Below are positions 1-54,901 of a DNA stretch of 54,901 nt, in pieces. The stretch's first letter is position 1, and every line of letters begins with the position of its first letter. This stretch comes from Nitriliruptoraceae bacterium. Lineage in GTDB: Bacteria; Actinomycetota; Nitriliruptoria; Nitriliruptorales; Nitriliruptoraceae. The DNA lies in assembly GCA_007136095.1 (NCBI GenBank), contig SLHP01000076.1, positions 1 to 54,901 of the forward strand. Reading direction: 5' to 3'. Made by a program: the position numbers and the translations under genes. The notes under the pieces are model-generated. The model made no database searches. It saw nothing but the letters and a program-made list of their open reading frames with translations, and had not been told where the DNA came from.

Positions 1-192
1 ACGAGCACGGACGACTACGAGTTCCAGATGCTGTACGGGGTCCGTACCGACGTGCAGCAACGCCTGATCGACATCGGTGAGGGGTTGTGCATCTACGTCC
101 CGTTCGGCGACGCCTGGTACGCCTACTTCGTGCGGCGCCTCGCGGAGCGACCTGCCAACATGATGTTCCTCGTCCGGGCCCTGCTGCCCTGA
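1..192 (+). CDS. putA/prodh: Proline dehydrogenase, C-terminal end (cut by window edge)
   Basis: The open frame runs from base 1 to a TGA ending at 192, giving the last 63 residues of a longer protein. It reads FEFQMLYGVR-like (here YEFQMLYGVRTDV), then YVPFGDAWYAYFVRRLAERP and a short tail. This is the conserved C-terminal end of the FAD-dependent proline dehydrogenase barrel, where the two arginines of RRLAERP bind the proline carboxylate in known members. It oxidises proline to pyrroline-5-carboxylate. The next gene, 58 bp downstream on the same strand, encodes the enzyme for the following step, so the two probably form a proline-catabolism operon. The N-terminal part lies outside the window, so total length and the presence of a fused domain cannot be judged. 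Confidence 0.9.
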   Translation, partial: TSTDDYEFQMLYGVRTDVQQRLIDIGEGLCIYVPFGDAWYAYFVRRLAERPANMMFLVRALLP

Positions 193-250
193 CCGACGGC
201 CAACGACCACCGACGACCCTCGACGACGACCGAGCACAGGATCAGCAGAC

Positions 251-1864
251 ATGACGGTTCCCACCCCCAGCAACGAACCCATCCGCTCCTACCTACCGGG
301 CAGCGCTGAGCGCGACAGCCTGGCGGCCAAGGTCGCGGAGATGGCCGCGCAGACCGCAGAACTGCCGATGCGTATCGGCACGGACGACGTCCGATCGGGT
401 GAGACGTTCACGCAACTCTCGCCGCACCGGCACGACCTGAAGCTCGCCGAGGTGCACGGCGCCCGTCGGCAGGACATCGTCGCCGCGATCGAGGCTGCCG
501 AGGCGGCGCGTCCCGACTGGTCGCGCTGGTCCTTCACCGATCGTGCGGCGGTGTTCCTCCGGGCCGCGGATCTACTCGCCGGCCCGTGGCGTGATGCGAT
601 CAACGCCGCGACGATCCTCGGGCAGTCCAAGTCGGTCCACCAGGCCGAGATCGACGCGGCCTGCGAGCTGATCGACTTCCTGCGCTACAACGTGCAGTTC
701 GCGCAGGAGCTACTGGAGGACCAGCCCTACTCCCCCGCCGGGATGTGGAACCGGATGGAGCACCGTCCCCTCGACGGGTTCATCCTGGCCGTCACACCGT
801 TCAACTTCACCGCGATCGCCGGCAACCTGCCGACCGCACCCGCCATCGTCGGCAACACCGTGGTGTGGAAGCCGTCGGAGAAGCAGGCGCTGGCTGCACA
901 CGTCACGATGCAGGTCCTGCGTCAGGCCGGCCTGCCCGACGGGGTGATCAACCTCGTGCACGGTGATGGCGCGTTGGCCGTCGAGGTCGCGACCGAGGAC
1001 CCGCGGCTCGGAGGGATCCACTTCACCGGGTCGCACGCCGTCCTGCGGTCGGTCATGAAGCGCGTCGGGCAGCAGATCGACGTGTTCCGTGGGTTCCCGC
1101 GGATCGTCGGCGAGGCCGGCGGCAAGGACTTCGTCCTGGCCCACCCCTCCTCGGTCCCTGATGAACTGGCCGTTGGACTCGCCCGGGGTGCGTTCGAGTA
1201 CCAGGGCCAGAAGTGCTCGGCCGCCAGCCGCGCCTACATCCCACGGTCGCTGTGGCCCCAGGTCCGGGACCGTCTGGCCGACATCACCACTGAGATGGCC
1301 GGCTCCATGGGCGATGTCGGGGACCTCGGCACCTTCATGGGTGCGGTCATCGACGGGGGATCGTTCGCCCGCCAACGGGACGCCATCGAGCAGGCACGCA
1401 CCAACAACGTCGAGGTTCTGGTGGGGGGAGGAACCGACGATTCCGTCGGCTGGTTCGTGGAGCCGACCGTCCTCGTCACCGACGACCCGCACTACGACAC
1501 GATGGCCCGTGAGCTGTTCGGACCCGTGCTCACCGCCTTCGTCTACGACGACGCGGACTGGGAGGCGACCATCGATCTGGTCGACACGACCAGCGACTAC
1601 GCACTGACCGGCGCGGTCTGGTCCCAGGATCGCACCGCGGGTTACGCCGCCCTGGACCGGCTCCGCGATGCGGCGGGGAACGTCTACTACAACGACAAGC
1701 CGACCGGATCGGTCGTCGGCCAACAGCCGTTCGGTGGCGCCCGATCTTCCGGGACCAACGACAAGGCGGGCTCGAAGCTCAACATGGTCCGCTGGATCAG
1801 CGCGCGCGCCATCAAGGAGACGTTCGACCCGCCGCGCGACTGGCGCTACCCCCACCAGGGCTGA
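251..1864 (+). CDS. pruA: L-glutamate gamma-semialdehyde (1-pyrroline-5-carboxylate) dehydrogenase
   Basis: This 537-residue aldehyde dehydrogenase converts pyrroline-5-carboxylate/glutamate semialdehyde to glutamate with NAD+, the second step of proline breakdown. The NAD-binding Rossmann part contains VTPFNFTAIAGN and VWKPSEKQ. The general base is Glu288 in GEAGGKD and the catalytic nucleophile is Cys322 in YQGQKCSAASRAY. The C-terminal oligomerisation part carries QPFGGARSSGTNDKAG. Length and motifs fit the free-standing group of P5C dehydrogenases (about 540 aa). The ATG at 251 follows an AGGA about 9 nt upstream and is the first in-frame start after the prodh stop. The gene is probably cotranscribed with prodh. 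Confidence 0.96.
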   Translation: MTVPTPSNEPIRSYLPGSAERDSLAAKVAEMAAQTAELPMRIGTDDVRSGETFTQLSPHRHDLKLAEVHGARRQDIVAAIEAAEAARPDWSRWSFTDRAAVFLRAADLLAGPWRDAINAATILGQSKSVHQAEIDAACELIDFLRYNVQFAQELLEDQPYSPAGMWNRMEHRPLDGFILAVTPFNFTAIAGNLPTAPAIVGNTVVWKPSEKQALAAHVTMQVLRQAGLPDGVINLVHGDGALAVEVATEDPRLGGIHFTGSHAVLRSVMKRVGQQIDVFRGFPRIVGEAGGKDFVLAHPSSVPDELAVGLARGAFEYQGQKCSAASRAYIPRSLWPQVRDRLADITTEMAGSMGDVGDLGTFMGAVIDGGSFARQRDAIEQARTNNVEVLVGGGTDDSVGWFVEPTVLVTDDPHYDTMARELFGPVLTAFVYDDADWEATIDLVDTTSDYALTGAVWSQDRTAGYAALDRLRDAAGNVYYNDKPTGSVVGQQPFGGARSSGTNDKAGSKLNMVRWISARAIKETFDPPRDWRYPHQG

Positions 1865-1889
1865 GCCGCCGCGCCACCGACACGGCCGC

Positions 1890-2723
1890 TCAGACGCCCA
1901 TGACGTCGACGAGTTTGGTGCGCAGGCTCAGCACGGCCTTGGTGTGGATCTGACAGATGCGGGATTCGGTGACCCCCAGGACGTCGCCGATCTGCGACAG
2001 GGTCATGCCCTCGAAGTAGTAGAGACCGAGGACCGTCTGCTCGCGCTCGGTGAGACGGGTCAGCGTCTCGCGCAGCAGGTGCTTGGTCTCCTCGTCCTCG
2101 AAGGATTCCTCCGGGAGCGCCGCCGTCAGATCCTGCAGTGTGTCGACGAGGGAGATGCGGTCACCCGAGACGTCCAGGGTCTCGTCGAGCGCCGCTATGG
2201 AGGTCATCGAGACCCGTGTCAGCGTCTCCTGCAGTTCCTCGAGGGTCCATCCCAGGTCATCGGCCAGTTCCTCGTCCGTCGGCGTGCGGCGGAGGTCGGA
2301 CTCCAGGCGTTGCATCGCCGCCTCGAGCGCACGCGCCTTCGCGCGCACCGAGCGGGGCACCCAGTCGATCGAGCGGAGCTCGTCGATGATCGCGCCCCGG
2401 ATACGCGTGACCGCGTAGGTCTCGAACTTGAAACCCTTCGACAGGTCGAACTTCTCGATCGCGTCCATCAGCCCGAAGATGCCGTACGAGACGAGGTCCG
2501 CGTGTTCGACGTTGGCGGGCATACCCACCGCGACGCGTCCGGCGACGTACTTGACGAGCGGGGCGTAGTTGATGATGAGTCGTTCACGGACGTCGGCATC
2601 ACCGGTGTCGCGGTAACGCTCCCAGAGCGCTTCGACCTCGCGCTCCACCCCGACCTCCGTTGCTCGCATCATCACACGCCGATCAGCCTGCGTGCCGTCG
2701 TCCCCCACCGATAGCGCCGACAT
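1890..2723 (-). CDS. whiG: Sigma-70 family sigma factor, FliA/WhiG type
   Basis: The 277-residue protein has the region order of the FliA/WhiG sigma group. Region 2 includes YAPLVKYVAGRVAVGMPANV and FKFETYAVTRIRGAIIDELR, followed by WVPRSVRAKAR of region 3. The C-terminal region 4 helix-turn-helix is LTEREQTVLGLYYFEG...GVTESRICQIHTKAV. The ATG at 2723 is preferred over longer starts because a strong AGGAGG lies 6 nt upstream and because it begins one base past the xerC stop, so the two genes are probably translationally coupled. In Streptomyces WhiG drives aerial hyphae to sporulate; in motile bacteria the homologue FliA drives flagellar genes. No flagellar or sporulation gene is in the window, so which role applies here is unknown. 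Confidence 0.93.
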   Translation of the reverse strand: MSALSVGDDGTQADRRVMMRATEVGVEREVEALWERYRDTGDADVRERLIINYAPLVKYVAGRVAVGMPANVEHADLVSYGIFGLMDAIEKFDLSKGFKFETYAVTRIRGAIIDELRSIDWVPRSVRAKARALEAAMQRLESDLRRTPTDEELADDLGWTLEELQETLTRVSMTSIAALDETLDVSGDRISLVDTLQDLTAALPEESFEDEETKHLLRETLTRLTEREQTVLGLYYFEGMTLSQIGDVLGVTESRICQIHTKAVLSLRTKLVDVMGV

Positions 2724-2724
2724 C

Positions 2725-3705
2725 CTAGCCCTCCTGACGTGCAGCGTGGTTGGCACGGGCACGGGGGTGCGCCAGGGTGTGCACCTCACGCAGCCGACCA
2801 CGGGACAGATGCGTGTAGCGCTGGGTCGTCGCCAACGACGCATGCCCCAGGAGTTCCTGGACGACCCGGATGTCCGCGCCCGCTTCCAACAGGTGGGTCG
2901 CGAACGAGTGACGCAACGTGTGGGGCGTGACGTGCCCGAGCCCGGCCACCCGGGCGGCTCGCTCGACCGCGGTCCGCGCGTCGCGCGTCCCGAGTCGGTC
3001 CCCCTTGGTGTTCAGCAGCACCGCGTCGGTCGCGATACCCGAGGCCAGCTTCGGACGTGCGTGCCCGAGGTAGTCGCGCAGGGTGTCGACGGCCGGCTCC
3101 CCGAGCGGGACGATGCGCTCCTTGTTGCCCTTGCCGAGCAGTCGGACCAGACCCTGCGGCAGATCCAACGCAGCGAGGTCCAGACCGGTCACCTCCGACA
3201 CCCGGCCGCCGCAGGCGTAGAGCAACTCGAGCAGAGCACGGTCGCGACGACCCACCGGGGTCGTCGGATCCGGTGCCACGACCAGACGGTCGACCTCATC
3301 GATCCGCAGGACGCGAGGAAGGTATCGCCCCTGCTTCGGCGAGCCGAGCAACGCCGCCGGGTCGACGTCGACGATCCCGCGACGGACCAGCAGGGCGAAG
3401 AAGGACCGGGTGGTGGATGCGCGTCTGGCGATGGTGCTGCGCGCGTACCCGCGTTCGCCGAGATCGGCGAGGTAGCGCCGCAGGACGAGGGCTTCGACCT
3501 CTGCCGGGTCCTCGATCCCCCAGTCGCAGCAACTGCGAGCCAGGTCCAGAGCATCGCGCCGGTAGGCGTCGACGGTGTGCCGGCTCCGGCCGCGCTCGTG
3601 TTCGAGGTGATCGACCCACGTGTCGACAGCACCGGCCCAGGCCGGTGCGATCTCGCCGGAACGCGCCGGTTCGCTGGGATCGAACACTCCAAGAGCCTCG
3701 TCCAC
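2725..3705 (-). CDS. xerC: Tyrosine recombinase XerC
   Basis: This 326-residue site-specific recombinase probably resolves chromosome dimers at dif with a XerD partner not seen here. The N-terminal SAM-like core-binding domain (about residues 22-110) includes HERGRSRHTVDAYRRD. The catalytic domain holds the full set: Arg168 (GGRVSEVTGL), Lys192 (GKGNKERIVPL), His262 and Arg265 (PHTLRHSFATHLLEAG), His288 (LLGHASLATTQ) and nucleophile Tyr297 (QRYTH). The start at 3705 is a GTG without a clear Shine-Dalgarno, so the true start may be slightly different. It lies just upstream of whiG, as in other actinobacteria, with a palindromic box in its upstream region (3739-3752). Confidence 0.94.
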   Translation of the reverse strand: MDEALGVFDPSEPARSGEIAPAWAGAVDTWVDHLEHERGRSRHTVDAYRRDALDLARSCCDWGIEDPAEVEALVLRRYLADLGERGYARSTIARRASTTRSFFALLVRRGIVDVDPAALLGSPKQGRYLPRVLRIDEVDRLVVAPDPTTPVGRRDRALLELLYACGGRVSEVTGLDLAALDLPQGLVRLLGKGNKERIVPLGEPAVDTLRDYLGHARPKLASGIATDAVLLNTKGDRLGTRDARTAVERAARVAGLGHVTPHTLRHSFATHLLEAGADIRVVQELLGHASLATTQRYTHLSRGRLREVHTLAHPRARANHAARQEG

Positions 3706-3738
3706 GCCGTTGTTGGTGTCAAGCGTTGTGGCTGATGA

Positions 3739-3752
3739 GGGACAAAAGTCCC
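3739..3752. promoter_or_regulatory. Palindromic GGGAC-N4-GTCCC box upstream of xerC-whiG (DosR-like)
   Basis: The sequence GGGACAAAAGTCCC is a perfect inverted repeat with a 4-nt AT centre. It sits in an unusually AT-rich 144-bp gap between dprA (stop) and xerC (start). This matches the half-site and spacing of the published DosR/DevR operator core of actinobacteria (GGGAC-TWWA-GTCCC). A TTGACT (3769 to 3764 on the minus strand) lies upstream, and the box overlaps where a -10 would fall, so it could act as an operator for the xerC-whiG operon. Alternatively it is only a short 5-bp hairpin. Confidence 0.4.
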
Positions 3753-3849
3753 AGAAAGTAGTTAGTCAAACACGTTCAGCAATCACACTCGCCACAGGAG
3801 CAACCTGCACGGAACCGACCGCCGACCGGGGCCCGGTCGCGGATGCGTG

Positions 3850-5073
3850 TCATCCGACGTCCGGTGGTGCCCGCCGCAGCCGGATGCCGTCAGCCGCCTC
3901 GGCGATCTCGCCGTTGACCGTCGCCCGCGTCAGGGCCGCCAGCAGACCACCGACCGGCACCTGCGCCGTGCTCGCCAGGTCCTCGAGCCGCACCGGTCGA
4001 GGCCACGCACGCACCAACGCCGCATGGACGGTCGGCGGGAGCGTGGTCACGCCCGTGGCCCCGCCGCCCGCTGCCCCATCGGCGGGTGCAGCCGCGCCCG
4101 GCCGGGCCTGCCCGTCCGCAACGGCTGTCGTGTCACCGGAGGGTTGGGTCCTGCTCGGTGACGCCCCCAGCGACTCCAGCAGCTGCGCCGGCGAACAGCA
4201 GGGGCCGGCACCCTCGGCCAGGAGTCGATGCGGTGCGGCCGACCCGGGGGCCCGGACGTCGCCGGGTACCGCGAGCACGGCGCGCCCCCGCTCCGCGGCA
4301 GCCCCGGCCGTCAGGAGCGATCCGGACCGCTCACCACCCTCGACCACCACGACCGCTGCCGCCAGTCCGGCGACGATGCGGTTCCGGGAGCGGATCTGGT
4401 GTGCCCGGGGGGGCTGGTGCGGCAGGGCCTCGCTGACCAGGGTCCCCCCGTCTTCCAGGAGCTGGTCGAACAGCCCACCCGCACGAGCGTGCGACCGGGG
4501 GTAGTCGACGCGATGCCCACAGCCGAGCACCACGGTGGTGCCGCCCGGACGTCCGACCGTCGCCCCGTGTGCCGCGGCGTCGATCCCGGTCGCTCCCCCG
4601 GAGACGACCCGGACCCCCGCGTCCGTGACGGCTTCGGCCAGCCACGCGGCGATGCCGCTGCCGTAGCTCGTGGCCCGACGGGCGCCGACGATCGCGACAC
4701 CGGGGTCGTGGCCGGGTGCCTGTCCCCGCCAGGCGAGCCAGACCGGCGGGTCCAGTTCTGGCCACCCCTCCGCCAGGCACCGGGGGTAGGCGGGGTCGCC
4801 GACCAGGGCGACCCGGACCGCATCCCCTCGCCAGGCCCCCAGCAACCGTGCAGCCACCGGGCTCGTGGTCGCCGTCGGGGGACCGGCGAGCGCGGCGACA
4901 CGCGCCGCGATGGGCCCGGTCCGATCGCCGTCTCGATCACGACGCCGGAGCGCATCCGGGTGCGACCGGGGCTGCGCGCTGAAGGCCACGATCGCCGCGA
5001 GCTGATGCGGGTCCGTGCCCTCGGCCGCCACCTGTGCCGCGACGGACCGCAGGCCCGCGAACGCGCCGCTCAT
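3850..5073 (-). CDS. dprA: DNA-processing protein DprA
   Basis: The 407-residue protein binds single-stranded DNA and loads RecA during natural transformation; in species without uptake its role is less clear. An N-terminal helical part (about 1-85) precedes the Rossmann-like DprA domain (about 86-300). That domain carries VAIVGARRATSYGS, VVSGGATGIDAAAHGA, the YP and SEALP motifs, RSRNRIVAGLAAA and RSGSLLTAGAAAERGR...VPGD. A winged-helix-like segment (about 335-407) closes the protein. The ATG at 5073 overlaps the comM stop as ATGA, which fixes the start against a longer upstream frame. The tail between residues 300 and 330 is low-complexity (Pro/Ala/Gly). Confidence 0.95.
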   Translation of the reverse strand: MSGAFAGLRSVAAQVAAEGTDPHQLAAIVAFSAQPRSHPDALRRRDRDGDRTGPIAARVAALAGPPTATTSPVAARLLGAWRGDAVRVALVGDPAYPRCLAEGWPELDPPVWLAWRGQAPGHDPGVAIVGARRATSYGSGIAAWLAEAVTDAGVRVVSGGATGIDAAAHGATVGRPGGTTVVLGCGHRVDYPRSHARAGGLFDQLLEDGGTLVSEALPHQPPRAHQIRSRNRIVAGLAAAVVVVEGGERSGSLLTAGAAAERGRAVLAVPGDVRAPGSAAPHRLLAEGAGPCCSPAQLLESLGASPSRTQPSGDTTAVADGQARPGAAAPADGAAGGGATGVTTLPPTVHAALVRAWPRPVRLEDLASTAQVPVGGLLAALTRATVNGEIAEAADGIRLRRAPPDVG

Positions 5074-6596
5074 ACCCCCACCGGCGCGCTCAGGCGGTAG
5101 GCGAGGGCCTCCTCGACGTGTTCCGGGGCGATGACCTCGACCGCCTCCAGATCCGCGATCGTGCGGGCCACCCGCAGGGTCCGGTCGAACGCCCGCGCCG
5201 AGAGGGCCAACCCGTCGATCGCGCGGACGAGTGTGGACATGGCGCGCCCCGAACAGCCTGCGCGGAGCTGGTGGTCCTGCAGGTCGCGCGCCAGCATCCC
5301 CGCGCCCCACCGTTCCGCGCCACGCTGCCGCGCCTCGAGGACCCGGGCGGCGACCACCGCGGTGGACTCACCGTCCGCAGCACCGGCCAACTGCCTCCGA
5401 TCGACGGGCTGGACCTCGATGTGCAGGTCGATGCGGTCGAGCAACGGTCCGGACAGCCGGGCGCGGTACCGCTCGATGCGGTCCGGGCGACAGGTGCAGG
5501 CACGCCGGGGGTCGCCCAGGTGCCCGCAGGGGCACGGGTTGGTGGCGGCCACGAACAGGACCCGCGAGGGGTAGCGGACCCGTGACCTGGCGCGCGTGAT
5601 CGTGATCTCGCCACGCTCCAGCGGCTGGCGCAGGGCATCCAGGATCCACCGGGGCGTCTCCAGCAGTTCGTCGAGCAGCAGCACACCCCGATGCGCGAGC
5701 GCGAGTTCACCCGGACGGGCGATGCCGCTGCCCCCGCCGATCAGCCCTGCGGCCGAGATCGAATGGTGCGGCTCACGCAACGGTGGGGCCAGCGACAGCG
5801 GTGCATCCGGTGCCCGCTCGCCCGCGACCGAGTGGATGGCGGCCACCTCGAGCGCCTGATCCATCTCCAGCGGCGGCAGCAGCGCGTGCAGCCTGCGGGC
5901 GAGCATCGTCTTGCCGCATCCCGGCGGTCCGACGAGCAGCAGGTGGTGGCCTCCGGCGGCCGCGATCTCCACGGTGCGTCGCGCGACCGGTTGGCCCCGC
6001 ACGTCGCGGAGGTCCAGCGTCGACGCCGGCACCTCGGTCGGCGTCGGCAGGCTCTCGCGTGGGAGCCGGTCGCCCCGGAGCAGCGCGACCACCTCGGTGA
6101 GGTCGCGGACCCCGACGACCTCGAGGTCGGTGACGAGCGCCGCCTCGCCCGCGGCAGCTTCCGCCACGAACAACCGACCGGTGCGCAGATCACGGGCGCC
6201 GACCGCGGTCGGCAGGGTGCCCGGCACGGGACGGATGCTGCCGTCGAGGCCGACCTCGCCGCAGGCACACAGCCCGGCCAGCGAGGCGGCCGGGATCTGC
6301 TCGGTGGCCGCGAGCACCCCGATGGCCAGTGGCAGATCGAACCCGGAACCGACCTTCGGCAGATCGGCGGGCGCCAGGTTGATCACGATCCGCTCCTGTG
6401 GCCAGCGCAGTCCACTGCGCTGGATCGCCGTGCGGATCCGGTCCTCCGCTTCGCGCACGGCCGTGTCGGGCAGCCCGACGAGGCGCATCCCCGGTAACCC
6501 GGTGGCCCGCGAGCACTCGATGCGCACCCGGTGCGGCGTCAGGCCGACCAGCGCCACGGCGTGGACCAGCGCCAGCACGCCGTGGGCGCCGCTCAC
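5070..6596 (-). CDS. comM: YifB/ComM family Mg-chelatase-like AAA+ ATPase
   Basis: This 508-residue AAA+ protein belongs to the ComM family, whose characterised members are helicases that extend branch migration during integration of transformed DNA. It has the N-terminal Lon-protease-like fold domain (GLPGMRLVGLPDTAVREA), then Walker A GPPGCGKTMLARR near residue 218, Walker B LLLDELLE, a cysteine-containing sensor region (ATNPCPCGHLGDPRRACTC) and the C-terminal Mg-chelatase-like domain. The start is GTG at 6596, which overlaps the yraN stop as GTGA. yraN-comM-dprA form a coupled operon in the order known from Mycobacterium. Confidence 0.95.
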   Translation of the reverse strand: MSGAHGVLALVHAVALVGLTPHRVRIECSRATGLPGMRLVGLPDTAVREAEDRIRTAIQRSGLRWPQERIVINLAPADLPKVGSGFDLPLAIGVLAATEQIPAASLAGLCACGEVGLDGSIRPVPGTLPTAVGARDLRTGRLFVAEAAAGEAALVTDLEVVGVRDLTEVVALLRGDRLPRESLPTPTEVPASTLDLRDVRGQPVARRTVEIAAAGGHHLLLVGPPGCGKTMLARRLHALLPPLEMDQALEVAAIHSVAGERAPDAPLSLAPPLREPHHSISAAGLIGGGSGIARPGELALAHRGVLLLDELLETPRWILDALRQPLERGEITITRARSRVRYPSRVLFVAATNPCPCGHLGDPRRACTCRPDRIERYRARLSGPLLDRIDLHIEVQPVDRRQLAGAADGESTAVVAARVLEARQRGAERWGAGMLARDLQDHQLRAGCSGRAMSTLVRAIDGLALSARAFDRTLRVARTIADLEAVEVIAPEHVEEALAYRLSAPVGV

Positions 6597-7039
6597 AGCG
6601 CATCCAGCAGGTGGGTGAGGGTCGGGTGCCGCCCCAGATCCACCGCGATGACGTCCAACCGCACGCGGTGGTACGGCAGCGCCGCGTCGCGGAGGAACGC
6701 ACCGGCCAGCGTGCGGACCTTGGCGCGCTTGCGTGGTGACACCGCCGCCAGCGCCCCACCGAAGCGATCAGCGTCACGCCGGGTCTTGACCTCGCAGATC
6801 ACGACGCAGCCGAGCGCCTCGTCCACGGCGACGAGATCCAACTCCCCACGGAGTTCACCTGCGGACAACCGCCAGTTACGCGCGATGATCGTCAGCCCGT
6901 CGTCGGCGACCAGGTGCCGGCAGGCCAGGTCCTCGCCGAGTGCCCCGAGCGATGCATTCCGCCGACCGGCCCGCGCATCGGCCCCGCCGGCCAGCCGGGT
7001 GGTGCCGGGTTCAAGGGTGCAACGATGTGTGGTGTCCAT
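6593..7039 (-). CDS. yraN: YraN family (UPF0102) nuclease-like protein
   Basis: This 148-residue protein has the restriction-endonuclease-like core of the YraN family. GALGEDLACRHL is followed by ARNWRLSAGELRGELDLVAVD and CEVKTRRDADRFG, matching the E-x(n)-D-x(n)-ExK pattern of the nuclease fold. The biological role of the family is not settled. A short poorly conserved N-terminal arm (about 30 aa) precedes the domain. A TAGCGT element (minus strand, 7051 to 7046) lies 6 nt before the ATG at 7039, so the yraN-comM-dprA mRNA may start at the start codon (leaderless). Confidence 0.9.
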   Translation of the reverse strand: MDTTHRCTLEPGTTRLAGGADARAGRRNASLGALGEDLACRHLVADDGLTIIARNWRLSAGELRGELDLVAVDEALGCVVICEVKTRRDADRFGGALAAVSPRKRAKVRTLAGAFLRDAALPYHRVRLDVIAVDLGRHPTLTHLLDAL

Positions 7040-7133
7040 GCCCGGACGCTACGTGCGGGCACCACGACCCGGCCGATCGGTCGGCCCGGAGCTGTGGAGA
7101 ACCGGTCGGGACCCGGCTTGTGCCGGGACGCGG

Positions 7134-7250
7134 TCAGAAGACCCCGACCGCCCAGAGGATGGCGCCGACGATGACCACCACCGCGATGATCAACATCCAG
7201 ATGTCGTTGCGCTTGTCATCGCGATAGCGGCGCGTCGCGTCGAAACCCAT
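7134..7250 (-). CDS. Small single-pass membrane protein (38 aa)
   Basis: An ATG at 7250 with a GGGGGAG ribosome-binding site 8 nt upstream opens a 38-residue frame. The first half is charged (MGFDATRRYRDDKRND) and the second half is one hydrophobic helix (IWMLIIAVVVIVGAILWAVG) with two closing residues. It lies directly downstream of the DUF2469 gene (start codon 5 bp after that stop) and is probably cotranscribed with it. I do not recognise a family. The positive, soluble N-terminus and the single helix suggest an inner-membrane microprotein with its N-terminus in the cytoplasm; that orientation is inferred from charge only. Confidence 0.7.
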   Translation of the reverse strand: MGFDATRRYRDDKRNDIWMLIIAVVVIVGAILWAVGVF

Positions 7251-7255
7251 GCTGC

Positions 7256-7570
7256 TCACTCCCCCAGGAAGTCGGGAAGATCGTGGTCCTCGTGGGCGAG
7301 TTCCTCGATGTTGACGTCACGGAAGGTCAGCACGCGCACGTTCTTGATGAAGCGTGCGGTGCGGAACATGTCCCACACCCAGGCGTCCTTGAGGTCGATC
7401 TCGAACCAGAGGTCGTTGCCCTCGTGGGGGCGGACCTCGACCTCGTTGCAGAGGTAGAACCGCCGCTCGGTCTCCACCACGTACCGGAACATCCGCACGA
7501 CGTCGCGGTACTCGCGGTACAGCGCGAGTTCGAGATCGGTCTCGAACACGTCGAGTTCATCGGGCTCCAT
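7256..7570 (-). CDS. DUF2469 family protein
   Basis: The 104-residue acidic protein matches the small actinobacterial DUF2469 family (Rv2901c-type), found next to rnhB and lepB. The conserved body runs from DVFETDLELALYREYRDVVR through VETERRFYLCNEVEV to FRDVNIEELAHED. No function is established and there is no recognisable catalytic motif. The ATG at 7570 is chosen because family homology begins there; upstream codons read low-complexity sequence. It is divergent from rnhB, which is unlike Mycobacterium, where both genes lie on one strand. Confidence 0.88.
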   Translation of the reverse strand: MEPDELDVFETDLELALYREYRDVVRMFRYVVETERRFYLCNEVEVRPHEGNDLWFEIDLKDAWVWDMFRTARFIKNVRVLTFRDVNIEELAHEDHDLPDFLGE

Positions 7571-7743
7571 CGGGGGACTCCATCGGGACTCCGGGCGGCA
7601 CTCCGGGCGGTTCGTGGGACGACCCGTCGAGGCGGGCCGCGTGCGGGATCGGATCACAGGTGGCGAGGGTAGCGGTGAGCGGCACGCCGGTCGGGGGTGT
7701 CCACATGCCCGGCGGCGTCCTGTCCACCGACTACGGTCGCGCC

Positions 7744-8415
7744 ATGGCATCGAGGCACCCCACCGGCCGTCGCACGCGTCCACCGGTCCCTGGCATCCGG
7801 TCCGAACAGCCGTACTGGGACACCGGTGCCGTCGTCGCGGGCATCGACGAGGTCGGACGTGGTGCGTGGGCCGGTCCGCTCACCCTCGCCGCCGTCGTCC
7901 TGCCCACCGACCGGCGGATCTACAAGCTGCGCGACTCCAAGGTGCTGTCCCCGGAGGTCCGTGAACACCTCAGCGGCCGTCTGCACGGATTCGCCACCGG
8001 CGTCGGGATCGGGCACGCCAGCAACGCCGAGGTGGATCGCCACGGCCTGAGCGAGGCAACCCGTCGCGCTGCCCGTCGAGCCGTCGAGGCGCTCCCCGTC
8101 GAGCCGGACGTGATGCTCATCGACGGCACCTGGGACTTCCTCGCGGACCTCGGGACCCACAACGAGACCATCCCACAGGGTGACGGTCGATCCGCGTCCA
8201 TCGCGGCCGCGTCGATCGTCGCGAAGGTCGCCCGCGACCGCATCATGGTCGACGTGGCCGACCAGCACGCGCCCTACGTGTTCGCGTCCAACAAGGGCTA
8301 CCCCTCACCGGACCACGTCGCCGCGCTCGAGCGCCACGGCCCCTGCGCCCTGCACCGACGATCCTGGGCACCGATCGCCGCGCTCGATCACCCCAGGCTG
8401 TTCGAGACCACCTGA
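7744..8415 (+). CDS. rnhB: Ribonuclease HII
   Basis: The 223-residue enzyme cuts RNA in RNA-DNA hybrids, including single ribonucleotides in DNA. Asp and Glu of GIDEVGRGAWAGP, with the later Asp residues in LIDGTWDFL and ARDRIMVD, form the metal site. SIAAASIVAKVARD and SNKGYPSPDH are further family signatures. The ATG at 7744 is chosen over upstream GTG/ATG codons because a TACGGT -10-like element ends 6 nt before it, suggesting a leaderless transcript. The gene is on the plus strand while both neighbours are on the minus strand, and its 3' end overlaps the lepB 3' end by 28 bp. Confidence 0.95.
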   Translation: MASRHPTGRRTRPPVPGIRSEQPYWDTGAVVAGIDEVGRGAWAGPLTLAAVVLPTDRRIYKLRDSKVLSPEVREHLSGRLHGFATGVGIGHASNAEVDRHGLSEATRRAARRAVEALPVEPDVMLIDGTWDFLADLGTHNETIPQGDGRSASIAAASIVAKVARDRIMVDVADQHAPYVFASNKGYPSPDHVAALERHGPCALHRRSWAPIAALDHPRLFETT

Positions 8416-9407
8416 CGGGCGGCCTCGGGGTCCTCGGCCTCGGACTCGACGGGGTCGGCATCGCCGGGATCCGGCTCGGAGCCATCGGCATCGGGGTCCG
8501 GATCCTCGAGCACGTGCTCGACGCCGGTCAGCGAGTCCCAGTTCTCCAACGGCCAGATCACCACCACGGCGCGGCCGACGACCGACGCTTCGCTGACGAA
8601 GCCGAGCGACCGCCGCGAGTCGGACGAGTTGGGTCGGTTGTCACCGAGGAAGAACAGTTCGTCGTCGGGGATGGTGACGGGCCCGTAGTTGTCCTGATCG
8701 CCGAAGACCACGTAGGGCTCGTCGAGCGGGGCGCCGTTGACGAAGACCTGACCGTCCTCGATCCGGACCTCGTCACCCCCGGTCGCGATCACACGCTTGA
8801 CGAAGTCCCGGGCTGACGTCGGGATCACGCCGAGGAACTGGCCGACCGCGCGGACGAACCGATCCCCACCGCTCGGAGGAGCGGTCAGGGACTCACCCTC
8901 GCCCTCGAAGACCACGACGTCTCCACGCTGCACGTCGCGGAACCGGAAGGTGACCTTCTCCACGACCATCCGGTCGTCGATCTGCAGGGTCGGTTCCATC
9001 GAACTCGACGGTATGAAGAACACCTGCAGCACGAAGGTCCGCAGCAGGAACGCCAGCAGGAACGCCACCAGGATGAGGATCGGCAACTCACGGAAGAACG
9101 CTCCCGCACCGCTGCCCGACCCGTGCTTGGTGTCGTCCGAGGCCACGGGCGCACGCTCATCGGCAGTCCCTGCGTGACCAGCCGCAGCTGCCTCGTCGGT
9201 CGGTTCAGCGGGTTGCTGCGGACCGGCGGTCCCGTCACCCGCCACCGGCGGCGTCGAGGACCGGTCCTCCGTGCCCGACGCGGCAGGTGCCGACGACTCG
9301 GGCGCACCGTGGGGCGACCGCCCCTGCTCAGGGCGTCCCATCGTGGCCTTCGGCCAGAGCGGTGGCGGAGGTTCGGGGCGAGCGTGGGGGTCTTCGCGTG
9401 GGTCCAT
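8388..9407 (-). CDS. lepB: Signal peptidase I
   Basis: This 339-residue membrane protease removes signal peptides from secreted proteins. About 100 N-terminal residues are cytoplasmic, Pro/Ala/Gly-rich and probably disordered. One membrane helix follows (about 107-127, ELPILILVAFLLAFLLRTF). The nucleophile is Ser136 in FIPSSSMEPTL and the general base is Lys204 in DFVKRVIATGGD; GDNRPNSSDSR is the last conserved box. A low-complexity acidic tail of about 50 aa extends beyond the usual end and is unusual. The ATG at 9407 is supported by a TAGGCT element (minus strand, 9423 to 9418) 10 nt upstream, implying a leader of only about 4 nt. Confidence 0.95.
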   Translation of the reverse strand: MDPREDPHARPEPPPPLWPKATMGRPEQGRSPHGAPESSAPAASGTEDRSSTPPVAGDGTAGPQQPAEPTDEAAAAGHAGTADERAPVASDDTKHGSGSGAGAFFRELPILILVAFLLAFLLRTFVLQVFFIPSSSMEPTLQIDDRMVVEKVTFRFRDVQRGDVVVFEGEGESLTAPPSGGDRFVRAVGQFLGVIPTSARDFVKRVIATGGDEVRIEDGQVFVNGAPLDEPYVVFGDQDNYGPVTIPDDELFFLGDNRPNSSDSRRSLGFVSEASVVGRAVVVIWPLENWDSLTGVEHVLEDPDPDADGSEPDPGDADPVESEAEDPEAARQVVSNSLG

Positions 9408-9472
9408 GGAGAACGGCAGCCTATCCGGCGTGGTGCCCCGGACCGGGCGCCTCCCGATCGACGAACGCAGCG

Positions 9473-9835
9473 TCAGGCGCGGGCGATCTGCGACTCGCGC
9501 TTCTCCTTGATACGCGCCTTCTTGCCGACGCGGTCGCGCAGGTAGTACAGCTTGGCGCGGCGGACCCGGCCGCGACGCGCGACCTCGATCCGCTCGATGA
9601 CGGGGCTGTGGAGCGGGAAGGTCCGCTCGACGCCGACGCCGAAGCTGATCTTGCGCACCGTGAAGGTCTCACGCAGGCCACCACCGCGGCGAGCGATGAC
9701 CACGCCCTCGAACACCTGGACGCGCGAGCGGGTGCCCTCGACGACCTTGACGTGGACCTTGACCGTGTCGCCAGGCCAGAACTCCGGGATGTCATCCCGC
9801 AGGCGGGACTTCTCGACGATGTCGACCTTGTTCAT
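9473..9835 (-). CDS. rplS: 50S ribosomal protein L19 (bL19)
   Basis: The 120-residue ribosomal protein sits at the 30S-50S interface. [33 protein letters not shown] and [11 protein letters not shown] are the family signatures, followed by the basic C-terminal end [19 protein letters not shown]. The ATG at 9835 is chosen because homology begins there ([10 protein letters not shown]). It appears to have its own promoter inside the 3' end of trmD (10038-10067) and so a leader of nearly 200 nt. Confidence 0.98.
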
Positions 9836-10037
9836 GGTGGGACTTCCTGCTCGCGAGGTGGAGGTGACGCTCGGCGTGACACTCAGGGGCGCACGGCGAC
9901 ATGTGGTGACCGGTGGGGTGACGGCACCGGGACCGGAGCGCGGCCGTACCCGAGAGCCACCGACATGCCTGCTCGGTACGTGAGCGGTGGACACGTGGTG
10001 AGCGTGGCGAGACGGGCGACTGGCGCTGCGGCGCGCG

Positions 10038-10067
10038 AGGATACGGTCAGGAGGCGTGCAGGGTCAA
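10038..10067 (-). promoter_or_regulatory. Promoter for rplS, overlapping the trmD stop
   Basis: On the minus strand TTGACC (10067 to 10062) and TATCCT (10043 to 10038) are separated by 18 bp, a good match to a sigma-A promoter. The -35 lies in the last codons of trmD. Transcription would start near 10031, giving a leader of about 195 nt before the rplS ATG. That allows L19 to be made independently of the rpsP-trmD operon and leaves room for a regulatory leader, as known for L19 mRNAs in other phyla. The leader function is inference. Confidence 0.6.
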
Positions 10068-10846
10068 CCTGAGCCCCCGTCAGCGCACGGGGGATCGGGT
10101 TCACCCAGTAGATCCGGCCGGCGGCTCCGGGTCAACGCCAGCGCCTGATCGTGGCGCCAGCGGGCCACAGCGCCATGGTCGCCGGAGCTCAGGACCTCCG
10201 GCACACCGTGACCGCGTAGATCGGCGGGGCGGGTGTACTGCGGGTACTCGAGCAACCCGTCCGCGAACGACTCATCGGCGGGCGATGCGTCGTTGCCGAC
10301 GATCCCGGGACGGAGCCGGGTGACCGCCTCGATGATCACGGCCGCTGCGACCTCACCGCCGAAGAGCACGTAGTCACCGATCGACACCTCGTCGGTGGCG
10401 ACCAGGTCGTGGACCCGCTCGTCGATGCCCTCGTACCGACCGCAGAGCAGCACGAGGCGGTCCTCGGCGGCCAGTTCACGTGCCATCGCCTGGTCGAACC
10501 GACGACCGCGAGGGGTCAGCAGGATCGTGCGCGGGCGTTCGCCGCCGGCGACGAACCGGGCGCCAGCGGGCGGATCGGTGCGTCCCGCTGTGGCTTCGGG
10601 CGGGAGGTCGTTCCACACCGCTTCCGCCGCGGCGGTCAATACGTCGGCGCGCATGACCATCCCAGCCCCGCCGCCATAGGGGGCATCGTCGACACTGCGG
10701 TGGCGGTCCGTGGTGTAGTCGCGGAGATCGTGGACGCGGAGGTCGAGTCGGGCGTCCTCGTTGGCCCGGCCGAGCAGCGACGTCGTCAACGGGCCGTCGA
10801 ACCACCCGGGGAAGATCGTCAGGATGTCGATGCGGGGCGCGGTCAT
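10064..10846 (-). CDS. trmD: tRNA (guanine-37-N1)-methyltransferase
   Basis: This 260-residue SPOUT methyltransferase puts the m1G37 mark on tRNAs to prevent frameshifting. DILTIFPGWFD opens the trefoil-knot fold. DDAPYGGGAGMVMRAD, LLCGRYEGIDERV and EVSIGDYVLFGGEVAA form the knot and AdoMet site, and LEYPQYTRPA lies in the C-terminal tRNA-binding part. The ATG at 10846 overlaps the rimM stop (ATGA), so expression is coupled to rimM. Confidence 0.97.
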   Translation of the reverse strand: MTAPRIDILTIFPGWFDGPLTTSLLGRANEDARLDLRVHDLRDYTTDRHRSVDDAPYGGGAGMVMRADVLTAAAEAVWNDLPPEATAGRTDPPAGARFVAGGERPRTILLTPRGRRFDQAMARELAAEDRLVLLCGRYEGIDERVHDLVATDEVSIGDYVLFGGEVAAAVIIEAVTRLRPGIVGNDASPADESFADGLLEYPQYTRPADLRGHGVPEVLSSGDHGAVARWRHDQALALTRSRRPDLLGEPDPPCADGGSG

Positions 10847-11400
10847 GTGTCCGGATCGTCGTCGGGACGCACGACCTCGGCGTCGCCCGGATCGAGGAGG
10901 CCGGCCGGGGGGTCGACCAGGCGGAGGCGTTCGGTCCCATCCGCGGCTTCGTCGACCTCCACGAAGTCCTCGACGGCCGGCAGCAGCCAGGTCTCCCCGT
11001 CCGCGCGGGTGACCTCCAGCAGGTCGTAGCCCGCGGCGTCGGGGAGCTCGATCAGGGCGCTGACGGTGCCAAGGTCGGCGCCACCCTCGTCGACCACGGC
11101 CATGTCGATCAGCTCGTGGGCGTAGTAGGTCTCGGACGCCGACAGGTCGGCCGCTGGCGCCTCGATCAGCTGGCCGCGCAGCAGCTCGGCAGCGTTGCGA
11201 TCGGTGACGCCGGCGAAGCGCAGCAGCAGACGTCCCTGGTGGGGGCGGCTGGCCTCGATGCTGGTCCGGCGACCATCGAGGTGGACCTCGGCGCCCGCGT
11301 CGAACCGTCCGGGTACGTCGGACAGGACGTGCACCGAGACCTCACCGCGGATGCCGTGGGCCTTGACGATCCGCCCGATGGCGACCAGGTCGTCGCTCAC
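10843..11400 (-). CDS. rimM: Ribosome maturation factor RimM
   Basis: The 185-residue protein helps assemble the 30S head by binding ribosomal protein S19. The N-terminal RimM barrel begins IGRIVKAHGIRGEVSVHVL, and the C-terminal PRC-barrel is recognisable from SASETYYAHELIDMAVV to WLLPAVEDFVEVDEA. It lies in the rpsP-khpA-rimM-trmD order common to many bacteria. A 70-bp gap separates it from khpA upstream, and it overlaps trmD by 4 nt. Confidence 0.95.
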   Translation of the reverse strand: MSDDLVAIGRIVKAHGIRGEVSVHVLSDVPGRFDAGAEVHLDGRRTSIEASRPHQGRLLLRFAGVTDRNAAELLRGQLIEAPAADLSASETYYAHELIDMAVVDEGGADLGTVSALIELPDAAGYDLLEVTRADGETWLLPAVEDFVEVDEAADGTERLRLVDPPAGLLDPGDAEVVRPDDDPDT

Positions 11401-11470
11401 ATGCCACCTCTCAGGGGGTGGAGGGCGGGATCGTCAAGGGGCGGAGGGCAGCCGATCCGGACCGGATCCG

Positions 11471-11707
11471 TCAGTCGACGATCTCGACGGTGACGTTCTC
11501 GTCGTCGAGGGAACCAGCGGCCTTGACGAGCGTGCGCAGCGCCTTGGCGGTGCGGCCGCGCTTGCCGATGACCTTGCCGAGGTCCTCCTGGTTGACGTTG
11601 AGCTCCAGGACGGTCTCACGTGGGTCGTCGTCAACGTCGATCCGGACATCGTCGGGGTGGTCGACGAGCTGCTTGGCGACGAACTCGAGGACGTCCTCGG
11701 ACCTCAT
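11471..11707 (-). CDS. khpA: KhpA, KH-domain RNA-binding protein
   Basis: This 78-residue protein is a single KH domain with the RNA-contacting GxxG loop visible as GKRG in [18 protein letters not shown]. Family members bind small RNAs and mRNAs, often with KhpB, and in Gram-positives affect cell elongation. The start overlaps the rpsP stop (ATGA), so it is translated with S16. The acidic first half (VDDDPRETV) is typical of actinobacterial KhpA. Confidence 0.95.
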
Positions 11708-12051
11708 GCGTCACCCTCCGCGGCCTCGGCGGCCTTCGCCTTGGCCTTCTTCGACTGCTTGGTCTTGACCTCGGAGCGGTCGCGGCCGGTGTCGCCGGGC
11801 TTGAACTGCTCCCAGACGCCGGTGATGCGCAGGAGCTTCTTCACGGCGTCCGACGGCTGCGCGCCGTGGGACAGCCAGTGCAGCGCCCTCTCCTCGTCGA
11901 TGCGGACGAAGGACGGGTCCTCGAGGGGGCGGTACTCACCGAAGATCTCGATGAAGCGCCCATCACGCGGAGCACGCGAGTCGGCGGCGACGACGCGGTA
12001 GTACGGGCGCTTGACGGTGCCTTCGCGGCGGAGGCGGAGCTTGACGGCCAT
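11704..12051 (-). CDS. rpsP: 30S ribosomal protein S16 (bS16)
   Basis: The 115-residue protein begins with the family signature [21 protein letters not shown] and continues [20 protein letters not shown]. An Ala/Lys-rich tail ([17 protein letters not shown]) extends about 30 residues beyond the E. coli protein, as seen in other actinobacteria. It heads the rpsP-khpA-rimM-trmD operon. A TAGCCT element (minus strand, 12283 to 12278) in the 268-bp upstream gap is a candidate -10, implying a leader of about 220 nt. Confidence 0.97.
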
Positions 12052-12277
12052 GAGGGGTATCCCTTGGTGAGCCGCGCGGGGTGTTCTCCGCGGCGGCGGA
12101 TGGAGCCGATCCGTACCTGCACGGGCTGCCTCGGTCGTGCACCGATCGGGTCGACATCGGCCGGTCATCTTCGACGGGGTCGATGCGGATCGGAGGGCGG
12201 GCAGCCGGTGTGGCGGAGACCGGCGAGGCGGTACGCAGCAACAGGGGCCCGGGGCCCGAGGTGCTGCCATGCGGGAC

Positions 12278-12283
12278 AGGCTA
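12278..12283 (-). promoter_or_regulatory. Candidate -10 element for the rpsP operon
   Basis: The gap 12052-12319 between rpsP and ffh holds no gene. The best promoter element on the minus strand is TAGCCT at 12283 to 12278; no clear -35 is visible. The predicted leader to rpsP is about 220 nt. Confidence 0.35.
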
Positions 12284-12319
12284 CCGCAGCGGTCACCTCC
12301 GGCGCCATCCCGAGCCGCG

Positions 12320-13768
12320 TCAGCGGCCCTTGCCACGCTTGGGGGACGGCTGCAGACCCTGGAAGCCACCGAGCCCGCCGGCCCCGCCGCCGCCTCCCAT
12401 GCCCGACTGCAGCTGACGCAGCGCCGCGGCCTGGGCCTGACGGCCCTGCTTACCCTTCGGCGGCTTGCTGCCCTGCTGCCCGGACATCTTGGCGGCGCTC
12501 TTCATCACCTTCTGGACCTGTTCGAACTGCTTGACCAGCCGGTTGACCTCGGTCACGGTCGTGCCGGAACCGGCGGCGATCCGCTTGCGGCGGCGGCCGT
12601 TGAGCACCTTGGGCTTGTTGCGCTCCTCCGGGGTCATCGACCGGATGATGGCCTCGATGCGGGCCACCTGCTTGTCGTCGACATCCACATCCTTCAGCTG
12701 CTTGGACATGCCCGGCATCATCCCCAGCAGGCCCTGCAGCGAGCCCATGCGCTTGAGCATCTGCATCTGCTGCAGGAAGTCCTCGAGCGTGAACTCCCCG
12801 CTGAGCAGTGCCTCCTCGGCAGAGGCCGCCTCCTGTTCGGTGTAGGTCGCCTCGGCCTTCTCGATGAGGGTCATGACGTCGCCCATACCGAGGATGCGCG
12901 ACGCCATACGGTCGGGGTGGAAGGCCTCGAACTCGTCGAGCTTCTCCCCGATCGACGCGAACTTGATGGGCTTGCCCGTGACCTCGCGGACCGACAGCGC
13001 GGCACCACCGCGGGCGTCACCATCGAGCTTCGACAGGATCACGCCGTCGAACCCGACCCCGTCCTGGAAGGCCTTGGCGACGTTGACGGCCTCCTGCCCG
13101 ATCATCGCGTCGATGACGAACAGCGTCTCGGAGGCGTCGACGGCCTCACGGATCGCGCGGGCCTGCGCGATCAACTCCTCGTCGATCCCCAGGCGCCCCG
13201 CGGTGTCGACGATGACGACGTCACAGCCGGTCTCGCGCGCCTTGTCGATCGACTCCCTGGCCACCGGGACCGGATCGCCGGAGGTGACGGGCGCGTAGAC
13301 GTGCACGCCGGCACGCTGCGCGTTGACCTTGAGCTGCTCGACGGCGGCCGGGCGCTGCAGGTCGCAGGCGACGAGCATCGGGTTGCGGCCCTTGGACTTC
13401 AGCAGCGCGGCCAGCTTGCCGGCCGCGGTCGTCTTCCCGGATCCCTGCAGCCCGGCGAGCATGATCACCGCCGGCTTGCCGGTCAGGTTGAGTCCTTCGG
13501 CCGGACCGCCGAGCGCGCGTTCGAGCTCCTGCGAGACGATCTTGACGACCTGCTGGGACGGGTTGAGGGCCTTGGAGACCTCCTCGCCGACGAGCTGCTC
13601 GCGGAGCCGTTCGATCATCCCCTTGACGACCTTGAAGTTGACGTCCGCCTCCAGCAGGGCGAGACGGATCTCCTTCAGGGTCGCATCGACGGTCTTCTCG
13701 TCCAGGCGACCGCGGCCCTTGACGCGATCAAGGGCCGATTCGAGCTTCGTACTCAGGGTGTCGAACAC
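12320..13768 (-). CDS. ffh: Signal recognition particle protein Ffh
   Basis: The 482-residue GTPase binds signal sequences of nascent membrane proteins with 4.5S RNA. The N domain begins [19 protein letters not shown]. The G domain has [29 protein letters not shown] and [15 protein letters not shown]. The methionine-rich M domain includes [20 protein letters not shown] and the RNA-binding [10 protein letters not shown]...[12 protein letters not shown] Gly/Lys/Gln-rich tail follows. The start is GTG at 13768, where homology begins; a TACGCT element (13817 to 13812, minus) gives a leader near 37 nt. Confidence 0.97.
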
Positions 13769-13880
13769 GGGCGGTCCTGGGGCTGATGTCACGAGCGGCT
13801 TGTGACCCGCGAGCGTAGCGGCCGGACCCGATGACCCCGCCGGTCGCCTGATGACGGCATGCCGGCTGAGACGGGTGTGG

Positions 13881-15053
13881 TCAGCCCGCGATGTCGGTGA
13901 ACAGGCCCTCGACGAACAGTTCCGGGTCGAAGGGGGCGAGGTCGTCGATCTCCTCACCCAGACCCACGAGCTTGACGGGCAACCCCAGTTCGCGCTGGAT
14001 CGCGACGACGATGCCTCCCTTGGACGAGCCGTCGAGCTTGGTCAGGACCACACCGGTCAGCTCGACGGCCTGCATGAAGGCACTGGCCTGTGCGATGCCG
14101 TTCTGACCCGTGGTCGCATCCAGGACGAGCAGGGTCTCCTCGAGCGGGCCGGCCTGCTTCTCGAGCACCCGCTTGACCTTGCCGAGCTCGTCCATCAACG
14201 CGGACTTGTTGTGGAGCCGGCCGGCCGTGTCGACGATGAGCAGATCGGCAGCGCGCTCGGTCGCGGCCGCGTAGCCCTCGAAGGCCACCGCCCCCGGGTC
14301 CGCCCCCTCGTCCTTGCGTACCAGGTGGGCACCGGTGCGCGTCGCCCAGATCCCGAGCTGCTCCGCGGCGGCGGCGCGGAACGTGTCCGCTGCGGCGAGC
14401 ACGACCGTGCGCTGCTCCCGCTGCTCGATGGCGGCCAGTTTGCCGATGGAGGTCGTCTTACCCGTGCCGTTGACGCCGGTGATCAACCAGACCGTCGGCC
14501 CGTCATCGGTCGCGCGCGCCAGTGACCGGTCGTCGCTCTGGAGCGCCGATCGCAGCTCCTGCTTGAGCAGGTCCGTGACCGCCTCCGGGGTCGTGGCGCC
14601 CTCCTCGCGGCTCCGGCGCTTGAGCTCCTCGACGATCTCGGTCGTGGCGGTCACCCCCACATCGGCGCCGATCAGGATCTCCTCCAGTCCCTCCCAGGCG
14701 GCGTCGTTGACCCCGCGACCGAACAGGTCGGCGACCGACACGCCGAGCACGTTCCGGGTCCGCGCCAGGCGACGGTTGAACCGCTCCCCGAGCGACAGCG
14801 GCGGTTCCTCGACCAACGCCTCCGGGGTGTCGGGCACCTCCGGGATGGCGACATCGAGGTCGTCATCGACGGCCTCGTCAGGGACCGGCAGGGTGTCCGT
14901 GCTTCCGGCCGTCGAGCTCTCGGACCGGTCGGGGGGGTCGCCATCACGCTTCGACGAGCGACGCGTCGTGGTGAGCAGGCCAGCTCCCACGAGCACGATC
15001 AGCAGGCCGACGACCGCAACGACGATCGGGATGCCATCGAGAGCTTCGAGCAC
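13881..15053 (-). CDS. ftsY: Signal recognition particle receptor FtsY
   Basis: The 390-residue SRP receptor docks Ffh-ribosome complexes at the membrane. An N-terminal hydrophobic helix (about residues 8-28, IPIVVAVVGLLIVLVGAGLL) anchors it, followed by an acidic, probably disordered linker to about residue 85. The NG domain has LLTTT-basic anchor residues, GVNGTGKTTSIGKLAA, ADTFRAAAAEQL, VDTAGRLHNKSALM and TKLDGSSKGGIVVA. The N-terminal anchor is typical of actinobacterial FtsY. It lies 56 bp downstream of smc and is probably cotranscribed with it. Confidence 0.96.
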   Translation of the reverse strand: MLEALDGIPIVVAVVGLLIVLVGAGLLTTTRRSSKRDGDPPDRSESSTAGSTDTLPVPDEAVDDDLDVAIPEVPDTPEALVEEPPLSLGERFNRRLARTRNVLGVSVADLFGRGVNDAAWEGLEEILIGADVGVTATTEIVEELKRRSREEGATTPEAVTDLLKQELRSALQSDDRSLARATDDGPTVWLITGVNGTGKTTSIGKLAAIEQREQRTVVLAAADTFRAAAAEQLGIWATRTGAHLVRKDEGADPGAVAFEGYAAATERAADLLIVDTAGRLHNKSALMDELGKVKRVLEKQAGPLEETLLVLDATTGQNGIAQASAFMQAVELTGVVLTKLDGSSKGGIVVAIQRELGLPVKLVGLGEEIDDLAPFDPELFVEGLFTDIAG

Positions 15054-15109
15054 GGTGTGGACCTCGGGTCGGGGTGCCAGGACGAGACCGCCCGGGCACC
15101 GGGGTGGGA

Positions 15110-18100
15110 TCAGCCGACGGGCGAGGGCGCCTCCGCCGATGCGCCGGCCCCGTCGGGATCATCGCTCGGGTCCTCCAACGCCTCGGTCGGGTCGTCGCTG
15201 GCGCGTTCCTCGAGCTGTTGGCTCTTGGCCGCCTGATCGCGGAGCCGTTCGGCGACGACCTTGGTCACCGCATCGGGACCCATCGTGATGCCGTACAGCA
15301 CGTCGGCGATCTCCATCGACCGCTTCTGGTGGGTGACCAGGATGATCTGGGCATGGCCACGGAAGGAGCGGATGACCTTCAGCAGCCGCTGGAGGTTCAC
15401 GTCGTCCAGAGCGGCGTCGACCTCGTCGAGGACGTAGAAGGGGGACGGTCGGGCGCGGAAGATCGCGAACACGAAGGCGAGCACCGTCAGGGACCGCTCG
15501 CCGCCGGAGAGCAGCGACAGCCGCGTCACCTTCTTGCCGGGCGGTCGCGCCTCGACCTCGATGCCCGCGGTCAGCAGGTCATCGCTGCCGGTGAGCACCA
15601 GTCGTCCATGGCCGCCGGGGAAGACCGTCTCGAAGGTCAGCTCGAACTCACGTGCCACGTCGTCGAATGCGGCCTTGAAGACCGCCCGGATCCGATCGTC
15701 GACGGCGTCGACGATCTCCGCGAGATCCCGCTTGGAGCGGCGCAGGTCGTCGAGCTGGTCGGACAGGAACGCGTGCCGTTCCTCCAGGGCCTTGAACTCC
15801 TCGAGCGCCAGCGGGTTCACCCGGCCGAGCAGACCGATCTTGCGGACCAGGACATCCTCGCGTTCGGCGAGCTCGTCGGCGTCGTAGGAGCCGGCGTCGG
15901 GGTGGTCCGCACGTACCTCGTCCGGCGTCAGTGACAGCTCGCTGCGCAGACGCCCCTGGAGGGACTCCAGTCGGGAGGTGACGTCGGCCCGGCGCATCTG
16001 GGAGGCGTGCCGGTGCTCACGGAGCTCGTCGAGCTGCGCGACGACCTCGGCGAGGTCGTCGCGGGCCTCGGCCAGCTCCGCACGCCTCGCGACGACCTGC
16101 GCCTGCAGGCCGTCCCGCTCGGTCGCGGCCTCGGCGGACGCCTGCTGCAGGGCGTCGAGCGCCTCGCGGGCGACGATCGCCAACTCACCGCACCTCTCGA
16201 TGCCGAGACGCCGCGCCTCCCGACGCCGCGCGGCCTGCGCCAGCGCTGCCTCGACCTCGTCGGCTTCGCCCCGCAGCGCCGTCTCCTGCGCTTCGAGGTG
16301 GCGGACCTGCTCGCTGGTCCGCTCGAGGGTGACGCGCGCGTTGAGCTCGTGTTCGCGTGCCACCTCGACGCGGTCGTCGAGGTCGGAGGCCAGTTCGTCC
16401 GGGCCATCCTCGATGTCGTCGGGGTCGTCGGCGGGGCCTCGACCGTGCAGTTCGGACAGCGCGACCCGGTCGCGTTCGAGTACCTCGTCGAGCTCTTCCT
16501 TCTGGGCGGCGACCACCTCACGCTGGGTCGTGAGGGAATGCAGTTCCTTGTTCAGGCGGGCGAGCCGTTCGGCCGCACCGGTGATGCGCGCGTCCGACTC
16601 GTTGATGCGCTCGGTCGCGCCCTTCAGCTCGCGACGCGCCTCCTGCAGAGCCGCGGCGGCCGCCTCCCGCTCGGTCGCGATGCGTTCGAGGTCCGCCGCG
16701 AGTTCGTTGGCGCGGGCCTCGGCCTGGTCGGCGGCCGTGGCGGTCAGCACGGAGGACCGTTCGTCCGTGCCGCCCGCCCGGAAGCCGTGCGGACCCGCCA
16801 GGTCGCCCTGCGGGGTCACGAACGTCAGGTCGACCTCGCGGCCGTGGAGCAGGACCGCGGTGTCCCAGTCCGGCACGACGTAGGTCCGCGCCAGCACCTG
16901 GCGCAGCGCCGCGGTGACGCCCGCGTCCGCCTCGCCGTCACCGGCCGGCTCCAACAGCTCGGCGACCGGTCGGGCCCCGGCCGCGTCCAGCCGTTCGCGC
17001 AGGTCATCGTCGATCGGAGCCGCGGCGCGACGGTCCTGGCGGGCCGCGAGGACGATCGCGGTGCCGGCCTCGACCTCGCGCAGCCAGGCAACGGCCCGGC
17101 GGGCGCGCTCCGAGGTCGTGACCACCACGGCCTCACCGAGTGGCCCGAGTGCGGCAGCCACGGCACCATCGTGGCCGCCGGCCACCCGGACGTGGTCGGC
17201 AACCGGCCCGAGGACCCCGTCGACCTCGCCGGACAGCAACGCGGCCCCGCCCCCGTCGGCCTCCTGGAGTGCCGCCCGCAGGGCCTGTGCGCGTGCGAGC
17301 TGTGACGCCCGCTCGGCTTCCAGGTCGCGGGACCGGGCGGCCAGGTCGGCCTCCACCGCGGCCCGTTCGTCGACCTGAGCCTCGGCTGCCTCCAGCGCCG
17401 TGGTGAGCTCGACCTCGCTGGTGTCGAGGCGGTGGATCTCGTCCTGGACGCCGGAGACCTCACGCTCTGCCTCGGCGATCCGGTTGTCCAGCGTCGACAA
17501 CGTCGAGGTGACGCGCCCGAGCTCGGCTTCGGCGGACGCGGTCGACCCGCGTAGTGCGGACACCTCGCCTTCCCAGCGCAGCACGCGCTCGCGCTGCTCG
17601 GCCCGTCGCCGGCGCTCCGCCTGCAGCTTCTGCTCGTGGGCGCGGCGGGCCAGTTCCGCCTCGCGACGGCCGGCCGAGGCCTCCTCGAGCGCCTCCCGGT
17701 CGGTGGTCAGGCTCTGGGCACGCTCGGCACGTTGCTCGGCGATGCGGTCCGCCTGGGTGCGCAGTTCCTCCGGTGGGCGACCGGCGAGCGGCTCCTCGAC
17801 GTACTCGACGAGGTGGCGTCGCTTCGCCTCGATCAGATCCGAGGTTCCGCGCAGCCGTTCCGCGAGCGACGTGAGTCCGTGGACCGTGGTCTGCGCGGCT
17901 TCGACCGCGGGTCCCAGGCGCCCCAGATCCACTTCCAGGGTCGCGACCCGCTCCTGGGCCCGGTCGCGGCGCGCCTCCAGCTCGGCCTGGGCGGACCCGG
18001 TCGATGAGTCGTCCTGATCCTCAGCGTCGACCAGCCGGGTGAGCCGGTCGAGCTCCCGGGCGGCGATGCGCACCTTGACGTCGCGGAGCTCGGCCTGCAG

Positions 18101-18781
18101 TGCGGCATGCCGGTCGGCGGCCTCAGCCTGACGCTCGAGCGGTCGTAGCTGTCGGCGCAGCTCCCGGAGGACGGTCTTCAGCTTCTCGATGTGCCCATCG
18201 ACCTGATCGAGCTTGCGCAGGGCGCGCTCACGTCGCCGGCGATGCTTGAGGATCCCGGCCGCCTCCTCGATGTAGCGGCGGCGCTCTTCGGGCTTGGCGT
18301 TGAGGATCTCGTCGAGTTGCCCCTGCCCGACGATCGTGTGCAGTTCCCGACCGAGGCCGGTGTCCGACAGCAGTTCCTGCACGTCCAGGGCGCGGACGTC
18401 CTCGCCGTTGATCTGGTAGGTCGCCTCACCGTCGGTCTGGATCGTCCGCGCGACGCGCACCTCCGAGAAGGCGCCCGCGCTGTCCGCCGTCGCGAGACCC
18501 GCGCCCGACAGGTACCCGTCGGTGTTGTCGATGACGATCTCGACGTGGGCCCGGTTGGAACGGTTGCGGGTGGGCGAACCGGCGAAGACCACGTCCGACA
18601 TGGCGCCGCCGCGGACCTTCTTCGCGGAATTGGTGCCGAGGACCCACGACAGGGCGTCGACGACGTTGGACTTGCCAGAGCCGTTCGGACCGACGATCAC
18701 CGTGATCCCGGGTTCGACCTCCAGGACCGTCCGGTCGGCGAAGGACTTGAACCCGCGCATCGAGAGTGACCTGAGGAACAC
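15110..18781 (-). CDS. smc: Chromosome segregation protein SMC
   Basis: The 1223-residue SMC ATPase forms the condensin core that organises and segregates chromosomes. The N-terminal head has RGFKSFADRTVLEVEPG and Walker A GPNGSGKSNVVDAL. Two long coiled coils (about 170-500 and 670-1030) flank the hinge near residues 510-640. The C-terminal head holds signature LSLLSGGERSLTVLAFVFAI and Walker B PFYVLDEVDAALDD. GTG at 18781 has a perfect GGAGGAA site 5 nt upstream and is preferred over the longer frame. The tail is acidic and low-complexity. The next gene downstream is ftsY, as in other actinobacteria. Confidence 0.97.
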   Translation of the reverse strand: MFLRSLSMRGFKSFADRTVLEVEPGITVIVGPNGSGKSNVVDALSWVLGTNSAKKVRGGAMSDVVFAGSPTRNRSNRAHVEIVIDNTDGYLSGAGLATADSAGAFSEVRVARTIQTDGEATYQINGEDVRALDVQELLSDTGLGRELHTIVGQGQLDEILNAKPEERRRYIEEAAGILKHRRRRERALRKLDQVDGHIEKLKTVLRELRRQLRPLERQAEAADRHAALQAELRDVKVRIAARELDRLTRLVDAEDQDDSSTGSAQAELEARRDRAQERVATLEVDLGRLGPAVEAAQTTVHGLTSLAERLRGTSDLIEAKRRHLVEYVEEPLAGRPPEELRTQADRIAEQRAERAQSLTTDREALEEASAGRREAELARRAHEQKLQAERRRRAEQRERVLRWEGEVSALRGSTASAEAELGRVTSTLSTLDNRIAEAEREVSGVQDEIHRLDTSEVELTTALEAAEAQVDERAAVEADLAARSRDLEAERASQLARAQALRAALQEADGGGAALLSGEVDGVLGPVADHVRVAGGHDGAVAAALGPLGEAVVVTTSERARRAVAWLREVEAGTAIVLAARQDRRAAAPIDDDLRERLDAAGARPVAELLEPAGDGEADAGVTAALRQVLARTYVVPDWDTAVLLHGREVDLTFVTPQGDLAGPHGFRAGGTDERSSVLTATAADQAEARANELAADLERIATEREAAAAALQEARRELKGATERINESDARITGAAERLARLNKELHSLTTQREVVAAQKEELDEVLERDRVALSELHGRGPADDPDDIEDGPDELASDLDDRVEVAREHELNARVTLERTSEQVRHLEAQETALRGEADEVEAALAQAARRREARRLGIERCGELAIVAREALDALQQASAEAATERDGLQAQVVARRAELAEARDDLAEVVAQLDELREHRHASQMRRADVTSRLESLQGRLRSELSLTPDEVRADHPDAGSYDADELAEREDVLVRKIGLLGRVNPLALEEFKALEERHAFLSDQLDDLRRSKRDLAEIVDAVDDRIRAVFKAAFDDVAREFELTFETVFPGGHGRLVLTGSDDLLTAGIEVEARPPGKKVTRLSLLSGGERSLTVLAFVFAIFRARPSPFYVLDEVDAALDDVNLQRLLKVIRSFRGHAQIILVTHQKRSMEIADVLYGITMGPDAVTKVVAERLRDQAAKSQQLEERASDDPTEALEDPSDDPDGAGASAEAPSPVG

Positions 18782-18987
18782 GCTTCCTCCACAGGGCGCA
18801 CGGCGCATCGACGACGGGGACGGGTGCGGTCAGCGTGATGCAGGCCCGCGTTCTGGCGGCAACGCCACCGACGCACGGACGCACGCCACCGAGCCCGCAG
18901 CCTAGCGATGCCGACGGCCACCTCGCCCGTGCACACGATGTCGCGGTCCGGGGCAAGGGTCCAAGGTTCCCGGAACCGGCGGCGCGG

Positions 18988-19161
18988 TCAGCTGTGGGCG
19001 GGTTCCCGGTCCTCGGCGGCCGCCTGACGACGGTCACGGGCGGCTTCCGCCTCGGCGAGCGCACGTTCGAGGTCCGCGACACGCTGACGCAGCGCGCGCA
19101 CCTCGTCGAGGAGTTCCAGGCTCGCTGGTGCGACATGGGAACCCATCAGGGCCTTGCCCAT
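18988..19161 (-). CDS. Short coiled-coil protein upstream of smc (57 aa)
   Basis: An ATG at 19161 with a GGGAGG ribosome-binding site 7 nt upstream opens a 57-residue frame ending at a TGA 206 bp before the smc start. MGKALMGSHVAPAS is followed by a regular heptad stretch (LELLDEVRALRQRVADLER, then ALAEAEAARDRRQAAAED). No database family can be named with confidence; short actinobacterial proteins with this MGKAL...LxxEVRxLRxRVxDLE layout may exist. The strong ribosome-binding site and the coiled-coil pattern argue that it is real. Its position upstream of smc suggests a chromosome- or division-related partner, which is only inference. Confidence 0.7.
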   Translation of the reverse strand: MGKALMGSHVAPASLELLDEVRALRQRVADLERALAEAEAARDRRQAAAEDREPAHS

Positions 19162-19493
19162 CGTGGTGCCTCCCTCTCGTTCATCCGCTCGTTCTTCAGC
19201 CCGTTGGCTGCAGCTCGTTCGTCAGACCGGTCCGCAGCAGACGCCGGTCCGCTGCTCCGATCGGTTCTGGTTCGAGCGGTACGGGTCTGGACAGCTGGGG
19301 TTCGATCGCCTCTGGCGCGGTCGGCGGTGCCACGGCCGCCCTCGCGTTTCGAGCATCCTTCACAGCGAACCCGCCCGGCATGACGACGCCGCGCGCCTCA
19401 TTGGCTTCGACCATACCGCAGCGCACAGCACGTCGTCCACCGACCTTCGGCCCGATCCGGGATACCCGGCGTGGACCCGCCGCCCCCGTGACG
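19162..19493. other. 332-bp gap between the coiled-coil gene and acyP
   Basis: No recognisable gene lies here. It contains one minus-strand frame of uncertain reality (19196-19414, listed separately). No repeat, strong hairpin or RNA gene is visible. Confidence 0.5.
19196..19414 (-). CDS. Possible small Pro/Ala-rich ORF (72 aa)
   Basis: The frame from ATG 19414 to a TGA at 19196 encodes MVEANEARGVVMPGGFAVKD followed by a proline/alanine-rich, probably disordered tail ending LLRTGLTNELQPTG. There is no good ribosome-binding site, and third-codon-position GC (about 74% by hand count) is low for this genome. It may be a chance frame; it is listed because the segment otherwise has no explanation. 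Confidence 0.25.
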   Translation of the reverse strand: MVEANEARGVVMPGGFAVKDARNARAAVAPPTAPEAIEPQLSRPVPLEPEPIGAADRRLLRTGLTNELQPTG

Positions 19494-19778
19494 TCAACCG
19501 GAGCGGATCTCGAAGCGGTGGTGACCGGCCGGCTCCACGTCAGCGCCCTCGACCTCCGCGACCCGCGCCGCCGGTGGACCTCCGCCGACGATCCAGTCCT
19601 CGACCGCCCGGACGTCGTCGGCGGCCCCCTCCAGCCACACCTCCACCGTGCCGTCCGGCCGGTTGGCCGCCCAGCCGACGACGGAGCGCTGCTTGGCCCG
19701 CTGCCGGGTCGACGCCCGGAAGAACACACCCTGGACCTGACCACTGACGGTCAGGTGTCTCGCGACGTGATCCACCAT
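19494..19778 (-). CDS. acyP: Acylphosphatase
   Basis: This 94-residue enzyme hydrolyses acyl phosphates such as carbamoyl phosphate or 1,3-bisphosphoglycerate. The family signature is VSGQVQGVFFRASTRQRA, in which Arg of FFRA binds the phosphate; GWAANRPDGTVEVWLEGA contains the catalytic Asn. The start may be ATG 19778 or a TTG at 19787; the latter has the better-spaced GAGGG, so the N-terminus is uncertain by three residues. The acyP-smc neighbourhood is conserved in mycobacteria. Confidence 0.93.
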   Translation of the reverse strand: MVDHVARHLTVSGQVQGVFFRASTRQRAKQRSVVGWAANRPDGTVEVWLEGAADDVRAVEDWIVGGGPPAARVAEVEGADVEPAGHHRFEIRSG

Positions 19779-19802
19779 CTCCCCCAACGATCCACCCTCG
19801 GG

Positions 19803-20648
19803 TCAGATCATGCACTGCTCGCAGTGGTAGGTGTAGATGCCCTTCTTGATCCGCGTCCGCACGATCGGCTTGCGGCACCGGGAGCAGGGCAGTCCGGCCC
19901 GGCCGTAGACCCGGAGGTGATCGGCAGCCTCACCGTCGTCGTCGATGGCCGCGTCCGCCTCGGTATCGTCCAGCGAGGATCCGGCCGCCTTCATCGCCAG
20001 GACGATGACCTCCTGCATGGCGCGGTACAGCCGTCGGATCTCCTGGGTGGACAGTGAGGCCGAGCCGTGATCGTGGCGGAGACCCGCCTCCCAGAGGATC
20101 TCGTCGCTGTAGACGGGCCCGAGCCCCGCGATGCGGGTCGGGTCGGTCAGCACGAGCTTCAACGGTCCTGCGGCGTCGGCCAGGAACCGGCCGAACTCCA
20201 TCCAGGTGGGGTTGTCGTCCAGGGGATCGAGCGCATCCGGCGAGACCCCGGCGGCCTCGAGGGCCGTCTCGGTCGCGACGACCCCGGTGTGGATCGACGG
20301 GTCGTTGCCCGGCTCCGAGAGGTGGATCGCACCACCGATCGTGAAGGTCACAACCAGGTGGGTGTCGGGACCCGCCTGCTCGGTCGCGGTCTGCCGGTGG
20401 AGGGAGCCGTGTTCCCCCGCATCGATCACCCAGGTCTGGTCCTCATCGAGATCCAGGAAGATGACCGTCCCGCGCCGCCTGGCCGCCTCGACCTTGCGCC
20501 CTTCGAGCGCCTTGACGAGTTCGGGCCGGTTGCGGTGGAACGGCCGCACGATGCTGGGCGTCTCGACGATGACGTCCTTGATGCGCTTGCCGACGACCTC
20601 TTTCTCCAGGTCACGGCGCAGCACCTCTACCTCGGGGAGTTCGAGCAC
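19803..20648 (-). CDS. Fpg/MutM-like protein lacking the catalytic residues
   Basis: The 281-residue protein aligns over its length with formamidopyrimidine-DNA glycosylase: LELPEVEVLRRDLEKEVVG at the start, PTRIAGLG-VYSDEILWEAG in the middle and a C-terminal zinc finger (Cys255, 258, 276, 279). It sits in the place of fpg between acyP and rnc. Key positions are changed. The obligatory Pro after Met is Leu2 (codon CTC). The hairpin lysine of RRGK is Thr61. The intercalating Met of HLGMSG is Glu79 (DAGEHG). The DNA-contacting Asn of GLGNIYSDE is Pro178, and the zinc-finger Arg is absent (KKGIYTYHC). Glu3 is kept. It may bind DNA without cutting, or use another chemistry. The start is GTG 20648; no in-frame alternative restores the proline. 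Confidence 0.88.
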   Translation of the reverse strand: MLELPEVEVLRRDLEKEVVGKRIKDVIVETPSIVRPFHRNRPELVKALEGRKVEAARRRGTVIFLDLDEDQTWVIDAGEHGSLHRQTATEQAGPDTHLVVTFTIGGAIHLSEPGNDPSIHTGVVATETALEAAGVSPDALDPLDDNPTWMEFGRFLADAAGPLKLVLTDPTRIAGLGPVYSDEILWEAGLRHDHGSASLSTQEIRRLYRAMQEVIVLAMKAAGSSLDDTEADAAIDDDGEAADHLRVYGRAGLPCSRCRKPIVRTRIKKGIYTYHCEQCMI

Positions 20649-20807
20649 CGGGTGCGGCCTTCCAGACGTGTACGACAGGGCGTGATCGACAGGGTGTGCG
20701 TTGCGGGACGCGAGCCACGGGCGTGACCGTGGATCGGACCGCCGTCCAAACTAGCCGACGGCCCCTCATCGGCGGGTGCCGACGGTCACCCACGGCCCGG
20801 ATCGCGA

Positions 20808-21539
20808 TCAGACGGCGTCCGGCGTGCCGGTCGCGGCATCGTCGAACAGCCGGTGTGCTTCCCGGGCCGCGCGTTGTTCCGCCTCCTTCTTGCTGCGACC
20901 CTCACCCCGACCGGCGATCGCTCCATCGATGGTGACGATCGCGGTGAAGGTCTTGGCATGGTCCGGGCCGGTGTCGGTCAACTCGTAGCGGGGCAGGACC
21001 TCGAAGCTGGCGGCCGACAGCTCCTGCAGGCTCGTCTTGAAGTCCAGCGCCGCGTGGCTGGCGGCGACCTCGACCAGGCGTTCGGCGAACAGCCGTTCCA
21101 CCAGGTCGTAGGCCGTGGCGAACCCCTGATCGACGTAGACGGCACCGATCACCGCCTCGAGCGTGTCCGCGAGGATCGAATCCTTGTCCGCGCCACCCGA
21201 TGCCGACTCACCCCGGCCGAGCCGGATGAAGCGGCCAAGCGACAGTCCCCGGGCGACCTGGGCGAGGGATTCGGCGCGGACCGCGGCGGCGCGCAGTTTC
21301 GCCAGTCGCCCCTCCTGCTCGTCCGGGTGCGAACTGTAGATCTCGTCGGTCACCACGAGCCCGAGCACGGCGTCGCCCAGGAACTCGAGGCGCTCGTTCG
21401 TCGGACGACCGCCCTGCTCGAAGGCCCAGGACCGGTGGGTCAGGGCCAACTCGAGCAGGTCGATGTCATCGAGGTGCACGTCGAGCCGGGCCGCGAGCTC
21501 CGCAGCCGTCGGAGAGGAACCCGCCGCGAGGTCAGCCAC
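20808..21539 (-). CDS. rnc: Ribonuclease III
   Basis: The 243-residue enzyme cuts double-stranded RNA, processing rRNA precursors. The catalytic domain has the signature [21 protein letters not shown] and, later, [16 protein letters not shown] with the metal-binding Asp and Glu. The C-terminal double-stranded RNA-binding domain runs from [10 protein letters not shown] to [22 protein letters not shown] 21539 is the likely start: it follows the rpmF stop by 14 bp, and upstream codons only read through rpmF out of frame. yceD, rpmF and rnc form one operon. Confidence 0.95.
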
Positions 21540-21553
21540 GCCCGCAACCGATG

Positions 21554-21733
21554 TCAGTCGACCTCGACGACGGTGCGGCCGGCGTAGGTCCCACAGGTCG
21601 CACAGACGGTGTGGGGCCGCGTCGGCGCCTTGCAGCGCGGACAGGTCGCGTACGTGGGCGCCTTGAGCTTGGCCCACTGCGCCTTGCGGTGACGGGTGCG
21701 CGAGCGCGACATCTTGCGCTTCGGGACGGCCAT
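21554..21733 (-). CDS. rpmF: 50S ribosomal protein L32 (bL32)
   Basis: The 59-residue protein begins [20 protein letters not shown], the L32 signature, and carries two Cys pairs (CPRC and CATC) of a zinc ribbon before the end [10 protein letters not shown]. Because the zinc ligands are present it is the C+ form. It lies between yceD and rnc, the conserved order in many bacteria. Confidence 0.97.
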
Positions 21734-21799
21734 CGTGAACTCCTTGCTGACAGGTGACGTTGCCTCGCGGGGTCGCGGGGAACGCAGATCGGGTGGTGA

Positions 21800-22345
21800 T
21801 CAGTCGGGCGGAAGGTCGAGGTCGGCGAGGGCCGACCACCGGGGGTCGACCGGGTCGCGATCGGCATGACCGCAGTCGGTGACGTTGCGATCCGTGCCGC
21901 AGGTCGGGCACAGCCCCTGACAGTCCTCCCGGCACAGGATACGCAGCGGGAGCCCGAGCAGCAGCGCGTCACGCACCATCGTCGACAGGTCGATCGCGGT
22001 CGCCGCGTCGAGCAGGTCGTAGCCGGGTTCGTCGTCCGCATCATCCTCACGCTTGGCGGGGTCGATGAACAGCTCGACCACGTGGACCTCGTGGCTGCGA
22101 CGCTGCGTCACGAGGCACCGGCCGCAGGGCAGGTCGAGCGTGAACCCGAGCGTTCCCCGGACGAGGATCCCGTCCACGACGCTGTCGAGGTGGAGATCGA
22201 GGACGACGGGATCGACCAGTGCCCCATCGGCCGTTCCCCACGGGTCTGTCCCGAACGCGTCCGCGTCCACGGCATCACGCAGCGACCGGCTGGCGCCGGG
22301 CTGGTCGACGATGTCGGTGATGGGAACGCGCACGGTGGAACTCAC
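21800..22345 (-). CDS. yceD: YceD/DUF177 family protein
   Basis: The 181-residue protein belongs to the YceD/DUF177 family encoded upstream of rpmF; homologues are linked to 23S rRNA maturation. The diagnostic cysteines are CGRCL in the middle and [13 protein letters not shown] near the end, which may bind metal. Start ATG 22345 follows a leader of about 178 nt from a candidate promoter (TAGTCT, minus strand 22535 to 22530). The 260-bp gap upstream holds no gene. Confidence 0.9.
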
Positions 22346-22605
22346 AGGCAGACGGGGGCGTGATCAGGATCTCGTCGGCGCACCCTGCGGACGCACACGG
22401 TCACGGACGTGGATCGAGGGTGTCGCGGGCGGGCGAACCCACGGTGCCGGCGGTGACCGATCGGACGTGTGGGGCCGGATGCCGAGGTGGCCCGGTGCCG
22501 CCCGCCAGGTGCCCTGACGAAGGCATGAGACTACCACAGACCACTGCGGTGACACCCCGCCGTTCGCATGCTCCACGGCTGCGGAGCGTGTGCCGCACCG
22601 CCAGC

Positions 22606-23139
22606 TCAGGCGTCGGCCGGGTCGTCCTCTTCGGTGGCGGCGAGCATCTCGTCGGCCAGCTCGTCCGCATCCATCGAACCGCGCAGCTTGGCCCGACCCC
22701 GCTCGACCGCGGACAGGGTCTTGGACAGCACCACCTCGAAGTTGGCGAGTTTGGCATCGACGTAGTCCTCGGCCTCCAGACGGATCTGGCGACCGCGCTC
22801 GCGTGCGTCCTCGAGGATGCGCTCGGCCTCGAGTTTGGCGGTCCGTACGACCTCCTGCTCGGAGACGAGGCGGTCCTGTTCGGCCTGCGCATCGGCGACC
22901 AGCCGATCCGCATCGGTCTGCGCCCGCTCGAGGATCTCGTCGCGCTCACGGATCACCCAGCGCGCCTGGGTCAGCTCTTCGGGCAGCGTCGCACGCAGAT
23001 CCTGCACGAGCCCGTCGATGTCGGCTCGATTGAGCATGATCGACGCGGACAGCGGGACCGCCTTGGCCCCGCCGACGAGCTGTTCGAGTTCATGCAGGGT
23101 GGCCTCCACATCCAGAGGCACGCCGCGTTGGTCGGACAT
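22606..23139 (-). CDS. sepIVA: SepIVA-like DivIVA-family coiled-coil protein
   Basis: The 177-residue protein has a short N-terminal region (DVEATLHELEQLVGGAKAVP) followed by a long coiled coil from about residue 55 to 150, rich in Glu/Arg/Ala (WVIRERDEILERAQTDADRL, EQEVVRTAKLEAERILEDAR). In Mycobacterium the gene at this place, between yceD/rnc and coaD/rsmD, is the septation factor SepIVA (Rv2927c), which localises to septum and intracellular membrane domain. Length (mycobacterial protein about 245 aa) and low sequence identity make the assignment rest on synteny plus architecture. A TAGGCT element 23200 to 23195 gives a leader near 50 nt. Confidence 0.75.
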   Translation of the reverse strand: MSDQRGVPLDVEATLHELEQLVGGAKAVPLSASIMLNRADIDGLVQDLRATLPEELTQARWVIRERDEILERAQTDADRLVADAQAEQDRLVSEQEVVRTAKLEAERILEDARERGRQIRLEAEDYVDAKLANFEVVLSKTLSAVERGRAKLRGSMDADELADEMLAATEEDDPADA

Positions 23140-23241
23140 CAGACTTCCGGTCGATCGAAGGTGGGCGGTTGCGGCGTCGGTTGCCGTGACGCCGAGCCTA
23201 TCGCTCCGAAGCACCGGATCCCGGGCTCCGGAGGTGGCCGT

Positions 23242-23733
23242 TCAGGCCGGACCTGGCGCGTCAACTTTCGACCGCAGCGCGGCCTCGACCCCAGGGGGAA
23301 CGGTCCCGTCGATCGAGCCGCCGAGTCGTGCGACCTCCTTGACGAGCGAACTCGACAGGTAGGAGTGTTTCGGGCTGGTCGACATGAACACGGTCTCCAC
23401 CCCACCGATGCGATAGTTCATCTGCGCCATCTGCAACTCGTACTCGAAGTCGCTGACTGCCCGTAGCCCCTTACAGATCACGGCGATGGAACGCTCGCGA
23501 CAGAAGTCGACGAGCAGGCCACTGAACGACTCGGCACGGACGTTGTCCAGTGCGTGCGTCTCCGCGCCGATCAGCTCCAGCCGCTCCTCGATCGTGAACA
23601 TCGCCCGCTTGTTGGGGTTATCGACGACCGCGACCACGACCTCATCGAAGGTGGCTGCGGACCGCTCGATGATGTCGAGGTGCCCCATCGTGATGGGATC
23701 GAAGCTGCCGGGACAGGCCACCGCAACGCTCAC
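23242..23733 (-). CDS. coaD: Phosphopantetheine adenylyltransferase
   Basis: This 163-residue enzyme makes dephospho-CoA from 4'-phosphopantetheine and ATP. CPGSFDPITMGHLDIIERSA holds the nucleotide-binding TxGH motif (here MGH), and GLRAVSDFEYELQMAQMN and TSPKHSYLSSSLVKEVARLG are the other family blocks. The start is a GTG at 23733 overlapping the rsmD stop (GTGA), so it is translationally coupled to rsmD, a common actinobacterial pair. Confidence 0.97.
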   Translation of the reverse strand: MSVAVACPGSFDPITMGHLDIIERSAATFDEVVVAVVDNPNKRAMFTIEERLELIGAETHALDNVRAESFSGLLVDFCRERSIAVICKGLRAVSDFEYELQMAQMNYRIGGVETVFMSTSPKHSYLSSSLVKEVARLGGSIDGTVPPGVEAALRSKVDAPGPA

Positions 23734-24296
23734 GCCGGTTCCTCATCGTCGATGCGCCGCTCCGCTCGGTGCAGCGTGGTGTCACCGTAGCGCCGCGGCG
23801 TGCCGGGCAGCAGGGTCGGCGGCCAGGGCGGGGCACCGTCCCGCGAGGTGCGCTCGATGACGACGGTCGCACCCGGGGCGAGGTGGTCCACCAGGGTTTC
23901 CAGCACGGTGGCGACCTCGGCGTGCGGGTGGTGGTAGGGCGGATCGGCGAGGACCAGGCCGAACGGACCGCCGGGCAGTTCGCCCCGCAGCGCCGTGAGC
24001 ACATCCTTGGCCACGACCTCGGTCCCCGGGAGGGCGACCGTGTCGATGTTGCGCCGCAGGACGTCCAGCGCGGGGCGCGCGCGCTCCACGAAGGTCACGC
24101 TCGCCGCACCGCGGGAGAGTGCCTCCAGGCCCAGCGCCCCGGTCCCGGCGAACAGATCCAGCACGTGCGCACCCGGCACGATCGGCTGCAGCGAGGCGAA
24201 CAGCGCTTCCTTGACCCGGTCGGCCGTCGGTCGGATCTCCGCGCCCTTCGGACCCGCCAGACGCCGACCCTTGGCGGCGCCCGCCACGATCCGCAT
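23730..24296 (-). CDS. rsmD: 16S rRNA (guanine-966-N2)-methyltransferase RsmD
   Basis: The 188-residue methyltransferase modifies G966 of 16S rRNA. MRIVAGAAKGRRLAGPKG and RPTADRVKEALFASL start the protein, VLDLFAGTGALGLEALSRGA is the AdoMet motif I, and the catalytic motif is LADPPYHH. The ATG at 24296 shares its first base with the stop of the upstream peptidase (TGATG), which fixes the start. It is coupled to coaD downstream. Confidence 0.95.
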   Translation of the reverse strand: MRIVAGAAKGRRLAGPKGAEIRPTADRVKEALFASLQPIVPGAHVLDLFAGTGALGLEALSRGAASVTFVERARPALDVLRRNIDTVALPGTEVVAKDVLTALRGELPGGPFGLVLADPPYHHPHAEVATVLETLVDHLAPGATVVIERTSRDGAPPWPPTLLPGTPRRYGDTTLHRAERRIDDEEPA

Positions 24297-26443
24297 CAGC
24301 GTGCACCGACGTGGTGCAGCACGAACGCCAGGACCTCGGCCTCGTCCTTCCACGCGTCGTACCGACCGGAGCGGCCACCGTGTCCGGCGCCCAGCTCGGT
24401 GCGGAGCAGGATCGGTCCACCGCCCGTCGCGGTGGTGCGCAGCTTCGCCACCCACTTGGCCGGCTCCCAGTACTGCACGCGCGGATCGTTGAGACCGGCG
24501 GTGACCAGCAGCGCCGGGTAGTCGGCGGCGCGCACGTTGTCGTAGGGTGAGTAGCTGCGGATCACCTCGAGATAGTCGAGGTCCTGCGGGTTCCCCCACT
24601 CGTCGTACTCGATGACGGTCAGCGGGATCGACGGGTCCGACATCGTCGTGACGACGTCGACGAACGGCACCTCCGCGACGGCGGCGGCGCACAGGTCGGG
24701 GCGCAGGTTCAGGGCCGCGCCGATGAGCAGGCCCCCGGCAGAGCCACCCCGGATGGCCAGCCGGTCACGGGCCGCGACCCGGTGCTCGACCAGGTGATCG
24801 GCGCACGCCACGAAGTCGGAGAAGGTGTTGGGCTTGGCCAGGAACTTGCCGTCTTCGTACCAGCCGCGCCCCATCTCACCGCCACCGCGGACGTGCGCGA
24901 TCGCGAAGATCACGCCGCGCTCCAGCAGGCTCAGCCGCGCGGACGAGAACGTCGGATCGATCGAGATCTCGTAGCTGCCGTAGCCGTAGAGCAGGCACGG
25001 TGCGGCGCCGTCGAGGGCGACATCGGCGCGACGCACCAGGCTGATCGGCACCTGGGTCCCGTCAGCAGCGGTGGCCCACTCCCGCCACGACACGAACCGG
25101 TCCCGGTCGTAGCCCCCGCGGATCGGCTGTTCCTTGATCAGGACCCGCTCCCCCGTGTCGAGGTCGAGGTCGACGACCTGCATCGGGGTCGTCAGCGAGG
25201 TGTAGACGTAGCGCAGGGTCCGGGTGTCGAACCCGGCGCTGGAGGCGAGCCCCGCCGCGTAGACCTCCTCGTCCATCGGCAGCACCTCGCCTTCGCCGGT
25301 GGCGGGGTCGCACACCCGGATCTGGGTCCGGGCCGCGGTGCGTTCCGAAAGGATCAGCTGGTCGGCGAAGACGTCGGCCGCCTCCAGCCGTACCCCCGGA
25401 CGGTGCGCGACCAGGTCGATCCAGTGCTGACGTTGCGGGGTCGCGACGGGTGCGACGCACAGCTTGAAGTCGACCGCACCGTCCGCGTTGGTCACGAGGT
25501 AGAGCAGGTCCCCACGGTGATCGAGGTCGTACTCGACGCCGTGGTCGCGTTCAGCGACGAGTTCGGGTTCCGCCGCCGGGTCGGTTGCATCCAGCAGGCG
25601 CCATTCGCTGGTGACCTTGCTGCCCGCCTGGATCGCGACGAACCGCCGGGACCGGGTCCGCCCGACACCCAACCAGAACCGTTCGTCCGCCTCCTCGTAG
25701 AGCAGGACGTCGGCGTCGTGTGCCGTCCCGAGCGTGTGGCGCCACACCTGGTAGGGGCGCCACGCGTCGTCCGGGACCGTGTAGAGGAAGGTCGCAGAGT
25801 CCTCGAACCACACGATGCCGTAGGCGGCACGCGGGATCTCGTCGTCCAGGAGCTCGCCGGTCCTGAGGTCCCGGACGCGGATGCGGAACACCTCGGAGCC
25901 GTTGGTGTCCACCGCCTCGGCGGCCAGTCGCTGGTCCGGGCTGACCGCGAACCCGCCCAGCCGGAAGTAGTCGTGGTCGGCGGCCTCGGCGTTCTCGTCG
26001 AGCAGCACCACCTCGTCGTCCGGTGGTGTCAACGGGTCGACGGGCCGACGATCCTCGCCGGGGAGCCGACGCAGGTCGGTGACGCCCTCCGGCGCCGGAC
26101 GACGACAGTGGATCGGGTACTGCTGGCCCTCGAGGGTGCGCCGGTAGTACAGCCAGCCGGTGTCCCCGTCGTGGCCGGGGCGGGGTGGAACCAGCATCGG
26201 CGCGGACGCGTCGGTCTCCTGGACCCGCCCCTTGATCTCCTCGAACAACCGGTCCTGTAGGTCGCGAAGGGGCTCGAAGACCGCGGCGGTGTGGGTGTTC
26301 TCCGCCTCGAGGTAGCTGATCGTGGCGTCGTCGTCGCGGTCCCGCAGCCAGTACCAGGGATCCTCGACCGTGGAGCCGTCGGCGCGGGTCAGCGTGTGGG
26401 GGCGCTGCTCGGCGCCCGGAGGGGTGGGCTCGGTCACACGCAT
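24296..26443 (-). CDS. ptrB: S9 family peptidase, oligopeptidase B type
   Basis: The 715-residue serine peptidase probably cleaves short peptides after basic residues in the cytoplasm. The N-terminal beta-propeller (about 10-420) includes DPWYWLRDRDDD. The C-terminal alpha/beta-hydrolase domain carries GGSAGGLL with nucleophile Ser568, LNDPRVQYWEPAKW with Asp653, and GAGHGGRSGRYD with His688. No signal peptide is present. It overlaps rsmD by one base, an unusual operon partner. It is divergent from the deacetylase gene, separated by 115 bp. Confidence 0.94.
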   Translation of the reverse strand: MRVTEPTPPGAEQRPHTLTRADGSTVEDPWYWLRDRDDDATISYLEAENTHTAAVFEPLRDLQDRLFEEIKGRVQETDASAPMLVPPRPGHDGDTGWLYYRRTLEGQQYPIHCRRPAPEGVTDLRRLPGEDRRPVDPLTPPDDEVVLLDENAEAADHDYFRLGGFAVSPDQRLAAEAVDTNGSEVFRIRVRDLRTGELLDDEIPRAAYGIVWFEDSATFLYTVPDDAWRPYQVWRHTLGTAHDADVLLYEEADERFWLGVGRTRSRRFVAIQAGSKVTSEWRLLDATDPAAEPELVAERDHGVEYDLDHRGDLLYLVTNADGAVDFKLCVAPVATPQRQHWIDLVAHRPGVRLEAADVFADQLILSERTAARTQIRVCDPATGEGEVLPMDEEVYAAGLASSAGFDTRTLRYVYTSLTTPMQVVDLDLDTGERVLIKEQPIRGGYDRDRFVSWREWATAADGTQVPISLVRRADVALDGAAPCLLYGYGSYEISIDPTFSSARLSLLERGVIFAIAHVRGGGEMGRGWYEDGKFLAKPNTFSDFVACADHLVEHRVAARDRLAIRGGSAGGLLIGAALNLRPDLCAAAVAEVPFVDVVTTMSDPSIPLTVIEYDEWGNPQDLDYLEVIRSYSPYDNVRAADYPALLVTAGLNDPRVQYWEPAKWVAKLRTTATGGGPILLRTELGAGHGGRSGRYDAWKDEAEVLAFVLHHVGAR

Positions 26444-26558
26444 CGCTCACAGGTCGGGTGGACGGAGCGTACGCGTCGACGTCGCGCCGGTTGGCGCGGG
26501 TACGTTGTCACGGCAGTCGTCGGTGAGGGGCCGCGTGTCGCACGAGGGGCAGCAGGGC

Positions 26559-27515
26559 ATGGACCGGCGACGGTTCCTGGCCGTCGGGGCGACGGGCCTG
26601 CTGCTGCTCGCTGGGTGCGCCCGCTGGGTCGGTGACGCGCCGAGCGCGAAGCGGATCGCCTCCCCGACCGGAGGTAGCGCCGGCGGGGCCACGGCCCGCG
26701 ATCGTGCAGCCGCGTCCGCTCCGACCGGGCCACCGGAGCCCGAACCGGACGTCGACGACCCCCACGACGAGGCCCCGGACGACGACCCCACCGGGGAACC
26801 GGACACGCCCGAGGAGCCAGAGGTCGACCCGGAGCTGCTCGATGCCTCGCCGTCGGAGTGGGGTGAGAACGTGTCGGGCGTGCGGACCCGCCTCGCCGAC
26901 AGTGACGCGATCGCGCTGACCTTGGACGCCTGCGGCGGTCCCGGCGGCGAGGGCTACGACGCGGCGCTGATCGACCATCTCCGCGCCGGGGGGGTGCCCG
27001 CCACCCTGTTCGTCAACGCGCGGTGGCTGGCGGCGAACCGGGCGGTGTTCGACGAGCTCGCCGCGGATCCCCTGTTCACGATCGAGAACCACGGCACCGA
27101 ACACCGCCCGCTGTCGGTCGACGGTCGCAGCGCCTACGGCATCTCCGGGACCGCCTCCGCACAAGCCGCGATCGAGGAGGTACTCGGCTGCCAGCGTCGC
27201 ATCGAGGAGCTAACCGGGCGCGCGCCACGCCTGTTCCGGTCGGGAACGGCCCACTACGACGACGTCGCGGTCCGGATCGTGCAGGAGCTGGGGCTCGAGG
27301 TCGCGGGCTACAGCGTGCTCGGCGACGCCGGCGCCACGTTCAGCGCCGGCCAGGTCCGCGACCAGTTGCTGGGGGCGGGTCCGGGCGCGATCGTGTTGCT
27401 GCACATGAACCATCCCGCGAGCGGCACCGCTGACGGCGTCGCCCAGGCGCTGCCGATGCTGCTCGAGCGCGGCCGGACCTTCACCGGCCTGGACGGCGAC
27501 CAACCTCTGACCTGA
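26559..27515 (+). CDS. Tat-exported lipoprotein, polysaccharide deacetylase (NodB-like) domain
   Basis: The 318-residue protein starts MDRRRFLAVGATGLLLLAGC, combining a twin-arginine signal with a lipobox whose lipidated cysteine is Cys20. An acidic Pro/Asp/Glu linker (about 45-105) precedes the NodB-like domain. Motif 1 reads ALTLDACGG, keeping one of the two usual aspartates; motif 2 is ENHGTEHRPLS with the two metal histidines; motif 3 is RLFRSGTAHYDD, and LLHMNHP resembles the last motif. The loss of the second Asp of TFDD is shared with some divergent members. Likely substrate is a cell-wall or capsular amino sugar, which is inference. The ATG at 26559 was chosen for the signal peptide and GAGGGG upstream; TACGTT at 26501 is a candidate -10. 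Confidence 0.85.
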   Translation: MDRRRFLAVGATGLLLLAGCARWVGDAPSAKRIASPTGGSAGGATARDRAAASAPTGPPEPEPDVDDPHDEAPDDDPTGEPDTPEEPEVDPELLDASPSEWGENVSGVRTRLADSDAIALTLDACGGPGGEGYDAALIDHLRAGGVPATLFVNARWLAANRAVFDELAADPLFTIENHGTEHRPLSVDGRSAYGISGTASAQAAIEEVLGCQRRIEELTGRAPRLFRSGTAHYDDVAVRIVQELGLEVAGYSVLGDAGATFSAGQVRDQLLGAGPGAIVLLHMNHPASGTADGVAQALPMLLERGRTFTGLDGDQPLT

Positions 27516-27556
27516 CACCCCGTCACGGTTCGTGACCGCGGCGCGGTGGCTTCCGC

Positions 27557-27602
27557 CAGTGGGTGCTGGGAGGTGCACGACTGCACCTCTCAGCACCCAC
27601 TG
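27557..27602. terminator. 21-bp-stem hairpin after the deacetylase gene
   Basis: Arms 27557-27577 and 27582-27602 pair over 21 bp with a single G-T wobble and a CGAC loop. It lies 42 bp after the deacetylase stop and also downstream of the converging aacS gene. Its core GGTGCA-N4-TGCACC recurs in the palindrome at 54849-54896. It is likely a bidirectional terminator or a mobile palindromic repeat. Confidence 0.65.
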
Positions 27603-27656
27603 CATCCCTCAGCACCCACTGCATCCCTCAGCACCCGCTGCACCTCTCAGCACCCG
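27581..27656. repeat. Four tandem copies of a 19-bp unit
   Basis: Units start at 27581, 27600, 27619 and 27638, each of the form CTGCAYCYCTCAGCACCCR. The unit is the right arm of the adjacent hairpin, so the arm itself appears to have been amplified. Two unit types alternate (CACCTCT / CATCCCT and final A / G). Confidence 0.9.
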
Positions 27657-27715
27657 CTGCAGCGGACAGCGTCCACGGCTTGGCCCCGTCCTGGAACCCT
27701 CGTGGCACGCGATGC

Positions 27716-27749
27716 TTGGTGTGGGGTGCAGAACGGCACCCCACACCAA
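27716..27749. terminator. Hairpin with 14-bp perfect arms, 3' of aacS
   Basis: TTGGTGTGGGGTGC (27716-27729) pairs perfectly with GCACCCCACACCAA (27736-27749) around a 6-nt loop. It lies 28 bp beyond the aacS stop on the minus strand and would terminate that transcript. Confidence 0.65.
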
Positions 27750-27776
27750 CCATCACCGTCGATGGGCTGGCCGCGG

Positions 27777-29750
27777 TCAGTCCCTGGCCAGGGCCAGGAA
27801 GGCGTCGAGGCTGGCGGGGTTGGCCATCGCACCGCGGTTGACGACGTCGGCGGCGGCCGCGCCCTCCAGCAGCCGTTTGACCGGCACCTCCATCTTCTTG
27901 CCGGAGATCGTGCGGGGGATGGCGGGGACCGCGTGCAGGGCGTCCGGGACGTGGCGCGGTGAGAGCTCCGAGCGGATGGCGGTGGCCAGTGACCGGCGTA
28001 GCGTGTCATCCAGGTCGCGCCCGGCAGTGAGCGCGACGAACAGCACCAACTCCCCCGGCCCGCCGTCCGGGTCCTCGTGGTGGACGACCAGGCTGTCGGC
28101 GACGCCGTCGACCGCTTCGACCACCGAGTAGAACTCCGCGGTCCCCATCCGGACACCGCCCCGGTTGAGGGTCGCGTCGGACCGACCGGTGATGATGCAG
28201 GCGCCCTCGGGGGTGACCTCCAGCCAGTCGCCGTGGCGCCACACGCCGGGGAAGTCCTCGAAGTAGGCGGCGCGGTAGGCGCTGCCATCGTCGTCACCCC
28301 AGAACCCGACCGGCATGGACGGCATGGGTGCGGTGATCACGAGTTCGCCGCGCTCACCGATGACCGGTCGGCCGCCGGGATCGAACGCCTCGACCCTGGC
28401 GCCGAGGCAGCGACACGGGATCTCGCCGGCACGGACCGCATGCAGTGGGGAGGCCGCCACGAACGCCGTGCAGACGTCCGTGCCACCCGATGCCGAGACC
28501 ACCTGCAGGTCCGGGTGGACGTGCTCGTAGACCCACGCGAAGCCTTCGGGCGGCAGCGGAGCGCCGGTCGATCCGACCTGGCGGATACGCGACAGGTCCA
28601 GGCCGTCCCCGGGCGACAGGTCCGCACGCAGACACCCGAGCAGGAACGGAGCGCCGACGCCGAAGACGGTCACCTCGACGTCACTGGCAAGCCGCCACAG
28701 GGTGGTGAGGTCGGGATGGCCCGGATCGCCGTCGAACAGCACGACCGTCGCGCCGACCGTCAGGCCGCTGACCAGGTAGTTCCACATCATCCACCCGGTC
28801 GTGGTGAACCAGGTGAAGCGGTCGTCGGGGCCGAGGTCGTGGTGCAGGCCGAGCAGCTTGAGATGTTCCAGCAGGATGCCGCCGTGGCCATGGACGATCG
28901 CCTTGGGCAGCCCCGTCGTGCCGGAGCTGTAGAGCACGTACAGCGGGTGGTCGAACGGCACCGGTTCGAAGACGGGCCACGTCTCCGCGTCGCCGGCCGC
29001 GAGCAGCGACGACCAGGTGACGGCGTCCGGGATGCGCTTGGCGGCAGCTGCATCGAGGTAGGGGATCACGACCGTCGCGCGCAGCGTCGGCAGGGCGGCG
29101 CGGATGGCGGCGACCTCCTCGGTGCGGTCCACGGCCTTGTCGCCGTAGCGGTACCCGTCGACGACCAGCAGCACGGTGGGCTCGATCTGCTGGACGCGGT
29201 CGACGACGCTGCGGACACCGAACTCGGGAGCGCACGACGACCAGGTCGCGCCGATCGAGGCGCACGCCAGGAACGCGATCAGCGTCTCCGGGATGTTGGG
29301 GGCGTAGGCCGCGACGCGGTCGCCCTTGCGGACCCCGAGGTCGCGCAGTCCGGCCGCAGCCTGGGCGACCTGCTCGTGGAGGTCATCCCAGCTGAGCGTG
29401 ATGTCGTCCCGGGACTGGGACCGTGCGATCACCGCCGGGTCCGGTCCGCGCCGACGCAGAGCCTGCTGGGCGTAGTTCAGGGTCGCGCCGGGGAACCAGT
29501 CCGCACCCGGCATCCGCTCGTGTGGCAGGACCGCTGCCGGTGGATCGTGGAAGGTGACGTCGAACTCGTCGACGATCGCTGACCAGAAGCCTGGCAGGTC
29601 CTCGACCGACCAGCGCCAGGCCGCGTCGTAGTCGGGCAGATCCAGCCCGCGTGACACCTCGACGCGGTCGAGGAAGCGCCCGAGCCGGCTGGTCTGACGG
29701 GCGTCGCCGGGCGGCTCCCACAGCAGTTGCCCACGCTGTACATCTGCCAT
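27777..29750 (-). CDS. aacS: Acetoacetyl-CoA synthetase
   Basis: This 657-residue acyl-adenylate-forming ligase activates acetoacetate to acetoacetyl-CoA with ATP and CoA, feeding ketone-body or polyhydroxyalkanoate metabolism. The N-terminal part FWSAIVDEFDVTFHDPP is typical of the acetoacetate ligase group. The ATP motif is YVLYSSGTTGLPKAIVHGHG, followed by TTTGWMMWNYLVSGL, the core HGDWLEVTPEGACIITGRSD, and the C-terminal catalytic lysine region RTISGKKMEVPVKRLL. The ATG at 29750 has a GGGAGG 7 nt upstream. It follows a minus-strand SDR gene and may be cotranscribed with it; no 3-oxoacid CoA-transferase gene is nearby. Confidence 0.94.
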   Translation of the reverse strand: MADVQRGQLLWEPPGDARQTSRLGRFLDRVEVSRGLDLPDYDAAWRWSVEDLPGFWSAIVDEFDVTFHDPPAAVLPHERMPGADWFPGATLNYAQQALRRRGPDPAVIARSQSRDDITLSWDDLHEQVAQAAAGLRDLGVRKGDRVAAYAPNIPETLIAFLACASIGATWSSCAPEFGVRSVVDRVQQIEPTVLLVVDGYRYGDKAVDRTEEVAAIRAALPTLRATVVIPYLDAAAAKRIPDAVTWSSLLAAGDAETWPVFEPVPFDHPLYVLYSSGTTGLPKAIVHGHGGILLEHLKLLGLHHDLGPDDRFTWFTTTGWMMWNYLVSGLTVGATVVLFDGDPGHPDLTTLWRLASDVEVTVFGVGAPFLLGCLRADLSPGDGLDLSRIRQVGSTGAPLPPEGFAWVYEHVHPDLQVVSASGGTDVCTAFVAASPLHAVRAGEIPCRCLGARVEAFDPGGRPVIGERGELVITAPMPSMPVGFWGDDDGSAYRAAYFEDFPGVWRHGDWLEVTPEGACIITGRSDATLNRGGVRMGTAEFYSVVEAVDGVADSLVVHHEDPDGGPGELVLFVALTAGRDLDDTLRRSLATAIRSELSPRHVPDALHAVPAIPRTISGKKMEVPVKRLLEGAAAADVVNRGAMANPASLDAFLALARD

Positions 29751-29841
29751 GTCGATACCTCCCGCTCGGCCTCCCGTGACGGACGACCCTACGCCGGACC
29801 GTCGGGACGGCCGAACTCCGAGCTCCACCGAATCCGACCCG

Positions 29842-29968
29842 TCACCGCAGCTGCCCGTCGATGTCCAGCCAGACGAAAGCGGCCAGGATCCCGATCAGCG
29901 CCCAGCCAGCGCCCAGCCAGCGCCCAGCCCGGCACGGGCGTGGATGACGGGGAGGCTCCGAAGCTCAT
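29842..29968 (-). pseudogene. Small membrane-protein ORF interrupted by an 11-bp tandem repeat
   Basis: The ATG at 29968 overlaps the SDR stop as ATGA and reads MSFGASPSSTPVPGWALAG before leaving frame inside three 11-bp repeats. The frame after the repeats reads a hydrophobic helix (ALIGILAAFVWLDIDGQLR) to a TGA at 29842-29844. With one or four repeat units the two halves join in one frame, giving a 34- or 45-residue single-pass protein. With the three units present the frame instead runs on to 29789 (59 aa, no helix). This could be a phase-variable gene or a decayed one. No family is recognised. Confidence 0.5.
29896..29928. repeat. Three tandem copies of an 11-bp repeat
   Basis: CAGCGCCCAGC occurs three times without interruption at 29896, 29907 and 29918. 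Unit length is not a multiple of three, so any change in copy number shifts the reading frame of the small minus-strand ORF that crosses it. Confidence 0.92.
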
Positions 29969-30753
29969 CGCCGCCTTGCTCCCGTGACCCGGAGCAGCCA
30001 GCGTGTCAGAGGCGGCGCGACGCGGTGCACGGCCATGAGCAGGCGCAGCATCGGCGGATGCAGGACCTGGGCCTTCGGACGGTCGATCGTGCGCAGGATG
30101 ACCTCCGCACACTCCGGTGCGGTGGCGACCGGGACGATCCGGCCGATGGCGGGACGCCGTTCCTTCGCGCCGTCGTTGCGGTCGAAGTACGGCGTGGCGA
30201 CCTCGCTGAACAGCACGTGGCAGGTGGACACACCGGTGCCCGCGAGGTCCTGACGCAGCGCCTCGTGCAACCCGCGCAGGGCCCATCGCGACACGGTGTA
30301 GCCCGTGGCACCCGGCCAGGGAACCAGCGACGCCGGCGAGCCGACGTGGATGATCGTGCCGGCGTGTTGGGCCAACAGGTCCGGCAGGAAGGCCTGCGTG
30401 ACGTGGGAGGCGGCCCGGTAGGGCGCGTCGAGCATCCGCTCCATCTCGTCGGGCGGGGTGTCCTCCGGCCACCGCCACGCACCGGCACCCGCGGAGTTCA
30501 CGATCACCCACGGCGCACCGTGCTGACTGCGGACGCGCCCCGCCATCGCGGCGACGGCGGCCGGGTCCGCGGCATCCAGGGCCTCCACGACCGCCCGACC
30601 GCCCGCCGTCTCGACGCGTTGCGCGACGCCGGTCAGTTCCTCACGGCGCCGCGCCACCAGCACCACCGTCCAGCCGCGCGCACCCAGTGCCTGGGCCGTC
30701 GCGGCGCCGATGCCGCTGGACGCCCCCGTCACCACCGCCAACTTCCGCGTCAC
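29965..30753 (-). CDS. Short-chain dehydrogenase/reductase with altered active site
   Basis: The 262-residue protein has the classical SDR cofactor motif (KLAVVTGASSGIGAATAQAL), and an Arg pair after it (VARRREEL) suggests NADP(H). The active site is unusual: NNAG reads NSAG, serine lies in HVGSPAS, and the catalytic YxxxK reads YTVSR, with Arg replacing Lys. A C-terminal extension (HRVAPPLTRWLLRVTGARRR) may contact membrane. Start GTG 30753 has GGGAGG 5 nt upstream. It precedes the small repeat-interrupted ORF (4-nt overlap) and aacS on the same strand. Substrate unknown. Confidence 0.85.
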   Translation of the reverse strand: MTRKLAVVTGASSGIGAATAQALGARGWTVVLVARRREELTGVAQRVETAGGRAVVEALDAADPAAVAAMAGRVRSQHGAPWVIVNSAGAGAWRWPEDTPPDEMERMLDAPYRAASHVTQAFLPDLLAQHAGTIIHVGSPASLVPWPGATGYTVSRWALRGLHEALRQDLAGTGVSTCHVLFSEVATPYFDRNDGAKERRPAIGRIVPVATAPECAEVILRTIDRPKAQVLHPPMLRLLMAVHRVAPPLTRWLLRVTGARRR

Positions 30754-30787
30754 GCGACCCTCCCGTCGTCTGCCACCTCGATGCTGT

Positions 30788-30822
30788 GGTGTGGCCACCC
30801 GTCGGGCTCACTGTGCCACACC
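30788..30822. repeat. Inverted repeat GGTGTGGC-N19-GCCACACC
   Basis: Perfect 8-bp arms at 30788-30795 and 30815-30822 lie 35 bp upstream of the SDR start, in the 199-bp gap after recG. It could be an operator for the SDR gene or a weak recG terminator. No further evidence separates these. Confidence 0.35.
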
Positions 30823-30952
30823 TGCGGCCTCGCGTCGCCGTCAGCCGGTCCGTCTGCCCGTGCCCCGGAAGTCGGCACACGCGCCGGTTTCTCGCACGGG
30901 CGCAACGTCGACAAGGCGGCGCGATGCCGGCACTCGGAACCTGCGGCGAGGG

Positions 30953-33136
30953 TCAGCCGGTCTCGAGGACGGCGAAGGCGTCCAGGCCACCCTCGTAGGT
31001 CCGCAGGACCTGCTCGCGCAGCGGCGCGTTGGCCGGATCGGTCAGGTCGGGATCGGCAGCGACCACCTCGCGGGCCAGGTCCCGGGTCGTGCCGATGACC
31101 GCGAGGTCACGACGCAGGTGGGCGAGCTTCAGGTCAGGCAGGCCGGACTGGCGCTTGCCGAACAGCTGGCCGGCGCCGCGGATGTCCAGGTCGGTCTCCG
31201 CGAGCTCGAACCCATCGGTCGTGGCGGCCACCGCCCGCAGCCGCTCCAGAGCCTCATCGCCCAGGGACGCGCTCCACCCGGCGAACAGCACACAGAAGCT
31301 GCGGTCACCGCTCCGACCGACCCGACCGCGCAGCTGGTGGAGCTGGCTGATCCCGAACCGTTCGGCGTCCTCGATGACCATGACCGTGGCATGCGGGACG
31401 TCCACACCGACCTCGATGACGGTGGTCGCGACCAGGACCTGCGCCTCGCCGGCCCGGAACCGGGCCATGGCGGCGTCCTTGTCGTCGGTGCGCATCTGGC
31501 CGTGCACGAGCTCGACGGCCAGGTCCGGGAACACCTCGTCGGACAGGCGCTGGTGCTCGGTGACCGCCGAGCGTCCCGGCAGAACATCCGAGTCCTCCAC
31601 GAACGGGCACACGATGTAGGTCCCGAACCCGGCGGCGGCCTGCTCGCGCACGAACGCGTAGAGCTTGTCCCGCCGCACCTCCTCGCGAGGGGTGATCAGC
31701 TGCGTGGTGATCGGGATACGGCCCGGCGGGAGCTCGTCCAGCACGGTCACGTCCAGGTCGCCGTACAGGGTCAACGACAGCGACCGTGGGATGGGGGTGG
31801 CGGTCATCACCAGCACGTCGGGCAGCACCGCGCGACCGTGCCCGGCGCCGGTGGCCTTGTCCTTCAGTTGCAGTCGCTGCGACACGCCGAACCGGTGCTG
31901 CTCATCGATCACGACCAGGCCCAGGTCGGCGAAGCGCACGCCCTCCTCCAGCAGAGCGTGCGTGCCGACCACCAGGTCGACGTCGCCGGTCAACATCTCG
32001 CCCAGGATCCGCCGGCGTTGCGCGGTGGTGGACGACGAGGTCAGGACCTCGACCCGGATGCCGTCCAGCACGTTCACCCCGAGCGGCGCCAGCAGCTGCG
32101 TCAGCGTCCGGTGGTGCTGCTCGGCCAGGACCTCGGTCGGGACCATCATCGCAGCCTGCCGTCCCCGGTCCACGGCGTTGAGCATGGTCCAGACCGCGAC
32201 CACCGTCTTACCCGACCCGACGTCCCCCTGCAGCAGCCGGTGCATCGGTCGCGCGGCGCCGAGGTCCTCGCCCAGCGCCTCGAAGGACCGTTGCTGCGCT
32301 CCGGTCGGGGCGAACGGCAGCGCGTCCAGGAACGCCGCCGCCCGGCCGCCGGCGACCGGCGCGTTGTCCTGCCCGACCGTGTCGGCCTCCAACCGGGCGC
32401 GACGCCACTGCAGGCCCAACTGCAGCGTGAAGAGTTCGTCGAACACCAGCCGCCGCCGCGCCGCGTCCCGCGTCGGGACGTCGGGTGGGGCATGGATCGC
32501 CCGCACCGCAGCGTCCAGATCCATCAGGTCCTGCGCGTCCAACCAGCTCTCCGACAGCCAGTCGTCGAACGGGGGCAGCGCCTCCAACGCGGCCTCGACC
32601 AGCTCGGCGATCTTGCCCGACGGCAACCCGTCGACGGCCGCGTAGACACTGAGCAGCCGCTGGTGGGCCAGGCGTTCGGCCGCCGCATCCGGATCGACAC
32701 CGGCAGCCACCCGCCCCAGTTCCTGGACATCGGGCGTGGTCAGCTTGAGGGTGGATCGGAAACGTTTGACCGTCCCGCTGAAGGCCGCCACGGTGCCGGC
32801 CGGCAGCCGCTGGGCCCGCCAGTTCTGGTTGAAGAACGTCACGGTGAACACGGCCCCGCTGGCCTGCCGGACCCGACCCTCAGCGACCTCCAACGGCCGC
32901 TTCCTGCCCTTCTTCGGCAACCACTTGGTCTCCCAGCCCAGCACCTCACCCAGCAGCGTCGCGGCCTGCCCCTCCACGACCTGGGACAGGTCCAGCACCT
33001 CCCCCGCATCGTGGAACTTCCGTGGGTAGTGCGCGACCAGGTCCCGGATCGTGCGGATCCCGAGCCCGTCCTCGAGCCGGGATGCCAGCTTCGGACCCAC
33101 CCCGTCCAGCGCGGTCACCCGGTCATCGAGCCTCAT
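30953..33136 (-). CDS. recG: ATP-dependent DNA helicase RecG
   Basis: The 727-residue helicase reverses stalled forks. The N-terminal wedge domain begins VTALDGVGPKLASRLEDGLG. The helicase core has FAPTGAQQR, Walker A LLQGDVGSGKTVVAVWTM, VPTEVLAEQH, the DExH variant VVIDEQHRFGVSQR, MTATPIPRSL and the TRG-type motif QLRGRVGRSGDRSFC. Start ATG 33136 has GGAG 5 nt upstream and homology begins there. It is 55 bp downstream of the FakA-like gene, in the conserved rpmB-fakA-recG neighbourhood, and probably shares its transcript. Confidence 0.96.
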   Translation of the reverse strand: MRLDDRVTALDGVGPKLASRLEDGLGIRTIRDLVAHYPRKFHDAGEVLDLSQVVEGQAATLLGEVLGWETKWLPKKGRKRPLEVAEGRVRQASGAVFTVTFFNQNWRAQRLPAGTVAAFSGTVKRFRSTLKLTTPDVQELGRVAAGVDPDAAAERLAHQRLLSVYAAVDGLPSGKIAELVEAALEALPPFDDWLSESWLDAQDLMDLDAAVRAIHAPPDVPTRDAARRRLVFDELFTLQLGLQWRRARLEADTVGQDNAPVAGGRAAAFLDALPFAPTGAQQRSFEALGEDLGAARPMHRLLQGDVGSGKTVVAVWTMLNAVDRGRQAAMMVPTEVLAEQHHRTLTQLLAPLGVNVLDGIRVEVLTSSSTTAQRRRILGEMLTGDVDLVVGTHALLEEGVRFADLGLVVIDEQHRFGVSQRLQLKDKATGAGHGRAVLPDVLVMTATPIPRSLSLTLYGDLDVTVLDELPPGRIPITTQLITPREEVRRDKLYAFVREQAAAGFGTYIVCPFVEDSDVLPGRSAVTEHQRLSDEVFPDLAVELVHGQMRTDDKDAAMARFRAGEAQVLVATTVIEVGVDVPHATVMVIEDAERFGISQLHQLRGRVGRSGDRSFCVLFAGWSASLGDEALERLRAVAATTDGFELAETDLDIRGAGQLFGKRQSGLPDLKLAHLRRDLAVIGTTRDLAREVVAADPDLTDPANAPLREQVLRTYEGGLDAFAVLETG

Positions 33137-33191
33137 GAGGTCTCCACGCCCACCCCTGCCGGGCTCGCCCAACGCCCACCCCGCGCCGGCC

Positions 33192-34805
33192 TCACTCCAC
33201 ACCGACCCAGTAGCGCGACGGGCGCTGACCGGCCGCGATGATCTCCGCCTCGGCGGCCGGCGCGAGTTCCTCGATCAGTCCGACGACCTGCTCGTGTTCG
33301 TCACCCCCGACGTCTCCACCGACGAGCAGGGTCAGGATCTCCGCCCCAGCAGCATCGAGGTGGCCCATCACGGACCGCAGCGCCGCGACCGGATCGTCGT
33401 GTGCGGCGACGACGTCGCCGGCGGCGATCGCCAGGAACTGCCCCCCACGCACGGCACCGATCGGCGTGTCGGCCGCGCGGAGCGCCGCGGTGACCTCACC
33501 GGCCCGCACGGCACCTGCGGCATCCACCATGTCCGCGATCGTCGCGTCGGGGTCCGCGTCCGGGTCGAGCATGGCCAGCGCCGCCAGGACCGCCGGCGGG
33601 GTCACCGCCGACTCCATCACCCGCACCTGCAGTCCCTGATCAGCGCGGGCCAGGTCGGCTGCCTGTCGCGCCGCCGGCACGACGTTGCGGTGGCCCGGGA
33701 GAACGACGACGTGGTGGGCCTGCACACCACTGATCGCGACCAGCAGGTCGGCAACCGGTGGGAGGGATCCTGCCGCACCCTCGACCACCACCGCCTGCAT
33801 CGACCCGGCGAGCGACAGCGCGCCCGCACCGCTGAGGACCGCGACCGCGCCGACGGCCGTGTGACTGGCTGCGGCCCGGGCGGACATCTGGTCGCCGAAG
33901 TGGGTCACCTGGATGTTGCTGGGTCGGCCGTGGCCCAGCCCGGCCTCGATCGCGGCACCGACGTTCCCGGTGTGGACGTGCACGTTCAACAGGCCGCCGG
34001 CGGCGACCACCACCACGGAATCGCCCAACTGTTCGAGAACGCGACGCAACACCCGCGCGACCTCGTCGTCGGCGTCCAGCAGGTACTGGACCTCGAAGGG
34101 GTGGGTGAGCGAGCCGTGACAGCGGTCGTCGCGGTGACGTTCGGCGTGCGCGGGGGCGTCGAGGACCACCGGCGGGTCTTCGCCCGTCAGGTGTCCGTGG
34201 ACCGCGGCGAGCACGACCTCGAACCCCCGCGCGCCAGCGTCCACGACCCCGGCGTCGCGCAGGACCTCCAGTTGATCGTGGGTCCGGGTCACGGCCTCCG
34301 CCACCGCGGTGCAGGTCCGGGAGGACGTGGTGATCAGGTCCGCCCCGTCGTCCACGGCCGCTGCGGACGCCGCCGCCGCGGCGGCGATCGCGGTGAGGAT
34401 CGTGCCCTCGACCGGCTCGGCGACGGCCTCGTAGGCCAGGGTCCGCGCCTCGCCCAGCGCACGGGCGTAGGTAGCGGCGTCGATCTGCGCGTGGCCGGTC
34501 AACTCCTCGACGACCGCTCGGATGACCTGGCTGAGGATCACCCCGGAGTTCCCCCGGGCGCCCCGGATCGCACCGCGGATCACGTCACGGGACCGTTGCA
34601 CCCCGGAGACCGACGCCGCGTCGTTGAGCTCCTGGAGTGCGGCGCGGACCGTCAGCGTCATGTTCGTGCCGGTGTCACCGTCCGGGACCGGGAAGACATT
34701 GAGGTCGTCGAGTACCGACCGCCGGTCGGTCAACGCGTCGTGCACCCGTTCGAGGAGCGCAGGGAGCTCACGGGCCGACAGCGGCGCACCGGGACCACCC
34801 TGCAC
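33192..34805 (-). CDS. fakA: DAK2-domain fatty acid kinase FakA-like protein (YloV family)
   Basis: The 537-residue protein has an N-terminal DAK2/DhaL domain (about 8-205) with the nucleotide-Mg motif NVFPVPDGDTGTNM and GARGNSGVILSQ, then a middle domain with the conserved LNVHVHTGN and a DegV-like C-terminal part (about 310-537). Characterised homologues phosphorylate fatty acids bound to FakB; no fakB gene is in the window. Start GTG 34805 has GGGAGG 6 nt upstream. It is divergent from rpmB across 299 bp, as in many actinobacteria and firmicutes. Confidence 0.88.
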   Translation of the reverse strand: MQGGPGAPLSARELPALLERVHDALTDRRSVLDDLNVFPVPDGDTGTNMTLTVRAALQELNDAASVSGVQRSRDVIRGAIRGARGNSGVILSQVIRAVVEELTGHAQIDAATYARALGEARTLAYEAVAEPVEGTILTAIAAAAAASAAAVDDGADLITTSSRTCTAVAEAVTRTHDQLEVLRDAGVVDAGARGFEVVLAAVHGHLTGEDPPVVLDAPAHAERHRDDRCHGSLTHPFEVQYLLDADDEVARVLRRVLEQLGDSVVVVAAGGLLNVHVHTGNVGAAIEAGLGHGRPSNIQVTHFGDQMSARAAASHTAVGAVAVLSGAGALSLAGSMQAVVVEGAAGSLPPVADLLVAISGVQAHHVVVLPGHRNVVPAARQAADLARADQGLQVRVMESAVTPPAVLAALAMLDPDADPDATIADMVDAAGAVRAGEVTAALRAADTPIGAVRGGQFLAIAAGDVVAAHDDPVAALRSVMGHLDAAGAEILTLLVGGDVGGDEHEQVVGLIEELAPAAEAEIIAAGQRPSRYWVGVE

Positions 34806-34891
34806 GCCACACCTCCCACGACCTCGGGTCTGCGAGCGTAGCCCTGCGGTCGAGCCGCACCGTCGAGGTCGCGACGTCCCGCCGCCGTTGC

Positions 34892-34897
34892 TACGCT
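34892..34897 (+). promoter_or_regulatory. Candidate -10 for rpmB in the fakA/rpmB divergent gap
   Basis: The gap 34806-35104 holds no gene. TACGCT at 34892 matches the -10 form seen before several genes here; the -35 is poor. It would give rpmB a leader near 200 nt. Confidence 0.3.
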
Positions 34898-35104
34898 TCG
34901 CGTTCGTGGGTGACGGCCTTCCGCGTACCTCCGCGCCCGGGCATCCGGCGTCCCACGCCGGTGAACAGCCTCGGCAGCGACCCGCGAGACGCTTCCATCG
35001 TTCGACGGCTGGTCCGGTTGCCAACGCCTCGACCCGCTGCACCCGCCCTCCCGCACCACCTCCCGTACATCCGCGCTGACACGCGACGGGACCGACGACA
35101 AGGC

Positions 35105-35311
35105 ATGACCGTGGCATCAACCTGCCAACTGTGTGACAAGAAGCCGTGGTTCGGCAAGCAGGTCTCGCACTCGCACCGCCGGTCCTCGAAGCGCTGGACG
35201 CCCAACATCCAGAAGGTCAGCGCGTACGTCGACGGTAAGGCCGTCAAGCTGCACGTGTGCACCTCCTGCATCAAGGCGGGCAAGGTCACCCGCCCGCCGG
35301 TCCGCAAGTAG
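35105..35311 (+). CDS. rpmB: 50S ribosomal protein L28 (bL28)
   Basis: This 68-residue L28 carries two cysteine pairs, CQLC near the start and CTSC near the end, so it is the zinc-binding form. VSHSHRRSSKRWTPNIQKV is the family signature. It ends at 35311 and is followed by a strong hairpin (35352-35377). Its divergent neighbour is the FakA-like gene. Confidence 0.96.
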   Translation: MTVASTCQLCDKKPWFGKQVSHSHRRSSKRWTPNIQKVSAYVDGKAVKLHVCTSCIKAGKVTRPPVRK

Positions 35312-35351
35312 GACCGCCGGTCCGGGCGACCACCGATGCTCCCGCACCACC

Positions 35352-35377
35352 ACGAGGCTCCCATCCGGGGGCCTCGT
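35352..35377 (+). terminator. Terminator hairpin after rpmB
   Basis: ACGAGGCTCCC (35352-35362) pairs with GGGGGCCTCGT (35367-35377) over 11 bp with one G-T pair and an ATCC loop. There is no U-run, as is usual in high-GC actinobacteria. Confidence 0.65.
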
Positions 35378-35489
35378 CGTCGTTCGTACTGTCGGTCGTT
35401 CGGTCGCGCGTCGCGGTCACCGGACCATCACGCACCCGGGGCGCACGGTCCCGTCGTTGCTATCGTGGGCCGACTCCGGGGAGGACTCC

Positions 35490-35726
35490 ATGCGTGTCGC
35501 GGCCTACATCCTGATCCAGACCGAGCTGGGCGAGGCGGCAACGGTCGCCCTTGCGGCGAAGGACATCGCGGGCGTCGAGACCGCCGAGGACGTCACCGGC
35601 CCCTACGACGTGATCGTCCGGGCCGAAGCGGATGACGTGAACCAGCTCGGCAAGCTGGTCGTCTCACGCATCCAGTCGATCCCCGGCATCACCAGGACCC
35701 TGACCTGTCCGATCGTCGACCTCTGA
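35490..35726 (+). CDS. Stand-alone Lrp/AsnC ligand-binding (RAM) domain protein
   Basis: The 78-residue protein is a single RAM domain: AAYILIQTELG, DVTGPYDVIVRAEADD and IQSIPGITRTLTCPIV give the alternating strand/helix pattern of Lrp effector domains. It has no DNA-binding part. Such domains form oligomers that bind amino acids and can combine with full-length Lrp proteins. The ATG at 35490 has GGGGAGGA 6 nt upstream, and TATCGT at 35461 is a candidate -10. The gene converges on ddl with 9 bp between stops. Confidence 0.88.
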   Translation: MRVAAYILIQTELGEAATVALAAKDIAGVETAEDVTGPYDVIVRAEADDVNQLGKLVVSRIQSIPGITRTLTCPIVDL

Positions 35727-35735
35727 CCGCTCCCT

Positions 35736-36809
35736 CTACAGCCGCGCGTCGGTCAGCAGACGCTCGACGAGTTGCGTGTAGGTGATCCCCTCCGCCGCCC
35801 ACAACCGCGGGAACATCGAGATCGGCGTGAAACCCGGGATGGTGTTGATCTCGTTGAGCAGCAGTTCCCCGTCGGGCTGCAGGAACAGATCCACCCGCGC
35901 CAACCCGCGACAGCCGATCGCACGGTACGCCTCGCGGGCCAGTTCATCGATCCGGGCCGCGACCGCCTCCGGGACCTCCGCCGGGATGCGCAGGTCGGAC
36001 GCGGCCAGGTACTTCGCATCGAAGTCGTAGAACTCGTTGGACGGCACGATCTCGCCGGGCCGGCTGACGTCCAACTCGCCGTCACCGAGCACGCCGACCT
36101 CCAGCTCGCGCGCGTGCTCCAGTCCCTGTTCGATCAGGGCCACCTCGTCGAAGGTGAACGCCTCGTCCATCGCCGCATCGAGGTCGTCGAGGTCGTGGAC
36201 CTTGCTGATCCCGATCGACGAACCCTGCCGGACCGGTTTGGTGAACCAGGGTGCGGGCAACGCGGCGGACAGCTCCGCACGGACGCCGTCCGGGTCCTGC
36301 TTCCAGCGTGACCGATGGACGGCGAGGTAGCCGCCCTGCGGCAGGCCGCGGGCCGCGAACGTCGCCTTCATCACGGCCTTGTCGATGCCGATCGAGGACG
36401 CGGTGACGTCCGCGCCGACGTACGGCACCCCGACGGTGGCCAACAGGCCCTGGACGGTCCCGTCCTCACCCCACGGACCGTGCAGGAGGGGAAATACGAC
36501 GTCGATCGGCCCCAGGGTCGAGGTGGCCGCGTCCCCGCCGTCGACGTCATCGACCCGGATCAGGGTCGGTCCCCGGCGCGTGCCGACGAGCGCGACCGTC
36601 GGCCCGCCCTCGTCCACTTCGGGCAACTGCCGACCCGCCGCCACCTCGATGTTGCCGTCGGTCAGCGTCCAGCGGCCATCCCGGGTGATCCCGACCGCCA
36701 ACACCTCGTAGCGGTCCCGGTCGATCACCTCGAGGACCGACTTCGCGGACAGGCAGGAGATCTGGTGTTCGGTCGAGCGACCTCCGAACAGCAGCAGCAC
36801 GCGCTTCAT
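35736..36809 (-). CDS. ddl: D-alanine--D-alanine ligase
   Basis: The 357-residue ATP-grasp enzyme makes D-Ala-D-Ala for peptidoglycan. VLLLFGGRSTEHQISCLSAK is the N-terminal motif, VVFPLLHGPWGEDGTVQG the substrate loop, GSSIGISKV the ATP lid region, and LARVDLFLQPDGELLLNEIN-TIPGFT the metal-binding C-terminal motif. The ATG at 36809 overlaps the stop of the upstream trans-sulfuration gene (ATGA), so the two are translationally coupled. Confidence 0.96.
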   Translation of the reverse strand: MKRVLLLFGGRSTEHQISCLSAKSVLEVIDRDRYEVLAVGITRDGRWTLTDGNIEVAAGRQLPEVDEGGPTVALVGTRRGPTLIRVDDVDGGDAATSTLGPIDVVFPLLHGPWGEDGTVQGLLATVGVPYVGADVTASSIGIDKAVMKATFAARGLPQGGYLAVHRSRWKQDPDGVRAELSAALPAPWFTKPVRQGSSIGISKVHDLDDLDAAMDEAFTFDEVALIEQGLEHARELEVGVLGDGELDVSRPGEIVPSNEFYDFDAKYLAASDLRIPAEVPEAVAARIDELAREAYRAIGCRGLARVDLFLQPDGELLLNEINTIPGFTPISMFPRLWAAEGITYTQLVERLLTDARL

Positions 36810-38059
36810 GGATCGACCCCTCCCGCCGGAACGGTCACGGACGACGTCACGTCGGGCATCGCGGTCGCGAGTGCCTGCTGGAGGTCCGCGAGCAGGTCCT
36901 CGACGTCCTCGATACCGATCGACAGTCGCACGGTGCCGGGACGCAGGCCGGCGGAGGCCAGCGACGCGGCGTCGAGCTGCCGGTGGCTGGTGGACCCGGG
37001 GTGGAGGACCAGCGAGTGGGTCCCGCCGAGCGACGAGGCACGCACGAACACCGAGCACGCGTCGGCGAACGCCTCGGCCTGATCCCGACCGGGCAGGTCG
37101 AAGGCGACCAGGGCGCCGTAGCCGCGCCCGGCGAACAACCCGGTCGCCAGCGCGTGCTGCGGGTGCGCCGCGAGCCCCGGGTAGCGCACGACCTCGGTGC
37201 GGGGATCCCGCTCGAGCGCGGTGGCGATCGCCAGAGCGCTCGCGCTGGCCTGGCGGACGCGCAGCGACAGCGTCTGCACGCCACGCAGGATCAACCAGGC
37301 CTCGAAGGCACCCAACGAGGCGCCGAGCTCGTAGGTGTGGCGGCGGACCGCATCGATCAGCGGGGCGTCACCCGCGACGACGCCGGCGACGACGTCACCG
37401 TGGCCACCCAGGAACTTCGTCGCGGACTCGACGACCGCGGTCGCACCCAGCTCGTAGGGACGACACAGCCAGGGTGATGCGAAGGTGTTGTCGACCACCA
37501 ATGCCACGCCGCGCTCCCGGCAGACCTCGGCCAGCGCCGGCAGGTCGGTCACGACCATGGACGGGTTGGCGACCGACTCCACGTGCACGACGGTGTGGTC
37601 CTCGGTCAGGGCGGCGGCGAGTTGGTCAGCGGTCGCCAGTGGCGCATGGTCGACACCCCAACCGGCATCGCGCTCCATACGCCTGAGCAACGCCCAGGTT
37701 CCCCCGTAGATCTGCTCGGTCGCCAGGATGCGCCCCGTGCCGCGCAGCACATCGAGCGTGGCATGGATGGCCGCGGTGCCGGAGGCCAACGACCACGCGG
37801 CCGGCGCGTCGTGGAGTGACGCGATGACGCCGTGGAGCGTGGTCGCGGTGGGGTTGTCGTAGCGCCCGTAGACGTAGCCCGGCTGCTCGTCGAGCAGGAG
37901 TTCCCCGACGTCGGCCGAGCGGTCGGCCCCCCAGGTCGAGGACAGCCAGATCCCGGCCGATACGGGCGCCTGCTGCACGTCCGGGAGGATGACCGAGCCC
38001 TTGACCGCCCGGGTCGAGAACCCACCGTCGGGCCGCGGGAGGGATGGCTCCACATGCAC
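36806..38059 (-). CDS. metB: Trans-sulfuration family PLP enzyme (cystathionine gamma-synthase/lyase type)
   Basis: This 417-residue fold-type I PLP enzyme has YGRYDNPTATTLHGVIASLH and GTAAIHATL near the cofactor phosphate, VVDNTFASPWLCRPYELGA, and the Schiff-base lysine Lys215 in ESATKFLGGHGDVVAG. The C-terminal SLGGTHSLVLHPGSTSH fits the Cys/Met metabolism family. Sequence alone does not separate synthase, lyase and gamma-lyase activities. Start GTG 38059 or the in-frame GTG 38053; neither has a strong ribosome-binding site. It is coupled to ddl by a 4-nt overlap; some cystathionine beta-lyases also racemise alanine, which would supply the ligase with D-Ala (inference). Confidence 0.88.
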   Translation of the reverse strand: MHVEPSLPRPDGGFSTRAVKGSVILPDVQQAPVSAGIWLSSTWGADRSADVGELLLDEQPGYVYGRYDNPTATTLHGVIASLHDAPAAWSLASGTAAIHATLDVLRGTGRILATEQIYGGTWALLRRMERDAGWGVDHAPLATADQLAAALTEDHTVVHVESVANPSMVVTDLPALAEVCRERGVALVVDNTFASPWLCRPYELGATAVVESATKFLGGHGDVVAGVVAGDAPLIDAVRRHTYELGASLGAFEAWLILRGVQTLSLRVRQASASALAIATALERDPRTEVVRYPGLAAHPQHALATGLFAGRGYGALVAFDLPGRDQAEAFADACSVFVRASSLGGTHSLVLHPGSTSHRQLDAASLASAGLRPGTVRLSIGIEDVEDLLADLQQALATAMPDVTSSVTVPAGGVDP

Positions 38060-38336
38060 TCCAGGTTCGGGCTCAGGGCTCGGCAGCGAGATCGGCCGGA
38101 GCCTAGCCGACGTGGGTCACCGCATCCCGGGTGCGGTGGCGTCAGCGCCACGGCGAGCCGGCATCGTGCGCACCCGTTCGAGATCGATCACGATCCGCAC
38201 GCCTGGCCGCTCGTCGTCCGGCGGAAACAGCACGAGGAACAGGCCAGCGTCTCCGAGGGTAGGGTCCCGGGTCGGTGACCGACGGCGGCGAACCGGCCCG
38301 CCCAGACGATGTGACGAGCAGACGGAAGGCATCCAC

Positions 38337-39254
38337 GTGGCGCAGATCGACTACGACGGCAGGGTCGCGATCGTGACCGGAGCGGGCGGAGGCCTCGGTC
38401 GCAGCCACGCGCTGCTGCTGGCCAGCCGCGGCGCCAAGGTCGTGGTCAACGACCTCGGAGGCTCGCGCGACGGCAGCGGTGGCGGTTCGGAGATGGCCGA
38501 CGCCGTCGTCCAGGAGATCATCGACGCCGGCGGCGAGGCGGTCGCCAACTACGACGGCGTGCACACCTGGGAGGGCGGGCAGGCCATCGTCCAGACCGCG
38601 CTCGACAGCTTCGGCCGCGTCGACGTGGTCATCAACAACGCCGGGATCCTGCGCGACACCTCGTTCGCCAAGCTCGAGGAACCGCAGCTCGACCTGGTCG
38701 TCAAGGTCCACCTCTACGGGGCGTTCCACGTGGCCCGGGCCGCCTGGAACCACCTCAAGGAGCAGGGCTACGGACGCATCGTCAACACGACGTCGGGCTC
38801 CGGGTTGTACGGCAACTTCGGACAGTCCAACTACTCGGCCGCCAAGATGGGCCAGGTCGGGCTGACCCGGACCCTGGCGATCGAGGGCGCCAAGTACGGC
38901 ATCACCGCCAACGTGATCGCCCCGGTCGCCGCCTCGCGGATGACCGAGGACATCATGCCGCCGCAACTGCTGGAGAAGCTCGAGCCGGAGTACGTCTCCC
39001 CGCTGGTTGCCTACCTGGCGTCGGAGTCGTGCACGGAATCCGGGAAGATCTACTCCGTCGGTGGGGGCTACATGGCCCGCGTCGCGATCCTCGAGGGTGA
39101 AGGAGCCACGTTCGAGGGCGTCCCCACGCCGGAGGATGTCGCCGACCAGTGGTCAGAGGTCAACACCGTCGGTGCCGGGTCAGCCGAGTTCACCAGCGGG
39201 GTGATGGAACAGACCGGCAAGATCGTCCAGGCGCTCGGCATCAGCTTCGAGTAG
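38337..39254 (+). CDS. Short-chain dehydrogenase, (3R)-hydroxyacyl-CoA dehydrogenase-like
   Basis: The 305-residue SDR has TGAGGGLGRSHALLLASRGA for the cofactor, VVNDLGGSRDGSGGGSEMAD, NNAGILRDTSF, and the catalytic Ser and YSAAK. The long C-terminal part after the SDR core and these motifs resemble the dehydrogenase part of peroxisomal multifunctional enzyme type 2 and bacterial homologues acting on 3-hydroxyacyl-CoA. The start is GTG 38337, with GGAAGG 7 nt upstream. TAGGGT at 38260 is a candidate -10. It is divergent from the metB-ddl operon. A role in beta-oxidation or sterol degradation is inferred from family only. Confidence 0.9.
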   Translation: MAQIDYDGRVAIVTGAGGGLGRSHALLLASRGAKVVVNDLGGSRDGSGGGSEMADAVVQEIIDAGGEAVANYDGVHTWEGGQAIVQTALDSFGRVDVVINNAGILRDTSFAKLEEPQLDLVVKVHLYGAFHVARAAWNHLKEQGYGRIVNTTSGSGLYGNFGQSNYSAAKMGQVGLTRTLAIEGAKYGITANVIAPVAASRMTEDIMPPQLLEKLEPEYVSPLVAYLASESCTESGKIYSVGGGYMARVAILEGEGATFEGVPTPEDVADQWSEVNTVGAGSAEFTSGVMEQTGKIVQALGISFE

Positions 39255-39626
39255 GTCCGAACACGTCGCGGGTGGTGACAGCTGCGCACGAGCGGCGGTT
39301 GCCGGGATGTTCGGGAAGGGTTCCCTCCGACGCAGCGGAAGTGCCGACGGCGTCTCTCCGGAACGGCGGCTGGCTGCGCCGGTCCACCGAGGTCCGGCAA
39401 CTCCAGGCCTCATCGAACCACCCGCCACCACCCGGCACCCGTACCGCGGACCACTCGTGCGACCCGATGCTGCAGATCTGCGTCGCTGAGAGACGTCGAT
39501 CCGCCGCGGCGAGCCCCGTCCGAGCCGGTGGCTGCAGATCTGCGTCGCTGAGAGACGTCGATCCGCCCGGGCCCGCGAGGAGCGGTCGGACGTCGCGATG
39601 CCCAGGCAAACTGCTCGTCGAACGGG
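39255..39626. other. 372-bp convergent gap with direct repeats
   Basis: No gene is seen in this gap between two converging genes. The only structure found is a pair of identical 37-bp repeats (39469-39505 and 39531-39567). Confidence 0.6.
39469..39567. repeat. Two identical 37-bp direct repeats, 62 bp apart
   Basis: Copies at 39469-39505 and 39531-39567 each start GCTGCAGATCTGCGTCGCTG and end GACGTCGATCCGCC. Each contains the 10-bp palindrome GCAGATCTGC. The sequence between the copies is unrelated. They may be terminator-linked or remnants of a larger repeat family. Confidence 0.9.
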
Positions 39627-40250
39627 TCAGGCAACGAGCCGGGCACGGACGTTGTCGAGGATCTCGGCGACCAGTTCCTGGGTCTCGGACTCGGTGGTGT
39701 CCAGCACCAGGTCGCGGCGGGCCACCGAGCCGAAGACGGCCAACTCGGCGAGCGCCTTGCCCGCCCGGAGGTCGGCGGTGTCCGGAGACCCTGCGGCCCG
39801 CGCCCGATCCTCGAGCACGTCCGGATCACAGGTCAGGCCGACGTGGAGTCGAGGCAGCCCGTCGGTCGCCTCCAGCAGTTCCGCCGCCGTCATGCGATCG
39901 CGCAGGACGTGGTCCACGCCGACATCGAAGCCCTGGGTCGCCCAGCTCGCCGCGATCGACGGCAGTGCGCGGACGACCTCGCGGCCGAGCGGCCCCCAGT
40001 GCATCCCGACGTCACCGTCCGCCGACAGCTCCGGCGCCTCGATCAGGTCCCACCACCTCGACAGCTCGGCGCCGAACGCCGTCAGCGTCCGGTCGATACC
40101 GACGTCCAGCAGTGGACCTGGGCGCACCTCTGGCCACGCGGACTGGACCGCGGCCAGGGTCGTCGAGGTTCCGATCCCGGACGGCCCGTCGATCAGCAGC
40201 ACGAAGCCCGGCGTCCGGGCCCTGGCGGGGGTCGATGGTGGCTGGCTCAC
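39627..40250 (-). CDS. P-loop kinase-like protein (chloramphenicol phosphotransferase-like)
   Basis: The 207-residue protein has a P-loop fold start, FVLLIDGPSGIGTSTTL, in which the Walker A lysine is replaced by threonine (codon ACC). It continues DVGIDRTLTAFGAEL, VRALPSIAASWATQGFDVGV and VGLTCDPDVLEDRARAAG. The order of these blocks and the GVD-HVL segment resemble chloramphenicol 3-O-phosphotransferase-like kinases, but the substrate cannot be read from sequence. The start is a GTG at 40250 overlapping the gpsA stop (GTGA), so it is coupled to gpsA. Similar K-to-T P-loops occur in some kinase relatives, so it need not be dead. Confidence 0.7.
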   Translation of the reverse strand: MSQPPSTPARARTPGFVLLIDGPSGIGTSTTLAAVQSAWPEVRPGPLLDVGIDRTLTAFGAELSRWWDLIEAPELSADGDVGMHWGPLGREVVRALPSIAASWATQGFDVGVDHVLRDRMTAAELLEATDGLPRLHVGLTCDPDVLEDRARAAGSPDTADLRAGKALAELAVFGSVARRDLVLDTTESETQELVAEILDNVRARLVA

Positions 40251-41260
40251 ACGTCGATCCCGTAGATCTCGGGCTTGGCGTCACGTGACAGCAGGGCCTC
40301 GACGAGGTTGTGGGGGTCGTACCCCGCGTGGCACACCGCGACGACGCCCTGGGTGATGGGCATGTCGACGCCGGCCTTCTCGGCCAGTCCCAGGATGGCA
40401 CGTGAGGACTTCACGCCCTCCGCCACCATGTTCATGGACTCGATGATGTCGTCGAGCGCCTCGCCGCGCCCCAGGCGCTCCCCGACGGTCCGGTTCCGGG
40501 ACTTCGGTGACGTGCAGGTCGCGACCAGGTCGCCGACGCCCGCAAGCCCGGCGAAGGTCAGGGGGGACCCGTTGAGGGTGACACCCAGCCTGGTCATCTC
40601 GGCGAGGCCCCGGGTGATGACCGCGGCCATGGTGTTGTCCCCGAACCCCATGCCGTGCGCCATGCCGGCCGCCAGCGCGATGACGTTCTTCACCGCCCCG
40701 GCGACCTCGACGCCGACCTTGTCCTCGTTGGTGTAGACGCGGAAGTAGGGGGCCATGACGGCCGCCTGCACGCGTTCGGCGCGTTGCAGGTCCGGGCTCG
40801 CGGCGACGGTCGCCGACGGCTGGCGGGCGGCGCATTCCTTGGCCAGGTTGGGGCCGCTGACGACCACGACACGGTTCGGGTCGACATCCAATGTCTCGGC
40901 GATCACCTGGCTGCCGAACCGCATGCTGGCGACGTCGACACCCTTGATCAGGCTCACCAGGGTGGCGTCCGGCGCGATGTCGCCACCCCACTGCGCCAGC
41001 TGATCCGCGAGACCGACGGATGGCACCGCGAGGACGACCAGGTCCGCGCCCGACAACGCCTCGGTCGGATCATCGGTCGCATGCAACGCCTCCGGCAACT
41101 GCACGTCGGGGAGGTAGCCCGCGTTGGTGTTCTCGGTCGCGATCTCCTGCGCGAGGTCGGCGCGCCGGGCCCACAGGGTCGTCGCCTGCCCGGCGTCTGC
41201 ACACATCATCCCGAACGCGGTCCCCCAGGACCCCGCTCCCATGACGGCCACCTGTCTCAT
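40247..41260 (-). CDS. gpsA: Glycerol-3-phosphate dehydrogenase [NAD(P)+]
   Basis: The 337-residue enzyme makes glycerol-3-phosphate for phospholipids. VAVMGAGSWGTAFGMMCADA is the nucleotide motif, SLIKGVD, VVSGPNLAKECAARQPSA and the catalytic Lys of VGVEVAGAVKNVIALAAGMA follow, and GLAGVGDLVATCTSPKSRNR is the C-terminal signature. ATG 41260 has AGGAGG 6 nt upstream. The P-loop protein downstream is translated with it. Confidence 0.97.
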   Translation of the reverse strand: MRQVAVMGAGSWGTAFGMMCADAGQATTLWARRADLAQEIATENTNAGYLPDVQLPEALHATDDPTEALSGADLVVLAVPSVGLADQLAQWGGDIAPDATLVSLIKGVDVASMRFGSQVIAETLDVDPNRVVVVSGPNLAKECAARQPSATVAASPDLQRAERVQAAVMAPYFRVYTNEDKVGVEVAGAVKNVIALAAGMAHGMGFGDNTMAAVITRGLAEMTRLGVTLNGSPLTFAGLAGVGDLVATCTSPKSRNRTVGERLGRGEALDDIIESMNMVAEGVKSSRAILGLAEKAGVDMPITQGVVAVCHAGYDPHNLVEALLSRDAKPEIYGIDV

Positions 41261-41423
41261 CCCGTGCCTCCTGACCGTCGCGAGCACCCGCCGACCGCCG
41301 TCGCCGGGCGTCGTCATCGATGGTAGTCGTGTCCGCTGCCCGGCGACCGATCATCTCAACCCGCTGGCCCGGCGGACGGTGTGGCAACCGGAGGAGACCA
41401 ACCCCGCGGTAGATTCCCCCGCT

Positions 41424-42065
41424 GTGACCACCACCATCGCCATCGTTCCGCTGCGCAGTCCCGGCCACGGCAAGACCCGCCTGGCAGGTTCGCTGCGCCC
41501 GGAGCACCGAGCCGCCCTGGCCGCTGCGATGTTCGCCGATGTGATCTGCGCCCTGCGCGCTGCTCCCGTCGACGGGATCCTGGTCGCAGCGAGCGGGCCG
41601 GAGGCGGTGGCCGCAGCGTCGGCGCTGGGCGTCGAGGCACACATCGATCCGTCGTGGGTGACGGACCTCAACGGAGCGATCGGTGCGGCAGCCGCCACCC
41701 TGGATGCCTCGTGCGAGCTGATGGTCGTCGCCGCCGACCTGCCGCGCCTGACCGGTGGCGATGTGGTCAGCATCCTGACGACGGACGCCGAGGTGGTGCT
41801 GGCGCCGACCACCGACGGTGGGACCGGGGGCCTGCTGCGCCGTCCGGCGGACCGTATCCCCACCGCCTACGGACCGGGTTCCGCGGCACAGCACTGCCGA
41901 CTGGCCGCCGACGCCGGCGCGACGTACATCGAGCGACACACCGCCGGGTTCCGCGATGACGTCGACATCGATGCGGACCTCACCGGGTTGCGGCGTGGTC
42001 CGGTGGGACCCGCAACCTCGAAGCTGTTGGCGGGCTGGACGGACCTGACCGACCTGGCCGGCTGA
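41424..42065 (+). CDS. cofC: 2-phospho-L-lactate/phosphoenolpyruvate guanylyltransferase (F420 biosynthesis)
   Basis: The 213-residue nucleotidyltransferase activates PEP or phospholactate with GTP in coenzyme F420 biosynthesis (CofC/FbiD). It reads AIVPLRSPGHGKTRLAGSL at the nucleotide-binding start, ELMVVAADLPRLTGGDV with the metal Asp, and LAPTTDGGTGGLLRRP and YGPGSAAQHCRLA for the substrate. Start GTG 41424 is supported by a TAGATT element ending 8 nt upstream (near-leaderless). No other F420 gene is in the window, though an F420-dependent metabolism is common in actinobacteria. Confidence 0.9.
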   Translation: MTTTIAIVPLRSPGHGKTRLAGSLRPEHRAALAAAMFADVICALRAAPVDGILVAASGPEAVAAASALGVEAHIDPSWVTDLNGAIGAAAATLDASCELMVVAADLPRLTGGDVVSILTTDAEVVLAPTTDGGTGGLLRRPADRIPTAYGPGSAAQHCRLAADAGATYIERHTAGFRDDVDIDADLTGLRRGPVGPATSKLLAGWTDLTDLAG

Positions 42066-42114
42066 GCACGCAGCAGGCCCGGCAGGCCAGACCCGCCCGG
42101 TGGCCCGCCCGACG

Positions 42115-42444
42115 TCAGAGGGCCTTGCGTGCCTCGCGGCGCTTGCGGCGGAACTCCAGCCACGACAGCAGCGCCCCGACCATGATGCCGAGGAAGAACG
42201 TCGCGGCCAGCAGGAAGATCAGGCGCACGCCGCCTTCGATGTGACCACCGGTCTCGTCGAACCGGGCGCGGGTCTCGCCGAGCACCCACGAGAAGTCGAC
42301 ATGCTGGCCGTTGGCCGCCGCGAAGACCAGGAAGATCAGGACCAGCACGCCGATGAAGACCCGACCGAGGATCTGGGTGGCCGGTGTGCGCGGTTCCGGC
42401 GGCTGCTCGACCGGACCGTCGTCCGGCTGCTCCTGCTCGCTCAT
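42115..42444 (-). CDS. LapA/DUF1049-domain membrane protein
   Basis: The 109-residue protein has a disordered acidic N-terminus (about 1-24), a first membrane helix (RVFIGVLVLIFLVFAAANGQ), an extracytoplasmic loop with VDFSWVLGE, a second helix (GVRLIFLLAATFFLGIMVGA) and a basic cytoplasmic tail (WLEFRRKRREARKAL). This two-helix plan with the N-x(n)-V-x-F turn matches the LapA (DUF1049) family; E. coli LapA works with LapB in lipopolysaccharide control, but in actinobacteria the role is unknown. It is divergent from the cold-shock-like gene. Confidence 0.85.
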   Translation of the reverse strand: MSEQEQPDDGPVEQPPEPRTPATQILGRVFIGVLVLIFLVFAAANGQHVDFSWVLGETRARFDETGGHIEGGVRLIFLLAATFFLGIMVGALLSWLEFRRKRREARKAL

Positions 42445-42503
42445 CGGGGTACCCCTCCCTGCGGCTATCCTGCCGCCTGGTGTCAGCCTAGAGGAGTTTC
42501 CGC

Positions 42504-42710
42504 ATGCCGCAGGGCACGATCAGGAACTACCACCCGAGCACGCGGACCGGCTCGCTGATGGACGACGGGCTCGTCGAGCACGCCTTCGACGAGGACGCCT
42601 TCCGCGCCTCCGGCCTGCAGGAGCTGCGGATCGGTCAGCGCGTCCGGTTCCAGATCGAGGACGACGAGGGCACACAACGCATCACCCACCTCAACATCGT
42701 CAGTCTCTGA
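42504..42710 (+). CDS. Divergent cold-shock-domain-like protein (68 aa)
   Basis: The 68-residue protein fits the length and strand pattern of a cold-shock domain: GTIRNYHPSTRTGSLMDDG, VEHAFDEDAF, LQELRIGQRVRFQIEDDEG and a final strand THLNIVSL. The RNP1/RNP2 aromatic residues that stack on nucleic acid (GFGFI, VFVH) are missing, so binding may differ from CspA. The ATG at 42504 has GAGGAG 8 nt upstream; TATCCT at 42466 is a candidate -10. Confidence 0.7.
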   Translation: MPQGTIRNYHPSTRTGSLMDDGLVEHAFDEDAFRASGLQELRIGQRVRFQIEDDEGTQRITHLNIVSL

Positions 42711-42770
42711 CCCGGGGCCTCTGACCCGGGGGCGCAGGCCTGATCCGGCGCCGCCCGGAGACTCGGGAGG

Positions 42771-43571
42771 TCAGGCCTTCGCGGGGAGTCCATCCAGGAT
42801 CGCGGCGGTGCGGGCGAACAGGCCCTGACCGGGCTCGAACCCGTTCTCCTCGGACCACTGCCGGGTCTCCTCGAGCACCTCACGGAGTCGGGCGGTCAGC
42901 TCGGGTGCGGTCGCGCCGTGCTCGGCCAGGGCCGCACTGGCGACCTTGTCCGGGTCGGTCTCGATCAGTTCCCGGACCAGCTTGGGCGGGTCGGGTTCAT
43001 CGCGCCAGGCCAGGGCGCAGGCCGCGACGAAGTCGACCGAGTCGAAGTCCTCGTCCGAGGCGATCACCGCGAGGTGCATCAGCGCCTTGGCGGACAGCCG
43101 GTCCTCGTCCGCGACCGCCGCGACGAGCGGGGCGTACTCCCCGAGATCCTCGTCGGTCACCAGCGGCGCGTGCAGGGTGACGTGCTTGGCACGGACCGGG
43201 ACGTTCTGGTGGACCTCGAGGTCCTCCGGGACATCCTCACCGGCGAGCCAGTCCTTGAGCGGCTTCGCGGCCTCCCAGTAGGCGGTCAGGTCGCCCGAGC
43301 GCAGCGACGCCGGCGCGGACAGGGTCTTGGCGGGGTCGACGGTGTAGGACACGCGTCCGGCACCGAGCTCGTCGACCTGTCCCCGCGCGTACTCCTCGGA
43401 CAGCCATCCCGATACCCGCTTGCCGTGGGCGTAGGTGCCCGGCGCGGTCAGGTCGATGCCCTCCGGCGGACCCAGCAGCCCGGACAGATCGGCGCGGGTG
43501 CGCAACCCGTCCTCCTCGATCAGCGGGAGACGCCGAGGTGGGGTCAGGTGGTGAACGGTCACGCGGGCCAC
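42771..43571 (-). CDS. Hypothetical protein (266 aa)
   Basis: I do not recognise a characterised family. The protein is acidic and soluble, with no signal or membrane segment. The N-terminal VTVHHLTPPRRLPLIEEDGL resembles the start of ADP-ribosyltransferase/RES-fold domains (h-x-h-T...I...GL), and VPVRAKHVTLHAPLV could be a later strand of such a fold; this is weak. The C-terminal half is helical (about 140-266). No catalytic motif is evident. It is a single gene facing the tandem GNAT gene across a 90-bp gap. Confidence 0.75.
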   Translation of the reverse strand: MARVTVHHLTPPRRLPLIEEDGLRTRADLSGLLGPPEGIDLTAPGTYAHGKRVSGWLSEEYARGQVDELGAGRVSYTVDPAKTLSAPASLRSGDLTAYWEAAKPLKDWLAGEDVPEDLEVHQNVPVRAKHVTLHAPLVTDEDLGEYAPLVAAVADEDRLSAKALMHLAVIASDEDFDSVDFVAACALAWRDEPDPPKLVRELIETDPDKVASAALAEHGATAPELTARLREVLEETRQWSEENGFEPGQGLFARTAAILDGLPAKA

Positions 43572-43660
43572 GGGTGGACCTTCCGGTCGGGAGAGCTTGG
43601 CGGGGCGGCGGGCGCGCCCGGAAGCGCACCGGAAGCGTAGTCACCCCTACGCTGTGCCTC

Positions 43661-44671
43661 GTGCTCACCGACCCGCATCATCCGGACCTGCGGGCCGCAC
43701 CCCCGGGATACGCGCTGCGCCGACCGAGCCTCGCGGATCTGCCGAAGGTCGCGGCCCTGTTCGCTGCGTGCTCGATGGACCGGATCGGGGCCATCACGAT
43801 CCGGGAAGGCGACCTGCGGGCACGGTGGCACGACGTCGGTGACCTGAACGACGTGCTGCTCGTCGAGCACCCGGAGGCCGATCCCCCGCTCGTGGCCTAC
43901 GCGGAGTTCCACGCCGACGTCGATCCGTGGACCGACGAGCTGGACCTCCACGTCGAAGGACGCGTCCACCCCGCGTGGACGGGGAACGGGCTCGCGAGCT
44001 TCCTGCACGATCGTGCCGAAGACCGGGCCCGCCGCGCAGCACGGGAACTCAAGCGCGACCACGCGATCCTGCGAACCGCCATCGCGGACGGCGACGACCG
44101 GGCCCGCCGTTTCTTCGCGGGGCGCGGCTACGAGCCCGTCCGCCACCTGCTCGAAATGCGGCTGGACCTGCACGCCGATCCGCCGGCACCGGCCTGGCCG
44201 GAAGGCGTCACCTGCCGCTCGTTCGAACCGGGCAGGGACGACGAGGCCGCCTGGAAGGCCCACCAGCTGGCGTTCGCCGACGTCCCGACCCATCTGCCGA
44301 TGAGTTTCGACGAGTTCCTCGAGGACCGCATCAACCGGGATCCGGCCTTCGACCCCGACCTCCTGCTGCTGGCGGAACACGACGACGAGGTGGTGGGTCT
44401 GGCGGTCTGCCGTGCGGGGACCGAGACCGCTGCGGAGGACGGCTGGGTGCGCGACCTGGGTGTCGTGCCGCACTGGCGCCGGCAGGGGATCGGCATGGCG
44501 CTGTTGCGCGAGGCCATCGGGGCGTTCCGGGAGCGTGGCCTGACCGGTGTCGCCCTGGAGGTGGATGACGTCACCATGGAGGGCGCGATCGCGTTGTACC
44601 GGCGTGCCGGCATGCGCATCGTCCGACGCACCGACGTCATGGAGGCCGTGCTGCGCGTCGAGCGCGACTGA
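43661..44671 (+). CDS. Tandem GNAT-family N-acetyltransferase
   Basis: This 336-residue protein has two GNAT domains. The first (about 15-165) has a worn acetyl-CoA motif (VHPAWTGNGLASFL). The second (about 180-335) is intact: DLGVVPHWRRQGIGMALLRE holds the R/Q-x-x-G-x-G/A pyrophosphate loop, and VALEVDDVTMEGAIALYRRA and GMRIVRRTDVM end the fold. The layout recalls mycothiol synthase MshD, but residues specific for that substrate cannot be confirmed, so the acceptor is unknown. GTG 43661 follows a TACGCT element (43648-43653) by 7 nt, implying a leaderless mRNA. Confidence 0.87.
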   Translation: MLTDPHHPDLRAAPPGYALRRPSLADLPKVAALFAACSMDRIGAITIREGDLRARWHDVGDLNDVLLVEHPEADPPLVAYAEFHADVDPWTDELDLHVEGRVHPAWTGNGLASFLHDRAEDRARRAARELKRDHAILRTAIADGDDRARRFFAGRGYEPVRHLLEMRLDLHADPPAPAWPEGVTCRSFEPGRDDEAAWKAHQLAFADVPTHLPMSFDEFLEDRINRDPAFDPDLLLLAEHDDEVVGLAVCRAGTETAAEDGWVRDLGVVPHWRRQGIGMALLREAIGAFRERGLTGVALEVDDVTMEGAIALYRRAGMRIVRRTDVMEAVLRVERD

Positions 44672-44695
44672 CCCGTCGGCCCCGCTCGACGCCAC

Positions 44696-44765
44696 GGTCG
44701 GACCGGGTCGATCGGACCGGGAAGATCGGACCGGGTCGATCGGACCGGGGCGGTCGGGCCGGGAT
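44696..44765. repeat. Five tandem copies of a 14-bp repeat
   Basis: Units of the form GRTCGGRCCGGGNN start at 44696, 44710, 44724, 44738 and 44752, with a partial sixth. They fill the gap between the converging GNAT and serB genes and end 3 bp before the serB stop. Confidence 0.9.
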
Positions 44766-44767
44766 GG

Positions 44768-46048
44768 TCAGATCGGAGGGATGCCCGGAACATCTGCCAG
44801 CCCGTCGAGGTGCAGGTCGGGATCCTGCGCATCCGCTTCCTCGATCTCCTCGCGCCGGATCCCGAGCAGGAACAGGACCGCATCGAGGTAGGGGACGGAC
44901 ACCGCCGTGTCCGCCTGCTCGCGAACCACCGGCTTCGCGTTGAACGCGATGCCGAGCCCGGCGGCGGCGAGCATGTCGAGGTCGTTCGCCCCATCACCGA
45001 TCGCGACGGTCTGTTCCAACGGGATGCCCTCGGCGGCGGCGATGTCCCGCAGGACCGTCGCCTTGCCAGCCCGGTCGATGACCGCGCCGGTCAGCCGCCC
45101 CGTCAGCCGGCCGTCGACAACCTCGAGGTGGTTGGCCATCGCATGGCTGATCCCGAGCTGCCGGGCGATCGGTTCGATGACCGCCTGGAAGCCTCCGGAC
45201 ACCAGGGCGACCGTGTAGCCGAGCCGATGCAGGGTCCGGACGAAGGTGCGGGCACCGGGGGTCAGCCTCACCTGTTCGCGGACCCGCTCCAGGACCTCGA
45301 CCGGGGTCCCCGCCAGCTTGGCGACGCGCTGGGTCAGGGATGCCTCGAAGTCCAGGTCACCGGCCATCGCCCGGGCGGTGATCTCGGCCACGGCCGCCGC
45401 ACAGCCGGCCTCGGCCGCGAGCAGTTCGATGACCTCGTCCTGGATCAGCGTGGAGTCCACGTCCATGACGACCAGTCGCTTGGCCCGACGCTCCAGGCTC
45501 TGGCGCTGGATCGATACATCGACCCGGTGCTCGGCCGCTGCCGCGACCAACGCGGAACGCATCGCATCCATCGACCCGTCGACCACCACGAACTCGTAGG
45601 ACATGACGGGGTAGCGGGCGAGCCGGGCGATGCGGTCGATGTTGCCACCGCCGGACGCGATCGCCGCGGTCATGCCGGCGAGCGCGGCCGGTGGCAGCGT
45701 CGGGCCGATCACCGTGACGATCGATCGCGGCAACCCCACCCGCGAGGAGGTGGGCTCCACCACCTCGAAGTCCAGGTGCAGGCCCTGCTCCCAGCCGTGG
45801 AACAGCAGTTCCTTGAGCACGTCGTCGCCCTCGGCCACGCCGATGAGCAGGTCGAGCGTCAGCCGTTCGCGTACCACGACCTGTTCCATGTCGTACAGCG
45901 CGGCCCGGCTGGCCGCGAGCACGCCGAGCAGCCCGGTGGTGATCCCGGGCCGGTCACGTCCGGAGCACCGGACCAGGATGGTGCGGGTGCCCTCGGTCGT
46001 GGTGTCGGTCGGCAGGTCTGGCTGGGTGTCAGTCGTCGCGTCGGTCAT
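44768..46048 (-). CDS. serB: Phosphoserine phosphatase with N-terminal ACT domains
   Basis: The 426-residue enzyme performs the last step of serine synthesis. Two ACT domains (about 22-95 and 108-180) precede the HAD phosphatase, as in mycobacterial SerB2, where they mediate feedback by serine. HAD motif 1 is VMDVDSTLIQDEVIEL (Asp196 and Asp198), motif 2 is in ALVSGGF, motif 3 includes the lysine of DRAGKATVLRDIAA, and motif 4 is AIGDGANDLDMLAAAG. The start overlaps the tyrA stop (GTGA/ATGA type overlap at 46045-46048). It ends against a 14-bp tandem-repeat array. Confidence 0.95.
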   Translation of the reverse strand: MTDATTDTQPDLPTDTTTEGTRTILVRCSGRDRPGITTGLLGVLAASRAALYDMEQVVVRERLTLDLLIGVAEGDDVLKELLFHGWEQGLHLDFEVVEPTSSRVGLPRSIVTVIGPTLPPAALAGMTAAIASGGGNIDRIARLARYPVMSYEFVVVDGSMDAMRSALVAAAAEHRVDVSIQRQSLERRAKRLVVMDVDSTLIQDEVIELLAAEAGCAAAVAEITARAMAGDLDFEASLTQRVAKLAGTPVEVLERVREQVRLTPGARTFVRTLHRLGYTVALVSGGFQAVIEPIARQLGISHAMANHLEVVDGRLTGRLTGAVIDRAGKATVLRDIAAAEGIPLEQTVAIGDGANDLDMLAAAGLGIAFNAKPVVREQADTAVSVPYLDAVLFLLGIRREEIEEADAQDPDLHLDGLADVPGIPPI

Positions 46049-47151
46049 GAGGTCGAGGCTAGCCGTGGCGCGAAGGTCAGCCGCAGCGACGCTCCCGCAG
46101 CGTCGATCGCCCAGCGATCGAGATGCAGCCCTTCCTCCGCCGTGGCCAGCAGCGCCTCGGCCTGCTCACCGATGGCCGCGTCCATCGCCACCTCGACGTG
46201 CCGTTCGGGTGGCGGCGGATCCAGGGGTCGGGGTTGACCGCCGTCGACGTCGGTGGCCGGATCGAACCGTTCGAGCCGGTCGGCGAGGTCGCGCAGCAGC
46301 GGGACGAGCTGATCAGTGTTGCCCGCGAGGATCTCGTTCCACAGCGCCGGGTTGGACGAGGAGATCCGCAGGACGTCACGGAGCGATCCTCCGGAGAAGC
46401 GCCGCCACCCGGTCCGATCGACCTCGTCCACCAGCGACTGGAACGCGAACGCGAGCACGTGGGGGATGTGGCTGGTTATGGCGGCGAAGCGGTCGTGGAA
46501 GCCGGCCTCCATGCAACAGACGGTCGCCCCGAAGGCCTCGACCACACCGATGCTCCGTGCGAGTTCTCCGGCGGTGAGCTCCGCATGCGGGGTGAGGATC
46601 CAGCTCGCGTCGCGGAACAACCGACCATCACCGGCGGACCAGCCCGACAGCTCACGGCCCGCCATCGGGTGCGACAACTGGAACACCGTGTCGGGTGTGG
46701 CGAGCGGGAGATCGGCAGACGAGAACCCGGACACCACCGGCGCCTTGACCGAGGAGACATCCATGACGATCGACCGACGCGCGGCGCCCGCGGAACCAGC
46801 CGTCGGGGTCAGCTGCAGCCACGCCTGCCAGAGGTCGGCGATCACCGCCGGGGGCGCGCAGAGGAACACGACGTCGGCCTCGTCGCGCAGCCGCTGGAGA
46901 TCACCCGCGACGGCACCGGCATCCGCCGCGGCCGCCACCGCCGTGGCGTCCCGATCGGCGACGAGGACGGGCTGATCGACCGCGAGGCAGGCCCGGATGA
47001 TCGAGCCACCGATCAGCCCGGCACCGACCACGCCGACCACGGCGGCGCCTTCCCCGGGAGAACCCACGACACCTTCCGGGTCACCGGCCCCATCCGCTCG
47101 AGCGATCCCATCGACCACGGCTACCGACTCCTCGTCGATGGTGCGCGCCAC
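46045..47151 (-). CDS. tyrA: Prephenate/arogenate dehydrogenase
   Basis: The 368-residue dehydrogenase makes 4-hydroxyphenylpyruvate or tyrosine from prephenate or arogenate. The nucleotide motif is VVGVVGAGLIGGSIIRACLA (about 38-57). DVSSVKAPVV, LSHPMAGRELSGW and FHDRFAAITSHIPHVLAFAF give the active site with the catalytic His of HPMAG and of SHIPH. There is a 35-residue poorly conserved N-terminal arm, and a C-terminal extension of about 60 residues without a clear ACT domain. Start GTG 47151 lacks a good ribosome-binding site. It is coupled to serB and divergent from dapC across 51 bp. Confidence 0.93.
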   Translation of the reverse strand: MARTIDEESVAVVDGIARADGAGDPEGVVGSPGEGAAVVGVVGAGLIGGSIIRACLAVDQPVLVADRDATAVAAAADAGAVAGDLQRLRDEADVVFLCAPPAVIADLWQAWLQLTPTAGSAGAARRSIVMDVSSVKAPVVSGFSSADLPLATPDTVFQLSHPMAGRELSGWSAGDGRLFRDASWILTPHAELTAGELARSIGVVEAFGATVCCMEAGFHDRFAAITSHIPHVLAFAFQSLVDEVDRTGWRRFSGGSLRDVLRISSSNPALWNEILAGNTDQLVPLLRDLADRLERFDPATDVDGGQPRPLDPPPPERHVEVAMDAAIGEQAEALLATAEEGLHLDRWAIDAAGASLRLTFAPRLASTS

Positions 47152-47202
47152 ATCGCGGAGCGATTAACGTCGCGTGACCGCCCCATCCGGAGACTACCGC
47201 TG

Positions 47203-48405
47203 GTGCCATCCGAACCGAACGTGCCGACCAACCCGGTCCCTCGTTCCGTCCCCACCAACCCGGTCCTCGAGGAGCTGCCGAGCTACTTCACACAGACGCT
47301 CAACGATGCCCTCGAGCGCGGATCGCTGGTCGACTTCTCCGTCGGTGACCCCCATGAACCGACCCCGGGCTTCATCCGACAGGCGTTGGTCGACGCGCTC
47401 ACACCGCAGAGCAGTTATCCGAGCGCGGCTGGGCAGCCGGCGCTGCGTCGGGCGGTCGCCGAGTGGGTCGCACGACGCCACGGCGTCTCCGTCGATCCGG
47501 ACACGCAGGTCCTGGCGACGGCGGGCAGCAAGGAAGCCATCTTCCACCTCCCCCTGGCGGTCGTCGACCCCGGTGGGATGCGCCGCCGTGTGCTGTGGGG
47601 CGAGCCCGGCTACCCGATCTACGACCGCGGGACCCGCTTCGCCGGAGGGCTGTCGGATCCGGTCACCCTGCGTGCCGAGGATGGGTGGCGCCTCGAACTC
47701 GGGGACCTGGGGCCGGACCGGCTGCAGGGCGCCTCGATCGCGTGGGTCAACTACCCGCACAACCCGACGGGCGCCGCGGTCGACCTCGACTACTACCGGC
47801 AACAGGTCGCGGTCGCACGGGAGCACGGCCTGCTGCTGGCCTCCGACGAGTGCTACCAGGAGATCTGGTTCGACCAGCCGGCCCCGTCGGTCCTGGAGGC
47901 CTGCGACGGTGACCTCACGGGCGTGATCGCGGTCGTGTCGCTGTCCAAGCGTTCCGGCATGACGGGTTACCGATCGGGGGCGCTGATCGGTGATGCGGCG
48001 CTCCTCGCCCGCCTCCGCCGCCTGCGGGTCACGACCGGCTCCGGCTCACCGGACTTCGTCCAGGCGGCGGCGACCGCGGCGTGGGGTGACCAGGGTCACG
48101 TCGACGAACGGCGCTCGGTGTTCGGGGCCAAACGTGCGGTGCTGCTGGCCTTCTTCGAACAGACCGGCATCGAGGTGTCCGGGTCGGACGCCACCTTCTT
48201 CCTCTGGTTCCGCGCGCCGGGCGGTGACGATGCCGCTTACGGCCAGGCCCTCATCGACGCGGGGATCCTGGCGACGCCCGGCCGCTCGTTCGGTCCCGGC
48301 GGCACGGGTTGGATGCGCCTGGCGCTGGTGCCGACGGTCGAGGCCTGCCGCGCCGCCGTCGAGCGCTGGCAGGCCGCGATCGCGGACGGTCGGCTGCCCG
48401 TTTGA
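47203..48405 (+). CDS. dapC: Succinyldiaminopimelate transaminase (DapC)
   Basis: The 400-residue fold-type I aminotransferase belongs to the actinobacterial DapC group by size and motifs. ELPSYFTQTLNDA, DFSVGDPHEPTPGFI and SYPSAAGQPALRRAVAEW form the N-terminal part. PLP binding is through NYPHNPTG, SDECYQEIWF and Lys249 in VSLSKRSGMTGYRSGAL; the carboxylate Arg is in RLALVPT near the end. The window also carries dapD and dapE, so the succinylase route to meso-DAP and lysine is nearly complete here. GTG 47203 has GGAGA about 9 nt upstream. Confidence 0.9.
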   Translation: MPSEPNVPTNPVPRSVPTNPVLEELPSYFTQTLNDALERGSLVDFSVGDPHEPTPGFIRQALVDALTPQSSYPSAAGQPALRRAVAEWVARRHGVSVDPDTQVLATAGSKEAIFHLPLAVVDPGGMRRRVLWGEPGYPIYDRGTRFAGGLSDPVTLRAEDGWRLELGDLGPDRLQGASIAWVNYPHNPTGAAVDLDYYRQQVAVAREHGLLLASDECYQEIWFDQPAPSVLEACDGDLTGVIAVVSLSKRSGMTGYRSGALIGDAALLARLRRLRVTTGSGSPDFVQAAATAAWGDQGHVDERRSVFGAKRAVLLAFFEQTGIEVSGSDATFFLWFRAPGGDDAAYGQALIDAGILATPGRSFGPGGTGWMRLALVPTVEACRAAVERWQAAIADGRLPV

Positions 48406-48481
48406 GCAGCTCGGACGACCGTGGGCTGCGGGTCCCGCGGCGCCGCGCTCAGCCGGGGTCCGTCGGGGTCGGTCCCCGTGG

Positions 48482-49699
48482 TCAGCTCGGGTCGGCGGGC
48501 GGTGGATCGACCGTCGGGTTGTCCACCCCGGTGCCCTCGACCGTCACCGGCGCGCGTCGTGCCCGACGCCGTTGGATGGCGGCGGCGACCAGGCTCAGGA
48601 TCCAGATGACGGAGAACGCCGTCAGGGCGAAGGCCAGCGCCAACAACGAGGCCGTGCCCTCCGGAGCGCCGAGCTCCACGCTGACGAAGTCCGCATCCGA
48701 CGGGTAGGGCCACAGCACCCGGGCGCTGCCCACCATCAGACCGATCAGCGCCGCCAGCACGATGTCGTGGAAGCGTGCCAGCAACCAGTTGAGCAGCGTC
48801 GACAGGGCCGCGAGTCCGGCCACGCACCCCAGCCCGAACAACAGCAGCAGGCCGATGCTGCGGTCCGCGGCAGCGTTGATCACTCCTTCGTAGAGCCCGA
48901 GCACCAGCAGGATGAACGACCCGGAGATACCCGGCAGGATCATCGCGCTGATGGCGATCGCGCCGCCGAGGAACAGGGTCAGGGGCGACGGTGTGAGCAA
49001 TCCGCCGTCAACCGCGCCGAGCCCGACGAACGTTCCGATGGCCGCGAGGATCCCGACGAGCACGTGCCAGGGTGACGGGCTGCGCAGCTCTCGGGACGCG
49101 ACGACCGCAGCGCCCAGGACCAGGCCGAAGAACGTCGCCTTGAGCAGGACCGGCTGCTCCTCGATCAACGTACGCAGGATGCCCGCCAGCGTGAAGATCG
49201 CGACCAGGATGCCGGCGAGCAGCGCCCCGACGAACAGCCACTCGATGGCCAGGAACGCACGCAGAGCATCCTGTGGCCGCCCGCGGACCAGAAGCGACAG
49301 GCACCGCGCTCCCTGGCGGATGTTGGCGATGAGCCGCTCGTAGATCCCGACGACCAGCGCCACGGTTCCGCCGGAGAAGCCGGGCATCACGTCCGCGGTA
49401 CCCATCAGCACCCCGGCGATCGCCGTGCCTCCCAGCGCCAACGGACCACGAACCGGAGCGGCCGCCTCGACGGGGCGGTAGACCACGACCTCCTCGAGGG
49501 GTGCGACCTCGTCGTCCGGCCCCGCGTCGAAGGGGCTGGGTTCGAACCAGGCGTCCTCGAACGGCGCACCCGGCCGTTCCCCAGTCGACGGATCGGGGTC
49601 CGCCGACGCCGCATCCGGGGCTGCGGCGCTGGGTCCGTCAACGGCAGCGGCCGGCTCGGGCCCGTCCTCCTTCGACGGCTCCTGCGGATCGTGCGCCAC
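48482..49699 (-). CDS. popT: DUF368/PopT-like undecaprenyl-phosphate translocase, polytopic membrane protein
   Basis: The 405-residue protein has a disordered acidic N-terminal region (about 1-80) and then about eight membrane helices. The two inverted signatures of the DUF368 family are present: GTADVMPGFSGGTVALVVGI and MILPGISGSFILLVLGLYEG. DUF368 proteins were recently shown in Vibrio (PopT) to recycle undecaprenyl phosphate to the cytoplasmic face; this role is inferred. The gene stands beside dapC and dapD, in a cell-wall precursor neighbourhood. The C-terminus is a basic loop (RRRARRAPV) followed by a low-complexity tail. Confidence 0.87.
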   Translation of the reverse strand: MAHDPQEPSKEDGPEPAAAVDGPSAAAPDAASADPDPSTGERPGAPFEDAWFEPSPFDAGPDDEVAPLEEVVVYRPVEAAAPVRGPLALGGTAIAGVLMGTADVMPGFSGGTVALVVGIYERLIANIRQGARCLSLLVRGRPQDALRAFLAIEWLFVGALLAGILVAIFTLAGILRTLIEEQPVLLKATFFGLVLGAAVVASRELRSPSPWHVLVGILAAIGTFVGLGAVDGGLLTPSPLTLFLGGAIAISAMILPGISGSFILLVLGLYEGVINAAADRSIGLLLLFGLGCVAGLAALSTLLNWLLARFHDIVLAALIGLMVGSARVLWPYPSDADFVSVELGAPEGTASLLALAFALTAFSVIWILSLVAAAIQRRRARRAPVTVEGTGVDNPTVDPPPADPS

Positions 49700-49902
49700 G
49701 TCAGCCTTTCGGGATCACTCAGAGGTTCGAACGGTAGCCGAGGGCCTGCCGCGGCACCCTGAGGGGGTGGGAACGGGTCCGTCCAGGACATCACCGGATC
49801 CGTCCAAGGGGCTCCCCGCGACCATCCACAGCATCCGAGGCGATCGCCTGCGTGGGTAGGCTCGCTGCCGACCGTCACCACAGCCACCCGTCGGAGCCAT
49901 CC

Positions 49903-50955
49903 ATGTCCACCTACGCGGCCGTCGGCATCGGCCTCGCCACCCGCGTGGCGGCCACCGGCAAGATCCTCGACACCTGGTTCCCGTTCGTGGCAACGGGCGG
50001 GGATGCCGGGATGGCTGTCGCGCTCGCCGCGGCGCTCGAGCACGAGGGTGGTAGCGCGACGCTCGTCCTGTCGCCCGGGGTGCTCGACGGCACCGAGGTG
50101 GCGGCCGATGACCCGATGGTCGCCGCGGTGAACGGCGTGACAGCGGACACCGTCTCTCCCGCCCCCACGCGCACGGAACGCGTACCGGTGGCGACGTTCA
50201 TCGAGGACCTGGGCCTGCCCCCCGCGGACGCCCACGACGTCTACCTCCGGCTCCACCTGCTGTCGCACCGGCTGATCCGCCCACACGGCGCCAACCTCGA
50301 TGGCGCGTTCGGGCTCCTGAGCAACGTCGTGTGGACCGACCTCGGACCGTGCGATCCGGACGGGTTCGAGGAGCTGCGCCTGGCGTTGGGCGCTGCCGGC
50401 CACCGCGTCCGCGTCACCAGCATCGACAAGTTCCCGCGCATGACCGACTACGTCGTACCGGCCGGTGTGCGGATCGCGGATGCCGACCGGGTCCGGCTGG
50501 GTGCGTACCTCGGCCACGGCACGACCGTGATGCACGAGGGCTTCGTCAACTTCAACGCCGGCACGCTCGGCGCGTCGATGGTCGAGGGGCGGATCTCGGC
50601 CGGGGTGGTCGTCGGCGACGGATCGGACGTGGGCGGTGGCGCCTCGATCATGGGCACGCTGTCCGGCGGCGGCAGCCAGGTCATCAGCATCGGCGAGGAT
50701 GCCCTGATCGGTGCCAACGCCGGGGTCGGCATCTCGCTCGGCGACGGCTGTATCGTGGAGGCCGGGCTCTACCTCACGGCGGGCACGAAGGTGGCCCTGC
50801 CCAACGGTGAGGTCGTCAAGGCCGCCGCGCTCTCCGGCGAGGACCGCCTGCTGTTCCGACGCGACTCGCAGACCGGCCAGGTGGTCACGCTCGCACGCGA
50901 GGGCGCCACGGGCGACTGGGGCGGGCTGAACGCCGACCTGCACGCGAACCAATGA
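49903..50955 (+). CDS. dapD: 2,3,4,5-tetrahydropyridine-2,6-dicarboxylate N-succinyltransferase
   Basis: The 350-residue acyltransferase succinylates tetrahydrodipicolinate in DAP synthesis. It is the long actinobacterial form: an N-terminal unique domain, then the left-handed beta-helix with hexapeptide repeats from about residue 195 ([40 protein letters not shown]). [20 protein letters not shown] and [20 protein letters not shown] follow. TAGGCT at 49857 is a candidate -10, and CGGAG lies 6 nt before the ATG. The stop overlaps dapE (ATGA). Confidence 0.96.
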
Positions 50956-52172
50956 GCGACCTTGTGGGCGCTACCGGCGGTCAGCCATCCGAGGCGGCGG
51001 ACGGGTTGCGGGCCGACCTGGTCGAACGCCTGCTCGAACACTGCGGCTACGTGTGCACCACCGGTGAGGAGGGCCCGATCGCCGACGCGATGGTGGCCCG
51101 CTACGACGGGCTCGGCGAGAAGGTCGTCCGGGTCGGACACAGCGTCGTCATCGGCCGGCCGGGACCGTCGTCGCGTCTGCATGGCGGCGATCGACCGCTG
51201 GTGCTGCTGGTCGGTCACCTCGATGTCGTTCCCCCGACCGAGGACGACGTCCGGCCGCGCGTGGACACCCGCGACGGCCAGGACGTCATCGTTGCGCGGG
51301 GAGCCTCCGACATGAAGGCCGGCAACGTGCTGGCGATGCAGATGTTCGAGGATCGGGGTGTCCGGGAGTCCTCGCCCTACGACCTGGTGCTGGTGCTGTA
51401 CGCCGGCGAAGAGGGCGCGGTCGAGACCAACGAGTTGCTCGACGTGCTCGAGCAGGTCCCCTGGTTGCGCGAGGCGGACCTGGCCATCGTGTTGGAGCCC
51501 ACCGACGGGCAGATCCAACTGGGGTGTCTCGGCAGCCTGCAGGCGGAGGTCACCTTCGTCGGGAAACAGGCGCACTCCGCCCGCCCGTGGCATGGCCGCA
51601 ACGCGCTGACCATGGCGGGCAGCTTCCTCGACGAACTGGACCGGGACCACGTCAGGGACGTCGAGGTGGATGGGATCCTCTACCGCGACGTGTGGTCGGC
51701 CACGCAGGCGTGGACGCCCGGCCTGGGCCCCACCGACACCCGACGGACCGTCCCGGTCCGCAACATCGTGCCGGGCGCCTTCACCATCAACCTCAACCTG
51801 AGGTTCGCCCCCTCCCGGTCGACCGACGATGCCGTAGCCGAGGTCGTTGACCGTGTCGGCGACCTCGCCCAGGTCAACGTGTTCGACCGCGCGCCGGCCG
51901 CGCCGCCCAGGATGGACGCTCCCCTGGTCCGCGCCTTCACCGCCAGCGTCGGCGCCGAGGTGGCCGCGAAGCAGGCCTGGACCGACGTGGCCCGGTTCGC
52001 CGAGGTGGACGTCCCGGCCCTGAACTACGGCCCCGGTCTGACCGCGCAGGCCCACCAGCGCGGCGAGTACGTGCCGATCGACGCGATGGTCGACGCACAC
52101 CAACGCCTGCGCCGCTTCCTGACGACCGGCACCGCAGACACCTCAACGACGCCACCAGCCCCACCGGCATGA
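50952..52172 (+). CDS. dapE: Succinyl-diaminopimelate desuccinylase
   Basis: The 406-residue M20 metallopeptidase-family enzyme removes succinate from N-succinyl-LL-DAP. Zinc ligands and catalytic residues are visible: His89 and Asp91 (VGHLDVVP), Asp120 (GASDMKAGN), the Glu pair 153-154 (YAGEEGAVE), an acidic residue in [12 protein letters not shown], and the last His in [15 protein letters not shown]. The lid domain spans about 180-300. It is translated with dapD by a 4-nt overlap. A Thr/Pro-rich tail is added. Confidence 0.94.
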
Positions 52173-52191
52173 AGATGCGGCATCCATCCAC

Positions 52192-52893
52192 GTGCGGGAC
52201 ACCGTCATGACCATCAGCTACGTCGATCTCGAGGCGGCGGCTCCGGCCGAGGCCGTGGTCGTCGTCGATGTCCTGCGGGCCTTCACGTGGGTTCCCTGGG
52301 CCTACCACCAGGGTGCGGCGCGGGTGCTGGCGGTCGCCGACCGTGAGCACGCGACGGCCCTGCGGGCGACGGTCCTGCCGGATGCGCTGCTGGCCGGCGA
52401 GCAGGGCGGGATCCCCGTGCCCGGGTTCGACCTCGGCAACTCACCGTCCGAGATCGCCCGAACCGACCTGGCGAGTCGCACGATCGTCCACCGGACCTCC
52501 GCCGGCACGCAGGGGTTGGCACGCACGGTGGGGAGCCGGATCGTGCTGGCCGCGTCGTTCGTCACCGCCCACGCGACGGTCGAGGCACTACGCAACGCAG
52601 AGGTCACCGACGTCACCTTCGTGATCACCGGCGCGTCGCTCGGCCGCAACGGCGACGAGGACCTGGCCGCCGCCGAACTGATCGCCGCCCGGTTCCAGGG
52701 TCAGGATCCGGACCCCGCTCCCTACCTGGCGCGCGTCGCGCCATCCGATGCCGGACGGCTCTTCCGTGACGAGGGCCCGGACTGGGCGCCGCCCGAGGAT
52801 CTGCAGATGGCATGCACCCTCGACCGGTTCGACCGCGCGCTCACCGCCGCGCCTGCCGCGGACGTGGATGCCGTCGAGGTGCGCCTCATCTGA
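52192..52893 (+). CDS. ComB-family (2-phosphosulfolactate phosphatase-like) protein
   Basis: The 233-residue protein matches the ComB family: VVVVDVLRAFTWVPWAYHQG, a GEQGGIPVPGFDLGNSP motif, VHRTSAGTQGL, and VTFVITGASLGRNGDEDLAA with acidic metal ligands. ComB removes phosphate from 2-phosphosulfolactate in coenzyme M synthesis of methanogens; the homologues in actinobacteria have no proven substrate and no comA or comC lies nearby. It follows dapE by 19 bp and may be cotranscribed. Start GTG 52192 or ATG 52207; neither has a good ribosome-binding site. Confidence 0.85.
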   Translation: MRDTVMTISYVDLEAAAPAEAVVVVDVLRAFTWVPWAYHQGAARVLAVADREHATALRATVLPDALLAGEQGGIPVPGFDLGNSPSEIARTDLASRTIVHRTSAGTQGLARTVGSRIVLAASFVTAHATVEALRNAEVTDVTFVITGASLGRNGDEDLAAAELIAARFQGQDPDPAPYLARVAPSDAGRLFRDEGPDWAPPEDLQMACTLDRFDRALTAAPAADVDAVEVRLI

Positions 52894-52939
52894 CGTGCGA
52901 CGGCGGGATGGCCCGATGGCCCCACACCCGCCGGGAACC

Positions 52940-53048
52940 TCACGTCGGCCGCCCCTCATCCAGGCGTCCCGCGACCAGAGCACACAGCCGCTGGAGTTCG
53001 CCGACGTCCCGGTCGCTCAACCCGTCGAAGACCAGCGACCTCACGGTC
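52940..53048 (-). pseudogene. 3' remnant of a MarR-family regulator gene
   Basis: The minus-strand frame ending at the TGA 52940-52942 reads LVFDGLSDRDVGELQRLCAL then VAGRLDEGRPT, matching the C-terminal dimerisation helix of MarR proteins. Upstream of about 53048 the frame no longer resembles MarR, so the DNA-binding part and promoter are missing. It sits back to back with a truncated dioxygenase (53049-53216), as if one deletion took both 5' ends. Confidence 0.5.
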
Positions 53049-53216
53049 GCGTTCCGTGACCGGGCGCCCGGCATGCCCTGCGCCCACCCGACGATAGAGC
53101 ACTTCGCTCCCCTGTTCGTCGCCCTCGGTGCGGGCGCCACGCCCGACGCCGCACCCGAGCAGGTCATCGACGGGTTCTGGATGGGCCTGGCCAAGCGGTC
53201 GCTCCAGGTCGCCTGA
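53049..53216 (+). pseudogene. 3' remnant of a class III extradiol (DODA-type) dioxygenase gene
   Basis: The frame reads APGMPCAHPTIEHFAPLFVA, then LGAGATPDAA and a GFWMGLAKRSLQVA end. This is the C-terminal block of DODA/LigB-type extradiol dioxygenases, whose HPTxEHFxPL motif is conserved. About 200 N-terminal residues with the other iron ligands are absent. A start at 53073 is possible but would give only 47 residues, so it is called a remnant. Confidence 0.6.
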
Positions 53217-53223
53217 ACCCACG

Positions 53224-53298
53224 TCGCAGGTCGCCCCAGCGACGCGACCCCTGCATCGCAGGTCGCTTCAGCAACGCGACCTCTACGTCGCGGCGACC
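53224..53298. repeat. Tandem 32-bp repeat of small hairpins
   Basis: Two full copies (53224-53255 and 53256-53287) and part of a third begin TCGCAGGTCGC. Each copy holds a GGTCGC-N9-GCGACC hairpin (53229-53249 and 53261-53281). The array lies between the dioxygenase remnant and the flavoprotein promoter and may end transcripts from the left. Confidence 0.75.
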
Positions 53299-53315
53299 GC
53301 TCACGCCCTGCCCCG

Positions 53316-53344
53316 TTGACGTATCGATGGTCATCGATGTACGG
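53316..53344 (+). promoter_or_regulatory. Promoter with a perfect operator palindrome in its spacer
   Basis: TTGACG (53316-53321) and GTACGG (53339-53344) are 17 bp apart. The spacer is one perfect inverted repeat after a single base: ATCGATG-GT-CATCGAT, 53323-53338. A repressor bound there would block the polymerase directly. It stands 62 bp before the flavoprotein start. The -10 is weak, so the placement could shift by a base or two, but the palindrome is exact. An ArsR-type repressor would fit; none is encoded in the window. Confidence 0.55.
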
Positions 53345-53399
53345 TGCCTCGCGCACCGGCCCAGCGGCGCGCTGTGACCCAGATCACCGGAGCGACACG

Positions 53400-54817
53400 A
53401 TGACCGACCACCCCATCGCCATCCTCGGTGCCGGCCCCGTCGGCCTGGCCGCCGCCGCCCACCTCGTCGAACGCGGCGAGGAGTTCATCCTCCTGGAAGC
53501 GGGCGCCGGTCCGGGTGCCACCGTCAGGGAGTGGGCCCACGTCCGGCTCTTCTCGCCCTGGAGCTACGTCGTCGACGAGGCGGCCCGCCGCCTGCTCGAG
53601 CCGTCGGGCTGGGACTCCCCGGCCCCCGACAGCTACCCGACGGGCAGCGCGCTCGTCGAGCGCTACCTCGAACCGTGGCGCGGTTGCCCCAGATCGCCCC
53701 GTCCCTCCGGACGCGATCCCGGGTCGCCGACATCACGCGCGCCGGCGCCGACAAGCTCTGGAGTAGGGGCCGCGACCGCCTGCCCTTCGAACTGGTCGTT
53801 GACGGTCCCCACGGACGAACGCGGCTGCGGGCCAGGGCGGTCATCGACGCGACCGGCACCTGGCACTCCCCCAACCCGATCGGCAGCGACGGCCTGCCCG
53901 TCGACGGCGAGACCGAACTCGCGGACCGCATCACACAGCGGATCCCGGACGCTGGTGGCGTCGACCGGGACCGCTACGCGGGTCGCTCGACCCTCGTCAT
54001 CGGTGCGGGGCACTCGGCGTTCAACGCGATCCTCGACCTCGTCAACCTCGCGGGCAGTGCTCCGGATACCCGCGTCACCTGGGCGATCCGCGGCCAGGCG
54101 ACCGGTCGACTGTTCGGCGGAGGTGTCAACGACACCCTCGCGCGACGCGGTGCGTTGGGCACGATGGTCCAGGGCATGGTCGAGAGCGGCCGCGTCCGGC
54201 TGATCACCGACTTCCGCACCACCGGCCTCGAGCGCCGCGACGACGCCGTCCTGGTCCACGGGACCGATCAGACCGGGTCGACACGTGAGATCGGACCCTT
54301 CGATGAGGTGGTCGCCCTGACCGGCTTCCGCCCCGATCACTCGCTGACCTCGGAGCTGCGGGTCAGCTTCGACCCCACGGTCGAGGCACCACCTGCGCTG
54401 GCACCGCTGATCGACCCGAACCTGCACTCGTGCGGCACGGTCCGCCCCCACGGCGCGGCCGACCTGGCCCACCCGGAGTCCGACTACTACACGGTCGGCA
54501 TGAAGTCCTACGGTCGCGCACCGACGTTCCTGATGCTGACCGGCTACGAGCAGGTCCGGTCGGTGGTCGCGGAACTCGTCGGTGACCACGAGGCCGCCGC
54601 CCGGGTCGAGCTGGTCCTGCCCGAGACCGGGGTGTGCTCTACCGACGCGCTGGCCGGCGACGTCCGCGAGCTCGCGTCGGTCGGGGCCGGTGGGGCCGCC
54701 GGGAGCGACGTCGCGCTGGCGGGCGCCACGACCGGCGCACGGACCGAGCTCGCACACGCGGCGGACCCGAACCCGGGTCAGAGCCAGGACCAGGCGCAGG
54801 GTCGCTGCTGCGGCTGA
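53400..54817 (+). pseudogene. FAD/NAD(P)-dependent flavoprotein gene with a single-base frameshift (arsenic-locus type)
   Basis: The ATG at 53400 starts PIAILGAGPVGLAAAAHLVE (FAD motif), followed by REWAHVRLFSPWSYVVDEAA and YPTGSALVERYLEP. At about 53675 the frame is lost. The next frame carries the rest: ARLPQIAPSLRTRSRVADI, a second nucleotide motif LVIGAGHSAFNAILDLV, TGFRPDHSLTSELRV, HSCGTVRPHG, MKSYGRAPTFLMLTGYEQVR and LVLPETGVC, ending in RCCG. One missing base between 53674 and 53677 would rejoin the halves (LEPLARLPQ) into about 472 residues. The family is often found beside arsenic-resistance genes, and the C-terminal Cys pair fits that. The cause could be real decay or a sequencing error. 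Confidence 0.8.
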
Positions 54818-54848
54818 TCGGATCCCCTCCCCCGACCACGGACCTGCT

Positions 54849-54896
54849 GGGATGGGTGGTGAGAGGTGCAGTACTGCACCTCTCACCACCCATCCC
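54849..54896. repeat. Perfect 48-bp palindrome after the flavoprotein gene
   Basis: Arms 54849-54872 and 54873-54896 are exact reverse complements with no spacer (centre GCAGTACTGC). It starts 32 bp after the flavoprotein stop. The core GAGGTGCA-GTAC-TGCACCTC is shared with the hairpin at 27557-27602. It could serve as a terminator or be a dispersed palindromic repeat of this genome. Confidence 0.9.
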
Positions 54897-54901
54897 CTGC
54901 C

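Follow-up and report, generated by a model that had tools for sequence, protein, structure and literature searches.

The window analyzed here, a stretch of 54,901 nucleotides from a Nitriliruptoraceae bacterium (contig SLHP01000076.1), contains an undisrupted open reading frame (ORF) that runs on the minus strand from 20648 to 19803 and encodes a 281-amino-acid homolog of the DNA glycosylase Fpg (19803..20648, GTG start, stop codon included). The gene is referred to below as the pseudo-Fpg gene. A Shine-Dalgarno-like GGAAGG, read from the sequence (20658..20663, minus strand), lies 9 bases 5' of the GTG, and inspection of the ORF found no in-frame ATG, GTG, or TTG upstream of it; these two features fix the start codon and rule out its misassignment. 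The gene for RNase III (rnc; 20808..21560, with an approximate 5' end in an ORF open to 21935) lies directly upstream, and an acylphosphatase gene (19494..19778) lies immediately downstream, followed by smc (15110..18808) and an ORF (13881..15053) that we take to be ftsY, all on the minus strand. Between the acylphosphatase gene and smc, a short minus-strand ORF (18988-19161) encodes 57 amino acids (MGKALMGSHVAPASLELLDEVRALRQRVADLERALAEAEAARDRRQ...) with a coiled-coil look.

The window protein belongs to the Fpg/Nei fold superfamily, as judged by its Pfam Fapy_DNA_glyco (71 bits) and H2TH (50 bits) domains, both above the cutoff, and by its MutM fold. Its closest relatives in the PDB were MutM proteins (E value, 2e-30). 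The score against the Fpg equivalog model TIGR00577 was below the cutoff (144 versus 203.3 bits), as were those against the Nei/Nei2 models PRK10445 (48.9 versus 252 bits) and NF040775 (45.3 versus 400 bits).

Alignment to G. stearothermophilus MutM (numbering with Met as 1) placed Leu2 at the position of the nucleophile Pro (P2; codon 2, 20643..20645), Thr61 at hairpin Lys60 (20466..20468), Glu79 at intercalating Met77 (20412..20414), Pro178 at H2TH Asn174 (20115..20117), and Ile271 at zinc-finger Arg264 (19836..19838), all on the minus strand. An earlier note made from the sequence had named these five replacements, and each was confirmed; its claim of near-total catalytic loss held for the residues listed, and the list proved incomplete, with the intercalating residues Arg112 to Phe114 also replaced, by Gly114 to Asp116 (20301..20309, minus strand; R112 by Gly114 and F114 by Asp116). 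Leu at position 2 would also prevent removal of Met. Retained in the window protein were Glu3, Glu6, and the four zinc cysteines (Cys255, Cys258, Cys276, and Cys279) of the zinc finger (19812..19886, minus strand), whose knuckle residues Arg257 and Arg259 are conserved across the pseudo-Fpg clade.

A protein search revealed a close relative (36 to 87% identity) encoded in 63 of the 66 genomes of the class, in each of which it is the product of the gene after rnc; the three genomes lacking it are incomplete assemblies (89, 78, and 59%). Missing from the class relatives examined were the intercalating triad, the finger Arg, the H2TH Asn, and the hairpin Lys; in rare cases, this Lys alone is retained. 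Codon 2 specified Leu in all 30 counted relatives of the window's family, by CTC, CTG, CTT, or TTG, and these four synonymous codons indicate that selection holds the amino acid. An additional member of the family (L077) has Pro2 and is without the other catalytic residues. Other N termini in the class read VTQ, VTY, VSH, VTN, VTL, or VSL, followed by LPE, with loss of Glu3, which is replaced by Gln, His, Tyr, Asn, or Leu in class families f3 to f5. The zinc cysteines were wholly or partly lost in L032 and L033 (f1), in L074, L075, L076, and L079 (f4), and in L057 and L058. The note's observation that Glu3 and the zinc cysteines remain thus holds for the window protein but does not extend to all relatives, as each has been lost in some of them. 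Zincless fingers arose at least twice among the pseudo-Fpg branches.

Loss of catalytic residues in an assembly as fragmented as that of the window (269 contigs) would be expected of a decaying or misassembled gene. The replacements are far beyond chance, however, since the same ones recur in dozens of genomes; the family is present in 63 of the 66 class genomes, single-contig genomes among them; dN/dS values between close pairs of pseudo-Fpg genes were 0.08 to 0.21; and codon 2 has undergone synonymous turnover. Sequence error and decay were ruled out on the basis of this conservation, the dN/dS values, and the codon 2 turnover, leaving this explanation a negligible probability, and the note's description of the gene as intact and not simply decaying stands. 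Within one genus, the range for pseudo-Fpg (0.15 to 0.21) was similar to that for the intact second Fpg encoded in the genomes (0.16 to 0.21). With its catalytic residues lost and its fold and purifying selection kept in many species, the window protein would fit the description of a pseudoenzyme, and, judging from these residues, pseudo-Fpg very probably has no glycosylase or AP lyase activity of the usual mechanism.

An enzyme with new chemistry, in which another residue excises the base or cleaves the strand, was also considered, as the earlier note had suggested. In its favor, Glu6, Glu8, and Arg58 show little or no variation, and cleavage of the initiator Met would leave Thr or Ser at the N terminus of some members; however, Glu8 and Arg58 are structural in intact Fpgs too (LSC2/LSC3; PMC3188539), and positions 2, 3, 61, 79, 114, 116, 178, and 271 vary freely, with no new invariant polar or other active-site residue in place of those lost. 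At positions 2 and 3, the relatives carry Leu-Glu, Thr-Gln, Thr-Tyr, Ser-His, Pro-Glu, Pro-Ala, or Phe-Glu, and a new nucleophile there was rejected because a conserved candidate was absent. New chemistry was therefore judged to be highly improbable.

A profile search of 297 Actinomycetota genomes, followed by reading of the residues, identified the same active-site loss outside the class in families f6, f17, f62, and f66, in two Acidimicrobiia records (L057 and L058), and in two of the six members of family f50. The active site was kept in f11, f12 (minus the Pro), f14, f20, f27, f40, f43, f44, f58, f63, and more. Among pseudo-Fpg loci with sufficient flanks, rnc was just upstream on the same strand in all but two, both of family f17 and with one extra gene between rnc and the pseudo-Fpg gene; smc was usually downstream, as at loci with intact Fpgs. 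The extra f17 genes (L226, 1001-1798; L227, 2106-2903) encode tandem Fpg/Nei-like proteins (V/MPELPELDVLAENLAA) that keep the Pro, Lys, Asn, and finger Arg. The active site has been lost at least three times, two of them inside f50, where both losses were nested among intact f50 sisters on well-supported branches of the tree. A single ancient loss was rejected, as the constraint of one pseudo-Fpg clade lowered the lnL by 98 (approximately unbiased [AU] test, p-AU = 1.4e-7). The pseudo-Fpgs of f62, f66, and the Acidimicrobiia may either derive from the loss in the main clade or represent a separate one (support, 60/53). The pseudo-Fpgs share both rnc-smc synteny and a tree with the intact locus Fpgs, which argues for loss of the active site in place instead of replacement from outside. 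The earlier proposal that a pseudo-glycosylase has replaced the repair enzyme in the fpg-rnc-smc neighborhood is accordingly right as to the presence of a pseudo-glycosylase and needs amending as to its origin, which was the locus Fpg itself.

A second Fpg was encoded elsewhere in 25 of 27 genomes with a pseudo-Fpg (above the TIGR00577 cutoff or, in two of them, as frame-broken pieces) and, above that cutoff, in none of the 22 genomes whose locus Fpg is intact (Fisher test, P = 6e-12, with kinship among genomes ignored). The intact second Fpgs retain all catalytic residues. The window's genome, in which the note had proposed looking for a second canonical fpg, carries one on contig C242. Three further Nei-like members of the Fpg/Nei family are encoded in this genome (G000), on contigs C69, C145, and C174. 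The second canonical Fpgs of G138 and G168 (L224 and L225) are broken by frameshifts, which may reflect either sequencing error or true decay. The second Fpg/Nei protein of G322 is only Nei-like, and in G060 (2.1 Mb, 96% complete) pseudo-Fpg is the sole Fpg/Nei protein, so that the dead copy is the one kept there; on account of these two genomes, which have no second canonical Fpg, release of the locus copy by a second one is not universal. The second Fpg of the f50 member G326 was probably acquired separately, since it is of a different sequence type.

Modeling of the structure, also proposed in the note, predicted an Fpg fold (AlphaFold2 pLDDT, 90.6), with MutM as the nearest solved fold (Foldseek TM score, 0.83) and only Fpg or Nei proteins among the best matches listed. 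Model confidence was very low for segment 226-236, which falls in the lesion specificity loop region. The mean net charge of pseudo-Fpgs was -6, versus +9 for the second Fpgs of the same genomes, and was lower in 28 of 29 pairs (P = 3e-6). With the phosphate-pinching residues gone and the protein turned acidic, canonical DNA binding is doubtful, and canonical lesion binding and excision appear very unlikely. The claim of a conserved DNA-binding pseudo-glycosylase therefore survives in its second half, and its DNA-binding part is weakened. These observations bear equally on the idea that pseudo-Fpg is a noncleaving sensor of DNA lesions or structures, whose Fpg groove would bind and then signal or shield. 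Retention of the overall fold and H2TH, and of the zinc cysteines in most members, is consistent with a sensor; against it, the residues that pinch the phosphates and evert the base (K60, H74, N174, R264, M77, R112, and F114) are nearly all lost, the specificity loop segment is that of very low predicted confidence, and the net charge has fallen to about -6. A sensor of this kind is unlikely.

A comparison between 46 pseudo-Fpgs and 31 intact locus Fpgs separated the positions that were lost from those that selection keeps. Lost positions were those of the active site and DNA contacts (H74, R35, K60, M77, R112, F114, N174, and R264 in MutM numbering), whereas the structural residues Glu8, Arg58, Asp141, Gly175, Gly177, and Glu183 were retained. 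Near invariant in pseudo-Fpgs were Trp149, Gln202, Arg205, Arg206, Arg209, Glu213, Lys220, Arg257, and Arg259. Trp149 (20202..20204, minus strand) was invariant in all pseudo-Fpgs compared and also occurred in the majority of intact locus Fpgs from sister families. In helix 201-220 (19989..20048, minus strand), Gln202, Arg205, Arg206, Arg209, Glu213, and Lys220 form a stripe opposite the hydrophobic side and fall on one face (helical wheel on the helix of the AlphaFold2 model; resultant, 0.86; P = 0.00035). As exposure was estimated by helical wheel and not from coordinates, the stripe could be structural instead of a docking face.

Among 27 intact locus Fpgs from the sister families and f43, f50, and f58, Arg205 was present in 27, Arg209 in 25, and Trp149, Glu213, and Arg259 in 24 each, with Gln202 and Lys220 less constant. 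This conservation in intact sisters indicates that the retained set predates the loss of catalysis. The set was not conserved in f27, other actinobacterial Fpgs, second Fpgs, or MutM, with the exceptions of Arg206 and Arg257, which are common in Fpgs generally. When the set was defined without f50 and then tested in that family, both independent f50 pseudo-Fpgs kept all eight set positions that do not vary among the intact f50 members, against about two-thirds of all such positions (P = 0.036 and 0.044; a weak test).

The neighborhood and a locally basic stripe within the acidic protein also suggest a factor associated with RNA or the ribosome that acts with RNase III, in the manner in which NFACT/RqcH reuses an Fpg/H2TH-type fold. 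NFACT/RqcH and ribosomal protein S13 contain a related H2TH-type helical element and gave weak profile matches, all below curated cutoffs; the NFACT_N match fell on the H2TH part of the window protein (17.9 versus 31 bits; E value, 0.0014). While rnc is a constant neighbor in all lineages, the synteny is inherited, as intact Fpgs have the same neighborhood, and NFACT-specific features were not found in a protein whose listed best Foldseek matches were all Fpg or Nei. A relationship to RqcH/NFACT was rejected on these grounds (below the cutoff and absent among the fold matches listed), and an RNA-associated role is quite unlikely.

Another job for pseudo-Fpg is very probable, given an active site that is nearly gone, strong selection, and a second fpg that is usually intact. 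Pseudo-Fpg is probably the ancestral Fpg of the rnc-smc locus, turned pseudoglycosylase and keeping a second, preexisting, noncatalytic function. The locus Fpg would already have had this function, with Trp149, the zinc-knuckle residues Arg257 and Arg259, and the exposed side of helix 201-220 as its seat. Takeover of 8-oxoguanine excision by a second Fpg would have left the locus copy free to lose catalysis and lesion binding, and the copy would then have been kept for its conserved surface. Pseudo-Fpg might most readily be pictured as an adaptor with a docking surface for another protein or a nucleic acid, a mode of action we lean toward slightly, and a candidate partner could perhaps come from the RNase III/Smc/FtsY operon. 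More broadly, we consider it an even question whether the Fpg at the rnc-smc locus of Actinomycetota carries a hidden noncatalytic function that predates catalytic loss, becomes the dedicated role of the protein repeatedly once a second Fpg takes over, and resides in a Trp/Arg/Glu surface and not in the DNA groove.

Pseudo-Fpg resembles Fpg/MutM (TIGR00577; structures 1L1T and 1R2Y of the G. stearothermophilus protein) in full-length homology, in fold at the TM score above, in its H2TH, and in the four zinc cysteines of the window protein, and it resembles other actinobacterial Fpg1 proteins in its rnc-smc locus; it differs from Fpg/MutM in lacking the nucleophile, hairpin Lys, intercalating triad, H2TH Asn, and finger Arg, in its subcutoff score, and in its acidity. 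Actinobacterial Fpg paralogs have been described (PMC2734929, PMC3188539). In Mycobacterium tuberculosis, Fpg1 (Rv2924c) adjoins rnc as pseudo-Fpg does but is catalytic, and Fpg2 (Rv0944) is a paralog without the N-terminal catalytic part that lies away from the rnc-smc locus; Fpg2 is truncated in this species, but M. smegmatis and M. avium have a full-length version (PMC2734929). Neither Fpg1 nor Fpg2 of M. tuberculosis is thus a full-length locus pseudo-Fpg, of which no description was found in the open-access literature. Pseudo-Fpg would constitute a pseudoenzyme subfamily of Fpg that is apparently undescribed in that literature.

Mycobacterial Nei2 is likewise an Fpg/Nei protein with an in vivo role independent of the AP lyase activity of its N-terminal Pro: the P2A and P2C variants, which are without that activity, complement in vivo in M. 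smegmatis, and P2A retains some glycosylase activity (PMC11323726). Unlike pseudo-Fpg, Nei2 keeps Pro2, Glu3, and Lys51, and its function requires Glu3, being lost in E3A (PMC11323726). Because base excision can survive the loss of just the Pro (PMC11323726), the case for pseudo-Fpg is built on all the residues having been lost together. A noncatalytic scaffold role has been proposed for NEIL3, as cited in PMC11323726.

The textbook definition of Fpg as a repair enzyme rests on its chemistry, and a conserved, full-length version that has evolved repeatedly without that chemistry implies another selected function, with the conserved set pointing to residues that may carry it. Natural experiments are at hand in f50, which has intact and dead versions, and in G060, which has only a dead one. 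Domain-based annotation will label pseudo-Fpg genes as DNA glycosylases.

NEIL3 also has a nonproline N terminus, with Val2 as the nucleophile. Met removal is required in NEIL3 to expose the Val, and Leu2 of the window protein would block this step. In f12, the locus Fpgs (L100, L101, L105 to L109, and L111) have no Pro codon, and Glu directly follows the ATG or GTG start (MELPEVEV). They keep every catalytic residue other than the Pro, and in five such genomes scanned, the locus Fpg was the only Fpg above the TIGR00577 cutoff. The N-terminal Met amine may act in the role of Pro1 in these proteins, comparable to the Val of NEIL3.

Follow-up and report, generated by a model that had tools for sequence, protein, structure and literature searches.

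A promoter palindrome upstream of an arsenic-linked flavoprotein gene in a Nitriliruptoraceae bacterium is a predicted ArsR-type operator

The accessible part of PMC6555750 gives the operator core of the ArsR/SmtB family of repressors as TAxAxTCAAATAxxTATTTGAxTxTA, a 12-2-12 arrangement. In an actinobacterial (Rhodococcus) ars cluster that contains arsR, arsC and other genes, arsO encodes an arsenate-induced NAD(P)/FAD-dependent oxidoreductase, according to the available text of PMC6514093. ArsRs that act beyond their own operon are described in Agrobacterium in the corresponding portion of PMC7965956. Here, we analyzed a palindrome that precedes a flavoprotein gene near one end of a 54,901-base stretch of DNA, the whole of which we refer to as the window. 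The features at this locus are as follows.

53316..53321, plus strand: -35 hexamer TTGACG, read from the sequence; same distance to the operator in G002, a genome of the same genus
53323..53338, no strand: predicted ArsR-type operator ATCGATGGTCATCGAT, fitting ATCGAYRNNYRTCGAT with 0 mismatches
53340..53345, plus strand: probable -10 hexamer TACGGT, at a spacer of 18
53400..54817, plus strand: gene of a flavoprotein (FAD/NAD(P)-binding oxidoreductase), with a frame break at about 53603 to 53693
54849..54896, no strand: 48-base perfect palindrome, 3' of the gene at the contig end, read from the sequence

The letters bear out the original prediction that a perfect palindrome lies between TTGACG and GTACGG. 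ATCGATG-GT-CATCGAT is a 7-2-7 inverted repeat with 7-bp arms, a 2-bp centre and no mismatch; a single T at 53322 separates it from TTGACG, and GTACGG (53339-53344) follows directly on its 3' side. The palindrome was also said to fill a 17-bp spacer exactly; it does lie wholly inside, but occupies 16 of the 17 bases. GTACGG itself does not hold up as a -10 element. Because it agrees with TATAAT at 0 of 6 positions, we re-read the -10 as TACGGT, one base further 3', where the T, the A and the final T agree. With this probable assignment, the short-centred inverted repeat overlaps the promoter, between TTGACG and TACGGT. The pattern TTGACR-N16-18-TANNNT has a single match in the window on both strands, at 53316, and in first-order Markov simulations it occurred at a mean of 0.10 per window and at least once in 30 of 300 runs. 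A stricter consensus promoter scan of 52900-54901 found none.

Two further elements flank the promoter. Just 5' of it, 53224-53287 consists of two tandem 32-base copies that are 81% alike. CRP-type sites have the consensus TGTGA-N6-TCACA, and TGTGACCCAGATCACC at 53373-53388, between the promoter and the gene start, resembles such a site.

Compared with the ArsR/SmtB operators covered in the accessible part of PMC6555750, the site is alike in several ways: its inverted repeat is built around a 2-bp centre and placed in an operator/promoter region, relatives have ArsR genes nearby, and two sites often occur. In contrast, the window site is 7-2-7 with the letters ATCGAYR-NN-YRTCGAT, which do not match the TCAAATA and TATTTGA halves of the core given there, and its regulator is unlinked. 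We found no statement of an ATCGAY operator in the open-access papers searched, from which subscription journals are largely missing; this does not imply that the operator is unpublished.

The flavoprotein gene had been described as frameshifted, and the intact protein of G002 indeed aligns across two different frames, to 53403-53693 and 53603-54688. The frame break could be an assembly error. The ATG at 53400 agrees with the point at which the G002 protein begins. The operator also lies inside a stop-free frame that is continuous with the gene, and we kept the start at 53400 despite this upstream frame because the G002 protein fits it. Rhodococcus ArsO, as presented in the available text of PMC6514093, and the window flavoprotein are both NAD(P)/FAD oxidoreductases, a likeness by description, whereas the window protein falls far under the NCBI ArsO cut-off (NF040505, 425 bits): its two pieces score 29 and 15.5 bits and the intact G002 protein 38.7. 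A search with the piece 53531-54814 returned no solved-structure relative at E<=0.001. The neighbourhood of the gene in G002 is that of the window, with M20-peptidase-like and phosphosulfolactate-phosphatase-like genes (assigned by Pfam in the window and by inspection of translations in G002). The 48-base palindrome beyond the gene was not called a terminator because it has no T run.

A truncated marR, which had been placed to the left of the promoter, was not confirmed: the 40-aa fragment in question (52943-53062, minus strand) has no Pfam match at E<=1 and is too short to decide. The stretch 52940-53216, between two genes, may hold broken-gene fragments; two pieces of it were tested and gave no Pfam match.

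Symmetry carries no weight as evidence for an operator here, because such inverted repeats are common. The window contains 12 perfect 7-2-7 repeats, a count that we dropped as evidence for this reason, and ATCGATGNNCATCGAT with up to 3 mismatches occurs 3 times in it against 2.19 expected. The palindrome is credible because it is conserved, not because it is symmetric. Exact ATCGATGNNCATCGAT has 1 copy in the 3,056,072-base genome. The pattern ATCGAYNNNNRTCGAT has 2, the other one inside a coding-like open frame of 668 codons; in Markov simulations its mean was 0.017 per window, and it was seen in 5 of 300 runs. When one mismatch is allowed, 28 genome sites match, and position therefore counts. 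We read 16 of these 28 in their locus context. All but one of the 15 non-window sites read lie in stop-free frames of at least 198 codons with coding-like third-position G+C, the remaining one (L136) being ambiguous; on the 15 sites read, the other near-matches of the genome were rejected as a regulon. Among the matches listed, this genome (G000), G002, G032 and G037 each have 24 to 34 sites of the same one-mismatch pattern and 0 to 5 of its reversed control.

Conservation was evident at the equivalent position in relatives. Upstream of its flavoprotein gene, G002 reads TTGACGT-ATCGACTTCCATCGAT-ATAGT. The combined word TTGACN{1,3}ATCGAYNNNNRTCGAT has 2 matches in 66 genomes of the class, both just upstream of this same flavoprotein gene (window and G002), and its reversed control has 0; in 396 genomes of the phylum, a draw without G002, the one match is the window, and the reversed control also gives one. 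We scanned 24 orthologue loci, namely six strong class orthologues besides the window and 18 matches from outside the class; weaker class matches (E 3e-9 and worse) were excluded as distant paralogues, and 5 further relatives were scanned for the motif and kept out of the counts. Of the 24 orthologues, 17 have ATCGAYNNNNRTCGAT with at most one mismatch in the 220 bp upstream, or 16 of 23 when G002, from which the pattern was derived together with the window, is removed; the reversed pattern is present in 0 of 24. These loci hold 27 sites in 4,920 bp of upstream DNA versus 0 in the other 97,695 bp. At this threshold the site is absent from seven loci, G028, G222 (two copies), G073, G300, G196 and G329; in G222a and G300, sites appear once two mismatches to the refined consensus are allowed. 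A motif common at random positions would have counted against the original prediction; the genome, class and orthologue-locus counts did not refute it in this way. A second site lies 34 bp further on in G002; the window has no second site, and many relatives have at least two. Across the flavoprotein and ArsR promoters of relatives, start-to-start site spacings fall near 16, 34-35 and 44 bp, which would suit an in-phase placement of dimers.

A set of 47 collected sites gave the consensus ATCGAYR-NN-YRTCGAT, which the window fits with 0 mismatches. The twelve searched positions of this set are biased, which leaves positions 7 to 10 and the flanks as the free ones; of these, positions 7 and 10 are mostly R and Y. 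The set excludes the site-less flavoprotein loci (G028, G222 twice, G073, G196 and G329) and L044, and one L050 site is absent from it because it lies outside the scanned range.

In relatives, the site is often accompanied by ArsR genes. Using the ArsR encoded on contig C2 of this genome as tblastn query (E<=1e-8), we found that 18 of the 24 flavoprotein loci have an ArsR homologue in their 1.5-kb flanks, and by a separate search one adjoins the flavoprotein gene of G038. For 11 ArsR-type genes (from 15 loci, less the three with fusion genes and L045, which has an acetyltransferase only), the site occurs within 260 bp upstream of 10, with 18 sites there and 0 elsewhere in the same loci. Together with the 17 orthologues that have the site, these counts associate it with arsR across genomes. 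In G377, G310, G300 and G087, the ArsR gene is divergent from the flavoprotein gene, and its product contains the motif EAC(V/I)CD, which resembles CVCDLC, the arsenic site of the E. coli and R773 ArsRs as given in the accessible part of PMC6555750. In G032, G037, G038 and G052, the gene divergent from that of the flavoprotein encodes an ArsR-acetyltransferase fusion; the G032 fusion resembles ArsN1, under the model cut-off (135.5 of 170 bits). As the regulator in our genome, such a fusion was rejected: a near full-length match occurs in just three of 41 genomes (G032, G037 and G038), and the fusion is also seen in G052. Other genes beside the flavoprotein gene are ArsC-like (G377), aquaporin-like (G353) and ArsI/CadI (G087, above its cut-off).

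No ArsR gene lies beside the flavoprotein gene in this genome or in G002, and an adjacent or autoregulated arsR, which is common without being strictly defining, was not found here. The genome has 11 PF01022 matches, none of them on the window contig. The best own match to the ArsR part of the G032 fusion is the C2 ArsR (G000:C2:2714-3046, 110 aa), which is 87% identical to the ArsR on contig C406 of G002. The C406 arsR is divergent from an ArsP-type permease gene (PF03773), and two exact operators, 36 bp apart, lie between the two genes; ArsR and ArsP are also divergent in G007, where the distance between the two exact sites is 35 bp. Two observations agree with the earlier suggestion of a regulator encoded elsewhere: the window contig has 0 of the 11 matches, and the G002 orthologue of the C2 ArsR has the same operator in its promoter. 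Upstream of the C2 arsR itself there is no site even at two mismatches, and the only ArsP-type gene found in this genome is on C189, away from the C2 arsR and without a site. The ArsRs on C2 and C406 both have the Rv2640c-family ArsR model (NF041413) among their best matches; their scores of 79.6 and 84.7 bits fall short of its cut-off of 155, which makes them relatives of that family, not members. Elsewhere in the genome, a histidine-rich small protein gene on contig C34 (L026, 5140-5640) has ACATCGCGATGTATCGATGT upstream, by eye perhaps a metal operator, and adjoins another ArsR gene and an ABC-transporter ATPase gene.

Given these comparisons of sequence, we consider it likely that 53323-53338 is an ArsR-family operator inside the promoter of the arsenic-linked flavoprotein gene, with the C2 ArsR acting in trans as its likeliest regulator. 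The arrangement had been ascribed to repressors of the ArsR/MarR type; the ArsR part is supported, with the site at 17 of 24 flavoprotein orthologues and 10 of 11 ArsR-type genes, while the MarR part, for which there is the nearby fragment without Pfam match, is not. A dimeric ArsR repressor, most likely the C2 ArsR, would occupy both ATCGAYR half-sites between the -35 and the -10, and once bound would exclude RNA polymerase. Trivalent arsenic on the cysteines of the repressor would then cause its release, allowing the flavoprotein to be made. The locus would be an ordinary, conserved kind of switch, one expected to work like an ArsR operator and grouped with these by association.

We think it unlikely that the partner of this ArsR-type operator is another ArsR of the genome, such as that encoded divergently from ACR3 on contig C25, or an ArsR absent from the assembly, which is 92% complete. 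The number of PF01022 matches in the genome speaks for such a partner, as does C25, where ACR3 and ArsR are neighbours. The window ends with the same 46 bases with which C25 begins; because of these shared ends the two contigs probably adjoin, which probably puts the C25 ArsR about 13 kb downstream. A DNA ligase gene comes next on C25, as in G002 (by eye for G002). However, C25 has no ATCGAY site at one mismatch anywhere, and its ArsR is just 37% identical to the C2 ArsR over 73 aa, whereas the operator-linked ArsRs of G300, G310, G377, G073 and G087 are 46-60% identical to it. The ACR3/ArsR promoter region of C25 (L139, 12750-12875), which has no ATCGAY site, contains repeated TTGCA...TGCAG words, perhaps the operator of a different ArsR.

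That the operator is a relic, no longer of consequence beside a decaying flavoprotein gene, appears improbable. It would agree with the broken frame, with the one operator here against two in G002, and with the C2 arsR lacking a site, but the site is perfect, the promoter words are kept and the break may be artefactual. MarR-type sites are also palindromic, and the claimed marR-like fragment nearby could point to a repressor of the MarR or some other type; we regard this as very improbable, since the fragment matches no Pfam family and the site tracks ArsR genes in relatives. Mere chance, with 12 perfect 7-2-7 repeats in the window in its favour, is the least probable account and would be surprising, as the letters and position are conserved in G002 and across the phylum and the Markov expectation is 0.017 per window.

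For the predicted ArsR operator, a broader and distinctly tentative reading is that ATCGAYR-NN-YRTCGAT could be the operator code of one ArsR clade across Actinomycetota. The regulator may here have been cut loose, its arsR having lost its own operators and the divergent arsP, so that one operator within the promoter spacer, at a flavoprotein gene in decay, would be its only recognisable target. In Actinomycetota, ATCGAYRNNYRTCGAT can serve as a search word for listing likely ArsR targets, and the promoter site would link a flavoprotein of unsettled role to arsenic sensing.
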